Positions 1 to 64,000 of a stretch of 64,000 nt of DNA are shown piece after piece. The notes beneath the pieces were generated by a model. The model worked only from the letters and a program-made list of their open reading frames with translations. It was not told the origin of the DNA and ran no database searches. How positions within the stretch are numbered: position 1 is the first letter of the stretch; the number at the start of each line of letters is the position of its first letter. The position numbers and the translations under genes were made by a program. The DNA is from Aliterella atlantica CENA595. Lineage in GTDB: Bacteria; Cyanobacteriota; Cyanobacteriia; Cyanobacteriales; Chroococcidiopsidaceae. The DNA is taken from contig NZ_JYON01000005.1 of NCBI RefSeq assembly GCF_000952155.1, forward strand, positions 1 to 64,000. Direction: 5' to 3'.

Positions 1-114
1 AGCATCCGTCAGGTCGCTCGGATAAGACTTAAGCATCTTCTCAATCCGCAAGAACTACATTTCTATCCTCGTACCAGCATTCAGCAACAAACCTTCAACT
101 CAATATTTATTTAG
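1..114 (+). CDS. possible 3' end of a gene cut by the left window edge
   Basis: Frame 1 is open from the first base to a TAG at 112-114 and gives 37 residues rich in Arg, Leu and Gln. The 5' part lies outside the window. I do not recognise the protein. The open frame is short enough to be chance, although the composition looks protein-like and an AT-rich spacer (115-233) follows, as expected after a gene end. Confidence 0.35.
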   Translation, partial: SIRQVARIRLKHLLNPQELHFYPRTSIQQQTFNSIFI

Positions 115-233
115 AAACAAGCTCTAAACTTAGAGATTTAGCAATCCAACTGTTCATTAAAATATCAAATAACTTATTATCAATAGCTAAGACGTATTTA
201 TATCTATTTAGTTTCAGAGCGAGATAACTAAGG

Positions 234-542
234 TTATAGAATCCATTCTGAAGCGCGATCGCCCAAATCTAAGGGAATACTAACAGCCTTACCCAAACGC
301 GGACGTTCTTTTGTCTCCTGAATAAACATCTCTACCTGCAACGTTCCTCCAAATCCATGTAAGTAAGTTGCGATCGCATCCAAATGCGCTTGATACTCCA
401 TCTCTGTTAGCGGAAACGAAGCTTGCTCTAAATACTTCCACATTACTTGCAAAAATACCTTCCCCTGAGTGCGTCGCAACTGCACGTCATAAGAACGTCC
501 CCATTTTTTCAGCAATAGCTGGCGTAAATCTTGTCCTGTCAT
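234..542 (-). CDS. DUF3067 family protein
   Basis: This small soluble protein of 102 residues belongs to the DUF3067 family, which is conserved in cyanobacteria and plastids and has no established function. The family signature is strong: MTGQDLRQLLLKKWGRSYDV near the start, then an LQVMWKYLEQASFPL stretch and a YLHGFGG segment. I chose the ATG at 542 over an upstream TTG at 554 because family members begin at MTGQ. It is divergent from petC across a roughly 220-base spacer that must hold both promoters. Family assignment is from recalled sequence similarity; any role in cytochrome b6f assembly would be speculation from position only. Confidence 0.85.
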   Translation of the reverse strand: MTGQDLRQLLLKKWGRSYDVQLRRTQGKVFLQVMWKYLEQASFPLTEMEYQAHLDAIATYLHGFGGTLQVEMFIQETKERPRLGKAVSIPLDLGDRASEWIL

Positions 543-766
543 GGCTTTTGCCAAAATTTACATTTCTTTACAATGTAGAGTTAAGTAACTCAAGTATGAT
601 ACCAATATAAAGAAATGTAATATGCCTCCGATCGCGTTTAACAATATTCTAGATAAGAGGAATTTTTATATTTTTGTCAGTCGTGGCAGTTCGACACAGG
701 CGATAAGCATTCTGGGAAACCTCAGATAAGTTAACAAAGATCCAAGAAGAGAAAAGAGCAAAAAGT

Positions 767-1306
767 ATGGCGCAGATGTCAGAATCAAGAGATGTCCCAG
801 ATATGGGTCGTCGTCAATTTATGAACTTGCTAGCTTTTGGCACTGTTACAGGGACAGCTTTAGGGGCGCTGTATCCAGTAGTCAAATACTTTATTCCACC
901 GTCTAGCGGTGGCGGCGGCGGCGGCGTAACCGCAAAAGATGCATTAGGCAACGATATCAGCGTCAGCAAATTTTTAGAAGGCAAAAATCCAGGCGATCGC
1001 GCATTAGCACAAGGACTAAAAGGCGATCCGACATATATTGTTGTCGATACCAAAGAATCAGTCAAAGACTACGGTATTAACGCCGTTTGCACGCACTTAG
1101 GCTGCGTAGTACCTTGGAACGGCAGTGAAAACAAATTTATGTGTCCTTGTCACGGTTCTCAGTACGATAGCGCAGGTAAAGTAGTACGCGGACCTGCACC
1201 TCGGTCGTTGGCATTAGTACACGCCAAGGTAGAAGACGACAAAATCGGCTTAACGCAGTGGACGGAAACAGACTTCCGCACAGGCGAAGAACCTTGGTGG
1301 GCGTAA
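767..1306 (+). CDS. petC: cytochrome b6f Rieske iron-sulfur subunit
   Basis: This is the [2Fe-2S] subunit of the cytochrome b6f complex, which passes electrons from plastoquinol to cytochrome f at the lumenal side of the thylakoid. The 179 residues are full length. An N-terminal MGRRQFMN stretch precedes one transmembrane helix (about 20-42), followed by a glycine hinge (about residues 47-52). The cluster motifs are C108-T-H110-L-G-C113 and C126-P-C128-H129-G-S. By family knowledge C108, H110, C126 and H129 bind the cluster and C113-C128 form the disulfide. The start MAQ matches other cyanobacterial PetC proteins. petA follows after 93 bases, the usual petCA operon. Confidence 0.97.
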
Positions 1307-1307
1307 A

Positions 1308-1341
1308 CAGTTACCAGTTACCAGTGACCAGTGACCAGTTA
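1308..1341 (+). repeat. short tandem ACCAGT-type repeats between petC and petA
   Basis: The petC-petA spacer carries consecutive copies of TTACCAG and TGACCAG. Similar TGACCAGTGA text recurs near 59727. Such short tandem repeats are common in cyanobacterial intergenic DNA. No function can be read from the sequence. Confidence 0.6.
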
Positions 1342-1399
1342 GTAATTAAGTTTTGGTCACTGTTTAAATTAGTCCTTGTCATAGAAACGTTTGTTACAG

Positions 1400-2386
1400 A
1401 TGAAAAAAGTATTTGCAGCAAAATCGCCTCGTAGAGTGGGGGCGATGTTCAAAACAGCGATACTAGCGATCGCCACTATTGCCTTCTTTTTGGCTAGCGA
1501 TGTAGCCTTACCTCAAGCAGCTTCCGCGTATCCATTTTGGGCGCAGCAATCTTACCCTGAGACACCCCGCGAACCGACAGGGCGAATTGTTTGCGCTAAC
1601 TGCCATTTAGCCGCCAAACCGACCCAAGTAGAAGTACCACAATCAGTTTTGCCAGATACAGTATTTGAGGCTGTAGTCAAAATTCCTTACGATACCAACG
1701 TCCAGCAAGTAGTTAGCGACGGTACGAAAGGCGGCTTGCAAGTCGGCGCTGTGTTAATGCTACCTGAAGGCTTCAAAATTGCGCCTCCAGAAAGAATTCC
1801 TGAAGAGATGAAGGAAAAAGTTGGCGATTTATATTTCCAACCATACCGTGAAGACCAAGACAACGTTGTAATCGTCGGTCCATTACCTGGCGAACAGTAT
1901 CAAGAAATAGTCTTCCCAGTCCTATCACCCGATCCCAAGAACGATAAAAACATCCACTTTGGCAAATACGCCGTTCACGTAGGTGGAAACCGAGGACGCG
2001 GACAAGTTTATCCTACAGGTGAAAAGAGCAATAACACAGTCTACAACGCTTCTGTAGATGGCACTATTACTAACATTGCCTCTGTAGCAGAAGGTGGCTA
2101 TCAAGTTACAATTGCAACGGGCGAAGGTGAAAACACAGTAGAAACAATCCCCGCCGGACCGGAATTAATCGTTTCTCAAGGGCAAGAAGTCAAGATTGGC
2201 GATGCCTTAACTAGCAATCCCAACGTAGGCGGATTCGGTCAAGCCGACGGCGAAATAGTCCTGCAAAGCGCCACCCGCATTCGTTGGTTAATCGTCTTCC
2301 TAACTGGCATCATGCTATCGCAAATTATGCTAGTTCTTAAGAAGAAGCAAGTAGAGAAAGTTCAAGCAGCAGAAATGAACTTCTAA
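1400..2386 (+). CDS. petA: cytochrome f (apocytochrome f)
   Basis: Cytochrome f is the c-type haem subunit of cytochrome b6f and reduces plastocyanin or cytochrome c6 in the lumen. A 43-residue signal peptide ends in ASA, giving a mature chain that starts with Tyr-44 (YPFWAQ); its amino group is the known sixth haem ligand. The haem motif is C65-A-N-C68-H69. A single C-terminal membrane anchor ([19 protein letters not shown]) is followed by [15 protein letters not shown], the typical family end. The ATG at 1400 is preferred to an in-frame TTG at 1391. A rho-independent terminator follows the stop closely. Confidence 0.97.
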
Positions 2387-2410
2387 ATCTATCTCGAATA
2401 GTTAGCATAA

Positions 2411-2437
2411 GACAGGTTATAATACCTGTCTTTTTTT
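2411..2437 (+). terminator. rho-independent terminator of petCA
   Basis: A 7-bp perfect stem (GACAGGT / ACCTGTC) with a 6-base loop is followed directly by seven T residues. It lies 24 bases after the petA stop codon. Confidence 0.9.
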
Positions 2438-2659
2438 ATACTCGCGAACACAATCAGAAAAAATCACCAATCTTACCTAAAGATTGACCATTGAAAATTA
2501 TATTTATGCAGACTAAATTAGTTAAGTAGAAAAGCATCTATTACTTCTTTATATCATCCAACTGCTGCAATATTAAAGCTAGCAAGTAAAGTATTTATTT
2601 AAACAAATTAAATAAACCTATCTATTCTAGGACGAAGTTATTTTTCCTATTAAGTCGCT

Positions 2660-3937
2660 ATGCCATTAAATGTAAGAGAATTTTTTAACGCCTGCAATCC
2701 TAGCAAAACAATAAACATGGAAATTGCTAAGGAAAGGAAATATTATATAAACTTCTCTTCAGTGCGTGGTGTAGAAATAGTTGAAGAACTAGGACAAACG
2801 ATCTCCCTTTCCGACGAACCAACTTGTCAACTATTTACAGGACACATTGGCTGCGGAAAATCGACCGAACTTCTGCGCTTAAAGCAAGAACTACAACAGC
2901 AATCATTTCACGTAGTTTACTTTGAATCTAGCCAATACTTAGATTTAGCAGATGTCGATATTAGCGATATTTTACTACTAATTGCTCGTAAAGTTAGCGA
3001 AAGTTTAACAAGCCTGGGTATCAAACTTAAACCAGGATATTTTACTGCTTTATTTAAAGACATTGGCGAATTATTGCAGACACCAGTAGATATTTCCTTG
3101 GGCTTAGAGTTTGGGGTTGCTAAAATTGCGGCTATAACCAAAGAAGATCCTAGACTTCGCAATCAATTAAGAGATTATTTGGAAAATAGAAATAGCGATA
3201 TTATTCAATCTATTAACGACGAAATAATTATTCCTGGCATTGAAAAACTGCAACAGATAGGCAAACAAGGCTTAGTAGTAATAGTAGATAACTTAGATAA
3301 AATAGACGATCGCCCTAAAGCTTGGGGAAGACCGCAGCCAGAGTATTTATTCATAGATAGAGGCGATAAATTAAGACATCTCAAATGTCACGTAGTTTAT
3401 ACCATTCCGTTAGGACTAATTTTCTGTAATGAGTATGGAACTTTGCAAAATATTTTAGGTAGCGTTAAAGTTTTACCAATGGTTCCAGTGCAACTACGAA
3501 ATGGTCGAGATTATCCACAAGGAATAGCTTTATTGCGTCAAATGGTTATGGCTAGGGCTTTTCCCGATCTTAAACCAGATATACGCATAACTTTAGTTGC
3601 GGAAGTTTTTGAAAATATAGAGATATTAGATCGATTGTGCTACGTTAGCGGCGGTCATGTCAGAAATTTATTGAGACTACTTTATACTTGTATTCCTAAA
3701 AAACGTCCGCCTCTTTCTTTAGAAGTTTTAGAAAATGTAATTAGGCAAAGACGTAATGAATTAACCTTGCCAATTAACTTAGAGCAAAAGTGGGAGTTAC
3801 TTAGAGAAATAGAAGCAGAAAAGCAAATTACCAAAGAAAACGGCTACGCAACTTTACTCCGTAGTATGGTCGTATTTGAATACCGCGACCCTGATGGATC
3901 TTGGTTTGATATCAATCCAATTTTAAAAGATATTTAA
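2660..3937 (+). CDS. P-loop NTPase, partner of the STAND-WD40 protein
   Basis: This predicted cytoplasmic ATPase of 425 residues has a clear Walker A at G61-HIGCGKST and a Walker B at about 206-213 (VVIVDNLD). The C-terminal part has a GGHVRNLLRLL segment and then a helix-rich stretch ending in SMVVFEYRDPDGSWFDINPIL, which looks like a winged-helix of the kind found in AAA/STAND ATPases. It sits 3 bases before the next gene, so the two are almost certainly co-transcribed and probably work together. I do not recognise a named family. No nuclease, protease or membrane segment is visible. The 222-base AT-rich spacer upstream holds no gene. Confidence 0.8.
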   Translation: MPLNVREFFNACNPSKTINMEIAKERKYYINFSSVRGVEIVEELGQTISLSDEPTCQLFTGHIGCGKSTELLRLKQELQQQSFHVVYFESSQYLDLADVDISDILLLIARKVSESLTSLGIKLKPGYFTALFKDIGELLQTPVDISLGLEFGVAKIAAITKEDPRLRNQLRDYLENRNSDIIQSINDEIIIPGIEKLQQIGKQGLVVIVDNLDKIDDRPKAWGRPQPEYLFIDRGDKLRHLKCHVVYTIPLGLIFCNEYGTLQNILGSVKVLPMVPVQLRNGRDYPQGIALLRQMVMARAFPDLKPDIRITLVAEVFENIEILDRLCYVSGGHVRNLLRLLYTCIPKKRPPLSLEVLENVIRQRRNELTLPINLEQKWELLREIEAEKQITKENGYATLLRSMVVFEYRDPDGSWFDINPILKDI

Positions 3938-3940
3938 ACT

Positions 3941-6900
3941 ATGTCTAAGTTGCGTCAATCTGAAGACATAACTGCTTACAATCAAGAGTCTTTAGAGGCG
4001 CTAATTCAAGCTATCGATTTATCTCAAGGACAATTTACGCTAATTTTAATACGTTGCAATTATGCCAGCGTGCGCGAACAAATAATTTATCAATTACAAA
4101 AACAATGTCCAGTTAGAATTGAAAGTTTAGCTCTACAAAAGTCAGTAAGAACTTTATACAGCACGATTAAAACAAGTTTAAGCGATCGCACTCCCGCAGC
4201 TTTGATGGTACGAGGCTTAGAATCAGTCAGTGCCATCGAACAAGTATTAGTTGCAACTAACCAAGTTAGAGAAGAATTTCGCAAAATATTTCCTTTTCCG
4301 CTCTTAATTTGGGTCACTGACGAAGTATTGCAAAAAATGATTCGGTTAGCGCCAGACTTTGAAAGTTGGGCAACAACTTATGAATTTGCGATCGCAACTA
4401 AAGAACTAATTAGCTTCCTTGTACAAACGACTGATGAAGTATTTGCCAAAGTTCTAGAAATGGGTGCAGGTAAGTTTCTTGACAATGCAGCCTTGAACTT
4501 AGAAATTGGTTCTTCCCGTCGGTTTCAACTAGAATCAGCGTGGCGAGACTTGCAAGCACGCGGCATAAATTTGCAGCCAGAACTAGCAGCTAGCTTAGAA
4601 TTCGTCCTCGGACGCGACGCTAGTAGCTCAATGGAGCAGTCTTTGCAACACTACGAGCGCAGTTTGGCATTTTGGCAACAAAGCAGTAACTTGGAGCGAA
4701 AAGGCTGCTTATTGTTCTCTATAGGATTGTGGTGGCGTACCTACGCCGTACTACATCGGGCGCAGTACGATCGCGCTTGTACTAAAGCTAAAGAGTATTA
4801 TCAACAATGTATTGCTACTTTCGAGCAAGCCAATCGCCCAGACTTACAGGCTAAATTTATTAACGCTTTGGGCGATGTCTTGCAAAAACTGAAATTATGG
4901 AACGAGTTAGAAATTGTTGCAGGGCAAGCTCTGAATCTGCATAAAATTGATAGCGATGCAGTTAGACTTGCTTATGCTTACGGCTTGCTAGCAGAAGTTG
5001 CATTAGCTAAAACCGATTGGACTCAAGCACATTTGTCTGCTCAAGAAGCATTGCAGATTTTAGCTAATGCACAGTACGTCCAATCTACTCGTACCGAAGA
5101 CGACAATAGCAGCTTGAATCGAGCTAATACCTATCATCGTGGTTGGTACGTACTATTACTGGCGATCGCCCAGCAACATCTTGGTAATATTGCTAGTGCC
5201 ATCCAAAACCTAAAAACAGCCAAAGCCGAAACAAAACCGCAACACGATCCGCAATTATATATTCGGATCTTAGAGACATTGCGAGCGCTTTACTTCAATG
5301 CTGGTAAATATCTAGAAGCCTTTACCCTCAAGCAAGAACAGCGTTCTATCGAGCAGCAATACGGCTTTCGTGCTTTTATTGGTGCAGGTCAACTGCAACC
5401 CCAAGGTCAAGTTATTAATTTAGCTTTAGTGCCAAGCGATCGGCAAGCAACTGTAGCACAAATAATTGCTGCTTCTGGAAGACAACCAGATGTAGAAGCA
5501 TTACTTGTGAGAATGAGCAGTCACGATAATGCACTCACTATCTTACACGGACAATCGGGCGTAGGTAAAAGCTCGTTGATTGATGCAGGATTAGTCCCCG
5601 TACTAAAAGAACGAGGAGTAGGCGAACAATCGGCTTTACCTATCGTGTTGCGAAACTATACTGATTGGGAACAGGAATTAGGGCAAAATCTGGTAGAAGC
5701 GCTAGCAGAAAATTGGAATAATATCAATATTTCTACTCAAATAAATACCAGCAAAAAAATTTTAGAACAGTTACAACAAAACAGACAATATAATATTAAA
5801 ACTATTTTTATTTTCGATCAATTTGCTCAACTTTTCTTCGTCAAACAGCAAGCAGAAAGAAAGCCGTTTTGGGAATTTTTGCGAGATTGTTTAAATACTT
5901 CTGCTGTTAAAGTTATTATTGCTATTAGAGAAGATTATTTATATTACTTATTAGAAGCTGAACGTTTGACAGCAAATAACGGTACAAGAAACGCTATTTT
6001 AAAAGACATCTTAAGCAAAAACAATCGCTATTCTTTAGGTAATTTTTCCACTACGGAAGCCAAAGAAATTATTCAAAAATTAACAGCGCGATCGCAATTC
6101 GACCTAGAACCAGATTTAGTTGAAGAGATGGTTAAGGATCTAGGCAAGTCGGGAGAAGTTCGTCCCATTGAATTACAAGTAGTAGGGGCGCAATTACAAA
6201 CAGATAATATTCAAACATTGGAGAAGTATCGACAATTTGGACCTAAAGAAAAATTAGTCCAAAGATTTCTAGCAGAAGTAGTTAAAGATTGTGGTTCTCC
6301 TAATGAAGATATTGCCCAATTAGTTCTATATCTACTTACAGATGAAAAACTCACTCGCCCGTTAAGAACTCGCAACGAACTAATATCTGAAGCAAATAAA
6401 ATATTAAATGATTTAGCAGACAAAGAAACAGAATTAGAATTAATATTAAACATCTTTGTTGCTTCAGGTTTAGTTTCACTTTTGCAAGAAGTTCACATTC
6501 AACGCTATCAATTAGTTCACGATTATCTAATTTCTTTTATCAGACAGCAAAGTGAGAAAGGATTAATAGCCAAAATCAAGGAAGAACAAAGAAAGTCAAA
6601 ACTTATAGAAAAGCAATATAGGCAATTACAAAAATGGATATTTGCAGCTTTATTCGCCGTGCCTATGACAATTGTTATAGGAATATTAGCATATAGAGCA
6701 ACAGTATTAGCATATAAAGCAACAATAAATGCTCGGCAGGCAGAGATAGCAAAAACAAATGCTTTAATTACCTCCTCAAAAGCTTTATTAAATTCAAACC
6801 AAGAATTTGATGCCCTTGTATCCGGTTTACAAGCAGTACAAGGGTTAAAAAGCGATCGCACTCAGCAGCAAACGGAAGTCAAAGAAGTAATTCAGCAAGC

Positions 6901-8836
6901 ACTATATCAAGTTCGAGAACGCAACCGCTTAGAAGGGCATAGCGATGTAGTATTTGGGACGATATTTAGCCCAGACGGTCAGACAATTGTTTCCGTAAGT
7001 GGAGACAAAACAGTAAAACTGTGGCGACGCGATGGCACATTAATTAAAACTCTTATAGGGCATAATGATAGCGTCGTTGATGCTAGCTTTTCACCTGACG
7101 GACGAATGCTTGCTACCGCAAGTTACGATCGCACTATTAAGCTGTGGCGACGCGATGGTACTTTACTAACCACCCTTAGCGGACACAAAGACCAAATTTG
7201 GCACGTCAACTTCTCACCTGACGGGCAAATTATCGCCTCAGCAAGTCGAGATAAGACAGTAAAACTGTGGCGACGCGATGGTACTTTAATAACTACTCTC
7301 ACAGGACATCAAGGCTGGGTAGGAAGAGTAAGTTTTAGCCCTGATAATCAGCAAATCGCTTCAGCAAGTTCAGATAAGACAGTAAAATTGTGGCGGCGTA
7401 ACGGTACTTTAATAACTACTCTTAAAGGTCATACCTCTACTGTACTAGATGTCGTATTTTCTCCTGACGGTCAAATTATTGCTTCAGCAAGTTCCGACAA
7501 TACTGTAAGGTTGTGGCGACGCAATGGGACTTTACTAACAACTCTTAAAGGCCACAACGCCGAAGTTTACCGCGTCAGTTTTAGCCCCAACAGTCAATTA
7601 ATCGCCTCAGCTAGTGCCGACAACACAGTAAAATTGTGGCAGCGTAATGGCAAATTATTCAATACCTTAAGAGGTCATAGTGCTGAAGTTTATCGCGTCA
7701 ATTTTAGCCCTGACGGTCAATCAGTTGCCTCAGCTAGCGCTGACAAGACAGTAAAATTGTGGCGGCGTAGCGGTACTTTGCTTGCTACTTTGACGGGACA
7801 CAAAGATAGCGTAATTGATATAAGCTTTAGTCCTGACGGCAATACGCTTGCTTCAGCAAGTTACGACAAGACAGTAAAACTTTGGCAACTGCGCGGCACA
7901 TACGGCACTTATTTAATCGGGCATATCAATGGAGTATATAGCACTAGCTTTAGTCCTGACGGGCAGCAAATCGCTTCAGCTAGTGCTGACGACACGATTA
8001 AGCTATGGCAGCGTGACGGTACTTTGCTAAGAACTATTTCAGGTAATAGTAATGGCGTATATAGCATTAGTTTTAGCCCAGACGGAAGTGCGATCGCTTC
8101 AGCAAGTTTAGATAACACAATCAAACTGTGGCGGCGCAACGGCGATTTATTCAAAACCTTAGCAGGACATTCTAATTCTGTGTACGATGTCAGCTTTAGC
8201 CCTGATAGTCAAATATTTGCCTCTGCTAGTGCAGATAATACAGTCAGATTGTGGCGACGCGATGGTACTTTACTAAAAACCCTGACAGGACATCAAGATA
8301 TAGTTTATGGAGTGAGCTTTAGTCCTGACGGTCAGATTGTAGCTTCAGCCAGTTTAGACGATACGATTAAAATTTGGCGACGCGATGGCACATTAATCAA
8401 AACTATTGCTGGAAATAGTAACGGAGTTTACGATGTCAGTTTTAGTCCTGACGGTCAAATCATCGCCTCAGCCAGTGGATATGGGACAGTAAAGTTGTGG
8501 CGCAGTGACGGAACCTTATTCAAAACCCTAGTAGGACACAAAAATTCAGTATTTCGCGTCAGTTTTAGCCCAGACGGACAGAAAATCGCTTCAGCTAGTG
8601 GAGATGGGACGGTAAAAATCTGGCGGCGCGATGGTACATTACTGACTACTCTTATCGGGCATAAAGCAGGAGTAATTGATGTTAGTTTTGCCCCAGATAG
8701 CAAATCCGTTGCCTCAGCCAGTAACGATAACACTGTAATTGTTTGGACTTTATTAGATGACTTAGTTGTGTCAAGCTGTAATTGGTTGAGAGATTATCTA
8801 AAAACTGAAGGCAATGATAGTTTGTGTAGTAAATAA
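3941..8836 (+). CDS. STAND NTPase (nSTAND1-like) with TPR-like helices and 15 WD40 repeats
   Basis: The 1631 residues read as follows. Residues 1-170 are an alpha/beta domain without a P-loop that still has LILIRCN, ALMVRGLESV and FPLLIWVTDE strands. About 225-460 are helical, TPR-like. An NTPase domain has Walker A G537-QSGVGKSS and Walker B IFIFD626Q, as in nSTAND1 proteins. One membrane-like helix lies at about 899-917. Fifteen 41-residue WD40 repeats run from about 998, with GH...FSPDGQ..ASAS.D.TVKLWRRDGT consensus. A conserved tail (SCNWLRDYL) closes the protein. Proteins of this build act as ligand-triggered switches; which signal or output applies here is unknown. It is co-transcribed with the upstream ATPase. 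No effector domain is recognisable, so the output may come from the N-terminus or another gene. Confidence 0.88.
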   Translation: MSKLRQSEDITAYNQESLEALIQAIDLSQGQFTLILIRCNYASVREQIIYQLQKQCPVRIESLALQKSVRTLYSTIKTSLSDRTPAALMVRGLESVSAIEQVLVATNQVREEFRKIFPFPLLIWVTDEVLQKMIRLAPDFESWATTYEFAIATKELISFLVQTTDEVFAKVLEMGAGKFLDNAALNLEIGSSRRFQLESAWRDLQARGINLQPELAASLEFVLGRDASSSMEQSLQHYERSLAFWQQSSNLERKGCLLFSIGLWWRTYAVLHRAQYDRACTKAKEYYQQCIATFEQANRPDLQAKFINALGDVLQKLKLWNELEIVAGQALNLHKIDSDAVRLAYAYGLLAEVALAKTDWTQAHLSAQEALQILANAQYVQSTRTEDDNSSLNRANTYHRGWYVLLLAIAQQHLGNIASAIQNLKTAKAETKPQHDPQLYIRILETLRALYFNAGKYLEAFTLKQEQRSIEQQYGFRAFIGAGQLQPQGQVINLALVPSDRQATVAQIIAASGRQPDVEALLVRMSSHDNALTILHGQSGVGKSSLIDAGLVPVLKERGVGEQSALPIVLRNYTDWEQELGQNLVEALAENWNNINISTQINTSKKILEQLQQNRQYNIKTIFIFDQFAQLFFVKQQAERKPFWEFLRDCLNTSAVKVIIAIREDYLYYLLEAERLTANNGTRNAILKDILSKNNRYSLGNFSTTEAKEIIQKLTARSQFDLEPDLVEEMVKDLGKSGEVRPIELQVVGAQLQTDNIQTLEKYRQFGPKEKLVQRFLAEVVKDCGSPNEDIAQLVLYLLTDEKLTRPLRTRNELISEANKILNDLADKETELELILNIFVASGLVSLLQEVHIQRYQLVHDYLISFIRQQSEKGLIAKIKEEQRKSKLIEKQYRQLQKWIFAALFAVPMTIVIGILAYRATVLAYKATINARQAEIAKTNALITSSKALLNSNQEFDALVSGLQAVQGLKSDRTQQQTEVKEVIQQALYQVRERNRLEGHSDVVFGTIFSPDGQTIVSVSGDKTVKLWRRDGTLIKTLIGHNDSVVDASFSPDGRMLATASYDRTIKLWRRDGTLLTTLSGHKDQIWHVNFSPDGQIIASASRDKTVKLWRRDGTLITTLTGHQGWVGRVSFSPDNQQIASASSDKTVKLWRRNGTLITTLKGHTSTVLDVVFSPDGQIIASASSDNTVRLWRRNGTLLTTLKGHNAEVYRVSFSPNSQLIASASADNTVKLWQRNGKLFNTLRGHSAEVYRVNFSPDGQSVASASADKTVKLWRRSGTLLATLTGHKDSVIDISFSPDGNTLASASYDKTVKLWQLRGTYGTYLIGHINGVYSTSFSPDGQQIASASADDTIKLWQRDGTLLRTISGNSNGVYSISFSPDGSAIASASLDNTIKLWRRNGDLFKTLAGHSNSVYDVSFSPDSQIFASASADNTVRLWRRDGTLLKTLTGHQDIVYGVSFSPDGQIVASASLDDTIKIWRRDGTLIKTIAGNSNGVYDVSFSPDGQIIASASGYGTVKLWRSDGTLFKTLVGHKNSVFRVSFSPDGQKIASASGDGTVKIWRRDGTLLTTLIGHKAGVIDVSFAPDSKSVASASNDNTVIVWTLLDDLVVSSCNWLRDYLKTEGNDSLCSK

Positions 8837-8946
8837 AAATACTACTATTAACAAACATATATAAGCAATTGTAATTTATTGCTAGTCTTAACCGCGACTG
8901 CTGATAGCACAATTATGATTGCACACGAGCAAGAGCCTATATTTTA

Positions 8947-9501
8947 CTACGTTTCCCTTTCCCCTGCCTGTATAGATTGCTTGCTTTGAGTATCTTCAAG
9001 ACGGAACAGAGAAATTTGCTTGTAACCGAGTTCGATCTCAAATTGATCGCCAGGCTTTAAGCCCATCGCCTGAATCTGACTGGCACAAATCGTAATTTGA
9101 CCGTTATTATCTACCTTAACGCGATGTTTCGGTTGCCGAGCGAGTCCATTTTTTGGGTTCTCTCGATCTAAAAACAAACCCTTTGCTGCTAACAAGGCAT
9201 CATAAAAATCACTTAAGTTGATGCAAGTTTGGTTGGTTTTTGTGACGGTATAATAGCCAGATATCCTTGCCAGTTCTCGTTCTGGCAAATGCATTAATCC
9301 ATTGAGTTTTTGCAGTAGAGTTTCCCCTGTTAAACGATTAGAGGCTGATTCTACTGACTCAACAGAATTATTTAGTGATTGAATCTCTAGCTTAATTTCC
9401 TCTGGCGATGTTTGTTCGACCTCAGCCAGTAAGTTAATTGCTTTATCTAATAGTATTGAACTATCCCAAAAGCGAGTGGAATGAGGCAAGACTAATTGCA
9501 C
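8947..9501 (-). CDS. AbrB-like transcriptional regulator (cyAbrB type) with an N-terminal extension
   Basis: Residues from about 57 on match cyanobacterial AbrB regulators: LTGETLLQKLNGLMHLPERE, then GYYTVTKTNQTCINLSDFYD and ALLAAKG, and a C-terminal SpoVT/AbrB-type half with GQITICASQIQAMGLKPGDQFEI. These DNA-binding proteins control carbon, nitrogen and secondary metabolism genes in cyanobacteria. About 57 extra residues precede the usual start. The only in-frame start for them is the GTG at 9501, without a visible Shine-Dalgarno. The open frame continues upstream to about 9560 without a start codon, so the N-terminus may be a fused remnant. The specific target genes cannot be told. Confidence 0.8.
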   Translation of the reverse strand: MQLVLPHSTRFWDSSILLDKAINLLAEVEQTSPEEIKLEIQSLNNSVESVESASNRLTGETLLQKLNGLMHLPERELARISGYYTVTKTNQTCINLSDFYDALLAAKGLFLDRENPKNGLARQPKHRVKVDNNGQITICASQIQAMGLKPGDQFEIELGYKQISLFRLEDTQSKQSIQAGERET

Positions 9502-9656
9502 TGGTCTATCTAAATCGTCAGTACAATTTTGAAATACTATTAAATTTTGATTTGGATGATGAACTTACCTCCAGCCAGTTCTTTTCACGTAAGATATAAC
9601 TTTATTCAGCCAAAGGTTTGCGAGGTAGGAAGCATCAGATATTACTATAGACATAG

Positions 9657-10163
9657 CTAAAACTGACCTGTTTTAACTTGATTGAGTAAGGCGAGCGCTG
9701 ATTCTGGTGTTAGCAGATGCTGTAGCTCAATGTAAATCCGTTTATGTGCTTTATTTTTGGTAGGTGAACCACTAGGATAATACCAGTAGCATCTTCCTCC
9801 TATTATGACTCTAGTTTCTGTACATTCCAACCACTGCTCTCGATCTTGAGGTAAAGCTAAGAGGATTAAGATGCATGGTATAGCACCATTTCTTTACATC
9901 TCAATTAGGTCGTTGTATGTTTTCACTTCCAAGTCATAAACAATTTTATCTTTATTTTGCTGCCACCGAGTTGAAGCCTTAAGTTGAAAGTGCAATGAAA
10001 AGCCCGACTGGCAATATCTGCCATTGATGACGCTAACCTCATTAAAAGTGCCATCAACTCCATAATCAAACTCTGCTCTCGATATAATTAAGCCAGACTT
10101 TGCTGCAATTGCTTGGACACAAGCACGGCTCAATCCTTCTTCAATGTGCTGTTCTGTTATCAC
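9657..10163 (-). pseudogene. DUF4365 gene interrupted by one in-frame stop
   Basis: The first 89 codons give MITEQHIEEGLSRACVQAIA, then EFDYGVDGTF and FSLHFQLKAS, typical of the start of DUF4365 proteins. A TAA at 9894-9896 stops translation after YNDLIEM. In the same frame the family sequence continues (RNGAIPCILILLALPQ, GGRCYWYYPSG, IELQHLLTPESALALLNQ) to a TAG at 9657-9659. The full frame would be 168 residues, about the family length. The GVDG...QLK pattern resembles PD-(D/E)XK nuclease-like folds; this is inference. It is most likely a recent nonsense mutation, since no other damage is seen; a sequencing error is possible. The start codon is GTG. Confidence 0.75.
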
Positions 10164-10389
10164 TATCGCTCGAATTTAGCTCCATTAGTTTTATTAGATT
10201 GGAGCATCACAAGTATAGAGCGATCGTGGTGTATCGTGGCATCGCAAATAAGTTGTTACTAATACGATACGCAACTGCTGATAAGGAGTTTAGAGACTGC
10301 TATATAGTGCCTAGTATTTGTTACAACCGATCGCTACATACTAATAGAGTAGAATTGTCCTTCATCGGCATTTACTAACCTATCACCCT

Positions 10390-11901
10390 ATGCTTTGCGA
10401 CTACTTGGTACAAATTCTGACTGCCCGCGTGTATGATGTTGCCCAAGAAACGCCCTTAGAATATGCGCCGAATCTATCGACGCGATTAAATAATAAGCTT
10501 TTACTCAAACGCGAGGATATGCAGTCAGTATTTTCCTTTAAGTTGCGGGGTGCTTATAACAAAATGGCGAGTTTGCCACCAGATAAACTAGCACAAGGTG
10601 CGATCGCCGCCTCCGCCGGAAACCATGCCCAAGGAGTCGCTTTAGCTGCCCGTCAGCTAGGAACTAAGGCAATTATCGTGATGCCGATAACTACACCTCA
10701 AGTCAAGGTAGATGCCGTCAAAGCGCGGGGTGGCATAGTGGTATTGCATGGCGATACTTATGATGATGCCTATACTTATGCCCGTCAGTTAGAAGCGGAA
10801 AAAGGGTTAACTTTCATCCATCCCTTCGACGATCCTGAAGTAATTGCTGGGCAAGGAACGATTGGCATGGAAATTTTGCGCCAGTACCAGCAACCAATCC
10901 ATGCTATCTTCGTGGCGATTGGCGGTGGTGGGTTAATTTCTGGCATTGCGGCGTATGTAAAAAGGTTGCGCCCCGAAATCAAGATTATTGGCGTTGAACC
11001 TGTAGATTCTGACGCGATGAATCAATCGCTTAAAGCAGGCAAACGAGTAAGATTGCCTCAAGTTGGCTTATTTGCGGATGGGGTTGCAGTGCGGGAAGTA
11101 GGCGAAGAAACATTCCGCTTGTGCCAGCAATATGTAGATGAAATTATTTTGGTGAACACAGATGCTACTTGTGCGGCGATCAAAGACGTATTTGAAGATA
11201 CCAGGTCAATATTAGAGCCAGCGGGGGCATTAGCGATCGCTGGGGCAAAAGCCTACGTAGAAAGAGAGCAAATTCAAAATCAAACTTTAATTGCCGTTGC
11301 TTGCGGTGCAAATATGAACTTCGATCGCCTGCGCTTTGTCGCCGAACGGGCGGAACTTGGCGAACGCCGCGAAGCTATCTTTGCCGTAGCGATTCCCGAA
11401 GCGCGGGGAAGTCTGCGTAAGTTTTGCGAATGTATAGGTAGGCGCAACTTAACTGAATTTAGCTATCGCATTGCTGACGAAAAAGAGGCTCATATTTTTG
11501 TCGGCTTACAAATTCAAAACCGCGCCGATGCTGCTTTTATGGTGGAAAACTTCGAGGCACATGGGTTTAAGACTATCGATCTTACCGACGACGAATTAAC
11601 AAAACTGCATCTGCGGCACATGGTAGGCGGGCGATCGCCTTTAGCCAACAACGAACTACTATATCGCTTTGAGTTTCCCGAACGTCCTGGCGCACTGATG
11701 AAATTTGTCGGTTCCATGAGTCCCGACTGGAATATTAGCTTATTTCACTACCGCAATAACGGCGCAGACTACGGGCGCATAGTAGTAGGAATGCAAGTTC
11801 CCCCCAATGAGATGGAACAGTGGCAAGCATTTCTCGATACCTTGGGCTACCAGTATTGGGATGAAAATAAAAACACAGCCTACAAGCTATTTTTGGGTTA
11901 G
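10390..11901 (+). CDS. ilvA: biosynthetic threonine ammonia-lyase (threonine deaminase)
   Basis: This PLP enzyme converts L-threonine to 2-oxobutanoate and ammonia, the first step of isoleucine synthesis. The PLP lysine is K51 in SFKLRGAYNKM. A glycine-rich phosphate loop (AIGGGGLISGIA) lies further on. Residues from about 325 form two ACT-like regulatory domains, the second with YRFEFPERPGALMKFV, so feedback inhibition by isoleucine is expected. The 503-residue length is that of the two-ACT-domain form. The stop lies 4 bases from the stop of the convergent RlaP-type gene, and no terminator hairpin is obvious between them. The 226 bases upstream hold no recognised gene. Confidence 0.95.
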   Translation: MLCDYLVQILTARVYDVAQETPLEYAPNLSTRLNNKLLLKREDMQSVFSFKLRGAYNKMASLPPDKLAQGAIAASAGNHAQGVALAARQLGTKAIIVMPITTPQVKVDAVKARGGIVVLHGDTYDDAYTYARQLEAEKGLTFIHPFDDPEVIAGQGTIGMEILRQYQQPIHAIFVAIGGGGLISGIAAYVKRLRPEIKIIGVEPVDSDAMNQSLKAGKRVRLPQVGLFADGVAVREVGEETFRLCQQYVDEIILVNTDATCAAIKDVFEDTRSILEPAGALAIAGAKAYVEREQIQNQTLIAVACGANMNFDRLRFVAERAELGERREAIFAVAIPEARGSLRKFCECIGRRNLTEFSYRIADEKEAHIFVGLQIQNRADAAFMVENFEAHGFKTIDLTDDELTKLHLRHMVGGRSPLANNELLYRFEFPERPGALMKFVGSMSPDWNISLFHYRNNGADYGRIVVGMQVPPNEMEQWQAFLDTLGYQYWDENKNTAYKLFLG

Positions 11902-11905
11902 AAAT

Positions 11906-12994
11906 TTACCAGCCTTGCATTTCCACCAATTCTATACATAGCTGATTGATGCGATCGAGATTGGGGGCTAGGGGTAAAGGCGATCGCTCATATACTACAT
12001 CCATTTGCGCCACCAGATCGTCAGCCATTTTCATCACTTGTTCGTAAGTATAATCGCCCCGCAAAATAGCCTTTAAGTCATCCACATCACCCGCTGCTTG
12101 GCGATTAACAACTACCTTTCCTTGCGCTAATATTTCCAATCCACTCCGCAGCAATCTAATACAATGCATTCCATGTTTGAGATCGAAACCTGACTTCTTT
12201 TCCATTTCTGCCCTAACAGGATTGCGATTTTGCTGCCAAGACAAATAAGCTTTCCATTCGCGCAATGCTACTTGATACTTCTGGCTTTTTTGCAGTAACC
12301 GAATAAAATCAGACCTACTATTGGTCAAGCTTTGGGTATAATTCAATGTTTTATCAGGCAAAGGATGTTGTTTTAAAAGACCCTTAAAATCAATATCAGC
12401 AGTCAATAATTGATAGAGTTGTTCGGCTGCTTCTAAAAACTCAATCCGCCCTCTAACTAAATTATATAAATATTCCAAAAAAGCATTAACTTCGTCTTTC
12501 GTCAATACCTTTTCATCTTCTATGCCAAACTCTTGCGGCAGTGGCTTACTCTGAGGAGGATTGAGCAACCACTTACGATGAGTTTCCATCTTTCTAATTT
12601 GAGCAAAAGCATAACCAGAATAAGTATGCTTCACCTTCTTACTCAAAAATATTTGTCTATGCTCGATTAAATATTCTCCCACCTCTGTAATAAAAGGATA
12701 ATTATCTAACCACAGCAATTCCAACACATTAGGATTAGCCGCAGACAGTAATTGAACTACTTTTTTTAGCTCGTATATAACTGTATCTTTATTACCACTT
12801 ATAAAAGGAAATATCCCTTCCTCATCCCAACCACTATCTTTTTGTTCAATAGCATCAAATCCCAAATAATACTCTTTTGGCGCAATAAACACACCGCGAT
12901 AGTCATAATCTGACTTAGGATGATTCAACCCATAAGCATGACTACCAGCTAACCCAACAAAAATAGTTCTTTCTTCAACCTCTTTTCTTTTCAT
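11906..12994 (-). CDS. RlaP-type nucleotidyltransferase (DNA polymerase beta superfamily)
   Basis: The N-terminal motif GSHAYGLNHPKSDYDYRGV has the GS...D-x-D pattern of minimal nucleotidyltransferases, and the rest (FDAIEQKDSG, ELLWL, AFAQIRKMETHRKW) fits the RlaP/YcgL family of about 360 residues. The family name comes from genomic association with RNA-repair ligases in bacteria; substrate and reaction have not been settled, as far as I know. No RNA ligase is visible nearby. A pentapeptide-repeat gene ends 26 bases upstream on the same strand and could share its transcript. It converges with ilvA. Confidence 0.8.
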   Translation of the reverse strand: MKRKEVEERTIFVGLAGSHAYGLNHPKSDYDYRGVFIAPKEYYLGFDAIEQKDSGWDEEGIFPFISGNKDTVIYELKKVVQLLSAANPNVLELLWLDNYPFITEVGEYLIEHRQIFLSKKVKHTYSGYAFAQIRKMETHRKWLLNPPQSKPLPQEFGIEDEKVLTKDEVNAFLEYLYNLVRGRIEFLEAAEQLYQLLTADIDFKGLLKQHPLPDKTLNYTQSLTNSRSDFIRLLQKSQKYQVALREWKAYLSWQQNRNPVRAEMEKKSGFDLKHGMHCIRLLRSGLEILAQGKVVVNRQAAGDVDDLKAILRGDYTYEQVMKMADDLVAQMDVVYERSPLPLAPNLDRINQLCIELVEMQGW

Positions 12995-13020
12995 TTTCTG
13001 CGCTGCTTTTAGCTAACTCA

Positions 13021-13569
13021 TTAGAATGGAATAGGATTGTCGGGGTCGGGACGAGTAGGAAGGGGACAATGAATTCCAGAATGGAAGACTCCATCTCGAT
13101 CCAAAGTATCTCTGTAAAGAATCCCAAAACCAGGATGCCCATAGGGTTCAGGTCCGAGATGATACTTTCCCAAACTCTCTCTTGTTTCACTGAGATCGCA
13201 TCGCTCAAAGATAAATTCATCATGATAAGCTCCAATAGTGTGACTGGATCTCCAGTCGCAATCAACAGAAGATCCTCTGAAATAGCAGGCTTCCATGACA
13301 GCATATTGCAAATTACACCTGCTCATTTCTGGTATACGGCAAAACCACCATTCACTACAGGAAAAGTTGCAGTTAATAAAGCCGTAGCTAACAATACGGT
13401 TATCTATCCAAACGGATTCAAAGGTAACACTGTTGAAAATAGCTCCAGTAAAATCAACTCCTTCTAATTCAACCCCATCCAAACTAATGTATTGCAAAAT
13501 AACACCTTGAAAATCCCTCTTCCCAGCCTGATATCGAGCTAACAACTCCTCTCTAGTCATATCTTGCAT
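13021..13569 (-). CDS. pentapeptide-repeat-like protein
   Basis: The first residues after the start (MTREELLARYQAGKRDFQGV) match the leader found on many cyanobacterial pentapeptide proteins. They are followed by degenerate A(D/N)LXX-type units: LDGVELEGVDFTGAIFNSV, then CNFSCSEWWFCRI, CNLQYAVMEACYF and FIFERCDLSE. A right-handed beta-helix is expected for this part. The C-terminal 50 residues are Pro/Gly-rich and not repeat-like. The ATG at 13569 is preferred to a TTG at 13584 because GAGAGG lies 7 bases before it. Function unknown. A similar leader fragment survives at 26201. Confidence 0.7.
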   Translation of the reverse strand: MQDMTREELLARYQAGKRDFQGVILQYISLDGVELEGVDFTGAIFNSVTFESVWIDNRIVSYGFINCNFSCSEWWFCRIPEMSRCNLQYAVMEACYFRGSSVDCDWRSSHTIGAYHDEFIFERCDLSETRESLGKYHLGPEPYGHPGFGILYRDTLDRDGVFHSGIHCPLPTRPDPDNPIPF

Positions 13570-13770
13570 CCCAACACCTCTCAATCCAATAGGAAAGCGA
13601 TCGCATCCAATATTGGTGTTAAATCAACCAATTGCCATCATAAACTTCCCTAGCGTGAAAAGCCGTAACAATATCTCGTAGCGTTAGGTATTTTATATTA
13701 GTAAAATATGCGATCGCACGTCTCAAGTTATCTTAAACAATATCGCTTGCTGTATGGAAAGGCGATAGCA

Positions 13771-14622
13771 TTACCCCAACCAAGTTTCTAAATCTGCAAC
13801 ACTTGTAAAATCCAATAAAGCCTCACCCAAACTCTCTAGTTGCTCAAGACTTAAAGCACTCACTTTTGTAGTCATCTCTGATGATAAAGTACCTAACTTG
13901 CGAGTCAGCAATTTGAGGACTAATGCTCTCCCTTCAACGGTGCGACCTTGGATTAAACCCTGTTGCATTCCCTGTTCCAGTCCTTCCGCTCGACCTTCGC
14001 GTAAAATAGATTGATACATAGTAGATTCGCGCATCACTGGACTCCTCATCAATTGTCGAATCGTCTGCTCATCTAATTCTAACCCCGCTAAGATACTTGT
14101 CGCTGCTACTAAATTACTCTGTTCTCTGGGGTTAGCGATTTGCTCTAACTCGTTCACTACCTGGGTTAACACGCTTTCTTTATTTGCTGCACTACTCAAT
14201 ACTGCTAATGGTAATAATCCTGGCGTACTCAGAAATATCTCTACTGGTTCCTCCCATAAGCGAATGACGCGAAACTGGTGCGTCATTACAGGAGTTACAT
14301 ATCGTTCTTGTCTAACTAAGTTTGAACTTGTCCTTTTTAGGTAAATAACTACTTGTTGGATAGTCTGTGCGGGAAACTTGCGTTTCAAGCGCAAATAATA
14401 ATCCGCCATCCGAAACGGCATTGTTTCATCGCCAACTGTTTGAAACTCCGTATGCAGGATAACTGCACTCGATTGCAGTAACATAACTGAATCTGCACGA
14501 ATAGGCTCAACGTTGAGTTCGGTAGGATTAATTGTAGTTAAACTAATCGATTCACTTAATAACCACGCTGCAAAATCACTAGAATACTGTTCAATGAGAA
14601 ATTTGGAGATGTTATCTATCAC
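13771..14622 (-). CDS. Rpn-family (PD-(D/E)XK nuclease-like) protein with a DUF4351 tail
   Basis: The N-terminal part carries DFAAWLLSE, then ILHTEFQT and a MADYYLRLKRKF stretch, as in cyanobacterial Rpn/transposase-related nucleases; HTEFQ replaces the ExK-type motif. The C-terminal 60 residues (LVLKLLTRKLGTLSSEMTTK, SLEQLESLGEALLDF, DLETWLG) are a DUF4351 domain. Rpn proteins in E. coli are DNA endonucleases linked to RecA-independent recombination and defence; the cyanobacterial versions are numerous and untested. The start is GTG at 14622. A 186-base spacer separates it from the pentapeptide gene. Confidence 0.8.
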   Translation of the reverse strand: MIDNISKFLIEQYSSDFAAWLLSESISLTTINPTELNVEPIRADSVMLLQSSAVILHTEFQTVGDETMPFRMADYYLRLKRKFPAQTIQQVVIYLKRTSSNLVRQERYVTPVMTHQFRVIRLWEEPVEIFLSTPGLLPLAVLSSAANKESVLTQVVNELEQIANPREQSNLVAATSILAGLELDEQTIRQLMRSPVMRESTMYQSILREGRAEGLEQGMQQGLIQGRTVEGRALVLKLLTRKLGTLSSEMTTKVSALSLEQLESLGEALLDFTSVADLETWLG

Positions 14623-14677
14623 TAGCGGCGCATTGAGAGGAGAAGCATTAATACTGTACTTTATCTAACTATGTGCC

Positions 14678-15061
14678 TTAAAGCGATCGCATCACAGCTT
14701 GATGCACAATTAACCGATTACCATCGGGATCGTAAGCATATACTTCCCTGCCATGAGATGCTAGAATAATTTCCTCAGGCGGTGGGTAGCCTATATCAGT
14801 TAAATGTGCGATCGCTGCATCCAAATCCTGCACCTCAAAACACAAACTCATTCTACCTTTACCAATATTTTCAAACTCAGCTTGCGCCTGTAACTTTGGT
14901 TGAAAAATCCCTAGACGCAAACCAGATATTTGAAACTCAGCATAAACGCTGTGGATGTAAGGCTGAGGCTCTTGCTGCAATAAATTAGTATAAAATAATA
15001 CCAGTTTTTTTAAGTCATCAGTCGCTAAAGTTAAGAGTGAATTAGTACATTGGAAATGCAT
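14678..15061 (-). CDS. VOC-family protein (glyoxalase/bleomycin-resistance fold)
   Basis: The 127 residues show the two beta-alpha-beta-beta-beta halves of a vicinal oxygen chelate domain: TLATDDLKKLVLFYTNLL and, in the second half, CFEVQDLDAAIAHLTDIGY, GREVYAYDPDGNRLIVHQ. The PDGN ending is typical. Such proteins include glyoxalase I, dioxygenases and resistance proteins; metal ligands and substrate cannot be assigned from this sequence. It is transcribed away from the aldolase gene. About 235 bases upstream are shared promoter space. Confidence 0.75.
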   Translation of the reverse strand: MHFQCTNSLLTLATDDLKKLVLFYTNLLQQEPQPYIHSVYAEFQISGLRLGIFQPKLQAQAEFENIGKGRMSLCFEVQDLDAAIAHLTDIGYPPPEEIILASHGREVYAYDPDGNRLIVHQAVMRSL

Positions 15062-15210
15062 GTTAGTTATCGCAAAAATATCAAGCTCGCTCCTGCTTAA
15101 TTATGCACAACCTGTCTACAGATAGGTGTTTTTAAGTTAGCAAGAATACTAACTATTAAAACGATTAGTTATCAGCCCAAACAGATGGCAGATGAAGGGA
15201 TAACAGCCAG

Positions 15211-15245
15211 CAAGCTAGCATAGCTGTAATTGCCGTCAAGCTAGC
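15211..15245 (+). promoter_or_regulatory. direct repeat CAAGCTAGC upstream of the aldolase gene
   Basis: CAAGCTAGC occurs at 15211-15219 and again at 15237-15245, 26 bases apart and 51 bases before the aldolase start. Each copy contains the palindrome GCTAGC. Two equal copies in a promoter-sized space could be an operator, but chance or a repeat relic are equally open. Confidence 0.25.
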
Positions 15246-15296
15246 TTAAGACCAAAAATTAAAGACATAATTAAAGAAGCTTTGAGGAAAATCGCT

Positions 15297-16379
15297 ATGA
15301 CCGCTACTTTATCTGCACCTCAATCTATTGAGTCTTCATTAGGTCAAGAAGCAGAAGACTTACTGACATACAAAGCAAAAGTATCTAAAGAGATGCTACA
15401 TCTACCAGGACCAGACTTTGTAGATCGGATATTTACGATTAGCGATCGCTCTCCCCAAGTATTACGCAGCTTACAACAACTGTATTCGTTTGGACGATTA
15501 GCAAATACAGGTTACTTATCAATTTTGCCTGTAGATCAAGGCATCGAACATTCGGCGGGGGCTTCTTTTGCCCCAAATCCGATGTACTTTGACCCAGAAA
15601 ATATAGTAAGGTTAGCGATCGCATCTGGTTGTAATGCTGTAGCAACAACTTTAGGCGTTTTAGGCAGTGTTTCCCGCAAATACGCCCATAAAATCCCGTT
15701 TATTGCCAAAATCAACCACAACGAACTGCTAACATTCCCCAACCAATTCGATCAAGTCATGTTCGCTTCGGTAGAACAAGCTTGGAACTTAGGGGCTGTA
15801 GCTGTAGGCGCAACAATCTACTTCGGTTCGGAAAACTCAACGCGGCAAATTCAAGAAGTAAGCAAAGCCTTCGCCCGCGCCCACGAGTTGGGTATGGTAA
15901 CAATTTTGTGGTGCTACCTCCGCAACAACGCCTTCAAGCAAGATAAAGACTATCATTTAGCAGGCGATCTTACCGGACAAGCAAACCATTTAGGCGTAAC
16001 GATTGAAGCTGACATTATCAAACAAAAGTTGCCTGAATACGATCGCGGTTATGAAGCTGTAGAAAAGGCTACAGGTAAAAGTTACGGCAAAACCAACGAG
16101 CGCATTTATACTGACTTGACTAGCGACCACCCCATCGATTTGACACGCTACCAAGTGCTAAATTGCTATTCTGGACGGGCTGGCTTGATTAATTCTGGCG
16201 GCGCTTCGGGTAAAAATGACTTTGCTGAGGCAATTCGTACAGCAGTAATTAACAAACGCGCTGGCGGTACGGGCTTGATTTCTGGGCGGAAAACATTTCA
16301 GCGTCCTTTTGAAGAAGGCGTGAAGCTGTTTCATGCTATTCAAGATGTTTACCTTTCCCCAGATGTAACGATCGCTTAA
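15297..16379 (+). CDS. class I fructose-bisphosphate aldolase (DhnA/archaeal type)
   Basis: The enzyme interconverts fructose 1,6-bisphosphate with dihydroxyacetone phosphate and glyceraldehyde 3-phosphate in glycolysis and the Calvin cycle, using a Schiff-base lysine rather than a metal. Family segments are [45 protein letters not shown], and the phosphate-binding C-terminal loops [11 protein letters not shown] and [14 protein letters not shown]. The ATG at 15297 follows a GAGG at 15284 with good spacing; an in-frame TTG at 15282 overlaps that Shine-Dalgarno and is rejected. Length is 360 residues, normal for the family. The gene is usually called fda or fbaB; I leave the symbol open. Confidence 0.9.
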
Positions 16380-16385
16380 ATATAA

Positions 16386-16412
16386 CCTCGTCCCTCAAAA
16401 ACAGGGACGGGG
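16386..16412 (+). terminator. stem-loop between the aldolase and Rieske/FAD genes
   Basis: A 10-bp stem (one G-U pair in RNA) with a CAAAAAC loop lies 6 bases after the aldolase stop. No T-run follows, so it may slow decay of the aldolase mRNA or be a weak terminator rather than a classical one. The next gene starts 25 bases later. Confidence 0.5.
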
Positions 16413-16436
16413 AAATTAATAATATACATAGAACCT

Positions 16437-18032
16437 ATGAGTAATATTGAGGCACTTGTTGCCAACATCAATGACTTGCAAAATGGAGAAACCAAGCAAG
16501 TCTTAGTAGGCGAAACAGAAGTCTTACTAGCAAAAATAAACAACAAATTTTATGCAGTAGGGGCGCACTGCACGCACTACAAAGCCCCGTTAGCAGAAGG
16601 CGTAATTAATGGTGAATCTGTAATTTGTCCTTGGCACAATGCTTGTTTTAGCTTAGTAACAGGCGATCGCCAAGCACCTCCAGGCTTAGATGCTCTGCCT
16701 CGTTATCAGGTGCGTGTTGATGGCGATCGCATTATTGTTAGCGTACCAGCATCCGCCGCGCCAAAACGGACACCTGCAATGGCGCAATTTAACCTGGATG
16801 CTGACAGCCGCACCTTCGTTGTCTTAGGCGCAGGTGCAGCCGGAAGTGCGGCGGTAGAAAAGTTGCGGCAAGTAGGATTTCAAGGGCGAATAATTATGGT
16901 AACGCAAGAAGATAAATTGCCCTACGATCGCACTTGGTTGAGTAAAGACTACTTGACTGGCAAAGTATCTCCAGAGGAAATGCCGCTAAGAACAGAGGAA
17001 TTTTATCAAGATAAAGGGATTGAAGTCTTATTAAACAAACAAGTAGTAAGTGTAGATGCCGTTAATCGCGTTATTACATTTGCCGATGATTCGACGCTAG
17101 GTTATGACTCCTTACTGCTAGCAACTGGCGGGAAACCACGCCAGTTAGACGTTGAAGGGGCAAACTTAGAAAATGTCTTTACGCTGCGGAGTTTTCAAGA
17201 TATCGAGCAAATCTTAGCTGCGGCAAAACAAGCTACTCGTGTCGTCGTCATCGGTTCTAGCTTTATTGGCATGGAAACTGCTGCTGGATTAACTCAACAT
17301 GGCTTGCAAGTTACAGTAGTTTCGCCTAGTGGCTTACCTTTTGAAAAGATCCTTGGTAAAGAAATCGGGCAGTTATTTCAAACTATCCACGAAGAACAAG
17401 GCGTTACTTTTAGGCTAAAAACTAAAGTTACTAAACTAGAGGGTAATGGTAAAGTAGAAGCTGTAATTTTGGATGATGGCGATCGCTTGAGCGCAGATTT
17501 CGTTGTTGTTGGTATTGGCGTACAACCTGCAACTGAGTATATACAGGGCATTGAGCTAAATGAAAAAGATAAAAGCGTAATTGTAGACAAACACCTCTGC
17601 GCGGCAGATGGATTATATGCAGCCGGAGATATTGCTCGTTTTCCCGATTGGCGCACAGATAGCGCAATTCGTGTCGAACATTGGCGCATAGCAGCACAAC
17701 ACGGAGAGATTGCAGCAGCTAATATGGCTGGGCAAAAAGTAGAATTTACTGGCGTACCTGTATTTTGGACAGCACAATTTGAGTTTCCCCTGCGTTATGT
17801 TGGACATACAGAGGAGTGGGACGAAATTATCTTTGATGGTGAGTTGGAGAAGCGGGAATTTATTGCTTTTTATATCAAAGGCGATCGCGTTTTAGCTGCC
17901 GCTGCTAGTCAAAGAGATACAGAGATGGCAGCAATATCTGAATTAATGCGATTAGATAAAATGCCAACTGCGGAACAATTGCGTGCAGGCTCCGTTGATA
18001 CGATCGAGCAACTTAAGCAGGTGCAAACTTAG
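16437..18032 (+). CDS. Rieske-domain FAD/NAD(P)-dependent oxidoreductase (AIF-like)
   Basis: Residues 1-105 form a Rieske [2Fe-2S] domain with C45-T-H47 and C64-P-W-H67, like those of biphenyl-dioxygenase-type ferredoxins. The remainder is a two-dinucleotide-fold flavoprotein: an FAD motif VVLGAGAAGSAAVEKLR, an NAD motif VVVIGSSFIGMETAAGL, and the second FAD motif GLYAAGDIARFP. Fusions of this kind resemble eukaryotic AIFM3 and probably transfer electrons from NAD(P)H to an unknown acceptor. The stop TAG is followed at once by the GTG start of the acyltransferase gene, so the two are coupled. Substrate unknown. Confidence 0.88.
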   Translation: MSNIEALVANINDLQNGETKQVLVGETEVLLAKINNKFYAVGAHCTHYKAPLAEGVINGESVICPWHNACFSLVTGDRQAPPGLDALPRYQVRVDGDRIIVSVPASAAPKRTPAMAQFNLDADSRTFVVLGAGAAGSAAVEKLRQVGFQGRIIMVTQEDKLPYDRTWLSKDYLTGKVSPEEMPLRTEEFYQDKGIEVLLNKQVVSVDAVNRVITFADDSTLGYDSLLLATGGKPRQLDVEGANLENVFTLRSFQDIEQILAAAKQATRVVVIGSSFIGMETAAGLTQHGLQVTVVSPSGLPFEKILGKEIGQLFQTIHEEQGVTFRLKTKVTKLEGNGKVEAVILDDGDRLSADFVVVGIGVQPATEYIQGIELNEKDKSVIVDKHLCAADGLYAAGDIARFPDWRTDSAIRVEHWRIAAQHGEIAAANMAGQKVEFTGVPVFWTAQFEFPLRYVGHTEEWDEIIFDGELEKREFIAFYIKGDRVLAAAASQRDTEMAAISELMRLDKMPTAEQLRAGSVDTIEQLKQVQT

Positions 18033-19004
18033 GTGTATCAATTTACTTGGTTTGATTGGTTTTGTCTTTGGTATCCTCCAGGCTGGCTAATTTTATTCAA
18101 TCGCCATTGGCAACGCTACCATAGCGATCCTGATGGCTGGAATTGGCTGGAATACCTACTATTTCTCATTCCTGGAGGATTTTATCTAGCATTATTTATG
18201 CGCTGGCTGCGTTTGGGGTGTCGTTTACCTCGCAGCCAAGGAGAACAATTCGATCCCAATTATCAGCAGCTATTCAAGGATGAAATTATTGCACCGATTG
18301 TCAAATACTATTTTCGCGCCGAACTGCACCAAGTTGAGAATTTACCCGCATCGGGACCTTTGATTGTGGCGATGAACCATGCGGGAATGTGTTTTCCTTG
18401 GGATTTTTTGAATTTGGGATATCTTTTAAGCGAGCAGCGCGGTTGGTTAGTGCAACCATTAGCAGACGTTTCTTTGTTTGAACATCCTTGGTTAATTTGG
18501 TGGCTGCCGCCTGGTTGGGCAAAAATATTAGGTGGTGTACGCGCTGAATGGGATGAGTTTAAAGAGGCAATTTCTAATCAGACTATTTTACTATACGCTC
18601 CAGAAGGTTTAAGAGGTCCGAGTAAAGGGTGGGCAAAGCGCTATCAATTGCAGACATTTAATCTGAGTTTTATTCGTCTTAGCGATCGCTCATCTATCCC
18701 CATTTTGCCTGTTATCTGCATGGGCAACGAGTATCTGCATACATGGACGTTTAATATTAAAAAACTCGCTAGGCGATTGCAATTACCGTTTTCACCAATA
18801 TCGCCATTGATGTTTGCATTCGTGCTGTTCCCTTCAATGGGAGTGTGGGCAGCTAGAAGTAAGTTGCATTATTACATTCAACCTGTGTATCAAACTGCAC
18901 CTATAACAGAAAATTCTCCAAAACAAGAGCGATCGCAATCTTACAAGCAAGCCCAAGAATTGCGAGATAAAATGCAAGACATAATTACTCAATTAAGTCG
19001 CTAG
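18033..19004 (+). CDS. lysophospholipid acyltransferase family protein (PlsC-like)
   Basis: The 323-residue protein starts at GTG immediately after the preceding stop. Two hydrophobic segments lie in the first 65 residues (QFTWFDWFCLWYPPGWLILF; YLLFLIPGGFYLALFM). The acyltransferase core has MNHAGMCFPWD (the H...D catalytic pair with wider spacing than the classic HX4D) and LLYAPEGLRGPSKGW in place of the FPEGTR block. It probably acylates a lysolipid or diacylglycerol-like acceptor at the membrane. The tail (YKQAQELRDKMQDII) is repeated as a decayed fragment about 1 kb downstream. Confidence 0.75.
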   Translation: MYQFTWFDWFCLWYPPGWLILFNRHWQRYHSDPDGWNWLEYLLFLIPGGFYLALFMRWLRLGCRLPRSQGEQFDPNYQQLFKDEIIAPIVKYYFRAELHQVENLPASGPLIVAMNHAGMCFPWDFLNLGYLLSEQRGWLVQPLADVSLFEHPWLIWWLPPGWAKILGGVRAEWDEFKEAISNQTILLYAPEGLRGPSKGWAKRYQLQTFNLSFIRLSDRSSIPILPVICMGNEYLHTWTFNIKKLARRLQLPFSPISPLMFAFVLFPSMGVWAARSKLHYYIQPVYQTAPITENSPKQERSQSYKQAQELRDKMQDIITQLSR

Positions 19005-19066
19005 ATATCCTATACTTTTCCCTAAAAAACAAAAGTGGATTAAAACAACAAGTATGATTGGATACT

Positions 19067-19912
19067 ATGACAATGGCGATTGAAACAGTCAAAGCTAGTA
19101 TTTTCAAATATTTAAGTCATCTGCATGATGCTGATTATATGGCAAAGATTGCTACTTCAATGCCAGTATTAGAGTTTGAAAATATAATTAGTTTACTTCT
19201 TCAGTCAGTGGATGACGAAACTGTTGGTTTAACTACGCTTTTTATTACAGACTTAGTAATGGCTGGTTCCCATCATCCTCAATGTGAGGAATTTAGAAAG
19301 CAATACCCAAACTCTCTAATTGTCAAAACGCTAGAGCAGATGGTTTTTTCTACCAATCATTATATTTGTACTCGCGCAGTTTACACTTTGGGTAAAACGT
19401 GTAGTTACAGTAGCGTTGATGCTATCAATCAAGCTTTTGTAAAGTTGCGAGATATTGCTCCCCTAGCGCTACCTAGATTAATAGGAGAAATGGGCTGGCT
19501 TGGAGCAGATAACTTTTGGGAACTACTTGACTCAATGATATCTAGCCCAGTATATATGACTCGTTGGGCAGTGCTTGATATTTTGCATGAATTTAATGGC
19601 GACGAGCCTAAAGAAGAAAATGGACTTTATCAACGCAAATACAGATGTATTGAGCAGTTGCGACAAGACTCAAATAAGTATGTACGCTTAGAGGCTGAGT
19701 ATGAGTACCAACTATTAAAGTTTCGCAGCCAAAGTTATGAGTTACCGAAAGCAATTCGGAGAAGGATGCGTAAAGAGTTAATACGTCAGTACAAACCAAC
19801 ACACAGCTTTGCAGAGATTTCCAGTAGGTTCAAGAGACATTTATCCGATAACGAGTTAAAAGAATATTCCGTATCCGAACTCGAAGAGTTTATTGATGCA
19901 ATATTTGCGTAA
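19067..19912 (+). CDS. HEAT-like helical protein, function unknown
   Basis: The 281 residues are mostly amphipathic helices in pairs, for example LVMAGSHHPQCEEFRKQYPN, SLIVKTLEQMVFSTNHYI and YMTRWAVLDILHEFNG, which suggests a HEAT/ARM-type solenoid used for protein contacts. No enzyme motif, signal peptide or membrane segment is seen. The first ATG of the frame is at 19067 (ATGACAATGGCG), with a TTG at 19058; no clear Shine-Dalgarno supports either. It lies between the acyltransferase gene and a decayed copy of that gene's 3' end, so it may have arrived by a duplication or insertion. Confidence 0.6.
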   Translation: MTMAIETVKASIFKYLSHLHDADYMAKIATSMPVLEFENIISLLLQSVDDETVGLTTLFITDLVMAGSHHPQCEEFRKQYPNSLIVKTLEQMVFSTNHYICTRAVYTLGKTCSYSSVDAINQAFVKLRDIAPLALPRLIGEMGWLGADNFWELLDSMISSPVYMTRWAVLDILHEFNGDEPKEENGLYQRKYRCIEQLRQDSNKYVRLEAEYEYQLLKFRSQSYELPKAIRRRMRKELIRQYKPTHSFAEISSRFKRHLSDNELKEYSVSELEEFIDAIFA

Positions 19913-19944
19913 ATCTAAAACTAGACAATTCTCTCAAGCAATGT

Positions 19945-20008
19945 GCGATCGCATTTCTAACAGCAAGCCCAAGAATTACGCGACATAATTGCCAAGAAGC
20001 GAGGTTAG
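19945..20008 (+). pseudogene. decayed copy of the acyltransferase 3' end
   Basis: This stretch repeats the end of the acyltransferase gene (18929-19003). HIP1 is followed by CAGCAAGCCCAAGAATT, translating to QQAQELRD, then IIAKKRG and a TAG, against YKQAQELRDKMQDIITQLSR in the intact gene. About 35 of the first 40 bases agree by eye. It is too short to be a gene and is best read as a relic of a second copy. Confidence 0.5.
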
Positions 20009-20077
20009 GGCGATCGCTTATTTGTGCTGTCACTCATACTGATAAGCTTGAGAAAAGAAATTGTGTAAATTAGAGCT

Positions 20078-20353
20078 ATGTTGTTTGATTGGGACGAGGA
20101 AAAAGCCAAAAGCAACCAAGCCAAGCATAATGTTTCTTTCGATGAAGCCAGTTCTGTGTTTGACGACCCACTGTTTTTAACCTTTGCCGATCCAGAACAC
20201 TCCCTTCAAGAGCGACGTTTCATTATTATGGGAGAATCAGCCCAAGGAAGATTGTTAGTTGTTGCTTACACTGACCGCGCAGAAACCACTCGCCTAATCA
20301 GCGCCCGTCTAGCTACCCGCAAAGAACGTAAAGCTTATGAGTCAGACCTTTGA
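20078..20353 (+). CDS. brnT: BrnT-family toxin
   Basis: BrnT toxins are RelE-fold ribonucleases that block translation and are neutralised by BrnA. The 91 residues match the family throughout: FDWDEEKAKSNQAKHNVSF, DDPLFLTFADPEHS, ERRFIIMGESAQGRLLVVAY and RLISARLATRKERKAYE. The last 17 bases overlap the start of the antitoxin gene, so both are translated from one message. Complex-mediated autorepression is normal for the family. The 165-base spacer upstream holds the decayed acyltransferase fragment. Confidence 0.9.
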   Translation: MLFDWDEEKAKSNQAKHNVSFDEASSVFDDPLFLTFADPEHSLQERRFIIMGESAQGRLLVVAYTDRAETTRLISARLATRKERKAYESDL

Positions 20354-20582
20354 AACGGATGATGATTTACGCCCCGAATACGACTTTACCCAACTCCCAG
20401 TTGTAGCTCGTGGTCTAGGACGTAAACAAGCCAGCCTAACTGTCCAGATAGATCCAGATGTAGCAGCAATTTTTCCAGATTCAGGAGCCGTCAATGAAGG
20501 TTTGCGCCTATTAATGAGACTGATTCAACAGTCCCCATCCCAGCCTGGTTCAAAGTCTGTAACTGCATCAAAAGATGAATAG
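20337..20582 (+). CDS. BrnA-type antitoxin
   Basis: The 81-residue protein begins inside the toxin gene. It carries DDDLRPEYDFTQLP, shared by antitoxins of BrnT partners, and then LTVQIDPDVAAIFPDSGAVNEGLR, a ribbon-helix-helix-like segment for DNA binding and dimerisation. The N-terminal part is expected to wrap the toxin. The Ser/Thr/Lys-rich end (SKSVTASKDE) looks disordered. Position, overlap and motif together make the antitoxin role likely. Confidence 0.82.
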   Translation: MSQTFETDDDLRPEYDFTQLPVVARGLGRKQASLTVQIDPDVAAIFPDSGAVNEGLRLLMRLIQQSPSQPGSKSVTASKDE

Positions 20583-20626
20583 GTATTAACAGCCTCGAAT
20601 AAATCAACAGATAGTCAGCTTAATCA

Positions 20627-21001
20627 ATGCCACAAAACAAGAGAGACGAGATAGTAAAGTACCTTACACAATGTTCTCTTGTTGAACTGCGAGAGATTTT
20701 AAGTGCTGTGTTTAAAACTCGAAGACCTAATCCTGAAGAAGATAAATACAACAAAAACTGCTTTTTTCTTGGTACTGCTTCTAGCCTTTTAGAAAGCAGC
20801 GAAGGAGAAGCAGAACGCTGGGGAACTTGTGAGATTGCAGCAGTTGCTAATGTTGATAAAGAAGTGTATGGCGAAGATGTACTAGGAATAGACTGGGGGT
20901 TCTGTCAGTTTGGTACGTGTTCTTCATGTGGAATCGGAGTACGCTCAAACTTGAAACACGGTGTTTGTCCAACGTGTGGTAGTAAAGTTGCTATGAGTTG
21001 A
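20627..21001 (+). CDS. small protein with a C-terminal zinc ribbon
   Basis: The 124 residues have an N-terminal helical part (LTQCSLVELREILSAVF, KTRRPNPEED), a middle part with a Glu/Trp-rich segment, and a C-terminal CSSCGIG...CPTCGSK ribbon that can bind zinc with four cysteines. No family is recognised. It follows the toxin-antitoxin pair by 44 bases on the same strand and may be accessory DNA. Confidence 0.6.
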   Translation: MPQNKRDEIVKYLTQCSLVELREILSAVFKTRRPNPEEDKYNKNCFFLGTASSLLESSEGEAERWGTCEIAAVANVDKEVYGEDVLGIDWGFCQFGTCSSCGIGVRSNLKHGVCPTCGSKVAMS

Positions 21002-21137
21002 TGATATCGCGATCGCTTTGCCTTGGATAGTAGGGCTAATTTAGTACCAATCCGTTCGTACACCCACCCCGATCGCCCTAGCGCTGACAATCTAATCATA
21101 AAATAAGAATATCAAGAAATATTAAGGATCGAGCTTG

Positions 21138-22088
21138 ATGAATTTGTTTTTTGCAGTGGTGGGATTTGTCTTATTGCTCCTATCACTGGGCGTTGCTTTC
21201 TATCTCATCACGGCTCGTCGCTATCAATCTGCCAACTCTGTAGCCAATTCCTACGACCAATGGACAGAAGACGGTATTTTGGAGTTTTATTGGGGCGAAC
21301 ACATTCACTTAGGTCATTATGGCTTGCCGCCACAAAGGAAAGATTTTCTTACTGCCAAAGCTGACTTCGTGCATGAAATGGTGCGTTGGGGAGGCTTAGA
21401 TAAATTACCCCCAGGCACAACCCTATTAGATGTTGGCTGTGGAATTGGCGGCAGCAGCCGCATATTAGCGCGAGATTACGGGTTTGCTGTTACAGGTATT
21501 ACTATCAGTCCCCAACAGGTAGAACGCGCCCAACAGTTAACTTCTGCGGAACTTGACGTGAAATTTTTGGTAGATGATGCAATGGCACTTTCATTCCCAG
21601 ATGCGAGTTTTAATGTAGTTTGGTCAATTGAAGCTGGACCGCATATGCCTGACAAAGCCATCTTTGCAAAAGAGCTAATGAGGGTGCTAAAGCCTGGTGG
21701 CGTAATGGTTATGGCTGACTGGAATCAAAGAGACGATCGCCAAAAACCGCTCAATTTTTGGGAAAAACCTGTAATGCAGCAACTCCTCGATCAGTGGTCT
21801 CATCCTGCATTTTCTAGTATTGAAGGCTTTGCGGAACTTCTAGAAGCAACAGGGTTAGTAGAAGGAGAAGTGACAACAGCAGACTGGACACAACAAACAC
21901 TTCCTTCTTGGCTAGATTCTATCTGGCAGGGAGTAGCTAGACCAGAGGGATTAGTGCGTTTTGGTTTGTCAGGGTTGATTAAATCTCTGCGCGAAGTCCC
22001 CACCTTGCTATTGATGCGGCTAGCATTTGGCACAGGACTTTGCCGTTTTGGGATGTTTCGCGCCTTGCGAGCTAATTCGCCAAAATAG
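21138..22088 (+). CDS. 2-methyl-6-phytyl/solanesyl-benzoquinol methyltransferase (Sll0418 type)
   Basis: The enzyme methylates 2-methyl-6-phytylbenzoquinol, and probably the solanesyl analogue, with S-adenosylmethionine in tocopherol and plastoquinone synthesis. After an N-terminal membrane helix (NLFFAVVGFVLLLLSLGVAF) come SVANSYDQWTEDGILEFYWG and the SAM motif LDVGCGIGGSSRILA (from residue 97), then WSIEAGPHMPDKA and ADWNQRDDRQ. The sequence follows Synechocystis Sll0418 closely over its length as I recall it. The ATG at 21138 has AAGGAT 8 bases upstream; the TTG at 21135 is rejected. Confidence 0.88.
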   Translation: MNLFFAVVGFVLLLLSLGVAFYLITARRYQSANSVANSYDQWTEDGILEFYWGEHIHLGHYGLPPQRKDFLTAKADFVHEMVRWGGLDKLPPGTTLLDVGCGIGGSSRILARDYGFAVTGITISPQQVERAQQLTSAELDVKFLVDDAMALSFPDASFNVVWSIEAGPHMPDKAIFAKELMRVLKPGGVMVMADWNQRDDRQKPLNFWEKPVMQQLLDQWSHPAFSSIEGFAELLEATGLVEGEVTTADWTQQTLPSWLDSIWQGVARPEGLVRFGLSGLIKSLREVPTLLLMRLAFGTGLCRFGMFRALRANSPK

Positions 22089-22116
22089 ACCTTTTGCATA
22101 AGTACATAGTTCAACA

Positions 22117-22152
22117 GACAAGGGAGACAAGGAGGACAAGGGGGACAAGGGA
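22117..22152 (+). repeat. tandem GACAAGGGR nonamer repeat
   Basis: Four consecutive 9-base units (GACAAGGGA, GACAAGGAG, GACAAGGGG, GACAAGGGA) lie 29 bases after the methyltransferase stop. This is a familiar cyanobacterial short tandem repeat. The rest of the 431-base spacer to 22519 shows no gene or clear signal. Confidence 0.8.
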
Positions 22153-22519
22153 GAAAAAGTTAAAATTGCCAATTTACAGAGCGTTGCCTACTTTTGCAAG
22201 AAGTCTAATCGATACCAAAAGTTGCTAGCCAAGCTGCTGAAGTTTAACGTCTGGGAAATGCCTCTAGGTTTTGGATTAGCAACTACTGTTCGAGCGCTGC
22301 AAAATAATCTCCATGAGTAATGCAGAAAAAGCCGCAAATCTAATCCGCGTAGCTGGGCACTTCTGCAGATCGTTTAACAAGAAGAGTAGTTGATGCGTCC
22401 GCTTTTGTTAAGTTCAAGCTTGAATCATCATTTTCTATGATGCAATACCCAAAAGAAAATCAATGGCAGAACATGGTAGTCTTAAGCACACAATAAAAGC
22501 AGAGTAACGAAATTAATTC

Positions 22520-25312
22520 ATGTTTGCACAACAGCCAGAGCGGCGAATGCACTGGGTCCGCTGGGTATTGACCATTGGGTGGCTCTTGGCGATCGCTTCC
22601 CTATTCTACGACCCTTGGACATCAGTGTTAACAGAACCAGATCGTACCTGGAGTCCCTTGCGGTTAACTAATACCTGCGTTCAAGTGCAAGGCGAATGCT
22701 TATCCGAGCAACCTTACCCACTGGGAACAACTTTATTTTGGGGGGCTATTGTCCCCAGTGCAATCTTTATCTTGCTGGTGTTTGGACACGAGCTATGGCG
22801 GCGGATTTGCCCCTTATCATTTTTATCCCAAATTCCTCGCGCTCTAGGTTGGCAAAGACAATTTAAACGAGAAAATAAAAAGACTGGCAAAGTACGCTAC
22901 GAACTAGCAAAAGTTAACTCTGATTCGTGGCTGGGCAAAAACTATCACTACGTACAATTTGGCTGGCTATTTGCAGGGTTATGCGGGCGAATTTTATTTT
23001 TCAATGCCGATCGCTTAGTATTGGCAGGTTGGTTGCTATTTACAATTGGGGCGGCGATCGCCGTAGGCTATTTTTACGGGGGTAAGTCTTGGTGTCAATA
23101 CTTCTGCCCGATGGCTCCGGTGCAAAGCATTTATAGCGAACCAGGAGGCTTGTTAAGTAGCAAAGCCCACATGAGCGATCGCACTATTACTCAATCTATG
23201 TGTCGCACTGTCCTACCCGATGGTCAAGAACAAAGTGCCTGTGTGGCTTGCCAAAATCCTTGCATTGATATTGACTCCGAACGCACCTATTGGGACAGCT
23301 TAAACAAGAGCGAAACTTCATTTCTGCGCTATGGCTATGTAGGCTTAGTAGTTGGCTATTTTATTTATTACTATTTGTATGCAGGCAACTGGGATTATTA
23401 CTTTTCTGGGGCGTGGCTCAGACAAACTGACCAACTAGCGTCCCTGTTTAGCCCTGGACTCTATCTTTTTGGACAATCTATCAATATTCCCAAAATAGTT
23501 GCCGTCCCCATCGTGCTAGGCGGCTGTACGGCGATCGCCTATTGGCTAGGACGTGCGATCGAAAAACGCGCGAAATCTTACAGTCGTAGGCATTATCCAA
23601 ATCTAGCGGTTGAGACGATTCGACATCGTATTTTTACCCTTTGCACTTTTGGAATTTTCAACTTTTTCTTTATTTTTGGCGGTCGTCCTTTAGTTCAGCT
23701 TTTACCTTTGTCGGTGCAATATATCTACGACTTAGGTTTAGTTTTGCTGAGTACCCTTTGGCTCTATAAAACTTGGCGACGCAGCCCCGATTTTTATGCT
23801 CGTGAAAATTTAGCTAGTCGATTCCGCAAGCAGTTGGAAAAATTACAGCTAAATGTTTCGCAGTTTTTAGAAGGGCGATCGCTTAATGACCTCAATACCC
23901 ATGAGGTGTATGTGTTAGCCAAAGTCTTACCTGGCTTTACTCGCGAGAAACGACACCAAGCATACAAGGGAGTCGTTCGAGAAGCCTTAGAGGAAGGCTA
24001 TGTTAACTACTCTAGTAGTTTAGAAATTTTGCAGCAAATGCGCCAAGAGTTAGGTATTACTGACGACGAACACCGTCAGGTTTTAGATGAATTGGGTATT
24101 GAAGATCCGCAGTTGCTCAACCCCAATCGTCAACGCAGCTTAGAAAATCAGATTCGCTTGAGTGGCTATCGTAAATCGCTAGAGCGGTTGATGGCTTTGC
24201 AAAGAAAACAAAGCGATCGCTCTACTACCCTCCCAGATTCAGATGAAATTCGTTCCTTGCGCCGCCAATATTCGATCTCACCCCAAGAGGAAGATTGGAT
24301 TTTAAGCGGATTGTCGGAAAATGCAAGCAGTATCAACAAGGCTGAGTTTTTAATAGCTCAATTATCAGAATTGATTAATTGCTACCGCGCTGTAAATCAA
24401 CCTGTACTCCAACAGCAAGCGGTATTAACGCTGCTGCGATCGCACGTAGCGCATAAAAAAGAACTGATAGTGCGATCGCTGCTAGAAACTTTAGTAGTTG
24501 TGCAAAATGAGCCGAATGTGACACTAGCACAGTCTTTGCAACAGTCTTCGCCATCGGTGTTGATGGAAATTTTAGCGCGTGAAGATTGGCGCGATCGCCT
24601 CTCACCAGAAATTATCCAAACTCTAACTCAGCCAGGAGAAACGCCCGTTGCTTGTTCGCTGGAATTGTCTGCTGGTGAGATCTTACATTACTTAGAAGTT
24701 TTGCTACAGGAGCAAAACCCCCTAATTCAAGCGGCTGCGCTTTATGCGATCGCGTGGCTAGATGCAGAACGCGCTGCGGCGATCGCCCAGAATCTGCATC
24801 ATGAGTCACCACACCTGCTCGTGCGGGAAACTGCTGAACTGCTGCTGTCACCAACTCCAAACCCACTTCTAAGCGCATTTCCGGCTTTAGAAAAATCAGT
24901 TTATTTATTCAACAGCGATTTCTTCCACCGCGTGCAGAGTGAAACGCTAATAGCACTTGCTAATCTAGCTGAAGTGAGAACCTATTCTAGCGGTGAGGTA
25001 ATTACAGAAGCCGGCGATACCTGTCGCGAGTTGTTGCTGTTAATTGAAGGTAACGCTAATATTCTCTATCAAACTGAGACGGGGATTCAAGTTGAATACC
25101 TCCATCCCGGACAAACACTAGATGAGCTTGAGGTTTTGGCGCACAGTACATCAGAAAACACCATCGTTGCAGATAGCCAAAAGACGCGCATTCTTGCCAT
25201 CTCAGTCGATACTTTTGACGACTTACTCGATCGCGATCCTGATTTTGCCCGGAGGGTGTTGGAGTTAGAAAGTAAGCAGCTACAACGATTTGTGCGATCG
25301 ATGCAAACTTAA
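22520..25312 (+). CDS. NosR-like membrane iron-sulfur protein fused to a cyclic-nucleotide-binding domain
   Basis: The 930-residue protein starts with several membrane helices (about residues 12-420) carrying cysteine motifs: RRICPLSF, CQYFCPM and CVACQNPCIDID. These resemble the NosR/NapH/CcoG class of membrane 4Fe-4S proteins. Residues of about 440-780 are soluble and mostly helical, with MQRELGITDDEHRQVL-like segments and HEAT-like helices. The end (about 800-930) is a cNMP-binding domain: RTYSSGEVITEAGDTCRELL, then LIEGNANILYQ. I infer a membrane redox unit controlled by, or reporting to, a cytoplasmic cyclic-nucleotide domain. The electron donor and acceptor are unknown. Confidence 0.72.
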   Translation: MFAQQPERRMHWVRWVLTIGWLLAIASLFYDPWTSVLTEPDRTWSPLRLTNTCVQVQGECLSEQPYPLGTTLFWGAIVPSAIFILLVFGHELWRRICPLSFLSQIPRALGWQRQFKRENKKTGKVRYELAKVNSDSWLGKNYHYVQFGWLFAGLCGRILFFNADRLVLAGWLLFTIGAAIAVGYFYGGKSWCQYFCPMAPVQSIYSEPGGLLSSKAHMSDRTITQSMCRTVLPDGQEQSACVACQNPCIDIDSERTYWDSLNKSETSFLRYGYVGLVVGYFIYYYLYAGNWDYYFSGAWLRQTDQLASLFSPGLYLFGQSINIPKIVAVPIVLGGCTAIAYWLGRAIEKRAKSYSRRHYPNLAVETIRHRIFTLCTFGIFNFFFIFGGRPLVQLLPLSVQYIYDLGLVLLSTLWLYKTWRRSPDFYARENLASRFRKQLEKLQLNVSQFLEGRSLNDLNTHEVYVLAKVLPGFTREKRHQAYKGVVREALEEGYVNYSSSLEILQQMRQELGITDDEHRQVLDELGIEDPQLLNPNRQRSLENQIRLSGYRKSLERLMALQRKQSDRSTTLPDSDEIRSLRRQYSISPQEEDWILSGLSENASSINKAEFLIAQLSELINCYRAVNQPVLQQQAVLTLLRSHVAHKKELIVRSLLETLVVVQNEPNVTLAQSLQQSSPSVLMEILAREDWRDRLSPEIIQTLTQPGETPVACSLELSAGEILHYLEVLLQEQNPLIQAAALYAIAWLDAERAAAIAQNLHHESPHLLVRETAELLLSPTPNPLLSAFPALEKSVYLFNSDFFHRVQSETLIALANLAEVRTYSSGEVITEAGDTCRELLLLIEGNANILYQTETGIQVEYLHPGQTLDELEVLAHSTSENTIVADSQKTRILAISVDTFDDLLDRDPDFARRVLELESKQLQRFVRSMQT

Positions 25313-25551
25313 CAGGTAGTATATCTCAGTCTTTTGAAGTTTAGTTTTGAGCTTGTTAAACTATTTCATGCAAGCGATCGCTTCCAAATACTAACCGATT
25401 CTTTACAGAGCGAGCGGACTGCGGACAGCTTTACCACCCCGATTAAGAGCAACTAGCACCGTACAATAATCCCGTTGCACACCGACCGAATAAGGGCGCT
25501 CGGCGGCGGGTGGACGGGAACGTTAACCACTTCTTCTGAACCCAAAACGGA
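25313..25551. other. spacer before the first cassette
   Basis: No gene is seen. The last 100 bases are GC-rich compared with the neighbourhood. GTTAACC at 25522-25528 lies 23 bases before the immunity-like gene and could be the left recombination core of that cassette (one base off GTTRRRY). No matching left half with good pairing was found, so no complete attC is called here. Confidence 0.3.
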
Positions 25552-25986
25552 ATGTTTGCTATCGAATTTGTAGGTCAGCCGTGCATTGAATTTAACCAAC
25601 CGGCTATTCGCGGACGAATTACACTTGGCGACTTTTCAGAGGAGTTTGTTGCGCCGCTCGTTTTTTGGACAGTTGACGATTACCAAAAACAATGGCGCGA
25701 GGCTGCCGAACGCATTGTCGCCGGAGAAGCACGTTCCTGCTTTGCAGCTTCCATACGCGAATCGCCAGATGACGGCGCAATTTTTATCTGGACAGCTTAC
25801 AAACTTGCTGATACTGTTCATTTTCAGCACAAGTTATTGCTACCGGAAACTGTAAAAGGCACGTTTGAGCCGTTGAATATTTACGCGCAAGTTGACGAAC
25901 GCCAAACCAAAACAGAAGATGGCTTTCAGATTTCCGAGTGGCAAGTGACAGTTAAAGACGTTGCGTATTGGTTACGGGTGGGCTAA
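25552..25986 (+). CDS. CdiI-like immunity protein in an integron-type cassette
   Basis: The 144 residues resemble small immunity proteins of the CdiI_4 kind: FVGQPCIEFNQPAIRGRITL, GDFSEEF, FWTVDDYQKQWREAAERI, SCFAASI and a closing DGFQISEWQVTVKDVAYWL. Such proteins bind and block toxin tips of contact-dependent inhibition systems and are common cassette cargo. No toxin gene is nearby, so it would be an orphan that protects against neighbours. The stop codon TAA lies inside the R'' box of the following attC-like site, as is usual for cassette genes. Family assignment rests on recalled pattern, so it is moderate. Confidence 0.55.
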   Translation: MFAIEFVGQPCIEFNQPAIRGRITLGDFSEEFVAPLVFWTVDDYQKQWREAAERIVAGEARSCFAASIRESPDDGAIFIWTAYKLADTVHFQHKLLLPETVKGTFEPLNIYAQVDERQTKTEDGFQISEWQVTVKDVAYWLRVG

Positions 25987-26098
25987 CAAGTTATTAGACG
26001 TGAGGCAGGAACAGCAACTTTCCTTTCATTTAACGGTTCTTCTGAACCCGCAACTTGCGTGTAGCCGGTTCCCGCCTACATCAACGCTGCCGTTAGCC
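25981..26098 (+). repeat. attC-like recombination site 1
   Basis: The site has outer boxes GGCTAAC (25981-25987, fits RYYYAAC) and GTTAGCC (26092-26098, fits GTTRRRY), which are perfect inverses. Inside each, after a 9-base spacer, come imperfect inverse arms: GACGTGAGGCAGGAAC on the left and, read on the other strand, GATGTAGGCGGGAAC on the right. Total length 118 bases is within the attC range. The extra G in one arm could be an extrahelical base. Confidence 0.72.
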
Positions 26099-26200
26099 TG
26101 CTTCGTTTACAGATAGTGGTAAGACTTTGAAAATTATCTATTGGAAGCACCACAAGGGAATAATACCAGTGAAATAGTTGTTTGTATTACGGTTCAAGAT

Positions 26201-26272
26201 ATGGATGCTGAAGAATTGATTCGACGCTATGAGGCAGGGGAGCAGGACTTTAGCGGAGTGCGTATTGGGTGA
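26201..26272 (+). pseudogene. truncated start of a pentapeptide-repeat gene
   Basis: An ATG at 26201 opens 23 codons reading MDAEELIRRYEAGEQDFSGV and then a stop. This is the leader that precedes pentapeptide repeats elsewhere in the window (MTREELLARYQAGKRDFQGV at 13560). The repeats themselves are missing, so this is a broken gene fragment. Confidence 0.5.
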
Positions 26273-26333
26273 GAGTTTTACGGATGAGGACGATCAAAAC
26301 GCCGAAGACGACGGGGACAATCAACCCCGATCC

Positions 26334-26360
26334 AGAAGGATGAATAGCACCCATCCTTCT
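26334..26360 (+). other. inverted repeat AGAAGGATG upstream of the cassette 2 genes
   Basis: AGAAGGATG and CATCCTTCT form a perfect 9-bp stem around a 9-base loop, 55 bases before the next start codon. No T-run follows. It might act as a leader hairpin or operator. Confidence 0.3.
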
Positions 26361-26414
26361 AACCTCAAGGTATTATGGAGAAATCTCAAGAAGGTAGCGA
26401 TCGGGAGTCAGCGT

Positions 26415-26687
26415 ATGCAAGCGATCCTTTTAAGCCGTGAAGAAGTTGCCCGTCGTGCAAAGCAACTGTATGAAAATAGCATCCGTCAAAAAGTCGAGGT
26501 CGAAGAAAACATTGGCAAGATGGTGATTATCGACATCGAGACAGGCGATTACGAAGTTGATAAGACTGGCTTGCAAGCTTCTCGTAACCTTAGTAAAAAG
26601 CACCCAAATGCTAGACTCTTCGGGATTCGGATCGGATACAATGTTGCCGTCTCCTTTGGGGGTGTCATGGAGCGTGTTGACAAGTGA
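26415..26687 (+). CDS. small conserved protein coupled to the clan AA protease
   Basis: The 90 residues begin at MQAILLSREEVARRAKQLYE and include ENIGKMVIIDIETGDYEVD and NARLFGIRIGYNVAVSFGG. I recall similar small proteins next to clan AA aspartic proteases in cyanobacteria, where the pair looks like a two-component module. GGGAG lies 8-12 bases before the ATG at 26415, so this start is preferred to in-frame upstream starts whose extra 62 residues look non-coding. The stop overlaps the GTG of the next gene. An antitoxin-like or chaperone-like role is speculation. Confidence 0.65.
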   Translation: MQAILLSREEVARRAKQLYENSIRQKVEVEENIGKMVIIDIETGDYEVDKTGLQASRNLSKKHPNARLFGIRIGYNVAVSFGGVMERVDK

Positions 26688-27049
26688 TTTCTGGGATTGT
26701 AACAAATCAACACGCAACGATCGCTTTGACGTTCTTGTTACCCAATGGTTCAACTATCCCCATTGAGTTTGTCATCGATACAGGATTCACCGGAGAGTTG
26801 TGCCTTCCCATAGAAGCAGTCTCACTGATGGGTTTGACCTTTAGACACGATACGTTTGCAAATTTGGCAGATAACAGCGAGGTATCACTTCCTCTTTACG
26901 AAGCATTTGTCCTCTGGGATGGTATTGAGCGGGATGTGTTGGTCATTGCGACAGGTAGGCGACCTCTGCTTGGAACCGCTTTGCTGGATGAACAAGAGTT
27001 GGTGATTCAGTTTACAGAGGGTGGATTGGTGACGCTCGACGAGTTGTAG
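26684..27049 (+). CDS. clan AA retropepsin-like aspartic protease
   Basis: The 121-residue protein has the single-domain retropepsin layout: a first strand pair ISGIVTNQHATIALTFLLPN, the catalytic FVID32TGFTGELCLP, a flap-like region, and RRPLLGTALLDEQELVIQF near the end, where the hydrophobic-Gly strand is expected. Such proteins must dimerise to form the active site. The start is GTG, overlapping the previous stop by four bases (GTGA), so translation is coupled. The target is unknown; the partner encoded upstream is an obvious candidate. Confidence 0.82.
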   Translation: MISGIVTNQHATIALTFLLPNGSTIPIEFVIDTGFTGELCLPIEAVSLMGLTFRHDTFANLADNSEVSLPLYEAFVLWDGIERDVLVIATGRRPLLGTALLDEQELVIQFTEGGLVTLDEL

Positions 27050-27075
27050 ATGCATATCCAGCGTGACGCAACGCA

Positions 27076-27160
27076 GGCTAACAATGCAGTGGAGCGGATG
27101 GTTGAGAGTCTCCGCGCTACGTTCTAGTCTACTCGCCGCCGCTCGCTTCCGCCGTTATAT
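27076..27160 (+). repeat. attC-like recombination site 2
   Basis: GGCTAAC (27076-27082) repeats the left box of site 1 exactly, with the same AAC continuation. GTTATAT (27154-27160) is the right box, one base off GTTRRRY. After 5-base spacers on both sides, the arms AGTGGAGCGG and (other strand) AAGCGAGCGG pair at seven of ten positions. The length is 85 bases. It begins 26 bases after the protease stop. Confidence 0.62.
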
Positions 27161-27211
27161 AGAGTATCTTCGGGGAGTTTAAGCGGTTCCTTGCGGTAAG
27201 TCAACAAAAGT

Positions 27212-29209
27212 CTAATCTGCATTACTTAAAACTTCTGGCTCATCGTCTAATGAGAGGAGATATTGAATTAAATCTGTTTGCTCTTGCTTGCTGTATCCAG
27301 CGCGACGATCTACCCAATAATTATGTCCGCTTCCATCTACATTTGACTTTTGCAAGTTAGGATTAGCTTTATTAGCTGCGATCGCTTTTTCCCTTAATCG
27401 CCGATCTAGCAATACTCTCAAGCTATTACTCGGATCTGGTAAGATATTCTGCATTAGCGTTCCTGCCATGCCTAATTGAGTGCGATCGCCTAATTGATAC
27501 TCGTTATCGCCTTCAGTAAGTGCGTCTACTCCCGCCGCTACCCCACCATCGTGCAAATAGGGCGCGGTAACGTGCAAGCCAATTAAGCTAGGTACTTTAT
27601 AACCGCCTGCATTTCCTTGGGCTAAAGCAAGTTGTTGTGCAGGTAAAGGTGTTATATCAACAGGAACATCTAATACAGGTGGATCTGGTGGTAGAGGTAC
27701 GTTGACGTTACTAGGGTAAGTCTGCGGCGATGTAAAAATGCGCGGGAACTTCGAGAAAGCTGTCGCCCGCGATGGTTGAGTCAAAATTTCTTTCGCTGGA
27801 ATGACATCATGATTGGTGAAATAACGTCCGCTATGACATTGCACGCAGCTAGCACGACTAAAAACTTTTGCTCCCCGCGCTACAGCTTCTTTATCTAACT
27901 GATTATTTGCTGGTGGTGCAAGGGTATTTTGCCATGCAGACATCCCATTAATTTGTTGTCCTACCGGATAACCTGGCGAACTTGCCATCAATCCATCTAA
28001 AATAAATGGCGAACCTTTGGGATATCCAGGCATTGGTATCACCTCATTCATACCTGCTACGCCTGGTGTGGGATCTATTTTCTGAAAAAATTCCGATGGT
28101 TTTGCGCCTTTAGGCAAGCGAAATCTTGAATTAGCTGAATTTTGTAGAATTACGCCTAAGTAAGTCTCTCGATCAATTCCTAGTAACTTTTGACTTGCAT
28201 CTGCGCCTGTTGTTAAGTCTGAGTTAGTTCCATGTACGTTGCTATTTAGTGTAGTTAGCCCGTGAAACCAACCAATTGCAGCATTTCCACTCCAACCATA
28301 AGGGAATGCTTCGTGAGTGTAAGAAGATGGATTTTGCGACGGGTTATTGACATTATCTCCGGTAGAATCAAAGTTACCAGGCGACCATGTAAGTAATTGT
28401 GCGTCAACAGCTTTTTCTAAAGCTTGGGCATCGGGAAGATATGCTTGTTTGTTGTCTGCTTTGGTGTAAACTACGTCAGCTGTGCCAATTTTTAGCGGGT
28501 TAACTCCTGTTTGCCTAAACCAAGCGGCTGAGTTGCTAGCTAATGCCAAAATTAAGCCTGTATCTAAGTCGTTATTTGGTGCGCCTTCGAGGATGCGTCC
28601 GCTTTTGCTATCTACTGCTGCATGACACGCCGCACAAGTGACACCGACGCGAATTTTACCTTGATGGATTACTGTTTGAATGCCTAACGGTACTAGGGAA
28701 CCTGTAGCTACATCTAAGCCTGTGTTGAGGATGGTTCCTTTTTTTAAGGCGCGATCGCCTACAACCATATCTCGATCTAAGCTAACTTGCAAGTTGGTTG
28801 TATGCTTGCCTTTGAGAGATGCGATCGCTTTTGCTAAATTACCGATATTCAATGGTCCATTTAATATGCCCGTTACATCGGTAAAAAATACTTCATTTTT
28901 GAATGTTTCGCTATAAAATGCTTTGCGCCCTACTGATAATAAGCGATCGTCTATAGCAACTGCGCCGTTTTCTGGTGCTAGTTTTTCCCTACCTTCATCT
29001 GTTTGCGACAGTTGTGCGGCTTCTGCTTTGTCTACTGTACGACCTAATATATCGTAACTGCCAACCCCTGAAGGTGCAGACTGGGTAACGGGTGTATAAG
29101 TTTTACCTAAACTTGGCGTACCAGGAATAATTAGTTCTACTTGGTAGGCTAAAAAACCAATGAGGATAATTATAGAAAGTATGACAATTACAATCGAGCG
29201 CAACCGCAT
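27212..29209 (-). CDS. di-haem c-type cytochrome, cytochrome c peroxidase-like
   Basis: The 665-residue protein has one N-terminal anchor (SIVIVILSIIILIGFLAYQV) and two haem-binding motifs, VTCAACHAAV and ASCVQCHSGR. The second half has the TAPYLHDGG loop of the di-haem peroxidase/MauG class, which normally precedes a distal haem site. It is expected in the periplasm or lumen, anchored to the membrane. Whether it is a peroxidase or only an electron carrier cannot be told. It starts 206 bases from the divergent gene at 29416, leaving a shared promoter region. Confidence 0.8.
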   Translation of the reverse strand: MRLRSIVIVILSIIILIGFLAYQVELIIPGTPSLGKTYTPVTQSAPSGVGSYDILGRTVDKAEAAQLSQTDEGREKLAPENGAVAIDDRLLSVGRKAFYSETFKNEVFFTDVTGILNGPLNIGNLAKAIASLKGKHTTNLQVSLDRDMVVGDRALKKGTILNTGLDVATGSLVPLGIQTVIHQGKIRVGVTCAACHAAVDSKSGRILEGAPNNDLDTGLILALASNSAAWFRQTGVNPLKIGTADVVYTKADNKQAYLPDAQALEKAVDAQLLTWSPGNFDSTGDNVNNPSQNPSSYTHEAFPYGWSGNAAIGWFHGLTTLNSNVHGTNSDLTTGADASQKLLGIDRETYLGVILQNSANSRFRLPKGAKPSEFFQKIDPTPGVAGMNEVIPMPGYPKGSPFILDGLMASSPGYPVGQQINGMSAWQNTLAPPANNQLDKEAVARGAKVFSRASCVQCHSGRYFTNHDVIPAKEILTQPSRATAFSKFPRIFTSPQTYPSNVNVPLPPDPPVLDVPVDITPLPAQQLALAQGNAGGYKVPSLIGLHVTAPYLHDGGVAAGVDALTEGDNEYQLGDRTQLGMAGTLMQNILPDPSNSLRVLLDRRLREKAIAANKANPNLQKSNVDGSGHNYWVDRRAGYSKQEQTDLIQYLLSLDDEPEVLSNAD

Positions 29210-29415
29210 GATACCCCGCTAGCCTACCACTAGCACGCACTTTAAGGCGATCGCTGCTATATATCGTCTGTCTGAAGAAAGAAACCCTTTTTGTAGTTTT
29301 TATACAAACACCTGTAAAGGTGCGATCGCCAATTGTATGTTTAGAGCAATAAAAAGGATAGTTGTACAAATTAACTATGACTGCTATATAAGTTAAAGAT
29401 TTTAATATATCTGTT

Positions 29416-30852
29416 ATGCTATCTGTTCAAGAAGTCAAAAGAAAAAAATTTCCATCACGTCGCTATCTTTGGTTAGAAAGATTGCTAGCGATTATTGCTT
29501 TAATTAACCTAGTTTTGGTTGCTTTCGATTTAAGTTATGTTCCTTGGCGAGATTTTTATTTTGAAGAAGCACCAATAATAGTGCAATATTACGATCGAGT
29601 TAAAGGTATAGAACCACACCGAGAAACGCAAAGATACTTAAATACTGTAGATAAATTAGAAACTCAAGTCGAGCAAAGTGGCTTGCAGTCAGAGGAAACA
29701 GAAAGAGTTTTGTTACAGCTACGCAGACTAAGTAATGAAATGATTGAAGACAATCCTTTTGATGTTGCTAATAAAACGGGTAACTTAGCTAAAATCAAAA
29801 GATTGATGCGCGTTCGCGTTGCTTCGTTTGAAAATGCTTCTTCTGAATTATCTGCTCATGAGGCTTTTACATTATTTTGGAGTCAGTTGTATCTTTCGCA
29901 AAGAAATTGGCAGGAGGAAATTAGCTTTTTCAATTCAAACTTGCGTCCGTTAATTGCTACTAATTATTATAGAGATATTGGCGAAAATAGTAAGTTTATT
30001 GACAAGTTTTGGTTAATAGATTCTCCATTTATAGCTATTTTTGTTTTAGACTTTTTAATCAGAACTCTGTATATTAGTGTCCGCAATAAGCTAACTTGGT
30101 TAGAAGCAATGTTGCGGCGTTGGTACGATCTTTTCTTATTACTGCCTTTTTGGCGTTGGCTAAGAGTAATTCCTGTAACTATTCGCTTGTATCAATCTCG
30201 CCTGCTAAATCTCGAACCTGTGCGATCGCAAATTAACCACGATTTTGTGGCAAACTTTGCTGAAGAAATTACCGAAGTAGTAGGGATTCGCCTAATCGAT
30301 CAATTACAAGAAGCAGTTAGAAGAGGTAATATTAGCCGCTGGTTGTTTCGTTCTACTTCTGGGCAAAGTTATGTTGATATTAATAACAGAAATGAAATTC
30401 AAGCGATCGCCAATCGTTTAATTCAATTAAGTGTCTATCAAGTTTTACCAAAAATTCAACCAGATATTCAAGTTTTGCTCAACCATACTATTCAAAACGT
30501 TTTGAATCAGTCGCCTGTTTATCGCCAGATTCAAAATGTACCAGGTATGAACAAGTTACCCAACCAAATGACTGAGAAGCTAGCAAATGATATATCACAA
30601 GCAGCCTACAGCACTATTACAAACTTTATGGAAGATCCTGTAGCTGCTAAAATGTGGAATAAATTATTTGACAACTTTAGTAAAGCTTTAGAGGTAGAAC
30701 TACAAAAACAGCCCAATATTCAAGAAATTCAAACATTAGTTATAGACTTATTGGAAGAAATTAAAATTAACTACGTTCAAAGTATTGCTGAAGGAGGAGT
30801 AGAAGATATTTTGGAAGAGTCACAAAAAATTAGACGAATTAATCGCAAGTAG
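29416..30852 (+). CDS. membrane protein with voltage-sensor-like helices, function unknown
   Basis: The 478 residues have a first helix at about 22-44 (LLAIIALINLVLVAFDLSYV), a soluble helical segment with YYDRVKGIEPHRE, then two or three hydrophobic helices at about 200-260. The last of these (WRWLRVIPVTIRLYQSRLL) carries regularly spaced Arg residues, as in S4-type helices of channels. A 200-residue soluble C-terminus follows. No pore signature is seen. I do not recognise a characterised family; it seems to be a cyanobacterial conserved protein. Confidence 0.65.
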   Translation: MLSVQEVKRKKFPSRRYLWLERLLAIIALINLVLVAFDLSYVPWRDFYFEEAPIIVQYYDRVKGIEPHRETQRYLNTVDKLETQVEQSGLQSEETERVLLQLRRLSNEMIEDNPFDVANKTGNLAKIKRLMRVRVASFENASSELSAHEAFTLFWSQLYLSQRNWQEEISFFNSNLRPLIATNYYRDIGENSKFIDKFWLIDSPFIAIFVLDFLIRTLYISVRNKLTWLEAMLRRWYDLFLLLPFWRWLRVIPVTIRLYQSRLLNLEPVRSQINHDFVANFAEEITEVVGIRLIDQLQEAVRRGNISRWLFRSTSGQSYVDINNRNEIQAIANRLIQLSVYQVLPKIQPDIQVLLNHTIQNVLNQSPVYRQIQNVPGMNKLPNQMTEKLANDISQAAYSTITNFMEDPVAAKMWNKLFDNFSKALEVELQKQPNIQEIQTLVIDLLEEIKINYVQSIAEGGVEDILEESQKIRRINRK

Positions 30853-30972
30853 TTGCAAACTTATAGGCGAATAGAATTTGTGTCTACACAAACGCTTATA
30901 TGCCTGCGCGAACTATTTAATTTAACAATTAGCGGTCAAGATAATAATGTTTAAGTCCCCATGTTTGCTCCA

Positions 30973-30999
30973 GAATTACGAATTACGAATTACGAATTA
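30973..30999 (+). repeat. heptamer tandem repeat GAATTAC
   Basis: Consecutive copies of GAATTAC form a cyanobacterial short tandemly repeated repetitive sequence. The same unit, in either direction, occurs at 34839, 36182, 43951 and 59674. Confidence 0.8.
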
Positions 31000-31013
31000 T
31001 TCCGATCGCTGCT

Positions 31014-31403
31014 TCAATACACTACTTGATAGCGAACTAGCTTTCTTATATCTGCTAAAGATAGCCCTAATTCTTGAGCAATAGTTGACTCTACTTGATT
31101 AAATTCTGTAACTGGAAATTGAAACTCTAATTTAGTTAGTGCAGACTTGGTAGTTTTGACTTCGACTTTAGTAAAACCTTGTTTTTTATAGATTTCAGCT
31201 TTGATGACGAGAATAGTGACAGCAAGATTTACTTCCAGTTGGGTATCAGCTTCTAGCTGCGCTACAGTGCCATAAGGGCGGCTCAAAATGCGATCGCTCA
31301 TTAAACCACTACTTACCCAAAATGATAATCCTAGTAAGGGCAGCGCCAACCAAAACCATATTCCTAAAGAATGTAATACCCGTAAACCACGAAGAAGACG
31401 CAT
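31014..31403 (-). CDS. small membrane-anchored protein, function unknown
   Basis: The 129-residue protein has one hydrophobic segment near the N-terminus (LGIWFWLALPLLGLSFWVSS) and a soluble remainder with LEVNLAVTILVIKAEIYKKQ and ELGLSLADIRKLVRYQV. It is probably anchored with the C-terminus in the cytoplasm or the periplasm. No domain is recognised. It is divergent from the response regulator gene and may share its promoter region. Confidence 0.6.
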   Translation of the reverse strand: MRLLRGLRVLHSLGIWFWLALPLLGLSFWVSSGLMSDRILSRPYGTVAQLEADTQLEVNLAVTILVIKAEIYKKQGFTKVEVKTTKSALTKLEFQFPVTEFNQVESTIAQELGLSLADIRKLVRYQVVY

Positions 31404-31497
31404 AAACTAACAGGTTACTATTTTCCTATAACTGGTGGCAGACTAATTAATTGCGCGAACTACTTATAGTAAATAGTAATAGTTGCGATCGCATAGC

Positions 31498-32181
31498 ATG
31501 AGAATCTTACTTGTAGAAGATGACCCCGCGCAATTAGAACCTTTGCACGCCGCTTTAATGCAAGCTGGGCATATTGTTGACGGGCTAGAAGATGGAGAAG
31601 AAGCGCAATGGCTATTAGAGAAAAAAGAATACGATTTACTAATTTTAGACTGGATGCTGCCCAAAGTTAGCGGTTTGAGTCTGTGTCGCCAGTATCGCAG
31701 TCTAGGTAAAACTGCACCTGTACTGATGCTAACGGCTAAAGATGCTACCCCTGATAAGGTTGTAGGTTTAGATGCTGGCGCAGATGATTATTTAGTCAAA
31801 CCTACCGATTTGATTGAATTGCTAGCGCGGGTAAGGGCATTAGGTAGGCGATCGCCCGTACTGCAAAAAGATATCTTATGTATAGGCGATTTGCAACTAC
31901 ACCTCGATAGCCTTAGCCTGGCAAGAGGAGAAGCAAATATCCAGCTATCAACGCGAGAATTTCAATTAGTAGAATACTTTTTTCGTCATCCTGGGCAAGT
32001 ATTAAGCCGCGATCGCATCGAACAGGCATTATGGGAATGGGGTGCTGAACCTGAAAGTAACGCTGTTACTACTTTAGTCAAAAGGCTGCGCCAACGCTTG
32101 CAAGTTCTTGATGCCGCAGATTGGATCGAGACAGTCTACGGTATGGGTTATCGCCTTAATCCCGCTCATGTTCCATCGTAG
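31498..32181 (+). CDS. OmpR-family response regulator (RppA/NrsR-like)
   Basis: A receiver domain (phosphoacceptor D51 in [23 protein letters not shown]) is joined to a winged-helix DNA-binding domain ([43 protein letters not shown]). The ATG at 31498 gives the usual MRILLVEDD start; an upstream TTG is rejected. The kinase gene overlaps its last 14 bases, so they form one operon. The pair resembles RppA/RppB and NrsR/NrsS of Synechocystis, which respond to redox state or nickel. The signal here is unknown. Two GTCA-type direct repeats downstream are candidate targets. Confidence 0.88.
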
Positions 32182-33457
32182 CCGCCGGAATTTGGCTTAT
32201 TGGTTTACTTTATCTATGGGCAGTATTTTAGTCATTTTTGCTGCCTTAGTTTATTACTTGGAAGCTGTCGAACAGTTGGAAACAACAGATCGATCGCTTT
32301 ATAAAAAAGCTAGCGTGATGGCAGCAAGTGTCAAGTATCGGTTTTATAAAAATCAACGGCGAGTGAATTTAGAGAATGTGCCGTTGTTGGGCAATAACCC
32401 AGAATCACTAGACAGTGCGGTAATTTATGCCCGCTGGTATGATGCCCAAGGACGTTTGTTGCAGTTTTTTGGGGCTATTCCTCCCTCTAAGTTAGGCAAA
32501 ATCTCAGAATTTAAGACAATTAAATTAAGTACGACGCAGAAAAATTTGCTACCTCAAACTTGGGTGCGCCAAGTTACTTTACCCGTTCGTCAAGATAATT
32601 TATTAATTGGCTACGTGCAAGTGGGAATTCCGCTGACAGGCGATCGCGAAGCTTTAAATCAATTAAGGTTGGTTTTGACTTTGGCAGTACCGATAACTTT
32701 GGGGGCGATCGCTGTTGTTGGCTGGTTTTTAGGCGGGCTTGCAATGCAACCTATTCGTCAAGCTTACGAACAATTGCAGCGCTTTACAGCCGATGCTTCG
32801 CATGAATTACGCACGCCTTTAGCTGCTGTGCTTAGTAATGCCCAAGTTGGCTTATTATCGCCTGTTGGTGACGATCTGGGGCAACGCCTACGATTTGAGA
32901 AAATTGTTGATGCCACAAAATCAATGAGTTTATTAGTAACTCAACTACTATTTTTGGCACGACATCAGGGACAATTGCCTGCAAAAGCGATCGCTAAAGT
33001 AGACTTAACTAACTTATTAGCCAGTTTGGTAGATAGTTATAAAGTTCAAGCTGCCAGCAAACAATTAATTTTTACCAGCTACTTACCCTTGCAAGCAGTA
33101 GAAGTAAAAATCGATGCAAATTTAATTAGTCAAGCAGTAATGAATCTACTTAACAATGCTTTCAAATATACTACTGCTGGCAATACCGTACAATTGCGGC
33201 TGCTAGTCCAATCTCATCAAGCGATAATTCAAGTAATTGATAATGGGATTGGTATTGCTTCAGAAGACTTACCTTATATTTTTCAACGGTTTTATAGAGC
33301 AGATAAAGAACGTTCTAAAGCTACTGGTGGTTTTGGTTTGGGGCTGGCGATCGCCGAACAAATTGTTAAAGCTCATAATGGGCATATCCTTGTCAGCAGT
33401 GAGCTTAGCAAAGGTTCTACATTCCAGATTAAAATTCCTCTTGCTACTAAATCTTAA
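32168..33457 (+). CDS. sensor histidine kinase (RppB/NrsS-like)
   Basis: The 429-residue kinase has two membrane helices (about 10-34 and about 170-195) flanking an extracytoplasmic sensor of roughly 130 residues. A HisKA domain follows with H212 in [14 protein letters not shown], then an ATPase domain with [11 protein letters not shown] (N box), [10 protein letters not shown] (G1) and [12 protein letters not shown] (G2). No HAMP is obvious. The ATG at 32168 lies inside the end of the response regulator gene; 20 upstream codons of the same frame overlap that gene and are not used. It probably phosphorylates the upstream regulator. Confidence 0.88.
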
Positions 33458-33780
33458 GTTTTTTGTCACTTTATTGTCATTTTCTTTACTTATATTAAAA
33501 GTAGGAGATTGAAATAGTCTTACTTTCGATTTTCAATGACAACAAGCTATACAAATTTAGGTATTCCCATTAATAGAGTTGATATTTTTATCTGTATATC
33601 AAGCTTCAATTTTGGGAATATAGCAAAACATCAAAGCCTTTGTATCTGTCTTTAGAAGTGTTCGCTGTAATTTGTTATTTATAAAGAAATGTGGATATAT
33701 TAGTTAAAAAGCTAAAATATCTACAACCTTTATTGTCAGAGGAAAATCGGTTTTTAGTTGAGTGCATTTAAGGAGTAAAT
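33458..33780. other. AT-rich spacer upstream of the exported repeat protein
   Basis: Apart from the direct repeat at its left end, this 323-base stretch holds no gene or hairpin that I can support. It should carry the promoter for the gene at 33781, which has AAGGAG 5-10 bases before its ATG. Confidence 0.4.
33463..33484. promoter_or_regulatory. possible OmpR-type direct-repeat site 1
   Basis: GTCACTTT and GTCATTTT are set 11 bases apart (GTCA at 33465 and 33476), just after the kinase stop. An 11-base step is typical of tandem binding by OmpR-family regulators. The same pattern recurs at 36001. Confidence 0.35.
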
Positions 33781-34833
33781 ATGAGTATTGTTGGTTTGAG
33801 AAAAGTCTATCTAGCGATTGGGATTGCGACAGCAAGTGCGATCGCTAATGGAGTTGCGACGCAGGTTCAAGCTACAGAATTATCTGCTGACAAGGCAGTA
33901 AAAATTGAGTCAAATTTTGACGAACAAGCCTTAGCCAGCGATTATAATTTCATGCTGCAACTATCAGAGCCTCAAACCGCCAAGGTTAACTCGAACCAAC
34001 CTACGGTGTTAGCTCAAGCTAACGATTCTACTATACAAAATCAGACACCTAGTACAGACGGTACAACACCAAGTACATCACCTAGCGATTCTCTTCAACC
34101 GACAACACCAAGTACATCACCTAGCGATTCTCTTCAACCGACAACGCCAAATACGTTACCTGGTGACACAACACAGCCGACAACGCCAAATACGTTACCT
34201 GGTGACACAACACAGCCGACAACGCCGAATACGTTACCTGGTGACACAACACAGCCGACAACGCCGAATAATACTTTACCTAGCGATTCAACACAGCCGA
34301 CAATTCCTAGCGATGGCAGCGATCCTTCGATCAGAGACAACACGCAGCCGACAATCCCTAGTGATGGCAATACTCCCACTAATGGCAGCGATCCTGATAG
34401 CGATGTTTCACCTGGTAGAGCAACGCGCTCTGGTTCTAGCTATATTGGTGTTGGTGGTAATATTGGACTTGGTGGCGAAACTGGTATAGGTGAAGGCTCT
34501 TTTAGCGTCATCAGCAAAATTGGTCTTACCAATAACATATCAGTACGCCCTACTGCATTATTTGGCGACAATGTAAGTATTTTGCTACCTGTAACGCTCG
34601 ATTTTGCTCCAACTGATGTAGAAGTAGGTCCATATAGTATTGCTCCTTATGTGGGCGCTGGCGCTTTAATTTCAACTGGCGATAATAGCGATGTTGGCGT
34701 ACTAATTACTGGCGGTATTGATGTACCAATAACATCACAATTCACTGCAACTGCTGGAGTAAATGTTGGCTTTGTTGGTGATACTGATGTTGGCATATTA
34801 ATTGGAGTTGGTTATAACTTCTCAGGGCTATGA
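33781..34833 (+). CDS. exported protein with a Pro/Thr repeat linker and barrel-like C-terminus
   Basis: A signal peptide is likely (LAIGIATASAIANGVATQVQA), followed by an acidic segment, a 90-residue low-complexity linker built from TTPNTLPGDTTQP and TTPSTSPSDSLQP units, and a 140-residue C-terminal part rich in Gly and alternating hydrophobic strands (YIGVGGNIGLGG, APYVGAGALIS, GVGYNFSGL). The C-terminus resembles a small outer-membrane beta-barrel ending in an aromatic strand. AAGGAG lies ahead of the ATG. No function is recognised. The linker may span a peptidoglycan layer. Confidence 0.65.
   Translation: MSIVGLRKVYLAIGIATASAIANGVATQVQATELSADKAVKIESNFDEQALASDYNFMLQLSEPQTAKVNSNQPTVLAQANDSTIQNQTPSTDGTTPSTSPSDSLQPTTPSTSPSDSLQPTTPNTLPGDTTQPTTPNTLPGDTTQPTTPNTLPGDTTQPTTPNNTLPSDSTQPTIPSDGSDPSIRDNTQPTIPSDGNTPTNGSDPDSDVSPGRATRSGSSYIGVGGNIGLGGETGIGEGSFSVISKIGLTNNISVRPTALFGDNVSILLPVTLDFAPTDVEVGPYSIAPYVGAGALISTGDNSDVGVLITGGIDVPITSQFTATAGVNVGFVGDTDVGILIGVGYNFSGL
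34063..34302 (+). repeat. 39-bp tandem repeats coding for the Pro/Thr linker
   Basis: Two units of one 39-bp type and three nearly identical units of another, plus a 42-bp variant, follow one another in frame. The near identity at DNA level implies recent copying by slippage or unequal exchange, so the linker length likely varies between strains. Confidence 0.85.
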
Positions 34834-34838
34834 GAAGA

Positions 34839-34885
34839 TAATTCGTAATTCGTAATTCGTAATTATAAACTTCAATTACGAATTG
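34839..34885 (+). repeat. heptamer tandem repeat ATTCGTA with inverted partner
   Basis: Three and a half ATTCGTA units are followed by an inverted CAATTACGAATTG 7 bases later, so the RNA could fold back. It starts 6 bases after the stop of the exported protein gene. Confidence 0.75.
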
Positions 34886-34985
34886 CCGTTTTACGGCTTG
34901 ACATTACTGGAATTAGGCAATAAGAGTAATCAATTGATGGGTAAATCTATTGAATAGATTTGCCCATAACTATGTATGCATTTAG

Positions 34986-35014
34986 TAGGGTGCGTTGCTA
35001 AACAACGCACCCTA
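34986..35014. repeat. palindromic repeat TAGGGTGCGTTG (REP-like)
   Basis: TAGGGTGCGTTG and CAACGCACCCTA form a perfect 12-bp stem with a 5-base loop. Related copies lie at 38347-38370 and 38424-38452. This matches a dispersed cyanobacterial palindrome family. Confidence 0.8.
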
Positions 35015-35114
35015 TTGCTGCGTCTAGCAATCGTCTTTCTAAACGAGCTAGCTTTATTTTTAGCAGTAATTGTAATATAAACGATAGAAATTAAAGCTTA
35101 TCGAGCGAAGCGTG

Positions 35115-35915
35115 ATGACTAACCAAAAATTTAAATATCAAGCTGGGTGTAGTCTTTTAATAGTATTAATTTTGTTCAACTCTAGCCTAAGTACCCAAGC
35201 ATCAGAGCGATCGCACTTCGTCGCGAATTCTTTCTTGTCATCTCAGAGACAGGAAAATGCAATAACTCAAAATCTTTCCGCTCTTGAACTTTTCCGCAAG
35301 GTTTATGAAAACCGATATACATGGGATAACCAATTTCCAGGATATACGGCAGTAGTAGAAATCAAACAAGGTAACAATAAGTACAATGGCAATGTTCGCG
35401 TGAACTCAGATTTGAACGTAGAAGTTACAGGCATTGATAATGAGCAAGCCAGTCAAACAGTGAAAAATCAACTACTCATGATTGCTATCCATCGACGGCA
35501 GACTCCTTTTGCAGTTGCCCATAAAAATAAAACATTTGAGTTTGGTACGGCAAAAAATCCTGGAGTAGTAGAAATCCTAGAAGCAGGAGGAAAAACATCA
35601 GCACGATATCAAATAGCTAGCAACCAAATTGTTCAAGTTAGCCGTTTATTAGGTCCGCATAATGTTGTAGTAAAAACGTTAGATACTGAAGTAACGCCAG
35701 CAGGATATATAGCAACTCAATATCACTCAACTTTTTATGATGCTAAAAGCGATCGCCTTGTAGGCGAAGAAACATATACTGATACTTACAAAGAAGTTGG
35801 CAACTATTATTTATTGAATCGTCAAGTAATTCAAACAAACGAGAACGGCAATAAATCTGTAGTAGAGTTAAACTTTAAGCAAATTAAGTTGATGTCATCA
35901 ATAAGTAAAACTTAA
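35115..35915 (+). CDS. DUF3386 family protein with a signal peptide
   Basis: The 266 residues begin with a signal-like segment (CSLLIVLILFNSSLSTQA) and then match DUF3386: ELFRKVYENRYTWDNQFPGY, VEIKQGNNKYNGNVRV, NVEVTGIDNEQ, and YIATQYHSTFYDAKSDRLVG. Most DUF3386 members known to me lack a signal peptide, so this is an exported variant. Function is unknown. ATG at 35115 is preferred to the adjoining GTG. Confidence 0.78.
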   Translation: MTNQKFKYQAGCSLLIVLILFNSSLSTQASERSHFVANSFLSSQRQENAITQNLSALELFRKVYENRYTWDNQFPGYTAVVEIKQGNNKYNGNVRVNSDLNVEVTGIDNEQASQTVKNQLLMIAIHRRQTPFAVAHKNKTFEFGTAKNPGVVEILEAGGKTSARYQIASNQIVQVSRLLGPHNVVVKTLDTEVTPAGYIATQYHSTFYDAKSDRLVGEETYTDTYKEVGNYYLLNRQVIQTNENGNKSVVELNFKQIKLMSSISKT

Positions 35916-36266
35916 AATTAGCTAAATTTTAATATTTAATTGTATAGAAAACAACTTTAATTTGTAAACTAAGCGATTAAAACAATAAAGTTAGTCTATT
36001 GTCACTTTCAAGTCACATTTATGTGCAAAAGTAGACGTAGCAAAAATTTTGAGGATATCAGCTAATGAGTTCGTTAGTCTTCTCAAATTCAATTATAATT
36101 CAGCCGAAATCTACAATCAAAGTTCCCGATTTTTAATCAACTACGATCGCACTTCTTTGTGGTAGTCAAGCCACAAAGCGGCAATTCGTAATTGAAGTCC
36201 GTAATGCGCGAACTACGAGTTACGAATTATTTTGGTTAGTTCGTAAGGTTTTGTAACGGTGATGGA
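35916..36266. other. spacer with direct repeats, a hairpin and heptamer repeats
   Basis: This 351-base gap contains GTCACTTT and GTCACATTT 11 bases apart (36001-36020), a perfect 8-bp hairpin CTTTGTGG/CCACAAAG (36155-36178), and degenerate ATTCGTA heptamers from 36182. No gene is seen. The promoter of the permease gene must lie here. Confidence 0.5.
36001..36020. promoter_or_regulatory. possible OmpR-type direct-repeat site 2
   Basis: GTCACTTT at 36001 and GTCACATT at 36012 repeat the spacing and sequence of the site at 33463. It lies 247 bases before the permease start. Confidence 0.35.
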
Positions 36267-37625
36267 ATGAGCAGGCGTGCAGATCGATTTGTAGACAAGC
36301 TTTCAGTTGTTGACGAAGTAGCGAAACCAAAGCCAGCGATCGCCTTGCAAGATGCGATCGCCTTGATTGTCGGCTTAGTCATCGGTGTAGGTATTTTTCA
36401 AACGCCTTCTCTAGTTGCAGACAATTTGGGTAACAGTTATACGGTAATGCTGGCGTGGTTTTTGGGCGGCGTAATGTCCTTTATCGGCGCTCTTTGCTAC
36501 GGCGAATTAGCTACGGCTTACCCCCATCCAGGCGGTAATTACCATTACTTCATGCGTGCTTTTGGGGCAAAAGTAGCTTTTCTGTTTGCTTGGGCGCGAC
36601 TTGCGGTAATTCAAACTGGCTCGATTGCTACTGTAGCTTTTGTATTTGGCGACTATGCAGCGCAGTTAGTGAATCTTGGTACTTATTCTTCACCAATTTA
36701 CGCCGCCCTGGCGATTGGACTATTGACAGCCTTAAATATTGCTGGTGTCGAGCAAGGTAAGTGGACGCAAAACTGGCTGAGTCTGGCGAAGGTTGTCGGC
36801 TTATTGTTGGTGGTTGTAGTTGGGGTTGCCTTCATTTCTCCTTCTTTACCGTCAGCACCAATACAAAATACAGCCCCAAATAATTGGGGTGCAGCAATGG
36901 TATTTGTGCTGTTTTCTTTTGGGGGTTGGAATGAAGCTGCTTACATTTCAGCCGAGTTGCGGAACGCCGAGCGGAATATGGTGCGCCTGATGCTGTGGAG
37001 TATTGGGATTATTACCGCCATCTATATGCTAATTAACCTAGCTTATATTCACGGCTTGGGATTAGAGGCAGTGGCAAATTCTGAGGCTGTCGCTGCTGAC
37101 TTGATGCGTAGCGCTTTTGGAGAAACAGGAGCGCTATTTATTAGCTTGCTAATTGCGATCGCAACTTTGGGCGCAACTAATGCCAACATTTTTACAGGCG
37201 CTCGAACTAATTATGCTTTGGGGCAAGACTTTCGCCTATTTAGCTTTCTGGGCAAATGGCGCAGAAGTGCCAATACACCCAAAAATGCCTTATTGGTGCA
37301 AGGTGCGATCGCTTTAGCCTTGGTGTTGCTGGGTACTTTTACCCGCAACGGATTTGCGACGATGATCGATTATACCGCTCCGGTATTTTGGTTCTTTTTC
37401 CTATTGAGTGGTATATCGCTATTTGTCTTAAGAATGCGGGAACCCCAAACCCCGCGACCATTTCGCGTCCCTTTGTATCCGATAACTCCGCTGTTATTTT
37501 GCTTAATTTGCGGATATTTGCTGTATTCCAGCCTTGCTTATACAGGAGTGGGCGCGATCGTTGGCGTACTTGTCTTGATAGCTGGCATTCCTTTATTGCT
37601 GCTATCTAAGCGTCAGCAAGCTTGA
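36267..37625 (+). CDS. APC-superfamily amino acid permease
   Basis: The 452-residue protein has about twelve membrane helices and the APC start motif IALIVGLVIGVGIFQTPS, where the unwound first helix binds substrate. Further matches are GALCYGELATAYPHPGGNY, GWNEAAYISAELRN (the helix-6 region) and a long hydrophobic C-terminus. It probably imports or exchanges amino acids; the substrate cannot be told. The next gene, for a lipoprotein-like methyltransferase, starts 49 bases downstream on the same strand. Confidence 0.88.
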   Translation: MSRRADRFVDKLSVVDEVAKPKPAIALQDAIALIVGLVIGVGIFQTPSLVADNLGNSYTVMLAWFLGGVMSFIGALCYGELATAYPHPGGNYHYFMRAFGAKVAFLFAWARLAVIQTGSIATVAFVFGDYAAQLVNLGTYSSPIYAALAIGLLTALNIAGVEQGKWTQNWLSLAKVVGLLLVVVVGVAFISPSLPSAPIQNTAPNNWGAAMVFVLFSFGGWNEAAYISAELRNAERNMVRLMLWSIGIITAIYMLINLAYIHGLGLEAVANSEAVAADLMRSAFGETGALFISLLIAIATLGATNANIFTGARTNYALGQDFRLFSFLGKWRRSANTPKNALLVQGAIALALVLLGTFTRNGFATMIDYTAPVFWFFFLLSGISLFVLRMREPQTPRPFRVPLYPITPLLFCLICGYLLYSSLAYTGVGAIVGVLVLIAGIPLLLLSKRQQA

Positions 37626-37674
37626 TTGCGCGATTACTTTGTGACTAAAAATTGCCTGAATTACGAGGAGAAAT

Positions 37675-38316
37675 ATGCATTTACACAAGTTGTTATTCGT
37701 ATCTTTGAGTGTTGTTAGTTTCGGTATTGCTGGCTGCAACCAACAAAGAGATTTCAATGCTCAAGCTCAACCGTCTGCTCCGACAACCCAAACTCCGTCG
37801 CCTGCTCCGGTACAATCTCCAGAACGCGAACCTGATGTACCTTACGTACCAACGCCAAACGAAGTTGTAGTGAGAATGCTAGAACTTGCTAAAGTGCAAA
37901 AAGATGATGTTCTCTACGATTTAGGTAGCGGTGACGGGCGAATTGTTATTACCGCCGCTCAAAAGTACGGTACGCGGGGTACTGGAATAGATATCAACCC
38001 AGAGCGGATTAGCGAAGCCAATGCCAATGCTCAAAAGGCAGGTGTAACCGATAAAGTACAATTCCGTCAGCAAGATTTGTTTAAGACCGATCTTAGCGAT
38101 GCAACTGTAGTTACGCTCTACTTGCTGCCCGATATTAACGTTAAGTTGCGTCCTCAACTATTTAGGCAACTTAAGCCTGGTACGCGCATCGTATCTCACG
38201 ACTTTGATATGGGTGAGTGGAAGCCTGAGCGAGTTGTGCAAGTGCAAGGTCCTACTCGCCAGCATACTTTGTATTATTGGGTCGTGCCTGAAGAAATCCC
38301 AGCTAATTTGAAGTAA
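37675..38316 (+). CDS. lipoprotein-like SAM-dependent methyltransferase
   Basis: A signal peptide with lipobox (FVSLSVVSFGIAGC) is followed by a Pro/Gln/Thr-rich linker (to about residue 55) and a class I methyltransferase core: DDVLYDLGSGDGRIVITAA (SAM motif I), GTGIDINPERI, and VVTLYLLPDINVKLRP. A lipid anchor would place the enzyme outside the cytoplasm, where SAM is not expected, so either the anchor faces the inside or the domain binds another ligand. GAGGAG lies 5-10 bases before the ATG. Confidence 0.78.
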   Translation: MHLHKLLFVSLSVVSFGIAGCNQQRDFNAQAQPSAPTTQTPSPAPVQSPEREPDVPYVPTPNEVVVRMLELAKVQKDDVLYDLGSGDGRIVITAAQKYGTRGTGIDINPERISEANANAQKAGVTDKVQFRQQDLFKTDLSDATVVTLYLLPDINVKLRPQLFRQLKPGTRIVSHDFDMGEWKPERVVQVQGPTRQHTLYYWVVPEEIPANLK

Positions 38317-38330
38317 ATAGGGGCGTAATC

Positions 38331-38477
38331 CATTACGCCGTACAAGTAGGGTGCGTTTTCAAAACGCACCTTAGCGATCGCAATTGGTATGTTCTTATCC
38401 GCTAATGCATTACGCCGTACAAGTAGGGTGCGTTGACTTGCAACGCACCCTACCGATCGCAATTGGTACGTTCTTAT
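38331..38477 (+). repeat. two direct copies of a 70-bp unit with a TAGGGTGCGTT palindrome
   Basis: Unit 1 (38331-38398) and unit 2 (38408-38477) both start CATTACGCCGTACAAG and end AATTGGTAYGTTCTTAT, with the palindrome and a GATCGCAA segment inside. The inner loops differ (TTTTCAAAA against TTGACTTGCAA), yet each keeps its own pairing. Short GGCGTAAT/ATTACGCC palindromes flank the array at 38322 and 38552. Confidence 0.8.
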
Positions 38478-38595
38478 ACACAGATGATTTTTGGTTATCT
38501 CTCGTTTGATAGAGCTATTGCGGGCGGGAAGTTGAAACAATTATGAGCAAGGGCGTAAAGCATTACGCCTATACTGTGTTGTTGCCCAATAATTT

Positions 38596-39489
38596 ATGAG
38601 TTTTAACTTTTTTGACATATTTTGGGTTTTTCTGGCTCTGTCTTCGCTGCAACCTATATGGCAGCGTCGCCAAATTGAGTATCGTCGCGTGCAAACTCTG
38701 CGTGCGTTTGAGCAGCAACGCAATGGCAGAGTTATATTACTCATCCACCGCCAAGAGTCGCTGAGTTTGCTGGGGATTCCTTTATCTCGTTACATTACTA
38801 TTGAAGATTCCGAGCAAATCTTAAGAGCTATTCGCCTTACCCCTCCTGATGTGCCGATTGACTTGATTTTGCATACTCCTGGGGGTTTGGTACTTGCTAC
38901 CGAGCAAATTGCTAGAGCGCTAATTCGTCACCCCTCCAAAGTTACGGTGTTTGTGCCTCACTATGCTATGAGTGGCGGTACTATGTTGGCGCTTGCTGCT
39001 GATGAAATAATTATGGATGCTAATGCGGTTTTGGGACCTGTTGACCCGCAGTTAGGCAATTTTCCCGCTGCTAGTATTTTGAAGGTTGTTGAAGATAAGC
39101 CAATTGCGGAAGTTGACGACCAAACTTTGATTATGGCTGATTTGTCGCGTAAGGCTATTGCTCAAGTTCAGCGCTTTGTCAGGACGCTACTTAAAGATAA
39201 TATTCCGCAGCAGAAGATTGCTGAGGAAAATATAGAACCTATTGTTGAGGCTTTAACTACTGGGCGAGTCACTCATGACTATCCAATTACTGTTGAGGAA
39301 GCAACGGAATTGGGCTTGCCGATTACTGTTGGTTTACCTCGATCTATTTACAACCTGATGGAATTGTACCCGCAGCCCCAAGGTGGCAGACCGAGCGTAC
39401 AATATATTCCCATGCCTTATGGCGATCGCCGTCCTATTTTACCTACTCCCAAGGGTAGACCTTTGGAAGAACCCGATCAAAGAACGTAG
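38596..39489 (+). CDS. SDH-family Clp-fold serine protease, membrane-bound
   Basis: The 297-residue protein has an N-terminal hydrophobic helix (FFDIFWVFLALSSLQPI) and a ClpP/crotonase-fold domain like SohB or SppA. Motifs are IDLILHTPGGLVLATEQIA, PHYAMSGGTMLALAADEI (nucleophile Ser in MSGGT), and GPVDPQLG. The Ser-Asp-His (SDH) type is named after its triad. It probably trims membrane or signal-peptide fragments at the cytoplasmic face. The Pro/Arg-rich tail looks disordered. Confidence 0.85.
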   Translation: MSFNFFDIFWVFLALSSLQPIWQRRQIEYRRVQTLRAFEQQRNGRVILLIHRQESLSLLGIPLSRYITIEDSEQILRAIRLTPPDVPIDLILHTPGGLVLATEQIARALIRHPSKVTVFVPHYAMSGGTMLALAADEIIMDANAVLGPVDPQLGNFPAASILKVVEDKPIAEVDDQTLIMADLSRKAIAQVQRFVRTLLKDNIPQQKIAEENIEPIVEALTTGRVTHDYPITVEEATELGLPITVGLPRSIYNLMELYPQPQGGRPSVQYIPMPYGDRRPILPTPKGRPLEEPDQRT

Positions 39490-39495
39490 ATATGC

Positions 39496-39519
39496 AGAGA
39501 TGCGAAAAATCGCATCTCT
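39496..39519. terminator. hairpin between convergent genes
   Basis: A perfect 10-bp stem (AGAGATGCGA / TCGCATCTCT) with an AAAA loop lies between the stops of the protease gene and the minus-strand peptidoglycan-binding gene, and its edge touches the latter's TAG. No T-run on either strand. It could stop or protect both messages, and it resembles the GTAGAGACG repeats elsewhere in the window. Confidence 0.5.
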
Positions 39520-40108
39520 ACTCCTCCTGTGTCGGTGATGGTGTAATCGGTGTAGGACTTAGCAATCGTGCTGGCGAATCTGTAGGTGTAGGCGATGGCG
39601 ATGGCGCTTCGGTTGGTGAGGCTGTAGGTGATGGCGATACTGAGGGTACTTTACCCAAAACTCTTTTTGCTTCTTGGTCAAGTCTAGCGCGGATTTCTAT
39701 ATTAGCAATGCCTGTTACGGGTAGCTTAAATTGTTTTTGAAATGCTTGCACTGCAGCTTTTGTTTGCGGACCGAAATATTGATTTCCTGGTAATGGGGGA
39801 TCTGGTTTGACAACTAAGTTCAAACTACCTTGCAAGTTTTTGACTAGAGTTGCTAATAAGTCTCTGGTGCGATCGCCTACTACGCCATCGACTCGTAATT
39901 TGTAACGCTTTTGCAAAGTCCTAATCGCTTGGCGCGTTGCTTCATCTGTCAATCTGTCTCCTGTAGCTGGGATATCGTACCCCAAACCACGCAAAACTAA
40001 CCGTACTTCCTGTGGTTGGTAATCAACGATTGGCGATGCGATCGCTAATTCGCAGCTAACTACAGCAGTACACGCAACAGTTAGGACAATTCCCCATCTA
40101 CACCACAT
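39518..40108 (-). CDS. exported peptidoglycan-binding-domain protein
   Basis: After a signal-type segment (GIVLTVACTAVVSCELAIA) come two peptidoglycan-binding (PG_binding_1) units: VRLVLRGLGYDIPATGDRLT...AIRTLQKRYKLRVDGVVG, and GNQYFGPQTKAAVQAFQKQF. A 45-residue Ser/Pro/Thr tail ends the protein. It should bind cell-wall glycan; no catalytic domain is present. The ATG at 40108 lies inside the end of the upstream kinase gene (11-base overlap), so the two are translationally coupled. Confidence 0.82.
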   Translation of the reverse strand: MWCRWGIVLTVACTAVVSCELAIASPIVDYQPQEVRLVLRGLGYDIPATGDRLTDEATRQAIRTLQKRYKLRVDGVVGDRTRDLLATLVKNLQGSLNLVVKPDPPLPGNQYFGPQTKAAVQAFQKQFKLPVTGIANIEIRARLDQEAKRVLGKVPSVSPSPTASPTEAPSPSPTPTDSPARLLSPTPITPSPTQEE

Positions 40109-42143
40109 CAACCTTGCTCCCTACCTCTTGAGTATGTCTGGCTAGTTTGGCAACAGCAACAATCAATTTGTTGGTATCAACTGGTTTGGATATATGCATT
40201 TGAAAACCCGATGAAAGTGCCTCAGCACAATCTTCTTGCCGCGCGTATGCTGTCAGTGCTACGGCTGGAATCTGTCTGCCGCGTGCTTCTAATTGTCTCA
40301 CTTTAGCTAGGAATGTATAGCCGTCTTCGTTGGGCATCTCAATATCGCTAATCAAAACATCTGGTTGTAGTTGCTCTAATACCTGCATTGCTTCTCGAGC
40401 AGATCCGGCTGCTACTACTTGAGCGCCATATTCAGTTAATACTACGCTTAAAAGTTCGCGCACATCTATTTCGTCATCTACTACAAGTATCTGGAGGTTT
40501 TCTAAGCTTGTAGATGCAGCTAAATTATCTTTTTTGGGTGCTACTAGCTGTTTTTTTGCTTGTACCAGTGGTAACTTAACGGTGAAAGTCGAGCCTTTAT
40601 CTGTGCCTAGACTACTAGCATCAACTGTACCTCCATGCTGTTCTACTAAATGACGGACGATCGCAAGCCCCAACCCTAAGCCGCCATAGGCTCTAGTTGT
40701 CGTGCTATCAGCTTGACGGAAGCGCTCGAAAATACATGGTAAAAATTCTGGATTAATCCCAATACCTGAATCTATAACTTTAATCTCTGCGTAAGCGCCT
40801 GCTGTTGATAGTTGCACTTCAACCTTACCGCCAGATGGCGTAAATTTTATTGCATTGTTGAGCAAATTCCACAATACTTGTTGCAAGCGATCGCTGTCGC
40901 CAGCAACCAAAATCGCTGAACTAGGTGTATGGTTGTTGGCAGTGTCAACTATAGTTTTTATATGAATGTTTTTAGCTTCAGCAGCTAGACGTACTGTATC
41001 GATGGCTGTGGCAATTGCAGTTTGCAGTTGTACGGGGCGCAAAACTAAATTCAGTTTACCGCGAATAATCCGCGATACGTCTAAAATATCCTCAATTAGT
41101 TGCGCTTGCATTTTGGCGTTGCGCTCGATTGTTTCTAAAGCGCGGTTGGTAGTATTGCTGTCAAACTCGCGCGTGCGTAATAGCCTCGACCATCCTAAGA
41201 TTGAATTTAGCGGCGTACGCAGTTCGTGTGAAAGCGTTGCTAGAAAGTCATCTTTCATTTGGTTTGCTTCTTCTGCTTGCTGTTTGGCAACTTGAGCGTG
41301 AAGCAGTTGAACGCGTCGATCTTCGGACTGTTTGCGCTGGGTAATGTCTTCTACTGTACCTACGTAGCCGATAACTACGCCTTGCTCGGAAAGCATGGGC
41401 GACGAGCGCAAATTAACAGTGCGATCGCAAATACCTGTATGCTGTGGTATTTGCAGCCGAAATTCACTGACACATTCGCGTTTACCTTCTAAGCAAATCA
41501 ACCAGTCTGTTAAAACGCGATCGCAATCTTTAGGGTGTACTATTGCTAGTAAATTTTGTTGCAAGTTACCTTCAAGTGCCAATCCGCATATAGTCTGACA
41601 GCGCGGATTGGTGTAAGTACAGTTTCCTGCTACATCTGTAAGAAAAATGCCGATAGGTGAAGAAGCGCTCAAACATCGAAATCGCTGTTCGCTTTTACGT
41701 AGTTCCGCGTTAGCAAGTTTTAGTTGTGCGGCTTGACGTTCGATCTTGGCTGTTTTTCTAAATAGTTCAATAAATACTGCTACTTTGGAAATTAAAATTT
41801 CTGGTTGGATTGGCTTGAGTAAATAGTCTACTGCGCCTGTAGCATAACCTTTGCTTCTTAATTCATCGCTTTTGCTAAAAGCTGTCAAAAATATAATTGG
41901 CGTATGGCGCGATCTTTCTCTTTGGCGAATCAAAGTTGCTGTTTCAAATCCATCTATCCCTGGCATTTGTACGTCAAGCAATATTACCGCAAAGTCTTGA
42001 TTGAGCAAACATCTCAAAGCTTGTTCCCCAGAATTTGCCCTAACTAAATTTGCTTTTAAGTTATCTAATATTGCCTCTAGAGCTAGCAAATTTTCTGGGC
42101 GATCGTCAACTATAAGGATGTTAACTTGCTCTTGAAAGTCCAT
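40098..42143 (-). CDS. hybrid histidine kinase: receiver, PAS, HisKA, ATPase, receiver
   Basis: The 681 residues read: an N-terminal receiver (ILIVDDRPENLLALEAIL, LLDVQMPGIDGFE), a PAS domain (RFRCLSASSPIGIFLTDVAG), a short coiled coil, HisKA ([20 protein letters not shown]), an ATPase (LWNLLNNAIKFTPSGG; YGGLGLGLAIVRHL), and a C-terminal receiver (ILVVDDEIDVRELL; LISDIEMPNEDGY). No membrane segment is found, so it is soluble. The ATG at 42143 (MDFQEQVN) is preferred to a TTG at 42197. The last gene of the signalling cluster overlaps its end. Signal unknown. Confidence 0.88.
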   Translation of the reverse strand: MDFQEQVNILIVDDRPENLLALEAILDNLKANLVRANSGEQALRCLLNQDFAVILLDVQMPGIDGFETATLIRQRERSRHTPIIFLTAFSKSDELRSKGYATGAVDYLLKPIQPEILISKVAVFIELFRKTAKIERQAAQLKLANAELRKSEQRFRCLSASSPIGIFLTDVAGNCTYTNPRCQTICGLALEGNLQQNLLAIVHPKDCDRVLTDWLICLEGKRECVSEFRLQIPQHTGICDRTVNLRSSPMLSEQGVVIGYVGTVEDITQRKQSEDRRVQLLHAQVAKQQAEEANQMKDDFLATLSHELRTPLNSILGWSRLLRTREFDSNTTNRALETIERNAKMQAQLIEDILDVSRIIRGKLNLVLRPVQLQTAIATAIDTVRLAAEAKNIHIKTIVDTANNHTPSSAILVAGDSDRLQQVLWNLLNNAIKFTPSGGKVEVQLSTAGAYAEIKVIDSGIGINPEFLPCIFERFRQADSTTTRAYGGLGLGLAIVRHLVEQHGGTVDASSLGTDKGSTFTVKLPLVQAKKQLVAPKKDNLAASTSLENLQILVVDDEIDVRELLSVVLTEYGAQVVAAGSAREAMQVLEQLQPDVLISDIEMPNEDGYTFLAKVRQLEARGRQIPAVALTAYARQEDCAEALSSGFQMHISKPVDTNKLIVAVAKLARHTQEVGSKVDVV

Positions 42144-42501
42144 GCGCTTAAACTTTTCTGTCAGGCTAAGATAGATCGATGAGATCGGATACGGCAAGCT
42201 GCTAAAGCTAATGTTTTTCTAGTGTAAGCCAGAACGTTCCTTCTCCTCTACTTTCTGCTTAGAACCCACTGTTACAAAGGCAAATAATTATTTCTTTAGC
42301 CTGATTGCAGCTTCAAAGATGCTTTCTAGAATCGTTATTAATCCTCATCAACTTTCGGCACAGTTATCAAATCATCTCGCTTACTTTACTACTTCACTTG
42401 CATTATTTAGGCAATATTAAATATCAATAAATCTATCTAAAGATAGGTCAAATAAGTATTTAAAGCAAAATTTATAAATAACTATCCAAAGACTGAAAAG
42501 T
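42144..42501. other. spacer inside the signalling cluster
   Basis: The 358 bases between the CheB-type gene end and the hybrid kinase start hold no gene. The left 50 bases could be read through from the TTG of the kinase frame. The middle is AT-rich and probably has a promoter for the kinase gene. No hairpin was noticed. Confidence 0.35.
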
Positions 42502-43104
42502 TTATATATCTTTTGATAGGTTACAGTTTGAGGGCGATCGCCAAATTTTCAGCAAAAAAGGAGCGATCGCCTCTAGTGGTAAAATCCAGTCTACTGCACC
42601 TGTGGCGATCGCCGCTTCGGGCATAATCGGACTATAAGCTGTAGTTGGTTCTTGAGCTATAGTTAGTCCGTTGTATTGTTTAATTGTTACTATCCCTTGA
42701 GCGCCATCGTGATTAGCGCCTGTTAAGATAATACCTACCAATTTTTGCCTATAAGCGTAGGCTGCCGACTTAAACAATACATCGATAGCAGGTCTAGAGT
42801 ACCAAACAGGCGCGTCGTGAGAGAAAGTAAAATAACTTCCCCCTCTTCCTGCTTCTACTAATAAATGATAATCAGCAGGAGCCAAATAAACTCGCCCTGG
42901 TAAAATTAATTCTTTATCTTCTGGTTCTGTCAGCGGTAGCAAACAGTAGCGCCCTAAAACTTGGCATAGCTGGGAACCCAAGTGGCGATCGCGATGTTGA
43001 ACGATCGCCATCGCCGCCGAAAAACTCTTTGGCAGCCCTTTTAACAGCACTTCTAAGGCATTCAATCCCCCCGCAGATGTGCCGACGACTATTAGCTCAA
43101 TCAT
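42502..43104 (-). CDS. cheB: CheB-type protein-glutamate methylesterase, catalytic domain only
   Basis: CheB removes methyl groups from glutamates of chemoreceptors. This 200-residue version lacks the N-terminal receiver and consists of the catalytic domain alone. The triad elements are Ser in VVGTSAGGLNAL, His in MAIVQHRD, and Asp in GANHDGAQG. GGAGGG lies before its ATG, and the stop of the CheR gene overlaps it by one base (TAATG), so the two are coupled. Without a receiver it may be controlled by partner proteins such as the neighbouring kinases. It starts 39 kb from any recognisable chemoreceptor in this window. Confidence 0.88.
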   Translation of the reverse strand: MIELIVVGTSAGGLNALEVLLKGLPKSFSAAMAIVQHRDRHLGSQLCQVLGRYCLLPLTEPEDKELILPGRVYLAPADYHLLVEAGRGGSYFTFSHDAPVWYSRPAIDVLFKSAAYAYRQKLVGIILTGANHDGAQGIVTIKQYNGLTIAQEPTTAYSPIMPEAAIATGAVDWILPLEAIAPFLLKIWRSPSNCNLSKDI

Positions 43105-43943
43105 TAGCTAACCCTCCTGTAGAGCTTTTCAGTAGCTACTAACTGTTGATATTTCTGCTCGTAAGCAGTAAATTTGAGAGTTTCTGGCTTGCCTAATCCC
43201 AAAATACCAAAGTTAATCAGACTTTCGTGAAATAGCTGATACACTTGTGCTTGCAATTCTTGATTGAAGTAAATTAGCACGTTACGGCACAAAATAACGT
43301 GAAATTCATTAAAAGAGCTATCAGTTACCAGGTTATGTTGAGAAAACACCATATTTTCCTTTAAAGAAGTGCGAAAAATGGCGCTATTATAAGCTGCGGT
43401 GTAATACTCAGAAAAAGACCTTTTGCCGCCTGCTTGCAGATAATTTTGCGTGTACTCCTGCATCAATTGCACCGGAAAAATTCCTGTTTTAGCCTTTTTA
43501 ATAACTTCCTCGTTGATATCGGTAGCATAAAGCCGACAGCGATGATACAGGTTTTCTTCTTGCAAGAGAATCGCCATCGAATAAACTTCCTCACCAGTCG
43601 CACATCCAGCGTGCCAAATGCGAATAAAAGGATAAGTCCGCAGCAGCGGTACAACATGAGTCCTCAAGGCAAGATAAAAGCTAGGATCGCGGAACATAGA
43701 GGTGACGTTGATCGAAAGATTGAGGACAAATCTTTCTAAACAAGCCGAATCGTGCAGAATTTTGTCTTGCAGAGCGGAAATAGTAGTTAAGTTTTCGCGG
43801 CGGATAGTATGCCAAATGCGGCGTTTGAGCGAGGCTGGGGCATAATTTCTAAAATCGTAGCCGTAGACGCGAAACACGCCCTCTAGTAGCAGTTCAATTT
43901 CTACGGTTTCTAAATCGATACTGCGATCGCGCTGCGGGTTCAT
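43104..43943 (-). CDS. cheR: CheR-type protein-glutamate methyltransferase
   Basis: CheR adds methyl groups to receptor glutamates using S-adenosylmethionine. The 279 residues contain the N-terminal helical domain (YNFRNYAPASLKRRIW-like YDFRNYAPASLKRRIW), then the SAM site IRIWHAGCATGEEVYSMAIL, ATDINEEVI, and VILCRNVLIYFNQELQ. Both domains are complete. It lies 89 bases after the giant kinase gene on the same strand; a heptamer repeat array fills that gap. No MCP-type receptor is nearby, so the methylation target may be one of the kinases. Confidence 0.88.
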   Translation of the reverse strand: MNPQRDRSIDLETVEIELLLEGVFRVYGYDFRNYAPASLKRRIWHTIRRENLTTISALQDKILHDSACLERFVLNLSINVTSMFRDPSFYLALRTHVVPLLRTYPFIRIWHAGCATGEEVYSMAILLQEENLYHRCRLYATDINEEVIKKAKTGIFPVQLMQEYTQNYLQAGGKRSFSEYYTAAYNSAIFRTSLKENMVFSQHNLVTDSSFNEFHVILCRNVLIYFNQELQAQVYQLFHESLINFGILGLGKPETLKFTAYEQKYQQLVATEKLYRRVS

Positions 43944-43950
43944 GTGATAC

Positions 43951-43977
43951 CAATTCGTAATTCGTAATTCGTAATTG
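43951..43977 (+). repeat. heptamer tandem repeat ATTCGTA
   Basis: Three ATTCGTA units framed by CAATT and AATTG give an overall palindromic array. It lies just upstream of the cheR-type start, in the gap to the giant kinase gene. Confidence 0.8.
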
Positions 43978-44032
43978 CTGAAATTTAGAACTTACTTTAT
44001 CTGTAGCAGATATTTGGAGCATCGATCTTAGG

Positions 44033-47000
44033 TTACTGGTAAAGCCAAACTCTGATTAAAGATAGCAATTGCTCTGTATCTACAGGCTTGCTGATATAGT
44101 CTGATGCGCCTGCTTGAATGCACTTTTCGCGATCGCCTTTCATTGCTTTAGCTGTGAGGGCAATTATTGGTATGCGGGAGGCAACGCTTGCGCGGATAGC
44201 TTTGATTGTCTCGTAACCATCCATTTCCGGCATCATAATATCCATCAAAACGATGTCAATATCTGGGTTATTTTGCAACGTAGCGATGCCATCTCGCCCA
44301 TTTTCTGCATACAAAATCTGCATCTGATAGCGTTCTAGCATACTTGTGAGGGCAAAGATATTACGCACATCGTCATCGACGATCAACACCTTTTTAGTAG
44401 CCAAAACATTATCGCTGCGGTGCAAATTTTCCAGCATTTGGCGCTGAGGATCGGGTAAATTTGCTTGAACGCGGTGTAAAAATAATGCTGTTTCATCTAA
44501 AAGACGTTCGGGACTGCGGACATCTTTAACAACGATCGCTTCTGCTAGGCGCTTGAGTTCTATTTCTTCTTGTCTGGTTAATTCTCTAGATGTATAAACA
44601 ATAATGGGAATTTTGCTGTCTGATGCAAGATTAATTTGCTCGATCAATTCAAAGCCGCTCATATCTGGCAAGCCCAAATCGAGGACAATACAATCAAAAT
44701 GCCGATCGCGTAAGGCTTCTAGGGCTTCGCTTCCCGTACCTACAGCAGTAGTAACTACATCGCTATTACCGATCAAATCTACAGTGCTAAGACGCTGAGT
44801 TTCATCGTCTTCTACGACTAATAAATTTTTGACTCGGCGTTGGATATAGCCTTTGATATTAGTTAGCGCTTCGGCTATTGCTTCGCTAGAGATTGGCTTA
44901 TGCAGATAGGCGATCGCTCCCAGTTTTAAACCCCGCTGTTTTTCCTCGCAAGCTGACAAGATATGAATGGGGATATGCCGCGTACTGGGATCTCTCTTCA
45001 AGCGATCGATAACTGTCCAACCATCCATTACAGGCAACATAATATCTAGCATGATGGCATTAGGCTGGTATTTGCGCGCTAATTCTAAACCTGTTTCGCT
45101 GCGCGAGGTGACGATGGTTTTAAACCCTTTTTCCCGCGCCATATCGACTAAAATGCGGGCAAAGTTGGTGTCATCTTCAATAATTAGCAGTACAAGATAG
45201 TTGCGATTGTTAGGTTCTAAGCTTGTGTCTATTTCGGCGCGATCGTCGTTAATACTAATAAGATGAGTTGGGGTCGCATTATTGCTAGGTGGTTCAACTA
45301 AGCGCAAAGACTCCAAAGTAGCCGCAGAAACGTCTGCTATCACTGTAGATTGGATAGTAGGCGATTTTGCTTGGCGATCGTCGTTTTGGGGTAAATATAG
45401 AGTAAAACTGCTACCTTGACCTGGGCTACTAACTAAAGTAATTTCCCCGCCTAACAATCGGGCAATTTCTCGGCTAATAGATAAGCCTAAACCAGTACCG
45501 CCATATTTACGGCTGGTTGTACCATCAGCTTGTTGGAATGCTTCAAAAATTACTTTTTGCTTATCAGTAGCAATCCCAATGCCTGTATCTGTAATGCTAA
45601 AAGCAACTACTCTGGTAGCGCGATTTAAGGACAAATTTCTAGGATTCCAGCCAGAAACCGCCGATTGTACCTTTAAGCTGACTTCCCCGCGTTCTGTAAA
45701 CTTGAAGGCATTGGATAGTAGATTTTTTAGCACTTGCAGCAAGCGTTTTGGGTCAGTATAGAGACTTGCTGGCAAGATGGGATCGAACTCAATATTAAAG
45801 TTCACGCCTTTATTTTGGGCAACTTGATTGAAAGTTCCTTCTACCTGCTGTTTTATTTCAGATAGCAGCATTGGTTCAATTTCAATTGACATCGTTCCCG
45901 ATTCAATCTTGGCTAGATCCAAGATGTCGTTGATTAGCGCCAAAAGTTCTGTACCTGCGGCATATATTGTTCTGCTGTATTCAACTTGCTTGGGGGTTAA
46001 ATTGCGATCGCTATTTTCACTTAGTAATTTAGACAAAATCAGCAAGCTATTTAAGGGTGTCCGCAGTTCGTGCGACATATTCGCCAGAAATTCTGACTTA
46101 TAGCGCGAACTTAAGGATAATTGGGCTGCTTTCTCTTCTACCGCTTGTCTTGCTTGTTCTATCTCCCGATTTTTGCGTTCTACTTCTTGATTTTGCAGTG
46201 CCAACAACTCCGATCTTTCTTCTAAATCGGCATTAGTTTGTTGCAACTGTTCTTGCTGATTTTTGAGCAAATCCTCGGATGCTTTTAGCGTTTTGGCTTG
46301 TTGTTCCAAGCGTTGGTTAGTTTCACGCAGTTCGTTTTGTTGGGTTTGCAACTCTTCTGCCAAAGTTTGCGACTGCTTGAGTAATTCTTCTGTCCGCATA
46401 TTAGCCGCGATCGTGTTGAGGACGATCGCAATACTTTCAGTTAGTTGGTCAAAAAAGCTCAGATGAATAGCATTAAAGCGGCGAAATGAGGCAAGTTCAA
46501 TTACCGCAGTAACTTGTCCCTCAAATAGCACAGGTAAAACTACTGCATTGGTAGGCGTAGCTTCTCCCAACCCAGAACCAATTTTGATGTAATCTGATGG
46601 CACTTCAGTAATTAAAATTCGTTCCTTTTCCAAGGCGCATTGTCCTACCAATCCTTCGCCTAAGTGAAAATGATTGCCTAATTGCTTGCGTTCGCGGTAA
46701 GCATAAGAACTAATCAACCGCAGTAACTTTTCTTGAGTTTCACCAGATGCATCCATCAAATAGAAAACACCATGTTGCGCTCCAACTAAAGGTGCAAGTT
46801 CTGACAAAATTAATTTAGAAACTGTTTCTAAATCTCTTTGTCCTTGCAACATCCGCGTAAACTTAGCTAGGTTAGTCTTTAACCAATCTTGTTCGGTATT
46901 TTTCTGCGTTGTTTCGCGCAGATTGGCGATCATCTGGTTGATATTGCTAGAGAGGATGGCTACCTCACCTTCTGCTTGGACAGAGATCGATTGCGTCAAA

Positions 47001-48481
47001 TCGCCTTTAGTTACGGCTGTAGCAACTTCAGCGATCGCTCTTACTTGGGTAGTCAAGTTGGCTGCCAGTTCGTTAACATTATCTGTCAAGTCTCGCCACG
47101 TACCTGCTGCCCCTGGTACTTTCGCCTGACCGCCTAGTTTACCTTCAATGCCTACTTCCCTAGCTACAGTAGTTACTTGGTCGGCAAATGTGGCGAGGGT
47201 ATCGATCATTTCATTAATTGTATCGGCTAGAGTTTCGATTTCTCCTTCGGCTTCTAGCATCAATTTTCGTTTTAAGTCACCGTTAGCAACGGCGGTAACT
47301 ACTCTGGCAATACCTCGCACTTGTGCTGTCAGGTTGCCTGCCATTGAGTTAACACTATCGGTTAAGTCTTTCCAAGTGCCAGCAACGCCCCTAACTTGGG
47401 CTTGCCCGCCTAATTTGCCTTCTGTGCCAACTTCACGGGCAACGCGCGTTACTTCACTGGCAAAGGAGTTGAGTCGATCTACCATCACGTTGATGGTATC
47501 TTTCAAGTCAAGAATCTCGCCTTTGACATCGACAGTAATTTTCTTGGACAAGTCGCCATTAGCTACAGCTTTTGTTACTTCGGCAATGTTTCTTACTTGT
47601 GCCGTCAAATTGCCTGCCATTAAATTAACGTTGTCAGTTAAGTCTTTCCAAGTACCACCAACACCTCTAACGTAAGCTTGTACGCCTAATTTGCCTTCTG
47701 TGCCTACTTCGCGGGCAACGCGCGTTACTTCACTGGCAAAGGAGCTAAGTTGATCGACCATTGTATTAATGGTATTTTTCAACTCTAAAATCTCGCCTTT
47801 GACATCGACAGTAATTTTCTTGGATAAGTCGCCATTAGCTACAGCAGTAGTTACTTCAGCAATATTTCTCACTTGTGCTGTCAAATTGCCTGCCATTGAA
47901 TTGACGCTATCAGTGAGGTCTTTCCAAGTTCCAGCAACGCCTTTTACTTCTGCTTGTACGCCTAATTTGCCTTCTGTGCCCACTTCGCGGGCGACTCTAG
48001 TTACTTCACTGGCAAAAGTACCAAGGCGGTCGACCATAGTATTAACAATCTGGGCTGTTTGCAGAAATTCACCTTTAAGCGGTCGATTGTCAACTTCTAG
48101 GGGAATTTTTGGGGATAAATCGCCGTTGGCTACAGCCCCAATTACGCGCAAAGTTTCGGCTGTAGGCTGCACTAAATCGGCGACTAAGGTATTTACAGAA
48201 CTAATGCTATCAGCCCAAGCACCTCTAGCACTGCCTAAAGTAGCGCGATCGCTAATTCTACCTTCTTTGCCAACTGTATTGCTGATTCGTTCTAACTCTG
48301 CTGCCATGCGCCAGTTAAGGTCAATGACATCATTTAAAGTATCGGCAATCTTGCCTGCAATGCCTGTTTTGTCAATAGGCATACGTACCGAAAAGTCACC
48401 TTTTTTCACTGCCGCTAAAACTTGCAGCAGTTCTTTGGGGTTTAATTCGTCTGCATCCTGGGTTAACAGTTCACTTGACAT
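44033..48481 (-). CDS. giant soluble hybrid histidine kinase with six HAMP-like units, GAF and three receivers
   Basis: The 1482-residue protein starts at ATG 48481 with AAGGAAAGG just ahead; a TTG at 48508 is rejected. Residues 1-545 hold six HAMP-type units of about 92 residues ([34 protein letters not shown]). Then follow a GAF domain ([27 protein letters not shown]), a long Gln/Glu coiled coil, HisKA ([20 protein letters not shown]), an ATPase ([27 protein letters not shown]), and three receivers with phosphoacceptors in [24 protein letters not shown] and [12 protein letters not shown]. No membrane segment is seen. This build matches soluble poly-HAMP kinases of osmotic or stress sensing type; the signal is unknown. 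Confidence 0.9.
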
Positions 48482-48506
48482 TGCCTTTCCTTTGCCTGTA
48501 AATGCC

Positions 48507-48547
48507 AAAAAAATAGATAAAGGGGAAGAAATTCTTCCCCTTTATCT
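48507..48547 (-). terminator. rho-independent terminator of rpe
   Basis: On the minus strand a 16-bp perfect stem (GATAAAGGGGAAGAA / TTCTTCCCCTTTATC plus one pair) is followed by TATTTTTTT. It sits 35 bases after the rpe stop and 26 bases before the giant kinase start, and so separates the two transcripts. Confidence 0.92.
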
Positions 48548-48581
48548 TTAACATTTATCTTGCCTGTAAGGCATATTTTGT

Positions 48582-49289
48582 TTATGCAGTGACCAGTTCA
48601 GGTGCAGGGCGCTTGCTGTTGCGGATACCCTCAATTGCTGCGGCGTAGTCTTTAGCATTAAATACTGCCGAACCTGCAACGATCGCATTTGCTCCAGCTT
48701 CGATTACCTGCCATGTATTATTCGCTTTCAAACCGCCATCTACTTCAATCCAAGGATCTAAACCGCGTTCGTCACACATAGAACGCAACTTGCGAATCTT
48801 AGGTAGTACGCCAGGGATGAAGCTTTGACCGCCAAAACCAGGGTTAACGCTCATGATTAACACCAAGTCGCATAATTCCAACACGTACTCAATCAACTCT
48901 AAAGGAGAACCAGGATTGAGGACTACGCCTGCTTTTTTACCCAATTCTTTAATTTGCCCCAAAGTCCGATGTAAGTGTGGCGAGGCATTGTGTTCGGCAT
49001 GAACGTAGATATGATCTGCTCCAGCTTTGGCAAAGTCTTCTACGTACTTCTCTGGTTCGACAATCATCAAGTGAACGTCTAGAGGCTTTTGGGTAACTGG
49101 GCGAATTGCCTCAACAATTAATGGACCAATAGTAATATTAGGAACGAACCGACCATCCATGACATCAACGTGAATCCAATCTGCTCCTGCTGCGTCAACA
49201 GCTTTAATCTCTTCTCCCAAACGGCTAAAATCCGCCGATAAAATTGATGGAGCGATTACAATAGGCTTTTGAGATGGCGTGTCAGTCAT
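48582..49289 (-). CDS. rpe: ribulose-phosphate 3-epimerase
   Basis: Rpe interconverts ribulose 5-phosphate and xylulose 5-phosphate in the Calvin cycle and pentose phosphate pathway. The TIM-barrel motifs are all present: [30 protein letters not shown] (metal His and Asp), [24 protein letters not shown] and [11 protein letters not shown], ending with [11 protein letters not shown]. Its 235 residues are normal for cyanobacteria. It is the first gene of a minus-strand run but is closed by its own terminator. Confidence 0.97.
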
Positions 49290-49440
49290 GGGTAGTTCTC
49301 CTGCTTCCTCATTTAGTCAGCATTGTAACAAAATTTGTACCTCAAGCTGAGTAATTGCCTCAATTTGCTATGGCAAAATTGGCAGCAGGGAAGTATAACC
49401 ATTACTCTAAAATTTAAGGGCTAAGAGCGATCGGCAGTAA

Positions 49441-51039
49441 ATGGTGAAAAAACTAGCTTTGGTATTTGGCGGCATTGGTGCATTAGGAATCGGCACTCCC
49501 GTATTGGCTTTAACATCATTATCAGTAGGCGAAGCAGGAATTGATGCATTGCGCTTGCATCAAGCTCCTTATAAATTAACTGGGCGGAAAGTCGCCATTG
49601 GGCAAGTAGAAATCGGTCGCCCAGGCAGGTATGGATTAGATAAAGCAGTATCGGGAAATCGGGCAGTTACTCTTGCAGGAGTATTTTTACGCGATCGCCC
49701 AGCTAAAGCAAATGCCAATTTAGATCCCCATGCCGAAAATGTGGCAGGAGTAATGATTAGCTCAGATAAAGCGATTAAAGGCGTTGCACCAGGCGCGAGA
49801 CTTTATTCGGCTGCGGTTGGTTCTCTAAGAACTAGCGGACAACAAGAAGAGTGTCTGTCAGCCCAACACGTAGCAATGCAAAATAGCGGGGACGTACGGG
49901 CAATTAATTTTAGCTTTGGCGAAACTTTAGAGCGCGATCCTAGACTCAACGCCCGTTTAGATGGCAATGCCTTGTTAACCCAGTGTATAGATTGGTCTAG
50001 CCGCTTCCACAACGTTTTGTACGCGATCGCCGGCAATCAAGGTAAAGGTGGTATCCCTATCCCTACAGACAATTTCAACGCTATTAATGTCGCTTTTAGC
50101 AGCCGTAGAGCAGGGATTTTTGATAAAGTAGATGTCTCTAACATCAGCGACATCAAGGTAGGCGCAGCAGGTAGACTCAACGGCAAAGAAGTTAATTTAG
50201 GTATTCGTCGCGCCATTAGTTTGTTAGCACCTGGCAGCAATATACCCTCGATCGCTCCTAGTGGCAAAGTAACTAAAGTTTCGGGAACGAGTTTCGCCGC
50301 GCCTCATGTAACGGCGAGCGTCGCCCTCCTGCAAGAATATAGCGACAAGCAATTGCAGACCAAACAGCCGCGTTGGACTTTGGCTGCTCGCCGTCAAGAA
50401 GTGATGAAAGCTGTGTTACTCAATTCTGCGGATAAAATTCAAGATCGCGGCGACTTGATGCACTTAGGCATGACAAAAACAATTATTGACAAGCAAAATC
50501 AGGACTGGACTGGCTCTGATGCTTACAGCGACCCAAAAATTCCTTTGCACGCCCAAATGGGAACCGGACAGCTAAATGCTTTTCGTGCTTACCAACAATT
50601 TAGCGCTGCCCAGTGGCAACCTACAGCAGTTGTGCCAGCAATCGGCTGGGATTATCGCACAGTTAAAGCTAATTTTGCTCAAGATTATGTTTTGGCTCAA
50701 CCATTGTCACAAGGAAGTTTTGTAGCCATAACTTTGGTTTGGAATCGGCTTGTGGAATTAAATGATAAAAATAAAAATCAACAGTACGATTTAGGAGAAA
50801 GTTTTCGCGATCGCGGTTTAAATAATCTCGACCTTTATCTTGTTAGCACTACAACTAATCGCGTTATCAGTAATATTTGCACCTCAGTGAGCGAAGTTGA
50901 CAGCGTAGAGCATATTTTTTGCCCAGTACCAATTGCAGGTAATTACAAAATTCGCGTCCAATTCCGCAAGCAAGTCAACAGTGCAATTCAAGATTATGCC
51001 CTAGCCTGGTGGACAAAAGGAAATACAAAACCCATGTAG
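49441..51039 (+). CDS. exported subtilase-like (S8) protein with Glu at the catalytic Asp position
   Basis: A signal peptide (LALVFGGIGALGIGTPVLA) precedes an S8-type domain. The usual V-x-D-T/S-G motif is GQVE57IGRPG here; the His motif is DPH97AENVAGVM and the Ser motif is GTS284FAAPHV. The C-terminal 130 residues (NLDLYLVSTTTNRVI, CPVPIAGNYKIRVQF) look like a jelly-roll P-type domain found after many secreted subtilases. If active, the triad would use Glu instead of Asp. It may instead be a non-catalytic relative. The last codons and stop are supplied by a GTAGAGACG repeat. Confidence 0.82.
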   Translation: MVKKLALVFGGIGALGIGTPVLALTSLSVGEAGIDALRLHQAPYKLTGRKVAIGQVEIGRPGRYGLDKAVSGNRAVTLAGVFLRDRPAKANANLDPHAENVAGVMISSDKAIKGVAPGARLYSAAVGSLRTSGQQEECLSAQHVAMQNSGDVRAINFSFGETLERDPRLNARLDGNALLTQCIDWSSRFHNVLYAIAGNQGKGGIPIPTDNFNAINVAFSSRRAGIFDKVDVSNISDIKVGAAGRLNGKEVNLGIRRAISLLAPGSNIPSIAPSGKVTKVSGTSFAAPHVTASVALLQEYSDKQLQTKQPRWTLAARRQEVMKAVLLNSADKIQDRGDLMHLGMTKTIIDKQNQDWTGSDAYSDPKIPLHAQMGTGQLNAFRAYQQFSAAQWQPTAVVPAIGWDYRTVKANFAQDYVLAQPLSQGSFVAITLVWNRLVELNDKNKNQQYDLGESFRDRGLNNLDLYLVSTTTNRVISNICTSVSEVDSVEHIFCPVPIAGNYKIRVQFRKQVNSAIQDYALAWWTKGNTKPM

Positions 51040-51060
51040 AGACGTAGCAGTGCTACATCT
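51034..51060. repeat. GTAGAGACGTAGC palindromic repeat, copy 1
   Basis: ATGTAGAGACGTAGCAG and GCTACATCT form an imperfect inverted repeat (GTAGCA-G-TGCTAC core). The TAG of the first half is the stop codon of the subtilase-like gene. Copies 2 and 3 lie at 54849 and 54978. Confidence 0.65.
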
Positions 51061-51230
51061 TTAAACATCGTAGAGCTACAAAAATATAGAATTTAGAGTT
51101 TGTTACCAAAATCGTAACTGAAGGGCGATCGCCCGATTGAGAATGTCATAGTAAAAGCTTGATGAATATTAGCTGCTGATAGATGCACTATCAGTAGTTT
51201 GTGGAACATCTTTGGCAAAAGAGGCATTCT

Positions 51231-51428
51231 ATGAACCATCTGGAACCTAACGAGAAAAAAGCAGGTTTTTTACACCGACGGTATGCGATTCGCTTAGGTA
51301 GACGTTATGCTATTTCGGCAGCCAGCGTTGTTTTGCTTAGTATGTCTGTAGCTGGATATTCTAAGCCTGATAGTGCAAGTATTATCGATCCTTTCCAATT
51401 ATCACAGCAAGAATTACCAGGCAGTTAA
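51231..51428 (+). CDS. small membrane or exported protein, unknown
   Basis: ATG at 51231 follows AAAGAGG with 7-base spacing and opens 65 codons: a basic N-terminus (HRRYAIRLGRRYAISAA) leading into a hydrophobic stretch (ASVVLLSMSVAGY) and a short polar end. It looks like a Tat- or Sec-type leader plus a short tail, or a small anchored peptide. The end overlaps the stop of the convergent AI-2E gene by four bases. No family is recognised, so the call is cautious. Confidence 0.4.
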   Translation: MNHLEPNEKKAGFLHRRYAIRLGRRYAISAASVVLLSMSVAGYSKPDSASIIDPFQLSQQELPGS

Positions 51429-52630
51429 ACTTGGTAAGAACCTCCGGCTGAAATATCCTTGATTTTTGGCTTGGGGTTTGTTTCTATTGAATCGGTGACT
51501 TCATCTACCTGCATAGATTTATCTGTCAATATACCTGGTGATGCACTTGTCTCAATAGCCCCAGAAGCCGCACTACTACGCCCTCTTACAGCGCTTAAAG
51601 CTGTTTTAATTACTACTGCTGTCGGTACGGCAACAATTACCCCCAACAAGCCACCAACTCTAGCTCCTGTTAATACAGAAATTAATACCCAAACTGGGTT
51701 TAAACCTGTAACGCTGCCTAAAATCCGGGGAGCAACTAAGTTTTCTAATATTTGTTGGACGATTACGGCGGCAATTAGTACCCGCGAACCCAACCAAAAA
51801 TCTTGCAAAGCTACTAACAAAGTAGTCGTAATAATGCCGACTGTACCGCCAAACGGAATCAGCGCCATAATCCCGATGGTTAAGCCAAACAGTAGCCCGA
51901 AAGGTACTTTTAGCCACAAGAAAGTTGGGATGAGGGCAAAAGCCATGCAAGTACCGAAAATTAACTGCCCGATAAAGAAATTTTGAAAACTCAGGCGCAA
52001 TGTCTGGGAAAACGGCTGGCGGATTTTGGCAGGTAGCCATTCAATCAAACTTTGCCACAAGCGATCGCCATGCTGCAACAAATAGAATGCCAAAACCATT
52101 GTCAGCACAAAATCTAGCAAGCTAGTAACAGTAAGTACAGCCAAATTTAGCACTTGAGCCGCGATCGCTTGCAATTGTCCTTTTAAACGATCGTTGATTT
52201 GGACTAGCAACGCATCCAAGTTTAGAGGTAAACCTTGATTGTCAGCCCAATCATTTAACAATAATAGTTGGTAGCGTCCCGAATCGATCCACTCTGGCAG
52301 CCGTACGACTAACTGCTGTGCCTGAGTAAGTACCAAAGGAACGAGCGTTACTCCTAAAGCGAGCAGAATTGATAAAGCCGTCAAAAATACTAAAATAGCG
52401 ACTTGTTCGCGTCTAGCACCTCGGCTTTCCATCCAACTAACTGGATAATTAAGCAAAAATGCTAATAGCGATGCGCCGACCAAAATAACGATCAGCGAGT
52501 TGAAATAATTGAAAATAGAAGAGACTGCCCAAGCATTGAGAACCATTAGGGGAGCGACAAGAGCGATCGCGCTTAATCGCCCTCCTATCGTCATTCCCTG
52601 CCACCATTCAAGTAGTAAGCGTTTCTGCAT
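51425..52630 (-). CDS. AI-2E family transporter (PerM-like)
   Basis: The 401-residue protein has eight hydrophobic segments in the family order, among them VGASLLAFLLNYPVSWME and LFGLTIGIMALIPFGGTVGI, the latter holding the conserved P-x-G-x motif. Members export autoinducer-2 (TqsA) or act as Na+/H+ antiporters, among other roles. The 65-residue C-terminal tail is polar and unconserved. The substrate cannot be told. It is convergent with the small gene at 51231 and divergent from 52739. Confidence 0.9.
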   Translation of the reverse strand: MQKRLLLEWWQGMTIGGRLSAIALVAPLMVLNAWAVSSIFNYFNSLIVILVGASLLAFLLNYPVSWMESRGARREQVAILVFLTALSILLALGVTLVPLVLTQAQQLVVRLPEWIDSGRYQLLLLNDWADNQGLPLNLDALLVQINDRLKGQLQAIAAQVLNLAVLTVTSLLDFVLTMVLAFYLLQHGDRLWQSLIEWLPAKIRQPFSQTLRLSFQNFFIGQLIFGTCMAFALIPTFLWLKVPFGLLFGLTIGIMALIPFGGTVGIITTTLLVALQDFWLGSRVLIAAVIVQQILENLVAPRILGSVTGLNPVWVLISVLTGARVGGLLGVIVAVPTAVVIKTALSAVRGRSSAASGAIETSASPGILTDKSMQVDEVTDSIETNPKPKIKDISAGGSYQV

Positions 52631-52738
52631 TTGCCAACTGCCGGATACAACTAAATCACATTTGCCCTTGCGGTTTTAATTATCGCTAACTTCGCTTGTT
52701 TGACTTATCCCTCTAGTTCAGGATTTGTGCAACTAAAT

Positions 52739-53116
52739 ATGAAAAAAGATTCAGACCTCAAACACCTACAGTTATATTTTTACTCGATCCCCATACTAGG
52801 CTTTTTTCCTTCCCTATGGACGCTTTATCGCTATAGCAATAAATCTGCAACTACAGAAATTAGTCGCGAACAATTAAACGCCAGTCGTTTGTCTGTAACC
52901 TTAGCAGGAAGTTGGTTGTTAGCCTACTTCCTTTTGGGTATAGGCGCGGAAGCATCAGAATTTTTATCCTTACGGCTACTGATCTTAAATACTTTACTCA
53001 CTTCTGGTTACTTTTTAGTCAGTATTTTACTAATGATTCGCCTTTCTGCTGGCAAACGGACTCGTTTGCCAGGTTTTAGTAGCCTCGCAGAACGAGTAGG
53101 CAAATATTTATCTTGA
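52739..53116 (+). CDS. small cyanobacterial membrane protein next to the LCP gene
   Basis: The 125-residue protein has about four hydrophobic segments: LYFYSIPILGFFPSLWTLY, LAGSWLLAYFLLGIGAEA, LRLLILNTLLTSGYFLVSIL. I recall homologues that are short membrane proteins placed before LytR-CpsA-Psr genes in cyanobacteria, which suggests a link to the cell envelope. ATG at 52739 is preferred to a TTG at 52700. Function unknown. Confidence 0.72.
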   Translation: MKKDSDLKHLQLYFYSIPILGFFPSLWTLYRYSNKSATTEISREQLNASRLSVTLAGSWLLAYFLLGIGAEASEFLSLRLLILNTLLTSGYFLVSILLMIRLSAGKRTRLPGFSSLAERVGKYLS

Positions 53117-53440
53117 TTGATGCGCCTTGTTGCAGCTAGTCACTATATTTGAGTTGACAGGAAGAATAAAAGGTTTATATTAACTATTTAATCTTTATCC
53201 TACTTCTCGTCTAATTTCCGTAAAAACTCAGATTGCCAGTCAAATACAATCCGAGTACACTTGCCCTTGAAGCAACAGCCGAAATTGGCACTAAAGCAAA
53301 GAAATTACGAATATGTATTGCAAATTCAGCGATTTGGGGGGAAACTTTAAACCAAAAATATCGTTCGCTATAGGCTGTGGTTAGCTGCAGCGATCGCCTG
53401 CCATTAATTTTTAAGTGACAACGTAAGTGTGAGGAAGTCC
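53117..53440. other. spacer before the LCP gene with one short open frame
   Basis: This 324-base gap contains a possible 46-codon frame (53233-53373, TTG start) reading MPVKYNPSTLALEATAEIG and ending in NQKYRSL. It looks coding-like but matches nothing I know. Otherwise a HIP1 site lies near 53391 and no clear hairpin was noticed. Confidence 0.25.
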
Positions 53441-54838
53441 GTGACAGTTCATAAACATTCCGAGCGAAAGTCTGCTTCAGCAAGTAGTTCCGCTAAATCT
53501 ATCAAGAAGAAGCCATCTCGCCCTAAAGCTGGGCGTTGGTTATGGTTTTGGGGCGGTTTAACTGGTGTAGCCATGCTGTCAGCAACAGCAGGAGCGCTGT
53601 TAGCAGTTTCTTTGTCAACTACGCCTTTGATGCAAAGCCAATTGACTGCTGAGGAAGAAGCAGTATTTGGTAAAGGCGATCGCATTTCGCGTGCTGGATT
53701 CAAGCTTTCGGAACTTACCCGCCCTGTGAATATCCTTGTTTTGGGGGTAAAAGTTCTCACCTCTGACGTAAATAATCCTCCTGCTGGTAGTAAAGAGCTT
53801 GGTTATCATGCAACGCTCAACTCGTTTGAAGGACTTACCGATACGATGTTGCTGCTGCGCTTCGATCCAAAAAAGAAAAAATTAACTGTGATGTCAATTC
53901 CCAGAGATACGCGCGTATCTCTAAACGAGGGACGCAATTATATTAAAATTAATGCCGCCAACTATGAAGGCGGTCCTGCACTTAGCGCTCAAGCTGTGAG
54001 CGAACTGCTAAATGGTGTGCCAATCGATCGCTATATGCGGATCAACGTTCAAGGCGTAGAAAAGCTAATTGATGCTTTAGGTGGTGTCAAAGTTTACGTT
54101 CCTAAAGATTTGAAGTATCAAGATGACAGCCAACACTTATACATCAACCTCAAAGCCGGAGAGCATCAACTTAATGGCAATCAAGCGTTGCAATTCCTCC
54201 GCTTTCGCCACGACGAAAACGGCGATATTGGCAGAATTCAACGCCAGCAATTGTTAATGCGATCGTTTATGGAACAAGCATTGAATCCAACTACTATTAC
54301 GCGAGTACCCAAGGTGCTATCTGTAATTCAATCGCATATCGATACCAACTTGACAGTTCAAGAGTTGATGGCGTTAGTTGGCTTTGGTTCGCAAACCCAA
54401 CGCGCCAACGTGCAGATGTTGTTAGTACCAGGAAGATTTAGCGAACCAGGAGAGTATAGAGCGAGTTACTGGTTGCCAGATAGCGATCGCATTGCCACGA
54501 TGATGAATCAACACTTCAACGTTCCTACAGACACGCAACAAGCAATTGTCGAGCCTAGAAGGTTAAGAATCGCCATTCAAGATAGTACAGGTAGCGACAC
54601 GGGTGTACAGTCTTTATTAAATTCTCTGCAAGCAGCAGGCTATCGCAATGTTTATATTGCTAGAAAATGGAGCGAACCTTTGCAGGTAACGCATATTGTC
54701 GCCCAGCAAGGTGACGGTAATAGCGCTCAACAACTTCGCCAAGCATTAAATGTAGGAGAGGTGCGCGTCGAAAGTACGGGCAATCTCGAATCTGATATCA
54801 CAATTCAATTAGGGCAAGATTGGTTGAAAAAACAATGA
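53441..54838 (+). CDS. LytR-CpsA-Psr (LCP) family protein
   Basis: LCP proteins attach wall or capsule polymers to peptidoglycan at the outer face of the membrane, using polyprenyl-pyrophosphate-linked donors. The 465-residue protein has one N-terminal membrane helix (WFWGGLTGVAMLSATAGALL), the catalytic domain with NILVLGVKV, FEGLTDTMLLLRFD, VMSIPRDTRV, LRFRHDENGDIGRIQRQQ (conserved Arg and Asp residues), and a C-terminal LytR_C domain (RRLRIAIQDSTGSDTGVQSL). GTG at 53441 with GAGGAA upstream is preferred to GTG at 53429. Confidence 0.9.
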   Translation: MTVHKHSERKSASASSSAKSIKKKPSRPKAGRWLWFWGGLTGVAMLSATAGALLAVSLSTTPLMQSQLTAEEEAVFGKGDRISRAGFKLSELTRPVNILVLGVKVLTSDVNNPPAGSKELGYHATLNSFEGLTDTMLLLRFDPKKKKLTVMSIPRDTRVSLNEGRNYIKINAANYEGGPALSAQAVSELLNGVPIDRYMRINVQGVEKLIDALGGVKVYVPKDLKYQDDSQHLYINLKAGEHQLNGNQALQFLRFRHDENGDIGRIQRQQLLMRSFMEQALNPTTITRVPKVLSVIQSHIDTNLTVQELMALVGFGSQTQRANVQMLLVPGRFSEPGEYRASYWLPDSDRIATMMNQHFNVPTDTQQAIVEPRRLRIAIQDSTGSDTGVQSLLNSLQAAGYRNVYIARKWSEPLQVTHIVAQQGDGNSAQQLRQALNVGEVRVESTGNLESDITIQLGQDWLKKQ

Positions 54839-54848
54839 TTTATATGCA

Positions 54849-54879
54849 TTGTAGAGACGTTGCACTGCAACTCCTCTAT
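54849..54879. repeat. GTAGAGACGT palindromic repeat, copy 2
   Basis: TTGTAGAGACGTTGCA and TGCAACTCCTCTA pair imperfectly. It begins 11 bases after the LCP gene stop. Same family as the copies at 51034 and 54978. Confidence 0.6.
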
Positions 54880-54977
54880 CGCGCGACCGCCCAAATCGCC
54901 ATCAAATGGAAAAATTAATTGCCATGAATCATCCTATTGCGCGATCGCCAAAATTACTGCTATGTCTGTATATTTTG

Positions 54978-55000
54978 GAGACGTAGCATTGCTACGTCTC
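54978..55000. repeat. GAGACGTAGCA palindrome, copy 3
   Basis: GAGACGTAGCA and TGCTACGTCTC are perfect inverses with one base between. The complementary TAG of the right arm is the stop codon of the minus-strand hydrolase gene. Confidence 0.8.
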
Positions 55001-55921
55001 TACAAGGTTGCTCGATCGCACTATCCAATTTTGTAAAATTGGGTTGACAATTTCTGGCGCTTCGTCTTGGGGACAATGTCCTACACCTTCTATGGGAATA
55101 AATACTTGCACTTGGGGAAATTTTGCCAATTCTCGACCTAATTCAATTGATTCCCAAGGATCGGCGGTTCCCCACAGCATAATAGCGGGGCATGGCAGCA
55201 CTTCTAATAGGTCTTCGGGTAAAGGTCCTTGCGAGTAAGCCGTGAAAGCTACAAATACCGCCACAGCCCCAGCATCGAGGGCTGGAGCCATTAATATATC
55301 TACCAACTCATCGGTCACTACTTCAGGATGAGCGTATGCTTGCAATAAAATCTTGCGGACTGTTTTTGGTTTAGCTAGTTGGTTGAAGAAAAATTGACTA
55401 ATCGGCTGGAAAGATAACAATTTTTGTACGAGTGGCGCTCCGAAACGGCGATACCAAGGTAAAGTTACGCGCTTGCGATCGTGCAGTAGTCTTAAAGAAC
55501 AATTCAGCAGCGCTACTTTTATAACCATATCCGGCGCATATACTGCAGCTTGCATTGCCGCAATACAACCGATAGAATTTCCTACTAAAAATACTGGTTC
55601 GCCTACTACTTCCCTACAAAAATCAGCGATTTGCTGTCCCCAAGTTTCAAAGGAATAGGGAATTTGTTCGCCTGGTTGCAACTTCGTTCCTGGTTTTGGC
55701 TTGGCTGACGAACCAAAACCAATTAAGTCAATTGCATAAACGCGACTGGCTTGGGCTAATACAGGAATATTAAACCGCCAGTGCCACCAAGAAGCACCAA
55801 AGCCATGTACTAAAACAACTGCTGGTCCTTCAGTACCTTGAGCCTGATAACAAATCGGGAAACCTTGCCAAATCCAGGTTTTAGTTGTGTTATTTGAGAG
55901 AATATTAGTAGAAATAGCCAT
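54992..55921 (-). CDS. alpha/beta-hydrolase
   Basis: The 309-residue protein has the hydrolase oxyanion motif VVLVHGFGASWWHWR, nucleophile motif LVGNSIGC (Ser), acid in LWGTADPWE, and His in EGVGHCPQDEAPE. The lid region is helical. Close cyanobacterial relatives belong to a group that includes chlorophyll dephytylase-like and epoxide-hydrolase-like enzymes; the substrate is not decided. ATG at 55921 (MAISTN) is preferred to a TTG at 55936. The last residues NLVET and the stop come from a palindromic repeat. Confidence 0.82.
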   Translation of the reverse strand: MAISTNILSNNTTKTWIWQGFPICYQAQGTEGPAVVLVHGFGASWWHWRFNIPVLAQASRVYAIDLIGFGSSAKPKPGTKLQPGEQIPYSFETWGQQIADFCREVVGEPVFLVGNSIGCIAAMQAAVYAPDMVIKVALLNCSLRLLHDRKRVTLPWYRRFGAPLVQKLLSFQPISQFFFNQLAKPKTVRKILLQAYAHPEVVTDELVDILMAPALDAGAVAVFVAFTAYSQGPLPEDLLEVLPCPAIMLWGTADPWESIELGRELAKFPQVQVFIPIEGVGHCPQDEAPEIVNPILQNWIVRSSNLVET

Positions 55922-56123
55922 AATTAAAGCCAACAAATATGCGATTGGTCTATACCCACGCTACGCGATCGCGTATTTACTATTTTTACAAAACTTTATT
56001 GACTTCGATTGTTTCAATTTCTGCAACTTTACAACCAAAACTTAGAGGCTCAAGTTAAGCTAGAGCCTAAAACTTTACTGAAATAGGTAAAGTGACTATC
56101 GCTACATCACCCCAGCCGTATTT

Positions 56124-57074
56124 ATGTCAAAAGAACTAGCGATTAAGACTTGCTCTGTTACCAAGCAATTTGAGCGACATATAGCAGTAAACGATATTGA
56201 CTTAGAAATAGCAGCAGGCGAAGTCTATGGCTTAATTGGACCAAATGGCGCTGGTAAAACGACTTTGATTCGGATGCTAGCTGCGGCGGAAGAACCAACA
56301 ATCGGCGAAATTTATATTAACGGCGATCGCTTATTATTAGACCAAAGCAACCCGCAGTTAAAACGCCATATTGGTTATTTACCTGACGACTTTCCTTTAT
56401 ACGATGATTTGATAGTTTGGGACTACTTAGATTATTTTGCCCGTCTGTACCAATTAAAAAACCCGCGTCGCAGCCAACGCCTAAAAGAAGTTTTAGAACT
56501 GGTGCAACTAACCAATAAACGTCACAGCCGTATCAATACTCTATCGCGGGGAATGAAACAGCGCCTAAGTCTGGCGCGAACTATTATCCACGAACCGATT
56601 GTACTGTTATTAGACGAGCCAGTTTCGGGGTTAGACCCGATCGCGCGAATGCAGTTTCGGGAGATTATTAAAGTATTGCAAGAAGTTGGGATGACTGTAT
56701 TAATTTCATCTCACGTCTTGAGCGATTTGGCAGAACTCTGTACTTCTGTAGGAATTATGGAGTTAGGCTATTTGGTAGAAAGTTGTAACTTGAACCAACT
56801 TTATCAACGTCAAAGCCGCCAGCAAATTTTTATATCGACTTTAGGAGACTTAGAACCACTTAAGGCAGAAATAAATAATTGCGCCTTAGTTGAGGAATGG
56901 GAAGTAGTACCGCAACAAAATGGAATGCGCGTTTATTTTACAGGCGATCGCACAGATTTAGCTAATTTATTGCGACAGCTTATAGATTCTGGCATTCCGC
57001 TGACTGATTTTCACTCTACTCAAGAGGATTTAGAAACTATTTTCCTCAAACTCGGTCACAAACAAGCATCCTAA
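56124..57074 (+). CDS. ABC-2 type exporter, ATP-binding subunit
   Basis: The 316-residue ATPase has Walker A GPNGAGKTTLIR, the Q-loop area YLPDDFPLYD, signature LSRGMKQRLSLAR, Walker B VLLLDEPVSGLDP, and the switch His in ISSHVLS. The C-terminal 85 residues are a typical add-on domain of ABC-2 exporters. The permease gene follows after 59 bases. The pair probably moves a hydrophobic or polysaccharide substrate outward; nothing identifies it. Confidence 0.93.
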   Translation: MSKELAIKTCSVTKQFERHIAVNDIDLEIAAGEVYGLIGPNGAGKTTLIRMLAAAEEPTIGEIYINGDRLLLDQSNPQLKRHIGYLPDDFPLYDDLIVWDYLDYFARLYQLKNPRRSQRLKEVLELVQLTNKRHSRINTLSRGMKQRLSLARTIIHEPIVLLLDEPVSGLDPIARMQFREIIKVLQEVGMTVLISSHVLSDLAELCTSVGIMELGYLVESCNLNQLYQRQSRQQIFISTLGDLEPLKAEINNCALVEEWEVVPQQNGMRVYFTGDRTDLANLLRQLIDSGIPLTDFHSTQEDLETIFLKLGHKQAS

Positions 57075-57133
57075 CGTAGTAGCAAGCAGTTAGGAAATTA
57101 TGGGCTAATTACAGCATATTTGGAGAATTTATC

Positions 57134-58807
57134 ATGAAACTGGGCTGGCTATATCCTGTGGGCGATTGGAATCCGCAGCTACTTAGAGAACTAAAAGGAA
57201 GACTCAAACCTCGCAACTTAATAATTAGCGCTGCAATTTCTCTATTAGGGCAGTTTGTCCTATATATGTCTTATGTAGTGCAAATCCCGCAACTTAGAGC
57301 AGATGGCTCATTACCCATGAGCGATAAATACTGTACGGGTGGTAGCGAATATAGTTATTACCATAAGTGTTTAGCTGATGCTGCTGGTAATTTGCTCGTC
57401 GACTGGCAAAAATGGTCGCTAGACTTATTTCTAGCATTAAGTTTGATTGGGATATTTGGTTTGTTAGTAGCTGGAACTTATCTACTGATTAACGATTTAG
57501 CACAAGAAGAACGTCGCGGAACTTTAAACTTTATTCGCCTTAGCCCTCAGTCTGCACAAAGTATTTTGCTAGGCAAAATCTTGGGTGTACCGATTTTACT
57601 GTATCTAATTGCAATTTCGGCTGTACCTTTGCATCTGTGGTCTGGATTGGCTGCGGGTATTCCTGTGGGGCGGATTTTTAGCTTTGATGGCATTTTAGGA
57701 CTGAGTTGCCTGTTTTTTTATAGCCTATCGCTACTATTTGGCTTAGTTAGTTCTGCACTGGGCGGGTTTCAAGCTTGGTTGGGAAGCGGTACTGTTCTGG
57801 GTTTCCTGTGGATTGCTGCGATTAAACCAGTAATCAATAATTCTTTAGACTGGATTAGCATATTTTCTCCTGTCTTAATTTTGCAATACTTAATTGCTGC
57901 AACTGGAATCGAATCTACAAATTCATTTAGTTATCTAAATATTGAACAGTTGCATTGGTTTTTCCTGCCAGTAGGACTAGGAATGGTAGGCTTAGGTAGC
58001 GCTTTGATATTAAATTACAGTTTGTGGACTTATTGGTGTTGGCAAGCTTTAAATAGGCGATTTCACAATCCCAGTAAGACAATATTTAGCAAGCGCCAAA
58101 GCTACTTAATCGTTGCTGGCGTTGAAGTAACGATAATCGGCTTCGCTTTCTCAGAGAATTACAATAGGCTACTAGAAGATAACTTTGGTATTTTGCTTTT
58201 ATATAACTTCCTGCTGTTTTTAGGATTAGTTGTCGCCCTGACACCGCAAAAACAAGCATTGCAAGATTGGGCAAGATATAGAAAGCAGCGCCAGCGGAAG
58301 AATTTGCTAAGTTCGTCTTTGGTGCGCGATTTAATTTGGGGAGAAAAAAGTCCGGTTATAGTTACGATCGCTCTCAACTTAGCGATCGCCTCTACAATGC
58401 TAGTACCTTGGATTTTTACTCAGCTAGACGGACGCGATTGGCTACCAGCGCTGACTAATTTAGCAATTAGCGCCAGCTTAATCTTAGTGTATGCGGCGAT
58501 CGCTCAGTTGGTTGTGTTTATGCGGACGCAAAAACAAGGGCTGTGGATAATTGGGGCTTTAGCGGCTTTAGTTATTTTGCCACCTGTAATTTTAGGATTG
58601 CTAGCTATAGAACCTAGTCAAGCTCCTTTACTGTGGCTATTTACAGCTTTCCCATACGCTGCCATTAAATATACGAGTATTTCTAGCACTTTCCTGGCGC
58701 TTTTAGGTCAGTTTAGCGTACTAGCTTTGTGTACTCTGCAAATAAGTAGGCAGGTAAAAATAGCTGGTGAATCTGCATCCAAAGCCTTACTTGCAGGTAC
58801 TAAGTAG
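57134..58807 (+). CDS. ABC-2 type exporter, membrane subunit
   Basis: The 557-residue partner of the preceding ATPase has about twelve hydrophobic segments. The typical coupling stretch LAQEERRGTLNFIRLSPQSA near residue 120 is seen in ABC-2 permeases. The rest is two blocks of membrane helices with a 30-residue charged loop in between (KQRQRKNLLSSSLVRDL). Its stop lies 4 bases from the convergent purU stop. Confidence 0.85.
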   Translation: MKLGWLYPVGDWNPQLLRELKGRLKPRNLIISAAISLLGQFVLYMSYVVQIPQLRADGSLPMSDKYCTGGSEYSYYHKCLADAAGNLLVDWQKWSLDLFLALSLIGIFGLLVAGTYLLINDLAQEERRGTLNFIRLSPQSAQSILLGKILGVPILLYLIAISAVPLHLWSGLAAGIPVGRIFSFDGILGLSCLFFYSLSLLFGLVSSALGGFQAWLGSGTVLGFLWIAAIKPVINNSLDWISIFSPVLILQYLIAATGIESTNSFSYLNIEQLHWFFLPVGLGMVGLGSALILNYSLWTYWCWQALNRRFHNPSKTIFSKRQSYLIVAGVEVTIIGFAFSENYNRLLEDNFGILLLYNFLLFLGLVVALTPQKQALQDWARYRKQRQRKNLLSSSLVRDLIWGEKSPVIVTIALNLAIASTMLVPWIFTQLDGRDWLPALTNLAISASLILVYAAIAQLVVFMRTQKQGLWIIGALAALVILPPVILGLLAIEPSQAPLLWLFTAFPYAAIKYTSISSTFLALLGQFSVLALCTLQISRQVKIAGESASKALLAGTK

Positions 58808-58811
58808 CGCC

Positions 58812-59666
58812 TTACTCAAAAACGACAGTGCGATCGCCATAAACTAAGACACGATTGAGTAAATGCGATCGTACTGCTCTTGCTAATACTACCCGCTCTA
58901 AATCTTTGCCTTTACGGATCAAATCGTCTACATCGTCGCGATGGCTGACTCTAACTACATCTTGCTCGATAATAGGTCCTGCATCCAAATCTGGGGTAAC
59001 GTAGTGCGCTGTAGCACCGATAATTTTTACGCCGCGTTCGTAAGCTTTGTGATACGGGTTTGCACCTACAAAAGCAGGCAAAAATGAATGATGAATATTA
59101 ACTATCTGCGGAAACTGAGTAATAAAGTCTGCACTGACAACTTGCATATATTTGGCTAAAACTACCAAATCGATGTTGTACTGTTTGAGTAGTTCTAGCT
59201 GTTTTAGTTCTTGCTCGTGTTTATTTTCCTTGGTAATCGAGATATGGTGGTAGTCGATGCCAAATTGCTCGGCTACCACTTTTAGATCGGGGTGATTGCT
59301 GATAATTAACGGGATTTCGGCAACAAATTCCTGAGCTTGCTGGCGCAAAAGTAAGTCAAACAGACAGTGGTTTTGCTTGCTAACCCAAATAGCAATGCGG
59401 GGAATAGTGTCAGAAAAATGCAATTCCCATTTAGCTTGCAGAGGTTGAGCGATCGCATTAAATGCAGGTTTAATATATTCACGCGGCAAATTGAACCCTT
59501 CTAACTGCCACTCAATCCGCGTTAAAAATAAGCCAGCAGCAAGGTCTGTATGTTGGTCGGCATGAATAATATTACCGCCGTTGGAGTAGATAAAGTTAGC
59601 AATTTTTGCTACTAATCCTTGTCTGTCGGCGCAAGAAACAAGTAGCGTTGCTGTTGGGCTATTCAT
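58812..59666 (-). CDS. purU: formyltetrahydrofolate deformylase
   Basis: PurU hydrolyses 10-formyltetrahydrofolate to formate and tetrahydrofolate, balancing one-carbon pools and supplying formate for PurT. An N-terminal ACT domain (TLLVSCADRQGLVAKIANFI) is followed by a formyltransferase-like domain with VVLAKYMQVVSADF, NIHHSFLPAFVGANPYHKAY (catalytic Asn-His) and GATAHYVTPDLDAGPIIEQD. The 284-residue length is normal. It is convergent with the ABC exporter gene, and a heptamer repeat lies just upstream of its start. Confidence 0.95.
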   Translation of the reverse strand: MNSPTATLLVSCADRQGLVAKIANFIYSNGGNIIHADQHTDLAAGLFLTRIEWQLEGFNLPREYIKPAFNAIAQPLQAKWELHFSDTIPRIAIWVSKQNHCLFDLLLRQQAQEFVAEIPLIISNHPDLKVVAEQFGIDYHHISITKENKHEQELKQLELLKQYNIDLVVLAKYMQVVSADFITQFPQIVNIHHSFLPAFVGANPYHKAYERGVKIIGATAHYVTPDLDAGPIIEQDVVRVSHRDDVDDLIRKGKDLERVVLARAVRSHLLNRVLVYGDRTVVFE

Positions 59667-59673
59667 GACTAAA

Positions 59674-59693
59674 TAATTCGTAATTCGTAATTC
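59674..59693 (+). repeat. heptamer repeat ATTCGTA
   Basis: Two and a half ATTCGTA units lie 7 bases upstream of the purU start. Same family as at 30973, 34839 and 43951. Confidence 0.75.
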
Positions 59694-59766
59694 ACGGTTT
59701 TCTTGCCCTTAATTTATTAATAGTGACCAGTGAGGGAAGAAATCAATGCCTTTGCTGTAAGGCTAT

Positions 59767-60369
59767 TCATGGCGAAGGATTAGGACTCTTGGTAGATGGC
59801 TTATTATCGTTCTGGCTTTTCCACTCTGATAGCTGACGGTTGACTGCATTGCCAAAGTCTGGAGAGACTAACAATACATCTACATTGCCAGTATTTTGAG
59901 CAGGAGGATCGACTTGGGCGTACAAAAAACTGCGGTCAAAATTAGGATTCCCCAAAACTAGCCGATGAGTTTCATTATTTTTCAGTTTTACTTCTATATT
60001 TGCTTGCGGTTGATTCAATCCATATTCAGCTAATTGCGGAGAAGATACAGATAAAGTGCGATCGCTTTTACCTTTAGCTAATAAATCTAGCAAATAAGCA
60101 ATCGTACCACCGCTAGCAGGAGTATCATTAGGAACCTTCATTTGCCAGCTAGATTGACCTGATTTATCTACCCGCTCAAACTTTAACGTCTGATTTTGAG
60201 TTTTTACGCTCAAAGCTGCTACTTGTTCCTCTGTAAAAGAGAAAATTTGCTTTGCCTGAACTGCTGCTTCCTGCTTTTGAGTTGCACTGCGAATTTCATA
60301 GAAATAGACAAAACCGCCCAATCCTAAAGCAAGTAGGAGCAAAATGAGAGTTGATTTCGGTAGATTCAT
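59767..60369 (-). CDS. DUF4340 domain protein, last gene of a Gld-type ABC operon
   Basis: The 200-residue protein has an N-terminal helix (STLILLLLALGLGGFVYFYE) and a soluble domain with VAALSVKTQNQTLKFERVD and NIEVKLKNNETHRLVLGNPN, the DUF4340 pattern. It ends in a Ser/Pro/Asn tail. Such proteins are found with GldA/F/G-type ABC genes and are thought to sit outside the membrane as part of that machine. The inner ATG at 60369 matches homologues; an ATG at 60390 is the alternative. Confidence 0.8.
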   Translation of the reverse strand: MNLPKSTLILLLLALGLGGFVYFYEIRSATQKQEAAVQAKQIFSFTEEQVAALSVKTQNQTLKFERVDKSGQSSWQMKVPNDTPASGGTIAYLLDLLAKGKSDRTLSVSSPQLAEYGLNQPQANIEVKLKNNETHRLVLGNPNFDRSFLYAQVDPPAQNTGNVDVLLVSPDFGNAVNRQLSEWKSQNDNKPSTKSPNPSP

Positions 60370-60470
60370 AAAAGAGAGAGGCGAACGCATTGCGCCTATG
60401 CAAGATATTGCAACCTGGTAAGTAGCTCAAACTATTATCAGATAAGCCTAATAATTTTAACTTTTGACTT

Positions 60471-61985
60471 CTATCGACGTTGCCACCATAAAATAGCCGC
60501 TGCTGCAAACCCAATTAAAGGCACAAGTCCAAGCGCCGCCAAACCTAAAACATTAGCTTGCGCTGCTTGCAAATTAATCCGGCGGTTTTTTGCTTCCTTG
60601 GGGCGAATAGATAACTGTGCTGGTGCATCTTGCTTGCTTAACCAACTTATAGAATTAGTAAATAAATCTCCATTCAACTGCTGCTGGAACTGCTCGTTGG
60701 TGATAAAGTTAGAGCTACCAACTACTACCAAACGCGCATTAGAGCTAGGTTTAGTCAATGCTATACCTACAGTTAAAGGACCATTGCGATCGCTTTTTGG
60801 ATCGAATTGCAAGTTTTCGCTCTTTAAATCGCTTTCTGCCCAACTTTGCGGACTGGTTATCAATAACGGAGTCGCTTGCACGCCATTTACTGGTGTAATT
60901 TCAATCGGTCTTACAGCTTGCAAAATCGTAATGCCATTACTAAAATCTTGAGTAATTGGGTGTTGTCCATAATTATCTACTAAAATCTCGGCAGGACCAT
61001 AGCCTAGGGCTGTACCTGCAGGATTGACTACCAAACGATTATCGAGTGTTACCCCCCAAGTTTTGAGCAAACTGTCAATGCCAAGATTAATAGTTGGATC
61101 GATTGCTAGCAGCAAGCTACCGCCTTGATTGAGATATGCGCTCAAGGCTTTAACTTCTGGCGCTAATAGACTGCGCCTCGCCCCTGCTATAACTACTACA
61201 GTTGCATCTTGAGGTACTTTGGGCTGCTGTGCCAAATTTAACGGTTCGAGGGTGTAATTTCTATCTGCTAATACTCCCAATGCTTGCGCTAGCGGACTTT
61301 CACCTGCTACTGGGTACTCTCCATGACCTTGCAAGAAATAAACTTTGGCTTTAAAGTTGCTAGTTATTTGTTGCAGAGCATTAGTTAAGCGCGTTTCTGA
61401 TAACCTTTCTTGCTCGTTGACTGTTTGCAACAATCGCCTTTGTTGTCCAGATTCTAGATGTACTTCACCTGGTCTTTGCACGTTGAACTTGTTTGCTAGT
61501 CCCAGATTAACTTGCGGATCGACGTATGCGAAACTAAAATTTTGTCCTTGTCTGCGATAATTTTCTAATAACAATCGATCTTCAGGGTTTTGATTGCGAT
61601 CGAATATCCATAACTTTACTGGCTTTTGCAGGCTTCTAACTAATTGCCGCGATTGGGGTGCAAGGGTATAGAGTCCAGTTTCAGTCAAATCTACTCGCAC
61701 TGGATAGCGCACAGCCAAAAAGTTAACTAATCCTAAAATTACCAATACTGCTAGCGTTGCAATTAAAGCATTAGTACCAGCTTGAGTAGAACGCCGACTC
61801 CACCAGCTATTACGCTGTGCTTGAAATAGCAACCACAAGAGCGTAGCTACAATCCCACCTATCATCAACCCTATAGGAATTGCCCCCCACTGAGCAGATA
61901 CAAGCCCGGCAACCATACCCATTATGACTAGGAATGGACCTAGCCAAAATAGATATTTCCAGTAGTTTTTTGAGATAGTTTTCAT
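60471..61985 (-). CDS. GldG-like ABC accessory membrane protein
   Basis: The 504-residue protein has N-terminal membrane helices (LFWLGPFLVIMGMVAGLVSA, LMIGGIVATLLWLLF, ALIATLAVLVILGLVNFLAV), a large soluble part with the GldG motif VDLTETGLYTLAPQSRQLVR, and a C-terminal membrane helix (LGLAALGLVPLIGFAAAAIL) before a basic tail. In Bacteroidetes GldG works with GldA and GldF in gliding motility and secretion; in cyanobacteria the role is untested. It follows the GldF-type gene by 3 bases. Confidence 0.88.
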   Translation of the reverse strand: MKTISKNYWKYLFWLGPFLVIMGMVAGLVSAQWGAIPIGLMIGGIVATLLWLLFQAQRNSWWSRRSTQAGTNALIATLAVLVILGLVNFLAVRYPVRVDLTETGLYTLAPQSRQLVRSLQKPVKLWIFDRNQNPEDRLLLENYRRQGQNFSFAYVDPQVNLGLANKFNVQRPGEVHLESGQQRRLLQTVNEQERLSETRLTNALQQITSNFKAKVYFLQGHGEYPVAGESPLAQALGVLADRNYTLEPLNLAQQPKVPQDATVVVIAGARRSLLAPEVKALSAYLNQGGSLLLAIDPTINLGIDSLLKTWGVTLDNRLVVNPAGTALGYGPAEILVDNYGQHPITQDFSNGITILQAVRPIEITPVNGVQATPLLITSPQSWAESDLKSENLQFDPKSDRNGPLTVGIALTKPSSNARLVVVGSSNFITNEQFQQQLNGDLFTNSISWLSKQDAPAQLSIRPKEAKNRRINLQAAQANVLGLAALGLVPLIGFAAAAILWWQRR

Positions 61986-61988
61986 AAC

Positions 61989-62801
61989 TTACGATCGCGA
62001 GAAGCGCAAAGCATCGATAGATTGAGCCGTCAGAAAGATTCCCAAGACAATATAGCTAACAAATAAGACTATACTGCTGCTGTCAAAAATGCCCTGAGTT
62101 AAGTCAGTATAATGTTTGAGCAACGAAAGATGTCCTAAAGCTGCGCCGACGCTACCGCCGATACTTTTAGAAATCGCATCTAACACCCACAAAAATAAAA
62201 TTAGTCCGAATGTAAATACTGCTGCCAAAATCGTGCTATCAGTCAGCGAAGAAACAAACATTCCTAAAGATAAAACTGCCGCTGCAAGCATTATTAAGGC
62301 AAGATGTCCAAGTAAGGGGATAGCAGGCGGAATTGGAGGCGTTGCAGCGCTTAAAGCGATCGCTTCGTAAGCAAATAAAGGCAGTACCATCACCGTAAAA
62401 AACGTTACTACCCCTAACAACTTGCCTACTGCTACCGCCCAATTAGTTATGGGAGAAGTTGCTAGCAATTCCAGCGTACCGCGCTTACGTTCTTCAGCAT
62501 ACAGTCCCATCGACAATATCGGCAGCAAAAACAATGATAAAGAACTAATTATGCTCAAAAATGCCCGTAAAAACTCATAAGCTACATCTATCGGCGGTAG
62601 AGGCTGCCCTATTTGCTGCCCCGCCAAGTCTCTTTGCGCTACTTGTTGAATAATACCTTCTGGACTTAGTAACAACAAGACAAAAAAGAACCCAGATAAT
62701 AGCCAAAAGACAGCCGCGATCGCATAAGCTAAAGGCGAGGCAAAGTAACTCTGCAATTCTCGGCGGTAAATAGCAATAATATTGCCAAAAATAATCCCCA
62801 T
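61989..62801 (-). CDS. GldF-like ABC membrane subunit
   Basis: The 270-residue permease has six hydrophobic segments, beginning with AIYRRELQSYFASPLAYAIA, and the ABC-2 motif ERKRGTLELLATSPITNWA, where the charged loop contacts the ATPase. The start overlaps the ATPase stop by one base (TAATG), so the two are co-translated. Together with the next gene it forms a Gld-type exporter core. Confidence 0.9.
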   Translation of the reverse strand: MGIIFGNIIAIYRRELQSYFASPLAYAIAAVFWLLSGFFFVLLLLSPEGIIQQVAQRDLAGQQIGQPLPPIDVAYEFLRAFLSIISSLSLFLLPILSMGLYAEERKRGTLELLATSPITNWAVAVGKLLGVVTFFTVMVLPLFAYEAIALSAATPPIPPAIPLLGHLALIMLAAAVLSLGMFVSSLTDSTILAAVFTFGLILFLWVLDAISKSIGGSVGAALGHLSLLKHYTDLTQGIFDSSSIVLFVSYIVLGIFLTAQSIDALRFSRS

Positions 62802-63787
62802 TAACTTGCTTCTCCCTCTATCTGCGATTCTTCAACACTTGCCTCTAGCTTCTTTTCCTCAGTTGTCAGTTCTAAAAATACATCTTCTAAACTGGGGCGA
62901 GTGCGCCGCATTTCAAACACTCCTATGCCCATATTGACTAAAACTTGGACGATATAGCGTCCTGGTTCCGTACCTGGTACTGCTATTACCTTTAAGATGG
63001 CACGATTCTCGACTACAGATTTTTCAACTTCTACCTTCCGCACGTTGAGCAACTGTTGCAGTTGATTTTTAGCAGCTTCCGCATCCCCGTCAATTTCTAT
63101 CTCATAACCCGAACCCTCAGCCAAACCAGCCTCTAGAGTATCGGGTGTATTAGTTACAACTACTTTACCGCGATTGATAATTGTGACGCGATCGCACGTC
63201 ATGCGAACTTCAGGCAAAATATGAGTAGAAAGAATAATCGTATGACTGCCAGCTAAACTTTTGATTAGATTTCGCACATCGATAATTTGCCGAGGATCTA
63301 GCCCAACAGTAGGTTCATCCAAAATAATTGCTGGCGGATCGTGAACGATCGCTTGGGCAATTCCCACCCGCTGGCGAAAACCTTTAGATAGCTTGCGAAT
63401 CAATACATTACGCTTTTCTTGTAGGTTACAGCGCTCGATAGCCGCCGCTACTTGCCGATTGCGATCGCCTGCGCTCACTCCCTTGAGGCGGGCAACAAAA
63501 TGTAAAAATCCTGCTACCGTCATTTCTGGATATAAAGGCGGATTTTCTGGCAAATAGCCAATTTTCTGCCGCACTTGCAAGGAATTCTTATGCACGTCAT
63601 AGCCAGCGATTTTAGCAGTTCCCGTTGTTGCTGGGAGATACCCTGCTAAAATCCGCATAGTTGTAGTTTTTCCGGCTCCATTGGGACCTAAAAACCCCAT
63701 AATTTCCCCTGGTTCGACGTTAAAGGTAACGTCCGCAATTCCTGGGGTAGAGCCGTAGATTTTACTGAGATGCTCGACTTCAATCAT
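62801..63787 (-). CDS. GldA-like ABC ATP-binding subunit
   Basis: The ATPase of 328 residues carries Walker A GPNGAGKTTTMRIL, Q-loop YLPENPPLYPEM, signature LSKGFRQRVGIAQA, Walker B AIILDEPTVGLDP, and the switch His in LSTHILPE. The C-terminal 100 residues are a regulatory domain of the GldA/DrrA type, ending in EDVFLELTTEEKK. ATG at 63787 (MIEVEHL) is preferred to a TTG at 63811. It is the first gene of the four-gene operon. Confidence 0.92.
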   Translation of the reverse strand: MIEVEHLSKIYGSTPGIADVTFNVEPGEIMGFLGPNGAGKTTTMRILAGYLPATTGTAKIAGYDVHKNSLQVRQKIGYLPENPPLYPEMTVAGFLHFVARLKGVSAGDRNRQVAAAIERCNLQEKRNVLIRKLSKGFRQRVGIAQAIVHDPPAIILDEPTVGLDPRQIIDVRNLIKSLAGSHTIILSTHILPEVRMTCDRVTIINRGKVVVTNTPDTLEAGLAEGSGYEIEIDGDAEAAKNQLQQLLNVRKVEVEKSVVENRAILKVIAVPGTEPGRYIVQVLVNMGIGVFEMRRTRPSLEDVFLELTTEEKKLEASVEESQIEGEAS

Positions 63788-63897
63788 TAATTTTGAACCA
63801 GGGGTTTGCAACGAATTAGATTAGCAATTCACCGCAAATATGGCAATAGGCTGTAGGCTATAGGCAATGAATGTTTGCCTACCACCTAATTACCTAG

Positions 63898-64000
63898 ATG
63901 TTCGCACAAGCTCTTAACGCGCCCACAGATTTAACCATAGCGCTACTAACTTACTACAGTTTCGATCTAGGTGGTCGTACTGCCAAGGACATCATGCAGC
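63898..64000 (+). CDS. start of a conserved cyanobacterial protein cut by the right edge
   Basis: ATG at 63898 opens a frame that runs to the window end: MFAQALNAPTDLTIALLTYY, then SFDLGGRTAKDIMQ. I recall cyanobacterial hypothetical proteins with a DLTIALLTYYSFDLGG start, followed by a segment that binds or senses an unknown partner. The rest lies outside the window, so length and function are unknown. Confidence 0.65.
   Translation, partial: MFAQALNAPTDLTIALLTYYSFDLGGRTAKDIMQ

Follow-up and report, generated by a model that had tools for sequence, protein, structure and literature searches.

Integron gene cassettes with their attC recombination sites are present in the window, the stretch of 64,000 nucleotides analyzed here, which is part of contig C32 in a draft genome of 5.27 Mb. 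An insert of about 1.8 kb carrying three attC sites is set between two ordinary genes, and very probably this block is a small integron cassette island that lacks its integrase, i.e., a CALIN, which is itself an established class. The coordinates and homology of the first site give the element order as attC0, a CdiI gene, attC1, the truncated start of a pentapeptide-protein gene, a small gene, a protease gene, and attC2. Mobile gene cassettes are best known as spreaders of antibiotic resistance, and integrons have mostly been studied in Proteobacteria. The window is cyanobacterial DNA as judged by its content of the HIP1 octamer (GCGATCGC), which occurs 105 times where 0.8 occurrences would be expected. 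The GC content of the insert is not distinct, and an Rfam scan of the window at gathering thresholds gave no match.

attC sites of the insert

Two covariance models were trained independently, with the window sequence in neither of them. Model R1 was built from ten attC sites in genomes belonging to the same order; nine are located near intact integron integrases, and one (from genome G007) was taken from an attC-bearing stretch without integrase. R2 is based on twelve cassettes from class 1 integrons of Proteobacteria. Pooling cyanobacterial and class 1 sites in one model was abandoned because the alignment set the L arms out of register. In cmsearch runs with filters off, both models returned attC2, at exactly 27076–27160 on the + strand, as the top match of the window (R1, 42.3 bits, E = 1.3e-7; R2, 30.7 bits, E = 2.3e-5), and the site is 81% identical over 89 bp to an attC in G007. 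Its R boxes, GGCTAAC and GTTATAT, pair in their core, and its L arms, GAGCGG(A)/CCGCTC, leave an extrahelical base, as in a typical cyanobacterial attC. The second base of GGCTAAC deviates from the strict R'' consensus RYYYAAC (R' consensus, GTTRRRY). The L helix of cyanobacterial attC sites covaries, with compensatory changes on both sides in four of the seven pairs. The plain folding energy of the attC2 bottom strand is no better than that of shuffled sequences, and its identity therefore rests on the covariance-model and homology evidence.

The second site, attC1 (25981–26098, + strand), is 118 bp long and has a long terminal structure. Its boxes, GGCTAAC (25981–25987) and GTTAGCC (26092–26098), are complementary at all seven positions, the L arms GACGT(G)AGGC/GCCTACATC contain one extrahelical base and one C-A mismatch, and the spacers of 9 and 9 nt are complementary throughout (9/9); aadA-type sites likewise have 9-nt spacers on both sides. 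attC1 is the only pair in the window that combines 7/7 complementary R boxes with an L-stem score of 10, and no equivalent pair arose when the 64 kb were dinucleotide-shuffled 100 times. Its bottom strand folds with z = -2.5, and 2 of 200 shuffles were equally good. Neither R1 nor R2 scored attC1 in the window search, and a DNA search among 293 genomes of the order found no relatives, so that its membership among attC sites rests on anatomy. By sequence, attC1 appears to be of a type unseen elsewhere in the order. Three weak DNA matches to attC1 in the order were rejected as chance similarities and are not attC sites. The sequence TTCTTCTGAACCC is present twice, where cassette 1 begins (25522–25549) and again in the attC1 loop (26032–26059), possibly by chance and possibly by duplication.

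Both of these sites lie exactly where the first-pass annotation had placed them by reading the sequence, with the perfect inverse boxes it described for attC1 and, at 27076, the repeated GGCTAAC followed by the inner arms of attC2. It had counted two sites; both are present, but a third, degraded one was missed. This site, attC0 (25457–25528, + strand), gave a weak R1 match at 25461–25528 (14.2 bits, E = 0.5), yet over AATCCCGTTGCACACCGACCG and CGGGTG it aligns clearly with the attC sites of two related genomes, G153 (45 bits with R1) and G158 (20.9 bits), to which it is homologous. The R' box, GTTAACC, is intact, the R'' box is mutated, and about 20 bp of the loop are deleted. The window sites thus have the parts of an attC, i.e., L'' and L' arms with an extrahelical base, a loop, and R'' and R' boxes. 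As for the checks proposed earlier, the covariance models scored attC2 but not attC1, which had been regarded as the stronger site, and bottom-strand folding distinguished attC1 but not attC2.

In a CALIN, by definition, the attC sites number at least two within 4 kb and intI is not nearby. In the window, about 1.6 kb separates attC2 from attC0, the site supported by homology; attC1 lies between them, and there is no intI. The block shares with other CALINs the closely spaced sites (at least two), the co-directional accessory genes, and the absence of a nearby intI; it differs in having three sites only, one degraded and one of unusual type, and in that its genome additionally holds isolated single attC sites. 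A Cyanobacteria-specific attC covariance model has been published (PMC8352920); the models applied here are R1 and R2. attC2 resembles the attC sites beside cyanobacterial intI genes, whereas attC1 departs from the cyanobacterial type captured by R1.

Cassette genes

The gene of cassette 1 (25552–25986, + strand) encodes a CdiI-type immunity protein of 144 aa with a CdiI_N domain (PF18228, 6.9e-45). As noted in the first reading of the sequence, its stop codon, TAA at 25984–25986, falls within the first box, GGCTAAC, of attC1. The protein is similar over its full length to CdiI of Enterobacter cloacae (PDB 4ntq_B, 2.3e-15) but differs from that system in having no adjacent toxin gene and some 30% identity to its enterobacterial relatives. 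On enterobacterial plasmids, relatives adjoin polymorphic toxin genes or lie near a VgrG gene, and further relatives occur in Proteobacteria, Streptomyces, Planctomycetes, and Ignavibacteria. No attC was found near 33 CdiI relatives from Proteobacteria, Streptomyces, Planctomycetes, and other groups. Within the class, the CdiI domain was detected in just 3 of 390 genomes. This rarity, together with the unusual attC1, indicates an origin outside Cyanobacteria, and cassette 1, gene and attC alike, was probably acquired from there, while cassette 2 probably came from within the phylum.

Cassette 2 contains two overlapping genes on the + strand. The first (26415–26687) encodes a 90-aa protein that matched no Pfam or NCBIfam model, and the second (26684–27049), with a GTG start, encodes a clan AA aspartic protease of 121 aa (TIGR03698, 5.9e-19, over the cut-off). 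The predicted content of immunity-like and protease genes was therefore borne out. The gene pair is widespread and conserved together in many cyanobacteria, and in G159 the same two genes precede a strong attC (64.9 bits), showing that these genes and an attC form a unit outside the present genome as well. The protease cassette is homologous to DNA of four other genomes, and this homology starts sharply at 26367–26368, i.e., inside cassette 2, which suggests that this cassette represents two former cassettes fused after loss of the intervening attC. Promoter-like matches were weak and numbered four, with 2.2 expected.

The block also holds, beyond what had been described for the two sites, a truncated gene start for a pentapeptide-repeat protein (26201–26272, + strand; MDAEELIRRYEAGEQDFSGVRIG followed by a stop), a relic within cassette 2. 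Short DNA matches to it were found in G001, G011, G017, G026, G119, and G158, and in G017 the matching stretch opens the gene of a full-length pentapeptide protein of 159 aa.

Insert boundaries and the empty site

In two congeners, G149 and G150, both flanking genes were found and are joined to each other, the aligned flanks being only about 50 and 65 bp apart; the insert is missing in both. The proposed synteny check thus came out in favor of cassette insertion. On the right side, the alignment with G150 starts at CGCC (27150), where the window reads CGCCGTTATATAG and G150 CGCCGATATATAG, which places the right edge (27150–27160, + strand) at the canonical attC crossover G^TT, between 27154 and 27155. 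The insert therefore behaves as gene cassettes do, being absent from relatives and ending at the attC crossover. On the left side, similarity to G150 and G149 ends at 25373; beyond this position the sequences are too diverged to place the junction exactly, which lies at about 25374–25412 with no clean G^TTRRRY start, and window-specific DNA extends from 25374 to 25456 ahead of the first attC. The aligned sequences are most simply explained by insertion in this lineage, with loss of the block from the relatives as a possible alternative. No HIP1 octamer occurs within 25382–27377, which is consistent with recent entry, although gaps of similar size exist elsewhere in the window.

Integrase and further attC sites in the genome

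The window contains no homology to intI, in agreement with the earlier statement that no integrase gene is present, and no gene in the genome matches TIGR02249 over its cut-off. The suggested search for intI across the genome returned no intact copy but did reveal a C-terminal relic on a contig other than that of the window (C31, 26867–27043, - strand), an open stretch of 65 aa that matches TIGR02249 at 1.2e-12 vs. 5e-4 or worse for XerC/XerD. Contig C31 carries no attC. Lacking an intact intI, the block differs from a complete integron, which has intI together with attI.

R1 identified seven attC sites at E ≤ 1e-3 on five contigs of the genome: attC2 and six others, the latter comprising a pair on C17, single sites on C52, C15, and C41, and one at C32:103443. 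The two strong sites on C17 (393752–394421) frame a gene for a GNAT acetyltransferase. The gene before the first of them encodes an AHJR-like protein with a restriction-endonuclease fold and a HEPN-like end, and its stop codon lies inside that attC. The single site on C41 (66712–66796) follows a probable SMI1/KNR4 (SUKH) immunity gene, the second immunity-type cassette of this genome. For this cassette a second empty-site comparison was made; its flanks sit on different contigs in the congeners.

Integron sites across Cyanobacteria

Integrase genes over the family cut-off are present in 13 of 149 genomes of the order, among them members of the same family, and many more genomes contain fragments. 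Many intI copies in the order are truncated or interrupted by stop codons. The pattern of copies suggests that the integrase was gained and lost repeatedly in the order. attC sites at E ≤ 1e-3 were detected in 111 of the 156 Cyanobacteriia genomes sampled (at most 28 candidates scored per genome), and at E ≤ 0.01 in 16 of 19 family members. Among the genomes listed for the small-genome family f34 and for family f33 there was no attC, or a single match in one case each, which argues for the specificity of the model. At these frequencies, cassette DNA is nothing unusual in a cyanobacterium. Cyanobacteria are on published lists of integron-bearing phyla (PMC8618304), and in one survey Gammaproteobacteria accounted for 93% of complete integrons (PMC9024848).

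Taken alone, the count for the class lumps integron arrays together with scattered cassettes; scatter was measured in two near-complete chromosomes. G135 has 37 sites in 18 clusters, 10 of them singletons, across 5 Mb, and contig 1 of G155 has 29 sites in 18 clusters, 13 of them singletons. No description of such genome-wide attC scatter in cyanobacteria was found in the open-access journal literature searched.

Discussion

We propose that an integron integrase, at that time encoded elsewhere in the genome, inserted the cassettes by recombination at this intergenic position, a site other than an attI. The bottom strand of a cassette would fold into a hairpin, IntI would cut it at G^TT in the R' box, and later cassettes would join at the attC sites of earlier ones. 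Entry may have followed an attG-like route for insertion by IntI at non-attI sites. The core motif of attG sites is GWT, and the empty site of the relatives has the core GAT in one of them. Two articles that cite Loot et al. (2024) mention an attG route described for cassettes in bacterial genomes (PMC12901181, PMC12444791); the window cassettes likewise occupy an ordinary chromosomal site with no attI, but represent an evolutionary trace and not an experiment. Subsequently intI would have been lost, after which the island could change by mutation only and decay, a fate that would explain why attC0 has a deleted loop and why a gene start within cassette 2 is truncated. Cassette 1 may confer protection against a contact-dependent (CDI-type) toxin or a similar polymorphic one, the toxin itself not being carried. 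In the sequences, this scenario draws on the identity of attC2, the homology of attC0, the presence or absence of the insert, one edge at the crossover, the loss of intI, and the dispersal of sites; the recombination activity of the sites is a prediction.

The block might alternatively be the remnant of a full local integron, whose intI and attI have been deleted from this position so that the last cassettes remain. Degraded intI copies are frequent in the order, and the position of attC0 would suit an attI-proximal site. However, the two congeners have a short interval with no trace of intI or attC, the window is free of intI homology, and the sole intI relic lies on a different contig that has no attC, so that we regard this origin as unlikely. 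That the sites belong to a dispersed non-integron repeat resembling attC, such as a MITE, a REP-like element, or a terminator, might be suspected from their scatter over whole chromosomes, often singly, but is largely refuted and highly improbable: the same sites adjoin intact integron integrases, attC2 is scored by a model built from proteobacterial class 1 cassettes only, the insertion edge coincides with the crossover, and stop codons of genes abut the sites. Chance boxes in an ordinary intergenic region whose genes were gained otherwise, a notion that the models favor only in leaving attC1 unscored, are refuted for attC0 and attC2 and barely credible overall, given the E-values of attC2, the attC1 shuffles, the homology of attC0, and the empty site. 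The interpretation as a cassette island without integrase is thus supported.

More tentatively, integron cassettes across Cyanobacteria may not be kept mainly in the array of one resident integron; integrases that are repeatedly lost may instead seed them, alone or in small groups, at numerous ordinary positions of the chromosome. The window would then be one such insertion, including a CdiI cassette with a foreign attC type from another phylum. The clean pair of an empty and a filled site, together with chromosomes carrying attC sites at about 18 loci, provides natural material for examining whether integrases insert cassettes outside integrons in nature. In addition, stand-alone immunity genes, CdiI and probably SUKH, travel as cassettes, which bears on resistance to toxins that the cell does not make itself.

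Follow-up and report, generated by a model that had tools for sequence, protein, structure and literature searches.

A small-protein gene and an aspartic protease gene share an integron cassette in the cyanobacterium Aliterella atlantica CENA595

The window, a stretch of 64,000 nucleotides of contig NZ_JYON01000005.1 from A. atlantica CENA595, contains two neighbouring gene cassettes delimited by attC sites. The following features were assigned; scores of attC sites were obtained with the covariance model R1.

25461-25528, forward strand: attC1, weak (R1, 19.3 bits, E 0.0083), with R' box GTTAACC at 25522-25528; left border of cassette 1
25552-25986, forward strand: gene of cassette 1, encoding a CdiI_N-type immunity protein of 144 aa (PF18228, E 6.9e-45)
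25981-26098, forward strand: attC2, 118 bp, recognised by R''/R' pairing and weak with R1 (16.7 bits, E 0.047); left border of cassette 2
26093-27154, forward strand: cassette 2, from crossover point to crossover point as given by the R' boxes of attC2 and attC3
26201-26272, forward strand: truncated start of a pentapeptide-repeat gene, 23 codons and a stop, passenger DNA (sequence and homology)
26371-26376, forward strand: −10-like element TATTAT, 44 bases before the start codon of the small gene (recurrence of TA[TC][TC]AT)
26415-26687, forward strand: gene of the small partner protein, 90 aa (sequence; searches of family libraries gave no match)
26684-27049, forward strand: gene of a single-domain clan AA aspartic protease, 121 aa, with GTG start and DTG active site (TIGR03698, DTG)
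27076-27160, forward strand: attC3, strong (R1, 62.5 bits, E 3.1e-15), with R' box GTTATAT

Cassette 1 (25523-26092) is bounded by attC1 and attC2. Its CdiI_N immunity gene is not accompanied by a CdiA toxin gene in the same cassette. Cassette 2 holds the small gene, the protease gene (together the pair) and one gene fragment, with neither an ATP-grasp gene nor any other third complete gene. Its mechanistic borders, 26093-27154, replace the interval 26099-27075 of the initial annotation. The sites at the cassette ends agree with the attC layout of R''/R' and L''/L' stems with extrahelical bases, strongly by score for attC3 and weakly for attC1 and attC2; in attC2, the boxes GGCTAAC and GTTAGCC form seven of seven pairs, and attC3 begins 27 bases past the protease stop codon.

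The R1 scan of the window yielded three attC sites, all on the + strand and within 1.7 kb, two of them weak by score. To build R1, 17 attC-like sites were taken from cyanobacterial loci with integrons or with the pair, the window sequence being excluded. Eleven of these sites were picked from the 15 hits of a stem search requiring inner-stem pairing, for which three shuffled copies of the same loci gave 8 hits, and the other six were chosen by their position behind the pair. The R1 stem was 89.8% paired, as against at most 45.9% with the partner slid. In the stem 43 cells had changed on both sides, compared with 16.5 in shuffles, a covariation that is partly built in because 11 of the 17 sites came from a search asking for inner-stem pairing.

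The weak attC1 aligned with the attC behind the pair in the integron locus L229 with a score of 74, the maximum in 300 single-base shuffles being 61. The DNA similarity of cassette 2 to a copy in a genome of another order (L017) stops at 27156, within the GTT of the attC3 R' box; in this one copy, the homology break lies at the G/TT crossover point. A strict R''/R' search of the window (L009) and of L017-L045 recovered attC2 in the window; hits in L021, L030, L031 and L039 were not accepted as attC. Folding of the DNA gave no support for the candidates on the + strand (z 0.25, −0.94 and 2.12, the first over the longer interval 25390-25530). For the complementary strand, the fold of attC2 surpassed that of most shuffles (z −2.35; 5 of 200), which was not so for the other two sites (z 0.03 and 1.48). 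An Rfam search of 20000-32000 returned nothing.

A near-empty site was observed in a genome of the same genus that is 65% complete (L070), where the ends of the same two flanking genes lie close together without cassettes. Similarity between this locus and the window stops at 25357 on the left and picks up again at about 27150. Some 50 unrelated bases stand there at the place of the window's cassettes.

The host genome (5.27 Mb in 60 contigs, 93% complete) contained no integron integrase above the cut-off of TIGR02249, and the attC array of the window is therefore a CALIN. A relic of an integrase C-terminus at G000:C31:26867-27043 (L002, L050) suggests the former presence of an integrase. Across the host genome, twelve attC sites were found at E up to 0.001. 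Those outside the window are scattered, two of them lying 0.5 kb apart on C17 (G000:C17:393752-394421) and three on C8.

Integrases above the curated cut-off were present in 22 of 386 cyanobacterial genomes. Seven small genes have an integrase gene or fragment within 10 kb, and all seven are divergent from it in the canonical layout. About 0.28 would be expected from a rough length calculation over 55 integrase matches (without the second fragments of four genes) and 50 small-protein matches (without two of G262 that lie on other contigs). The neighbouring integrase is above the cut-off in G185, G262, G253 and G282 and is a fragment in G305, G095 and G235; in G305 the pair forms the first gene group behind it. 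Full proteases lie beside the small gene in G185, G253, G282 and G305 and partial ones in G262 and G235, with none listed in G095. Six of these small proteins are 42-53% identical to that of the window, and the one of G262 is 78% identical. Cassette 2 is thus an integron gene cassette in an attC cluster without integrase. With attC3 at 62.5 bits and relatives near integrases in canonical orientation, the word cassette in the initial annotation proved to be literally right.

The small gene starts at a conserved ATG (26415) and ends with TGA at 26685-26687. The open reading frame that begins at 26229 is an upstream extension of it; homologues begin at 26415. The protease gene runs from a GTG start codon (26684-26686) to a stop codon at 27047-27049 and shares the four bases GTGA with the small gene. 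In 106 pairwise comparisons from 29 loci, which are not independent of each other, both genes were constrained, with a median dN/dS of 0.058 for the small gene and 0.081 for the protease gene. They look like real genes under purifying selection. By sequence and conservation, the cassette carries a two-gene operon in which the 90-aa partner is translated first and the retropepsin-type protease is coupled to it through the GTGA overlap. Two small genes that have the same orientation, overlap and are co-inherited correspond to the arrangement of a type II toxin-antitoxin pair.

Upstream of the small gene, positions 26199-26254 match the starts of pentapeptide-repeat genes in other genomes. In alignments with 29 other copies, the similarity of the DNA never begins before 26366, and the 5' stretch from 26093 to about 26366, which includes this leader, is unshared. 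Judged from these alignments, the leader is a real gene-start fragment and a passenger of the window's copy, left by recombination or deletion. The initial annotation had taken it as proof that another gene was the source or the insertion site of the cassette. A truncated gene start is indeed present in this copy, but it is absent from the 29 others and therefore informs on the window's copy and not on the origin of the module.

The −10-like element lies behind the leader. The motif TA[TC][TC]AT occurred at −58 to −40 of the small gene in 49 of 77 loci, whereas four control windows gave 0, 0, 4 and 0 of 77. Part of this recurrence is due to shared descent. Cassettes are described as generally promoterless (PMC11014356). 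Toxin-antitoxin cassettes of integrons are reported to have promoters of their own (PMC11023631), and other integron cassettes may have them too (PMC8618304).

The protease scored 68.4 bits against TIGR03698, above the curated cut-off of 57.35, and its catalytic D32-T33-G34 was invariant in 25 of 25 aligned proteins. The structure was predicted with modest confidence (mean pLDDT 62.8) and poorly at the termini; in retropepsins the termini make up the dimer interface. With a model of this pLDDT, the top fold match in the PDB was HIV-1 protease (probability 0.99, E 0.02), followed by other retroviral and pepsin-type proteases with some unrelated chains intermixed. The remark of the initial annotation that clan AA proteases are rarely characterised in bacteria is still fair according to PMC12239564, although RimB and RloA have by now been characterised (PMC11957791, PMC12239564).

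The small protein matched no family in Pfam, NCBIfam, PADLOC or PHROGs, its relatives had no Pfam match above the cut-off, and no antitoxin or DNA-binding domain was recognisable in it with Pfam, NCBIfam and PADLOC. Its structure was predicted with a pLDDT of 80.4, residues 78-90 at the tail being under 50. Fold searches of the PDB gave no convincing match (best Z 3.2); a CapRel entry at the same low level was discounted. The low pLDDT of the tail and the close adjacency of the genes would suit a substrate. In that case the protease would trim the small protein, for example within residues 78-90, and thereby activate or destroy it, as has been proposed for ImmA-type proteases and their repressors; PMC2701414 makes such a proposal for another class of protease and partner, COG2856 with Xre. 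The tail is, however, conserved up to E86-R87, the protein lacks a detectable DNA-binding domain, and the small gene persists without the protease, an unexpected pattern if the protein required cleavage. We consider a substrate role unlikely.

Homologues of the small protein were found in at least 75 of the 386 cyanobacterial genomes. The best identity reached 97%, in a genome of another order; the only other genome of the same genus in this set (G308) gave a weak match (E 3e-4). This patchy distribution fits horizontal transfer. Among 79 named loci, all cyanobacterial save for one Armatimonadaceae MAG, R1 detected 46 attC sites, 44 of them on the strand of the pair (p 3e-11 if independent). 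In eight loci (L128, L149, L113, L099, L091, L141, L104 and L131) an attC hit begins 19-27 bases past the protease stop codon. Since six sites of the model come from the 79 loci, six matches among the 46, and likewise six among the eight close to a protease stop, arise by construction; L104 and L131 are outside the training sites of R1.

The attC sites at L227:2987-3071 and L091:2657-2741 are 89% identical, and in the pairs before them the small proteins are about 50% and the proteases about 36% identical, as measured from those of the window. Sites better conserved than their genes suggest an exchange of attC. At G000:C12:27377-27885 (L046), the host genome contains another pair of small-protein and protease genes, decayed and very divergent, whose order and overlap are as in cassette 2; it may represent a third subfamily of this architecture. 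A search of open-licence PMC papers retrieved no paper on this gene pair.

The small gene was also found on cyanobacterial plasmids (9 of 72,556 records). Two of these plasmids were inspected; both are typed as conjugative, and on both the gene after the small gene is annotated as 'clan AA aspartic protease'. On the conjugative plasmid A of Trichormus variabilis ATCC 29413 (L245), the pair adjoins a RelE/ParE-ParD toxin-antitoxin pair, and a nuclease and a nuclease inhibitor are encoded nearby. Integron arrays and conjugative plasmids would be suitable homes for an anti-phage or anti-plasmid effector stored in integrons, with the small protein as sensor of the invader, and phage-related functions are described as common among cassettes (PMC8618304). 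Yet the protease gave only weak matches to peptidase models in PADLOC (E 0.017 and 0.033) and one match in PHROGs (E 0.15). No relatives were found in viral contigs or phages, a result that says little either way. Such a defence role appears very improbable to us.

Protease sequence lay directly downstream of the small gene in 67 of the 79 loci and was missing in 12. The protease was uninterrupted in 46 loci, of full length with an internal stop in six (L089, L095, L101, L124, L150 and L160) and partial in 15, whereas the small gene was uninterrupted in 77. The 12 protease-less loci include one with an early stop in the small gene (L122), one with the small gene cut by the contig end (L132) and one whose contig ends 53 bases further on (L143). 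Among the matches listed for the 386 genomes, 86 of 90 full-length proteases had an intact small gene immediately upstream; one of the remaining four followed a small gene with a stop, and three had none. All 150 listed small-protein matches and 122 of the 150 listed protease matches entered this count. The other 28 were left out as remote (E 4e-7 to 2e-4), 26 of them with identities of 26-39% and two being short fragments with 46-50%. About half of the 28 are near full length, and inspection by eye found no listed small gene beside any of them, so the pairing holds for the nearer protease branch only. The initial annotation had stated that the overlapping genes are made together and had proposed a survey of their co-occurrence across cyanobacteria. 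Both the overlap, seen in most copies, and the counts given above speak for coupled expression and for a conserved pair.

A small gene beside nearly all full-length proteases of the nearer branch (86 of 90, among the matches listed) would also be expected if the small protein were a chaperone, adaptor or activator that helps the protease to fold, to dimerise or to find its substrate. The pair would then be non-toxic, somewhat like RimB with RimK. The poorly modelled termini of the protease, at the retropepsin dimer interface, would agree with such a need for assistance. For the Pseudomonas proteins, an interaction of RimB with RimK is reported (PMC11957791). Against a helper function stand the many protease-less small genes, which would need another function, and the lack of any third complete gene, ATP-grasp or other, in the cassette. 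We judge it to be improbable, to the same degree as the substrate role.

The two genes are lost asymmetrically. Among the matches listed, 141 small genes were intact. A full protease accompanied 86 of them and a damaged one 19; no protease was listed for the other 36, although some of these may have one too divergent to detect. Thus 55 of 141 intact small genes lacked a full protease, in comparison to 4 of 90 full proteases without an intact small gene. Broken small genes were rarer with a full protease (1 of 87) than without (8 of 63), again among the matches listed. Relics of the protease start persist beside intact small genes in L126, L136, L155 and L156, which indicates that the loss of the protease is real. 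In L136, at about 6340-6361, the sequence between the approximate position of the DTG codons and the attC is deleted, and the small gene is intact; the deletion seems to have joined the protease to the attC and destroyed the active site. Small genes without a full protease were still constrained, with a median dN/dS of 0.16 (24 loci), an upper bound because the sequences were compared without gaps. The small gene hence often outlives the protease, and the converse is nearly unseen.

Our best guess is a toxin-antitoxin-like relation. The asymmetric gene loss, the mobility and the promoter-like element are compatible with it, as with the toxin/antitoxin-like or activation pair suggested in the initial annotation. 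The partner, translated first, would bind the freshly made protease, perhaps during assembly of the homodimer, and keep it inactive. If the cassette were lost or the partner depleted, free protease would cleave cellular targets with deleterious effect, and the pair would act as a toxin-antitoxin-like stabiliser or stress module. We infer both the restraint of the protease by the small protein and the harm caused by the free enzyme. An operon with the antitoxin first predicts the observed asymmetry of loss. Operon polarity, however, predicts it equally: it is the small gene that has the promoter-like element and the start signals, and its loss would be expected to silence the protease. No antitoxin or DNA-binding domain is recognisable in the small protein, and the 28 remote clan AA proteases without a listed small gene imply that this type of enzyme is tolerated alone. 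The constraint on protease-less small genes (dN/dS 0.16) further implies that the small protein may serve an independent function. Taken together, the toxin-antitoxin-like relation receives a little under one half of the probability in our estimate, and most of the remainder falls to the substrate and adaptor readings. The more specific proposal of a new toxin-antitoxin family, spread in cyanobacteria as an integron cassette with the retropepsin-type protease as toxin and the new-family partner as inhibitor, is still more tentative, and we would sooner doubt than adopt it.

Most integron cassettes have no known function, and the pair is a recurrent, conserved and horizontally moving two-gene cassette with a testable enzyme and a partner not assigned to any family. 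If the protease is toxic, an aspartic protease would join the effectors of toxin-antitoxin systems, and the pair could explain the stabilisation of some cyanobacterial cassettes. If it is not toxic, a branch of uncharacterised bacterial retropepsins still gains a partner. Integrons in Cyanobacteria as such are already described (PMC2426708, PMC8352920, PMC8618304); the pair makes up a two-gene integron cassette with an unusual enzyme.

The cassette protease shares with the TIGR03698 family a score above the cut-off, the DTG active site and the single domain. The family model covers the protease alone, whereas the cassette protease belongs to a branch tied to one partner gene. Like the cassette pair, RimB and RloA of Pseudomonas are described as bacterial retropepsin-like enzymes encoded with partners (PMC11957791, PMC12239564). 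Their partners are ATP-grasp, transglutaminase-like or phosphodiesterase proteins, unlike the small protein; the comparison with RimB relies on its published description. A RimA/RimB label for the pair was rejected because the linked ATP-grasp gene (RimK/RloC) is absent from the cassette.

The attC array of the window does not differ visibly from a CALIN, with its three attC sites on the same strand within 1.7 kb and no integrase above the cut-off in the genome. The toxin-antitoxin cassettes of sedentary integrons in Vibrio likewise consist of two small genes in one attC-bounded cassette with its own promoter, to which the promoter-like element of cassette 2 would correspond (PMC11023631). In contrast to these, the effector of cassette 2 would be a retropepsin, and its partner matches no family in the libraries searched.
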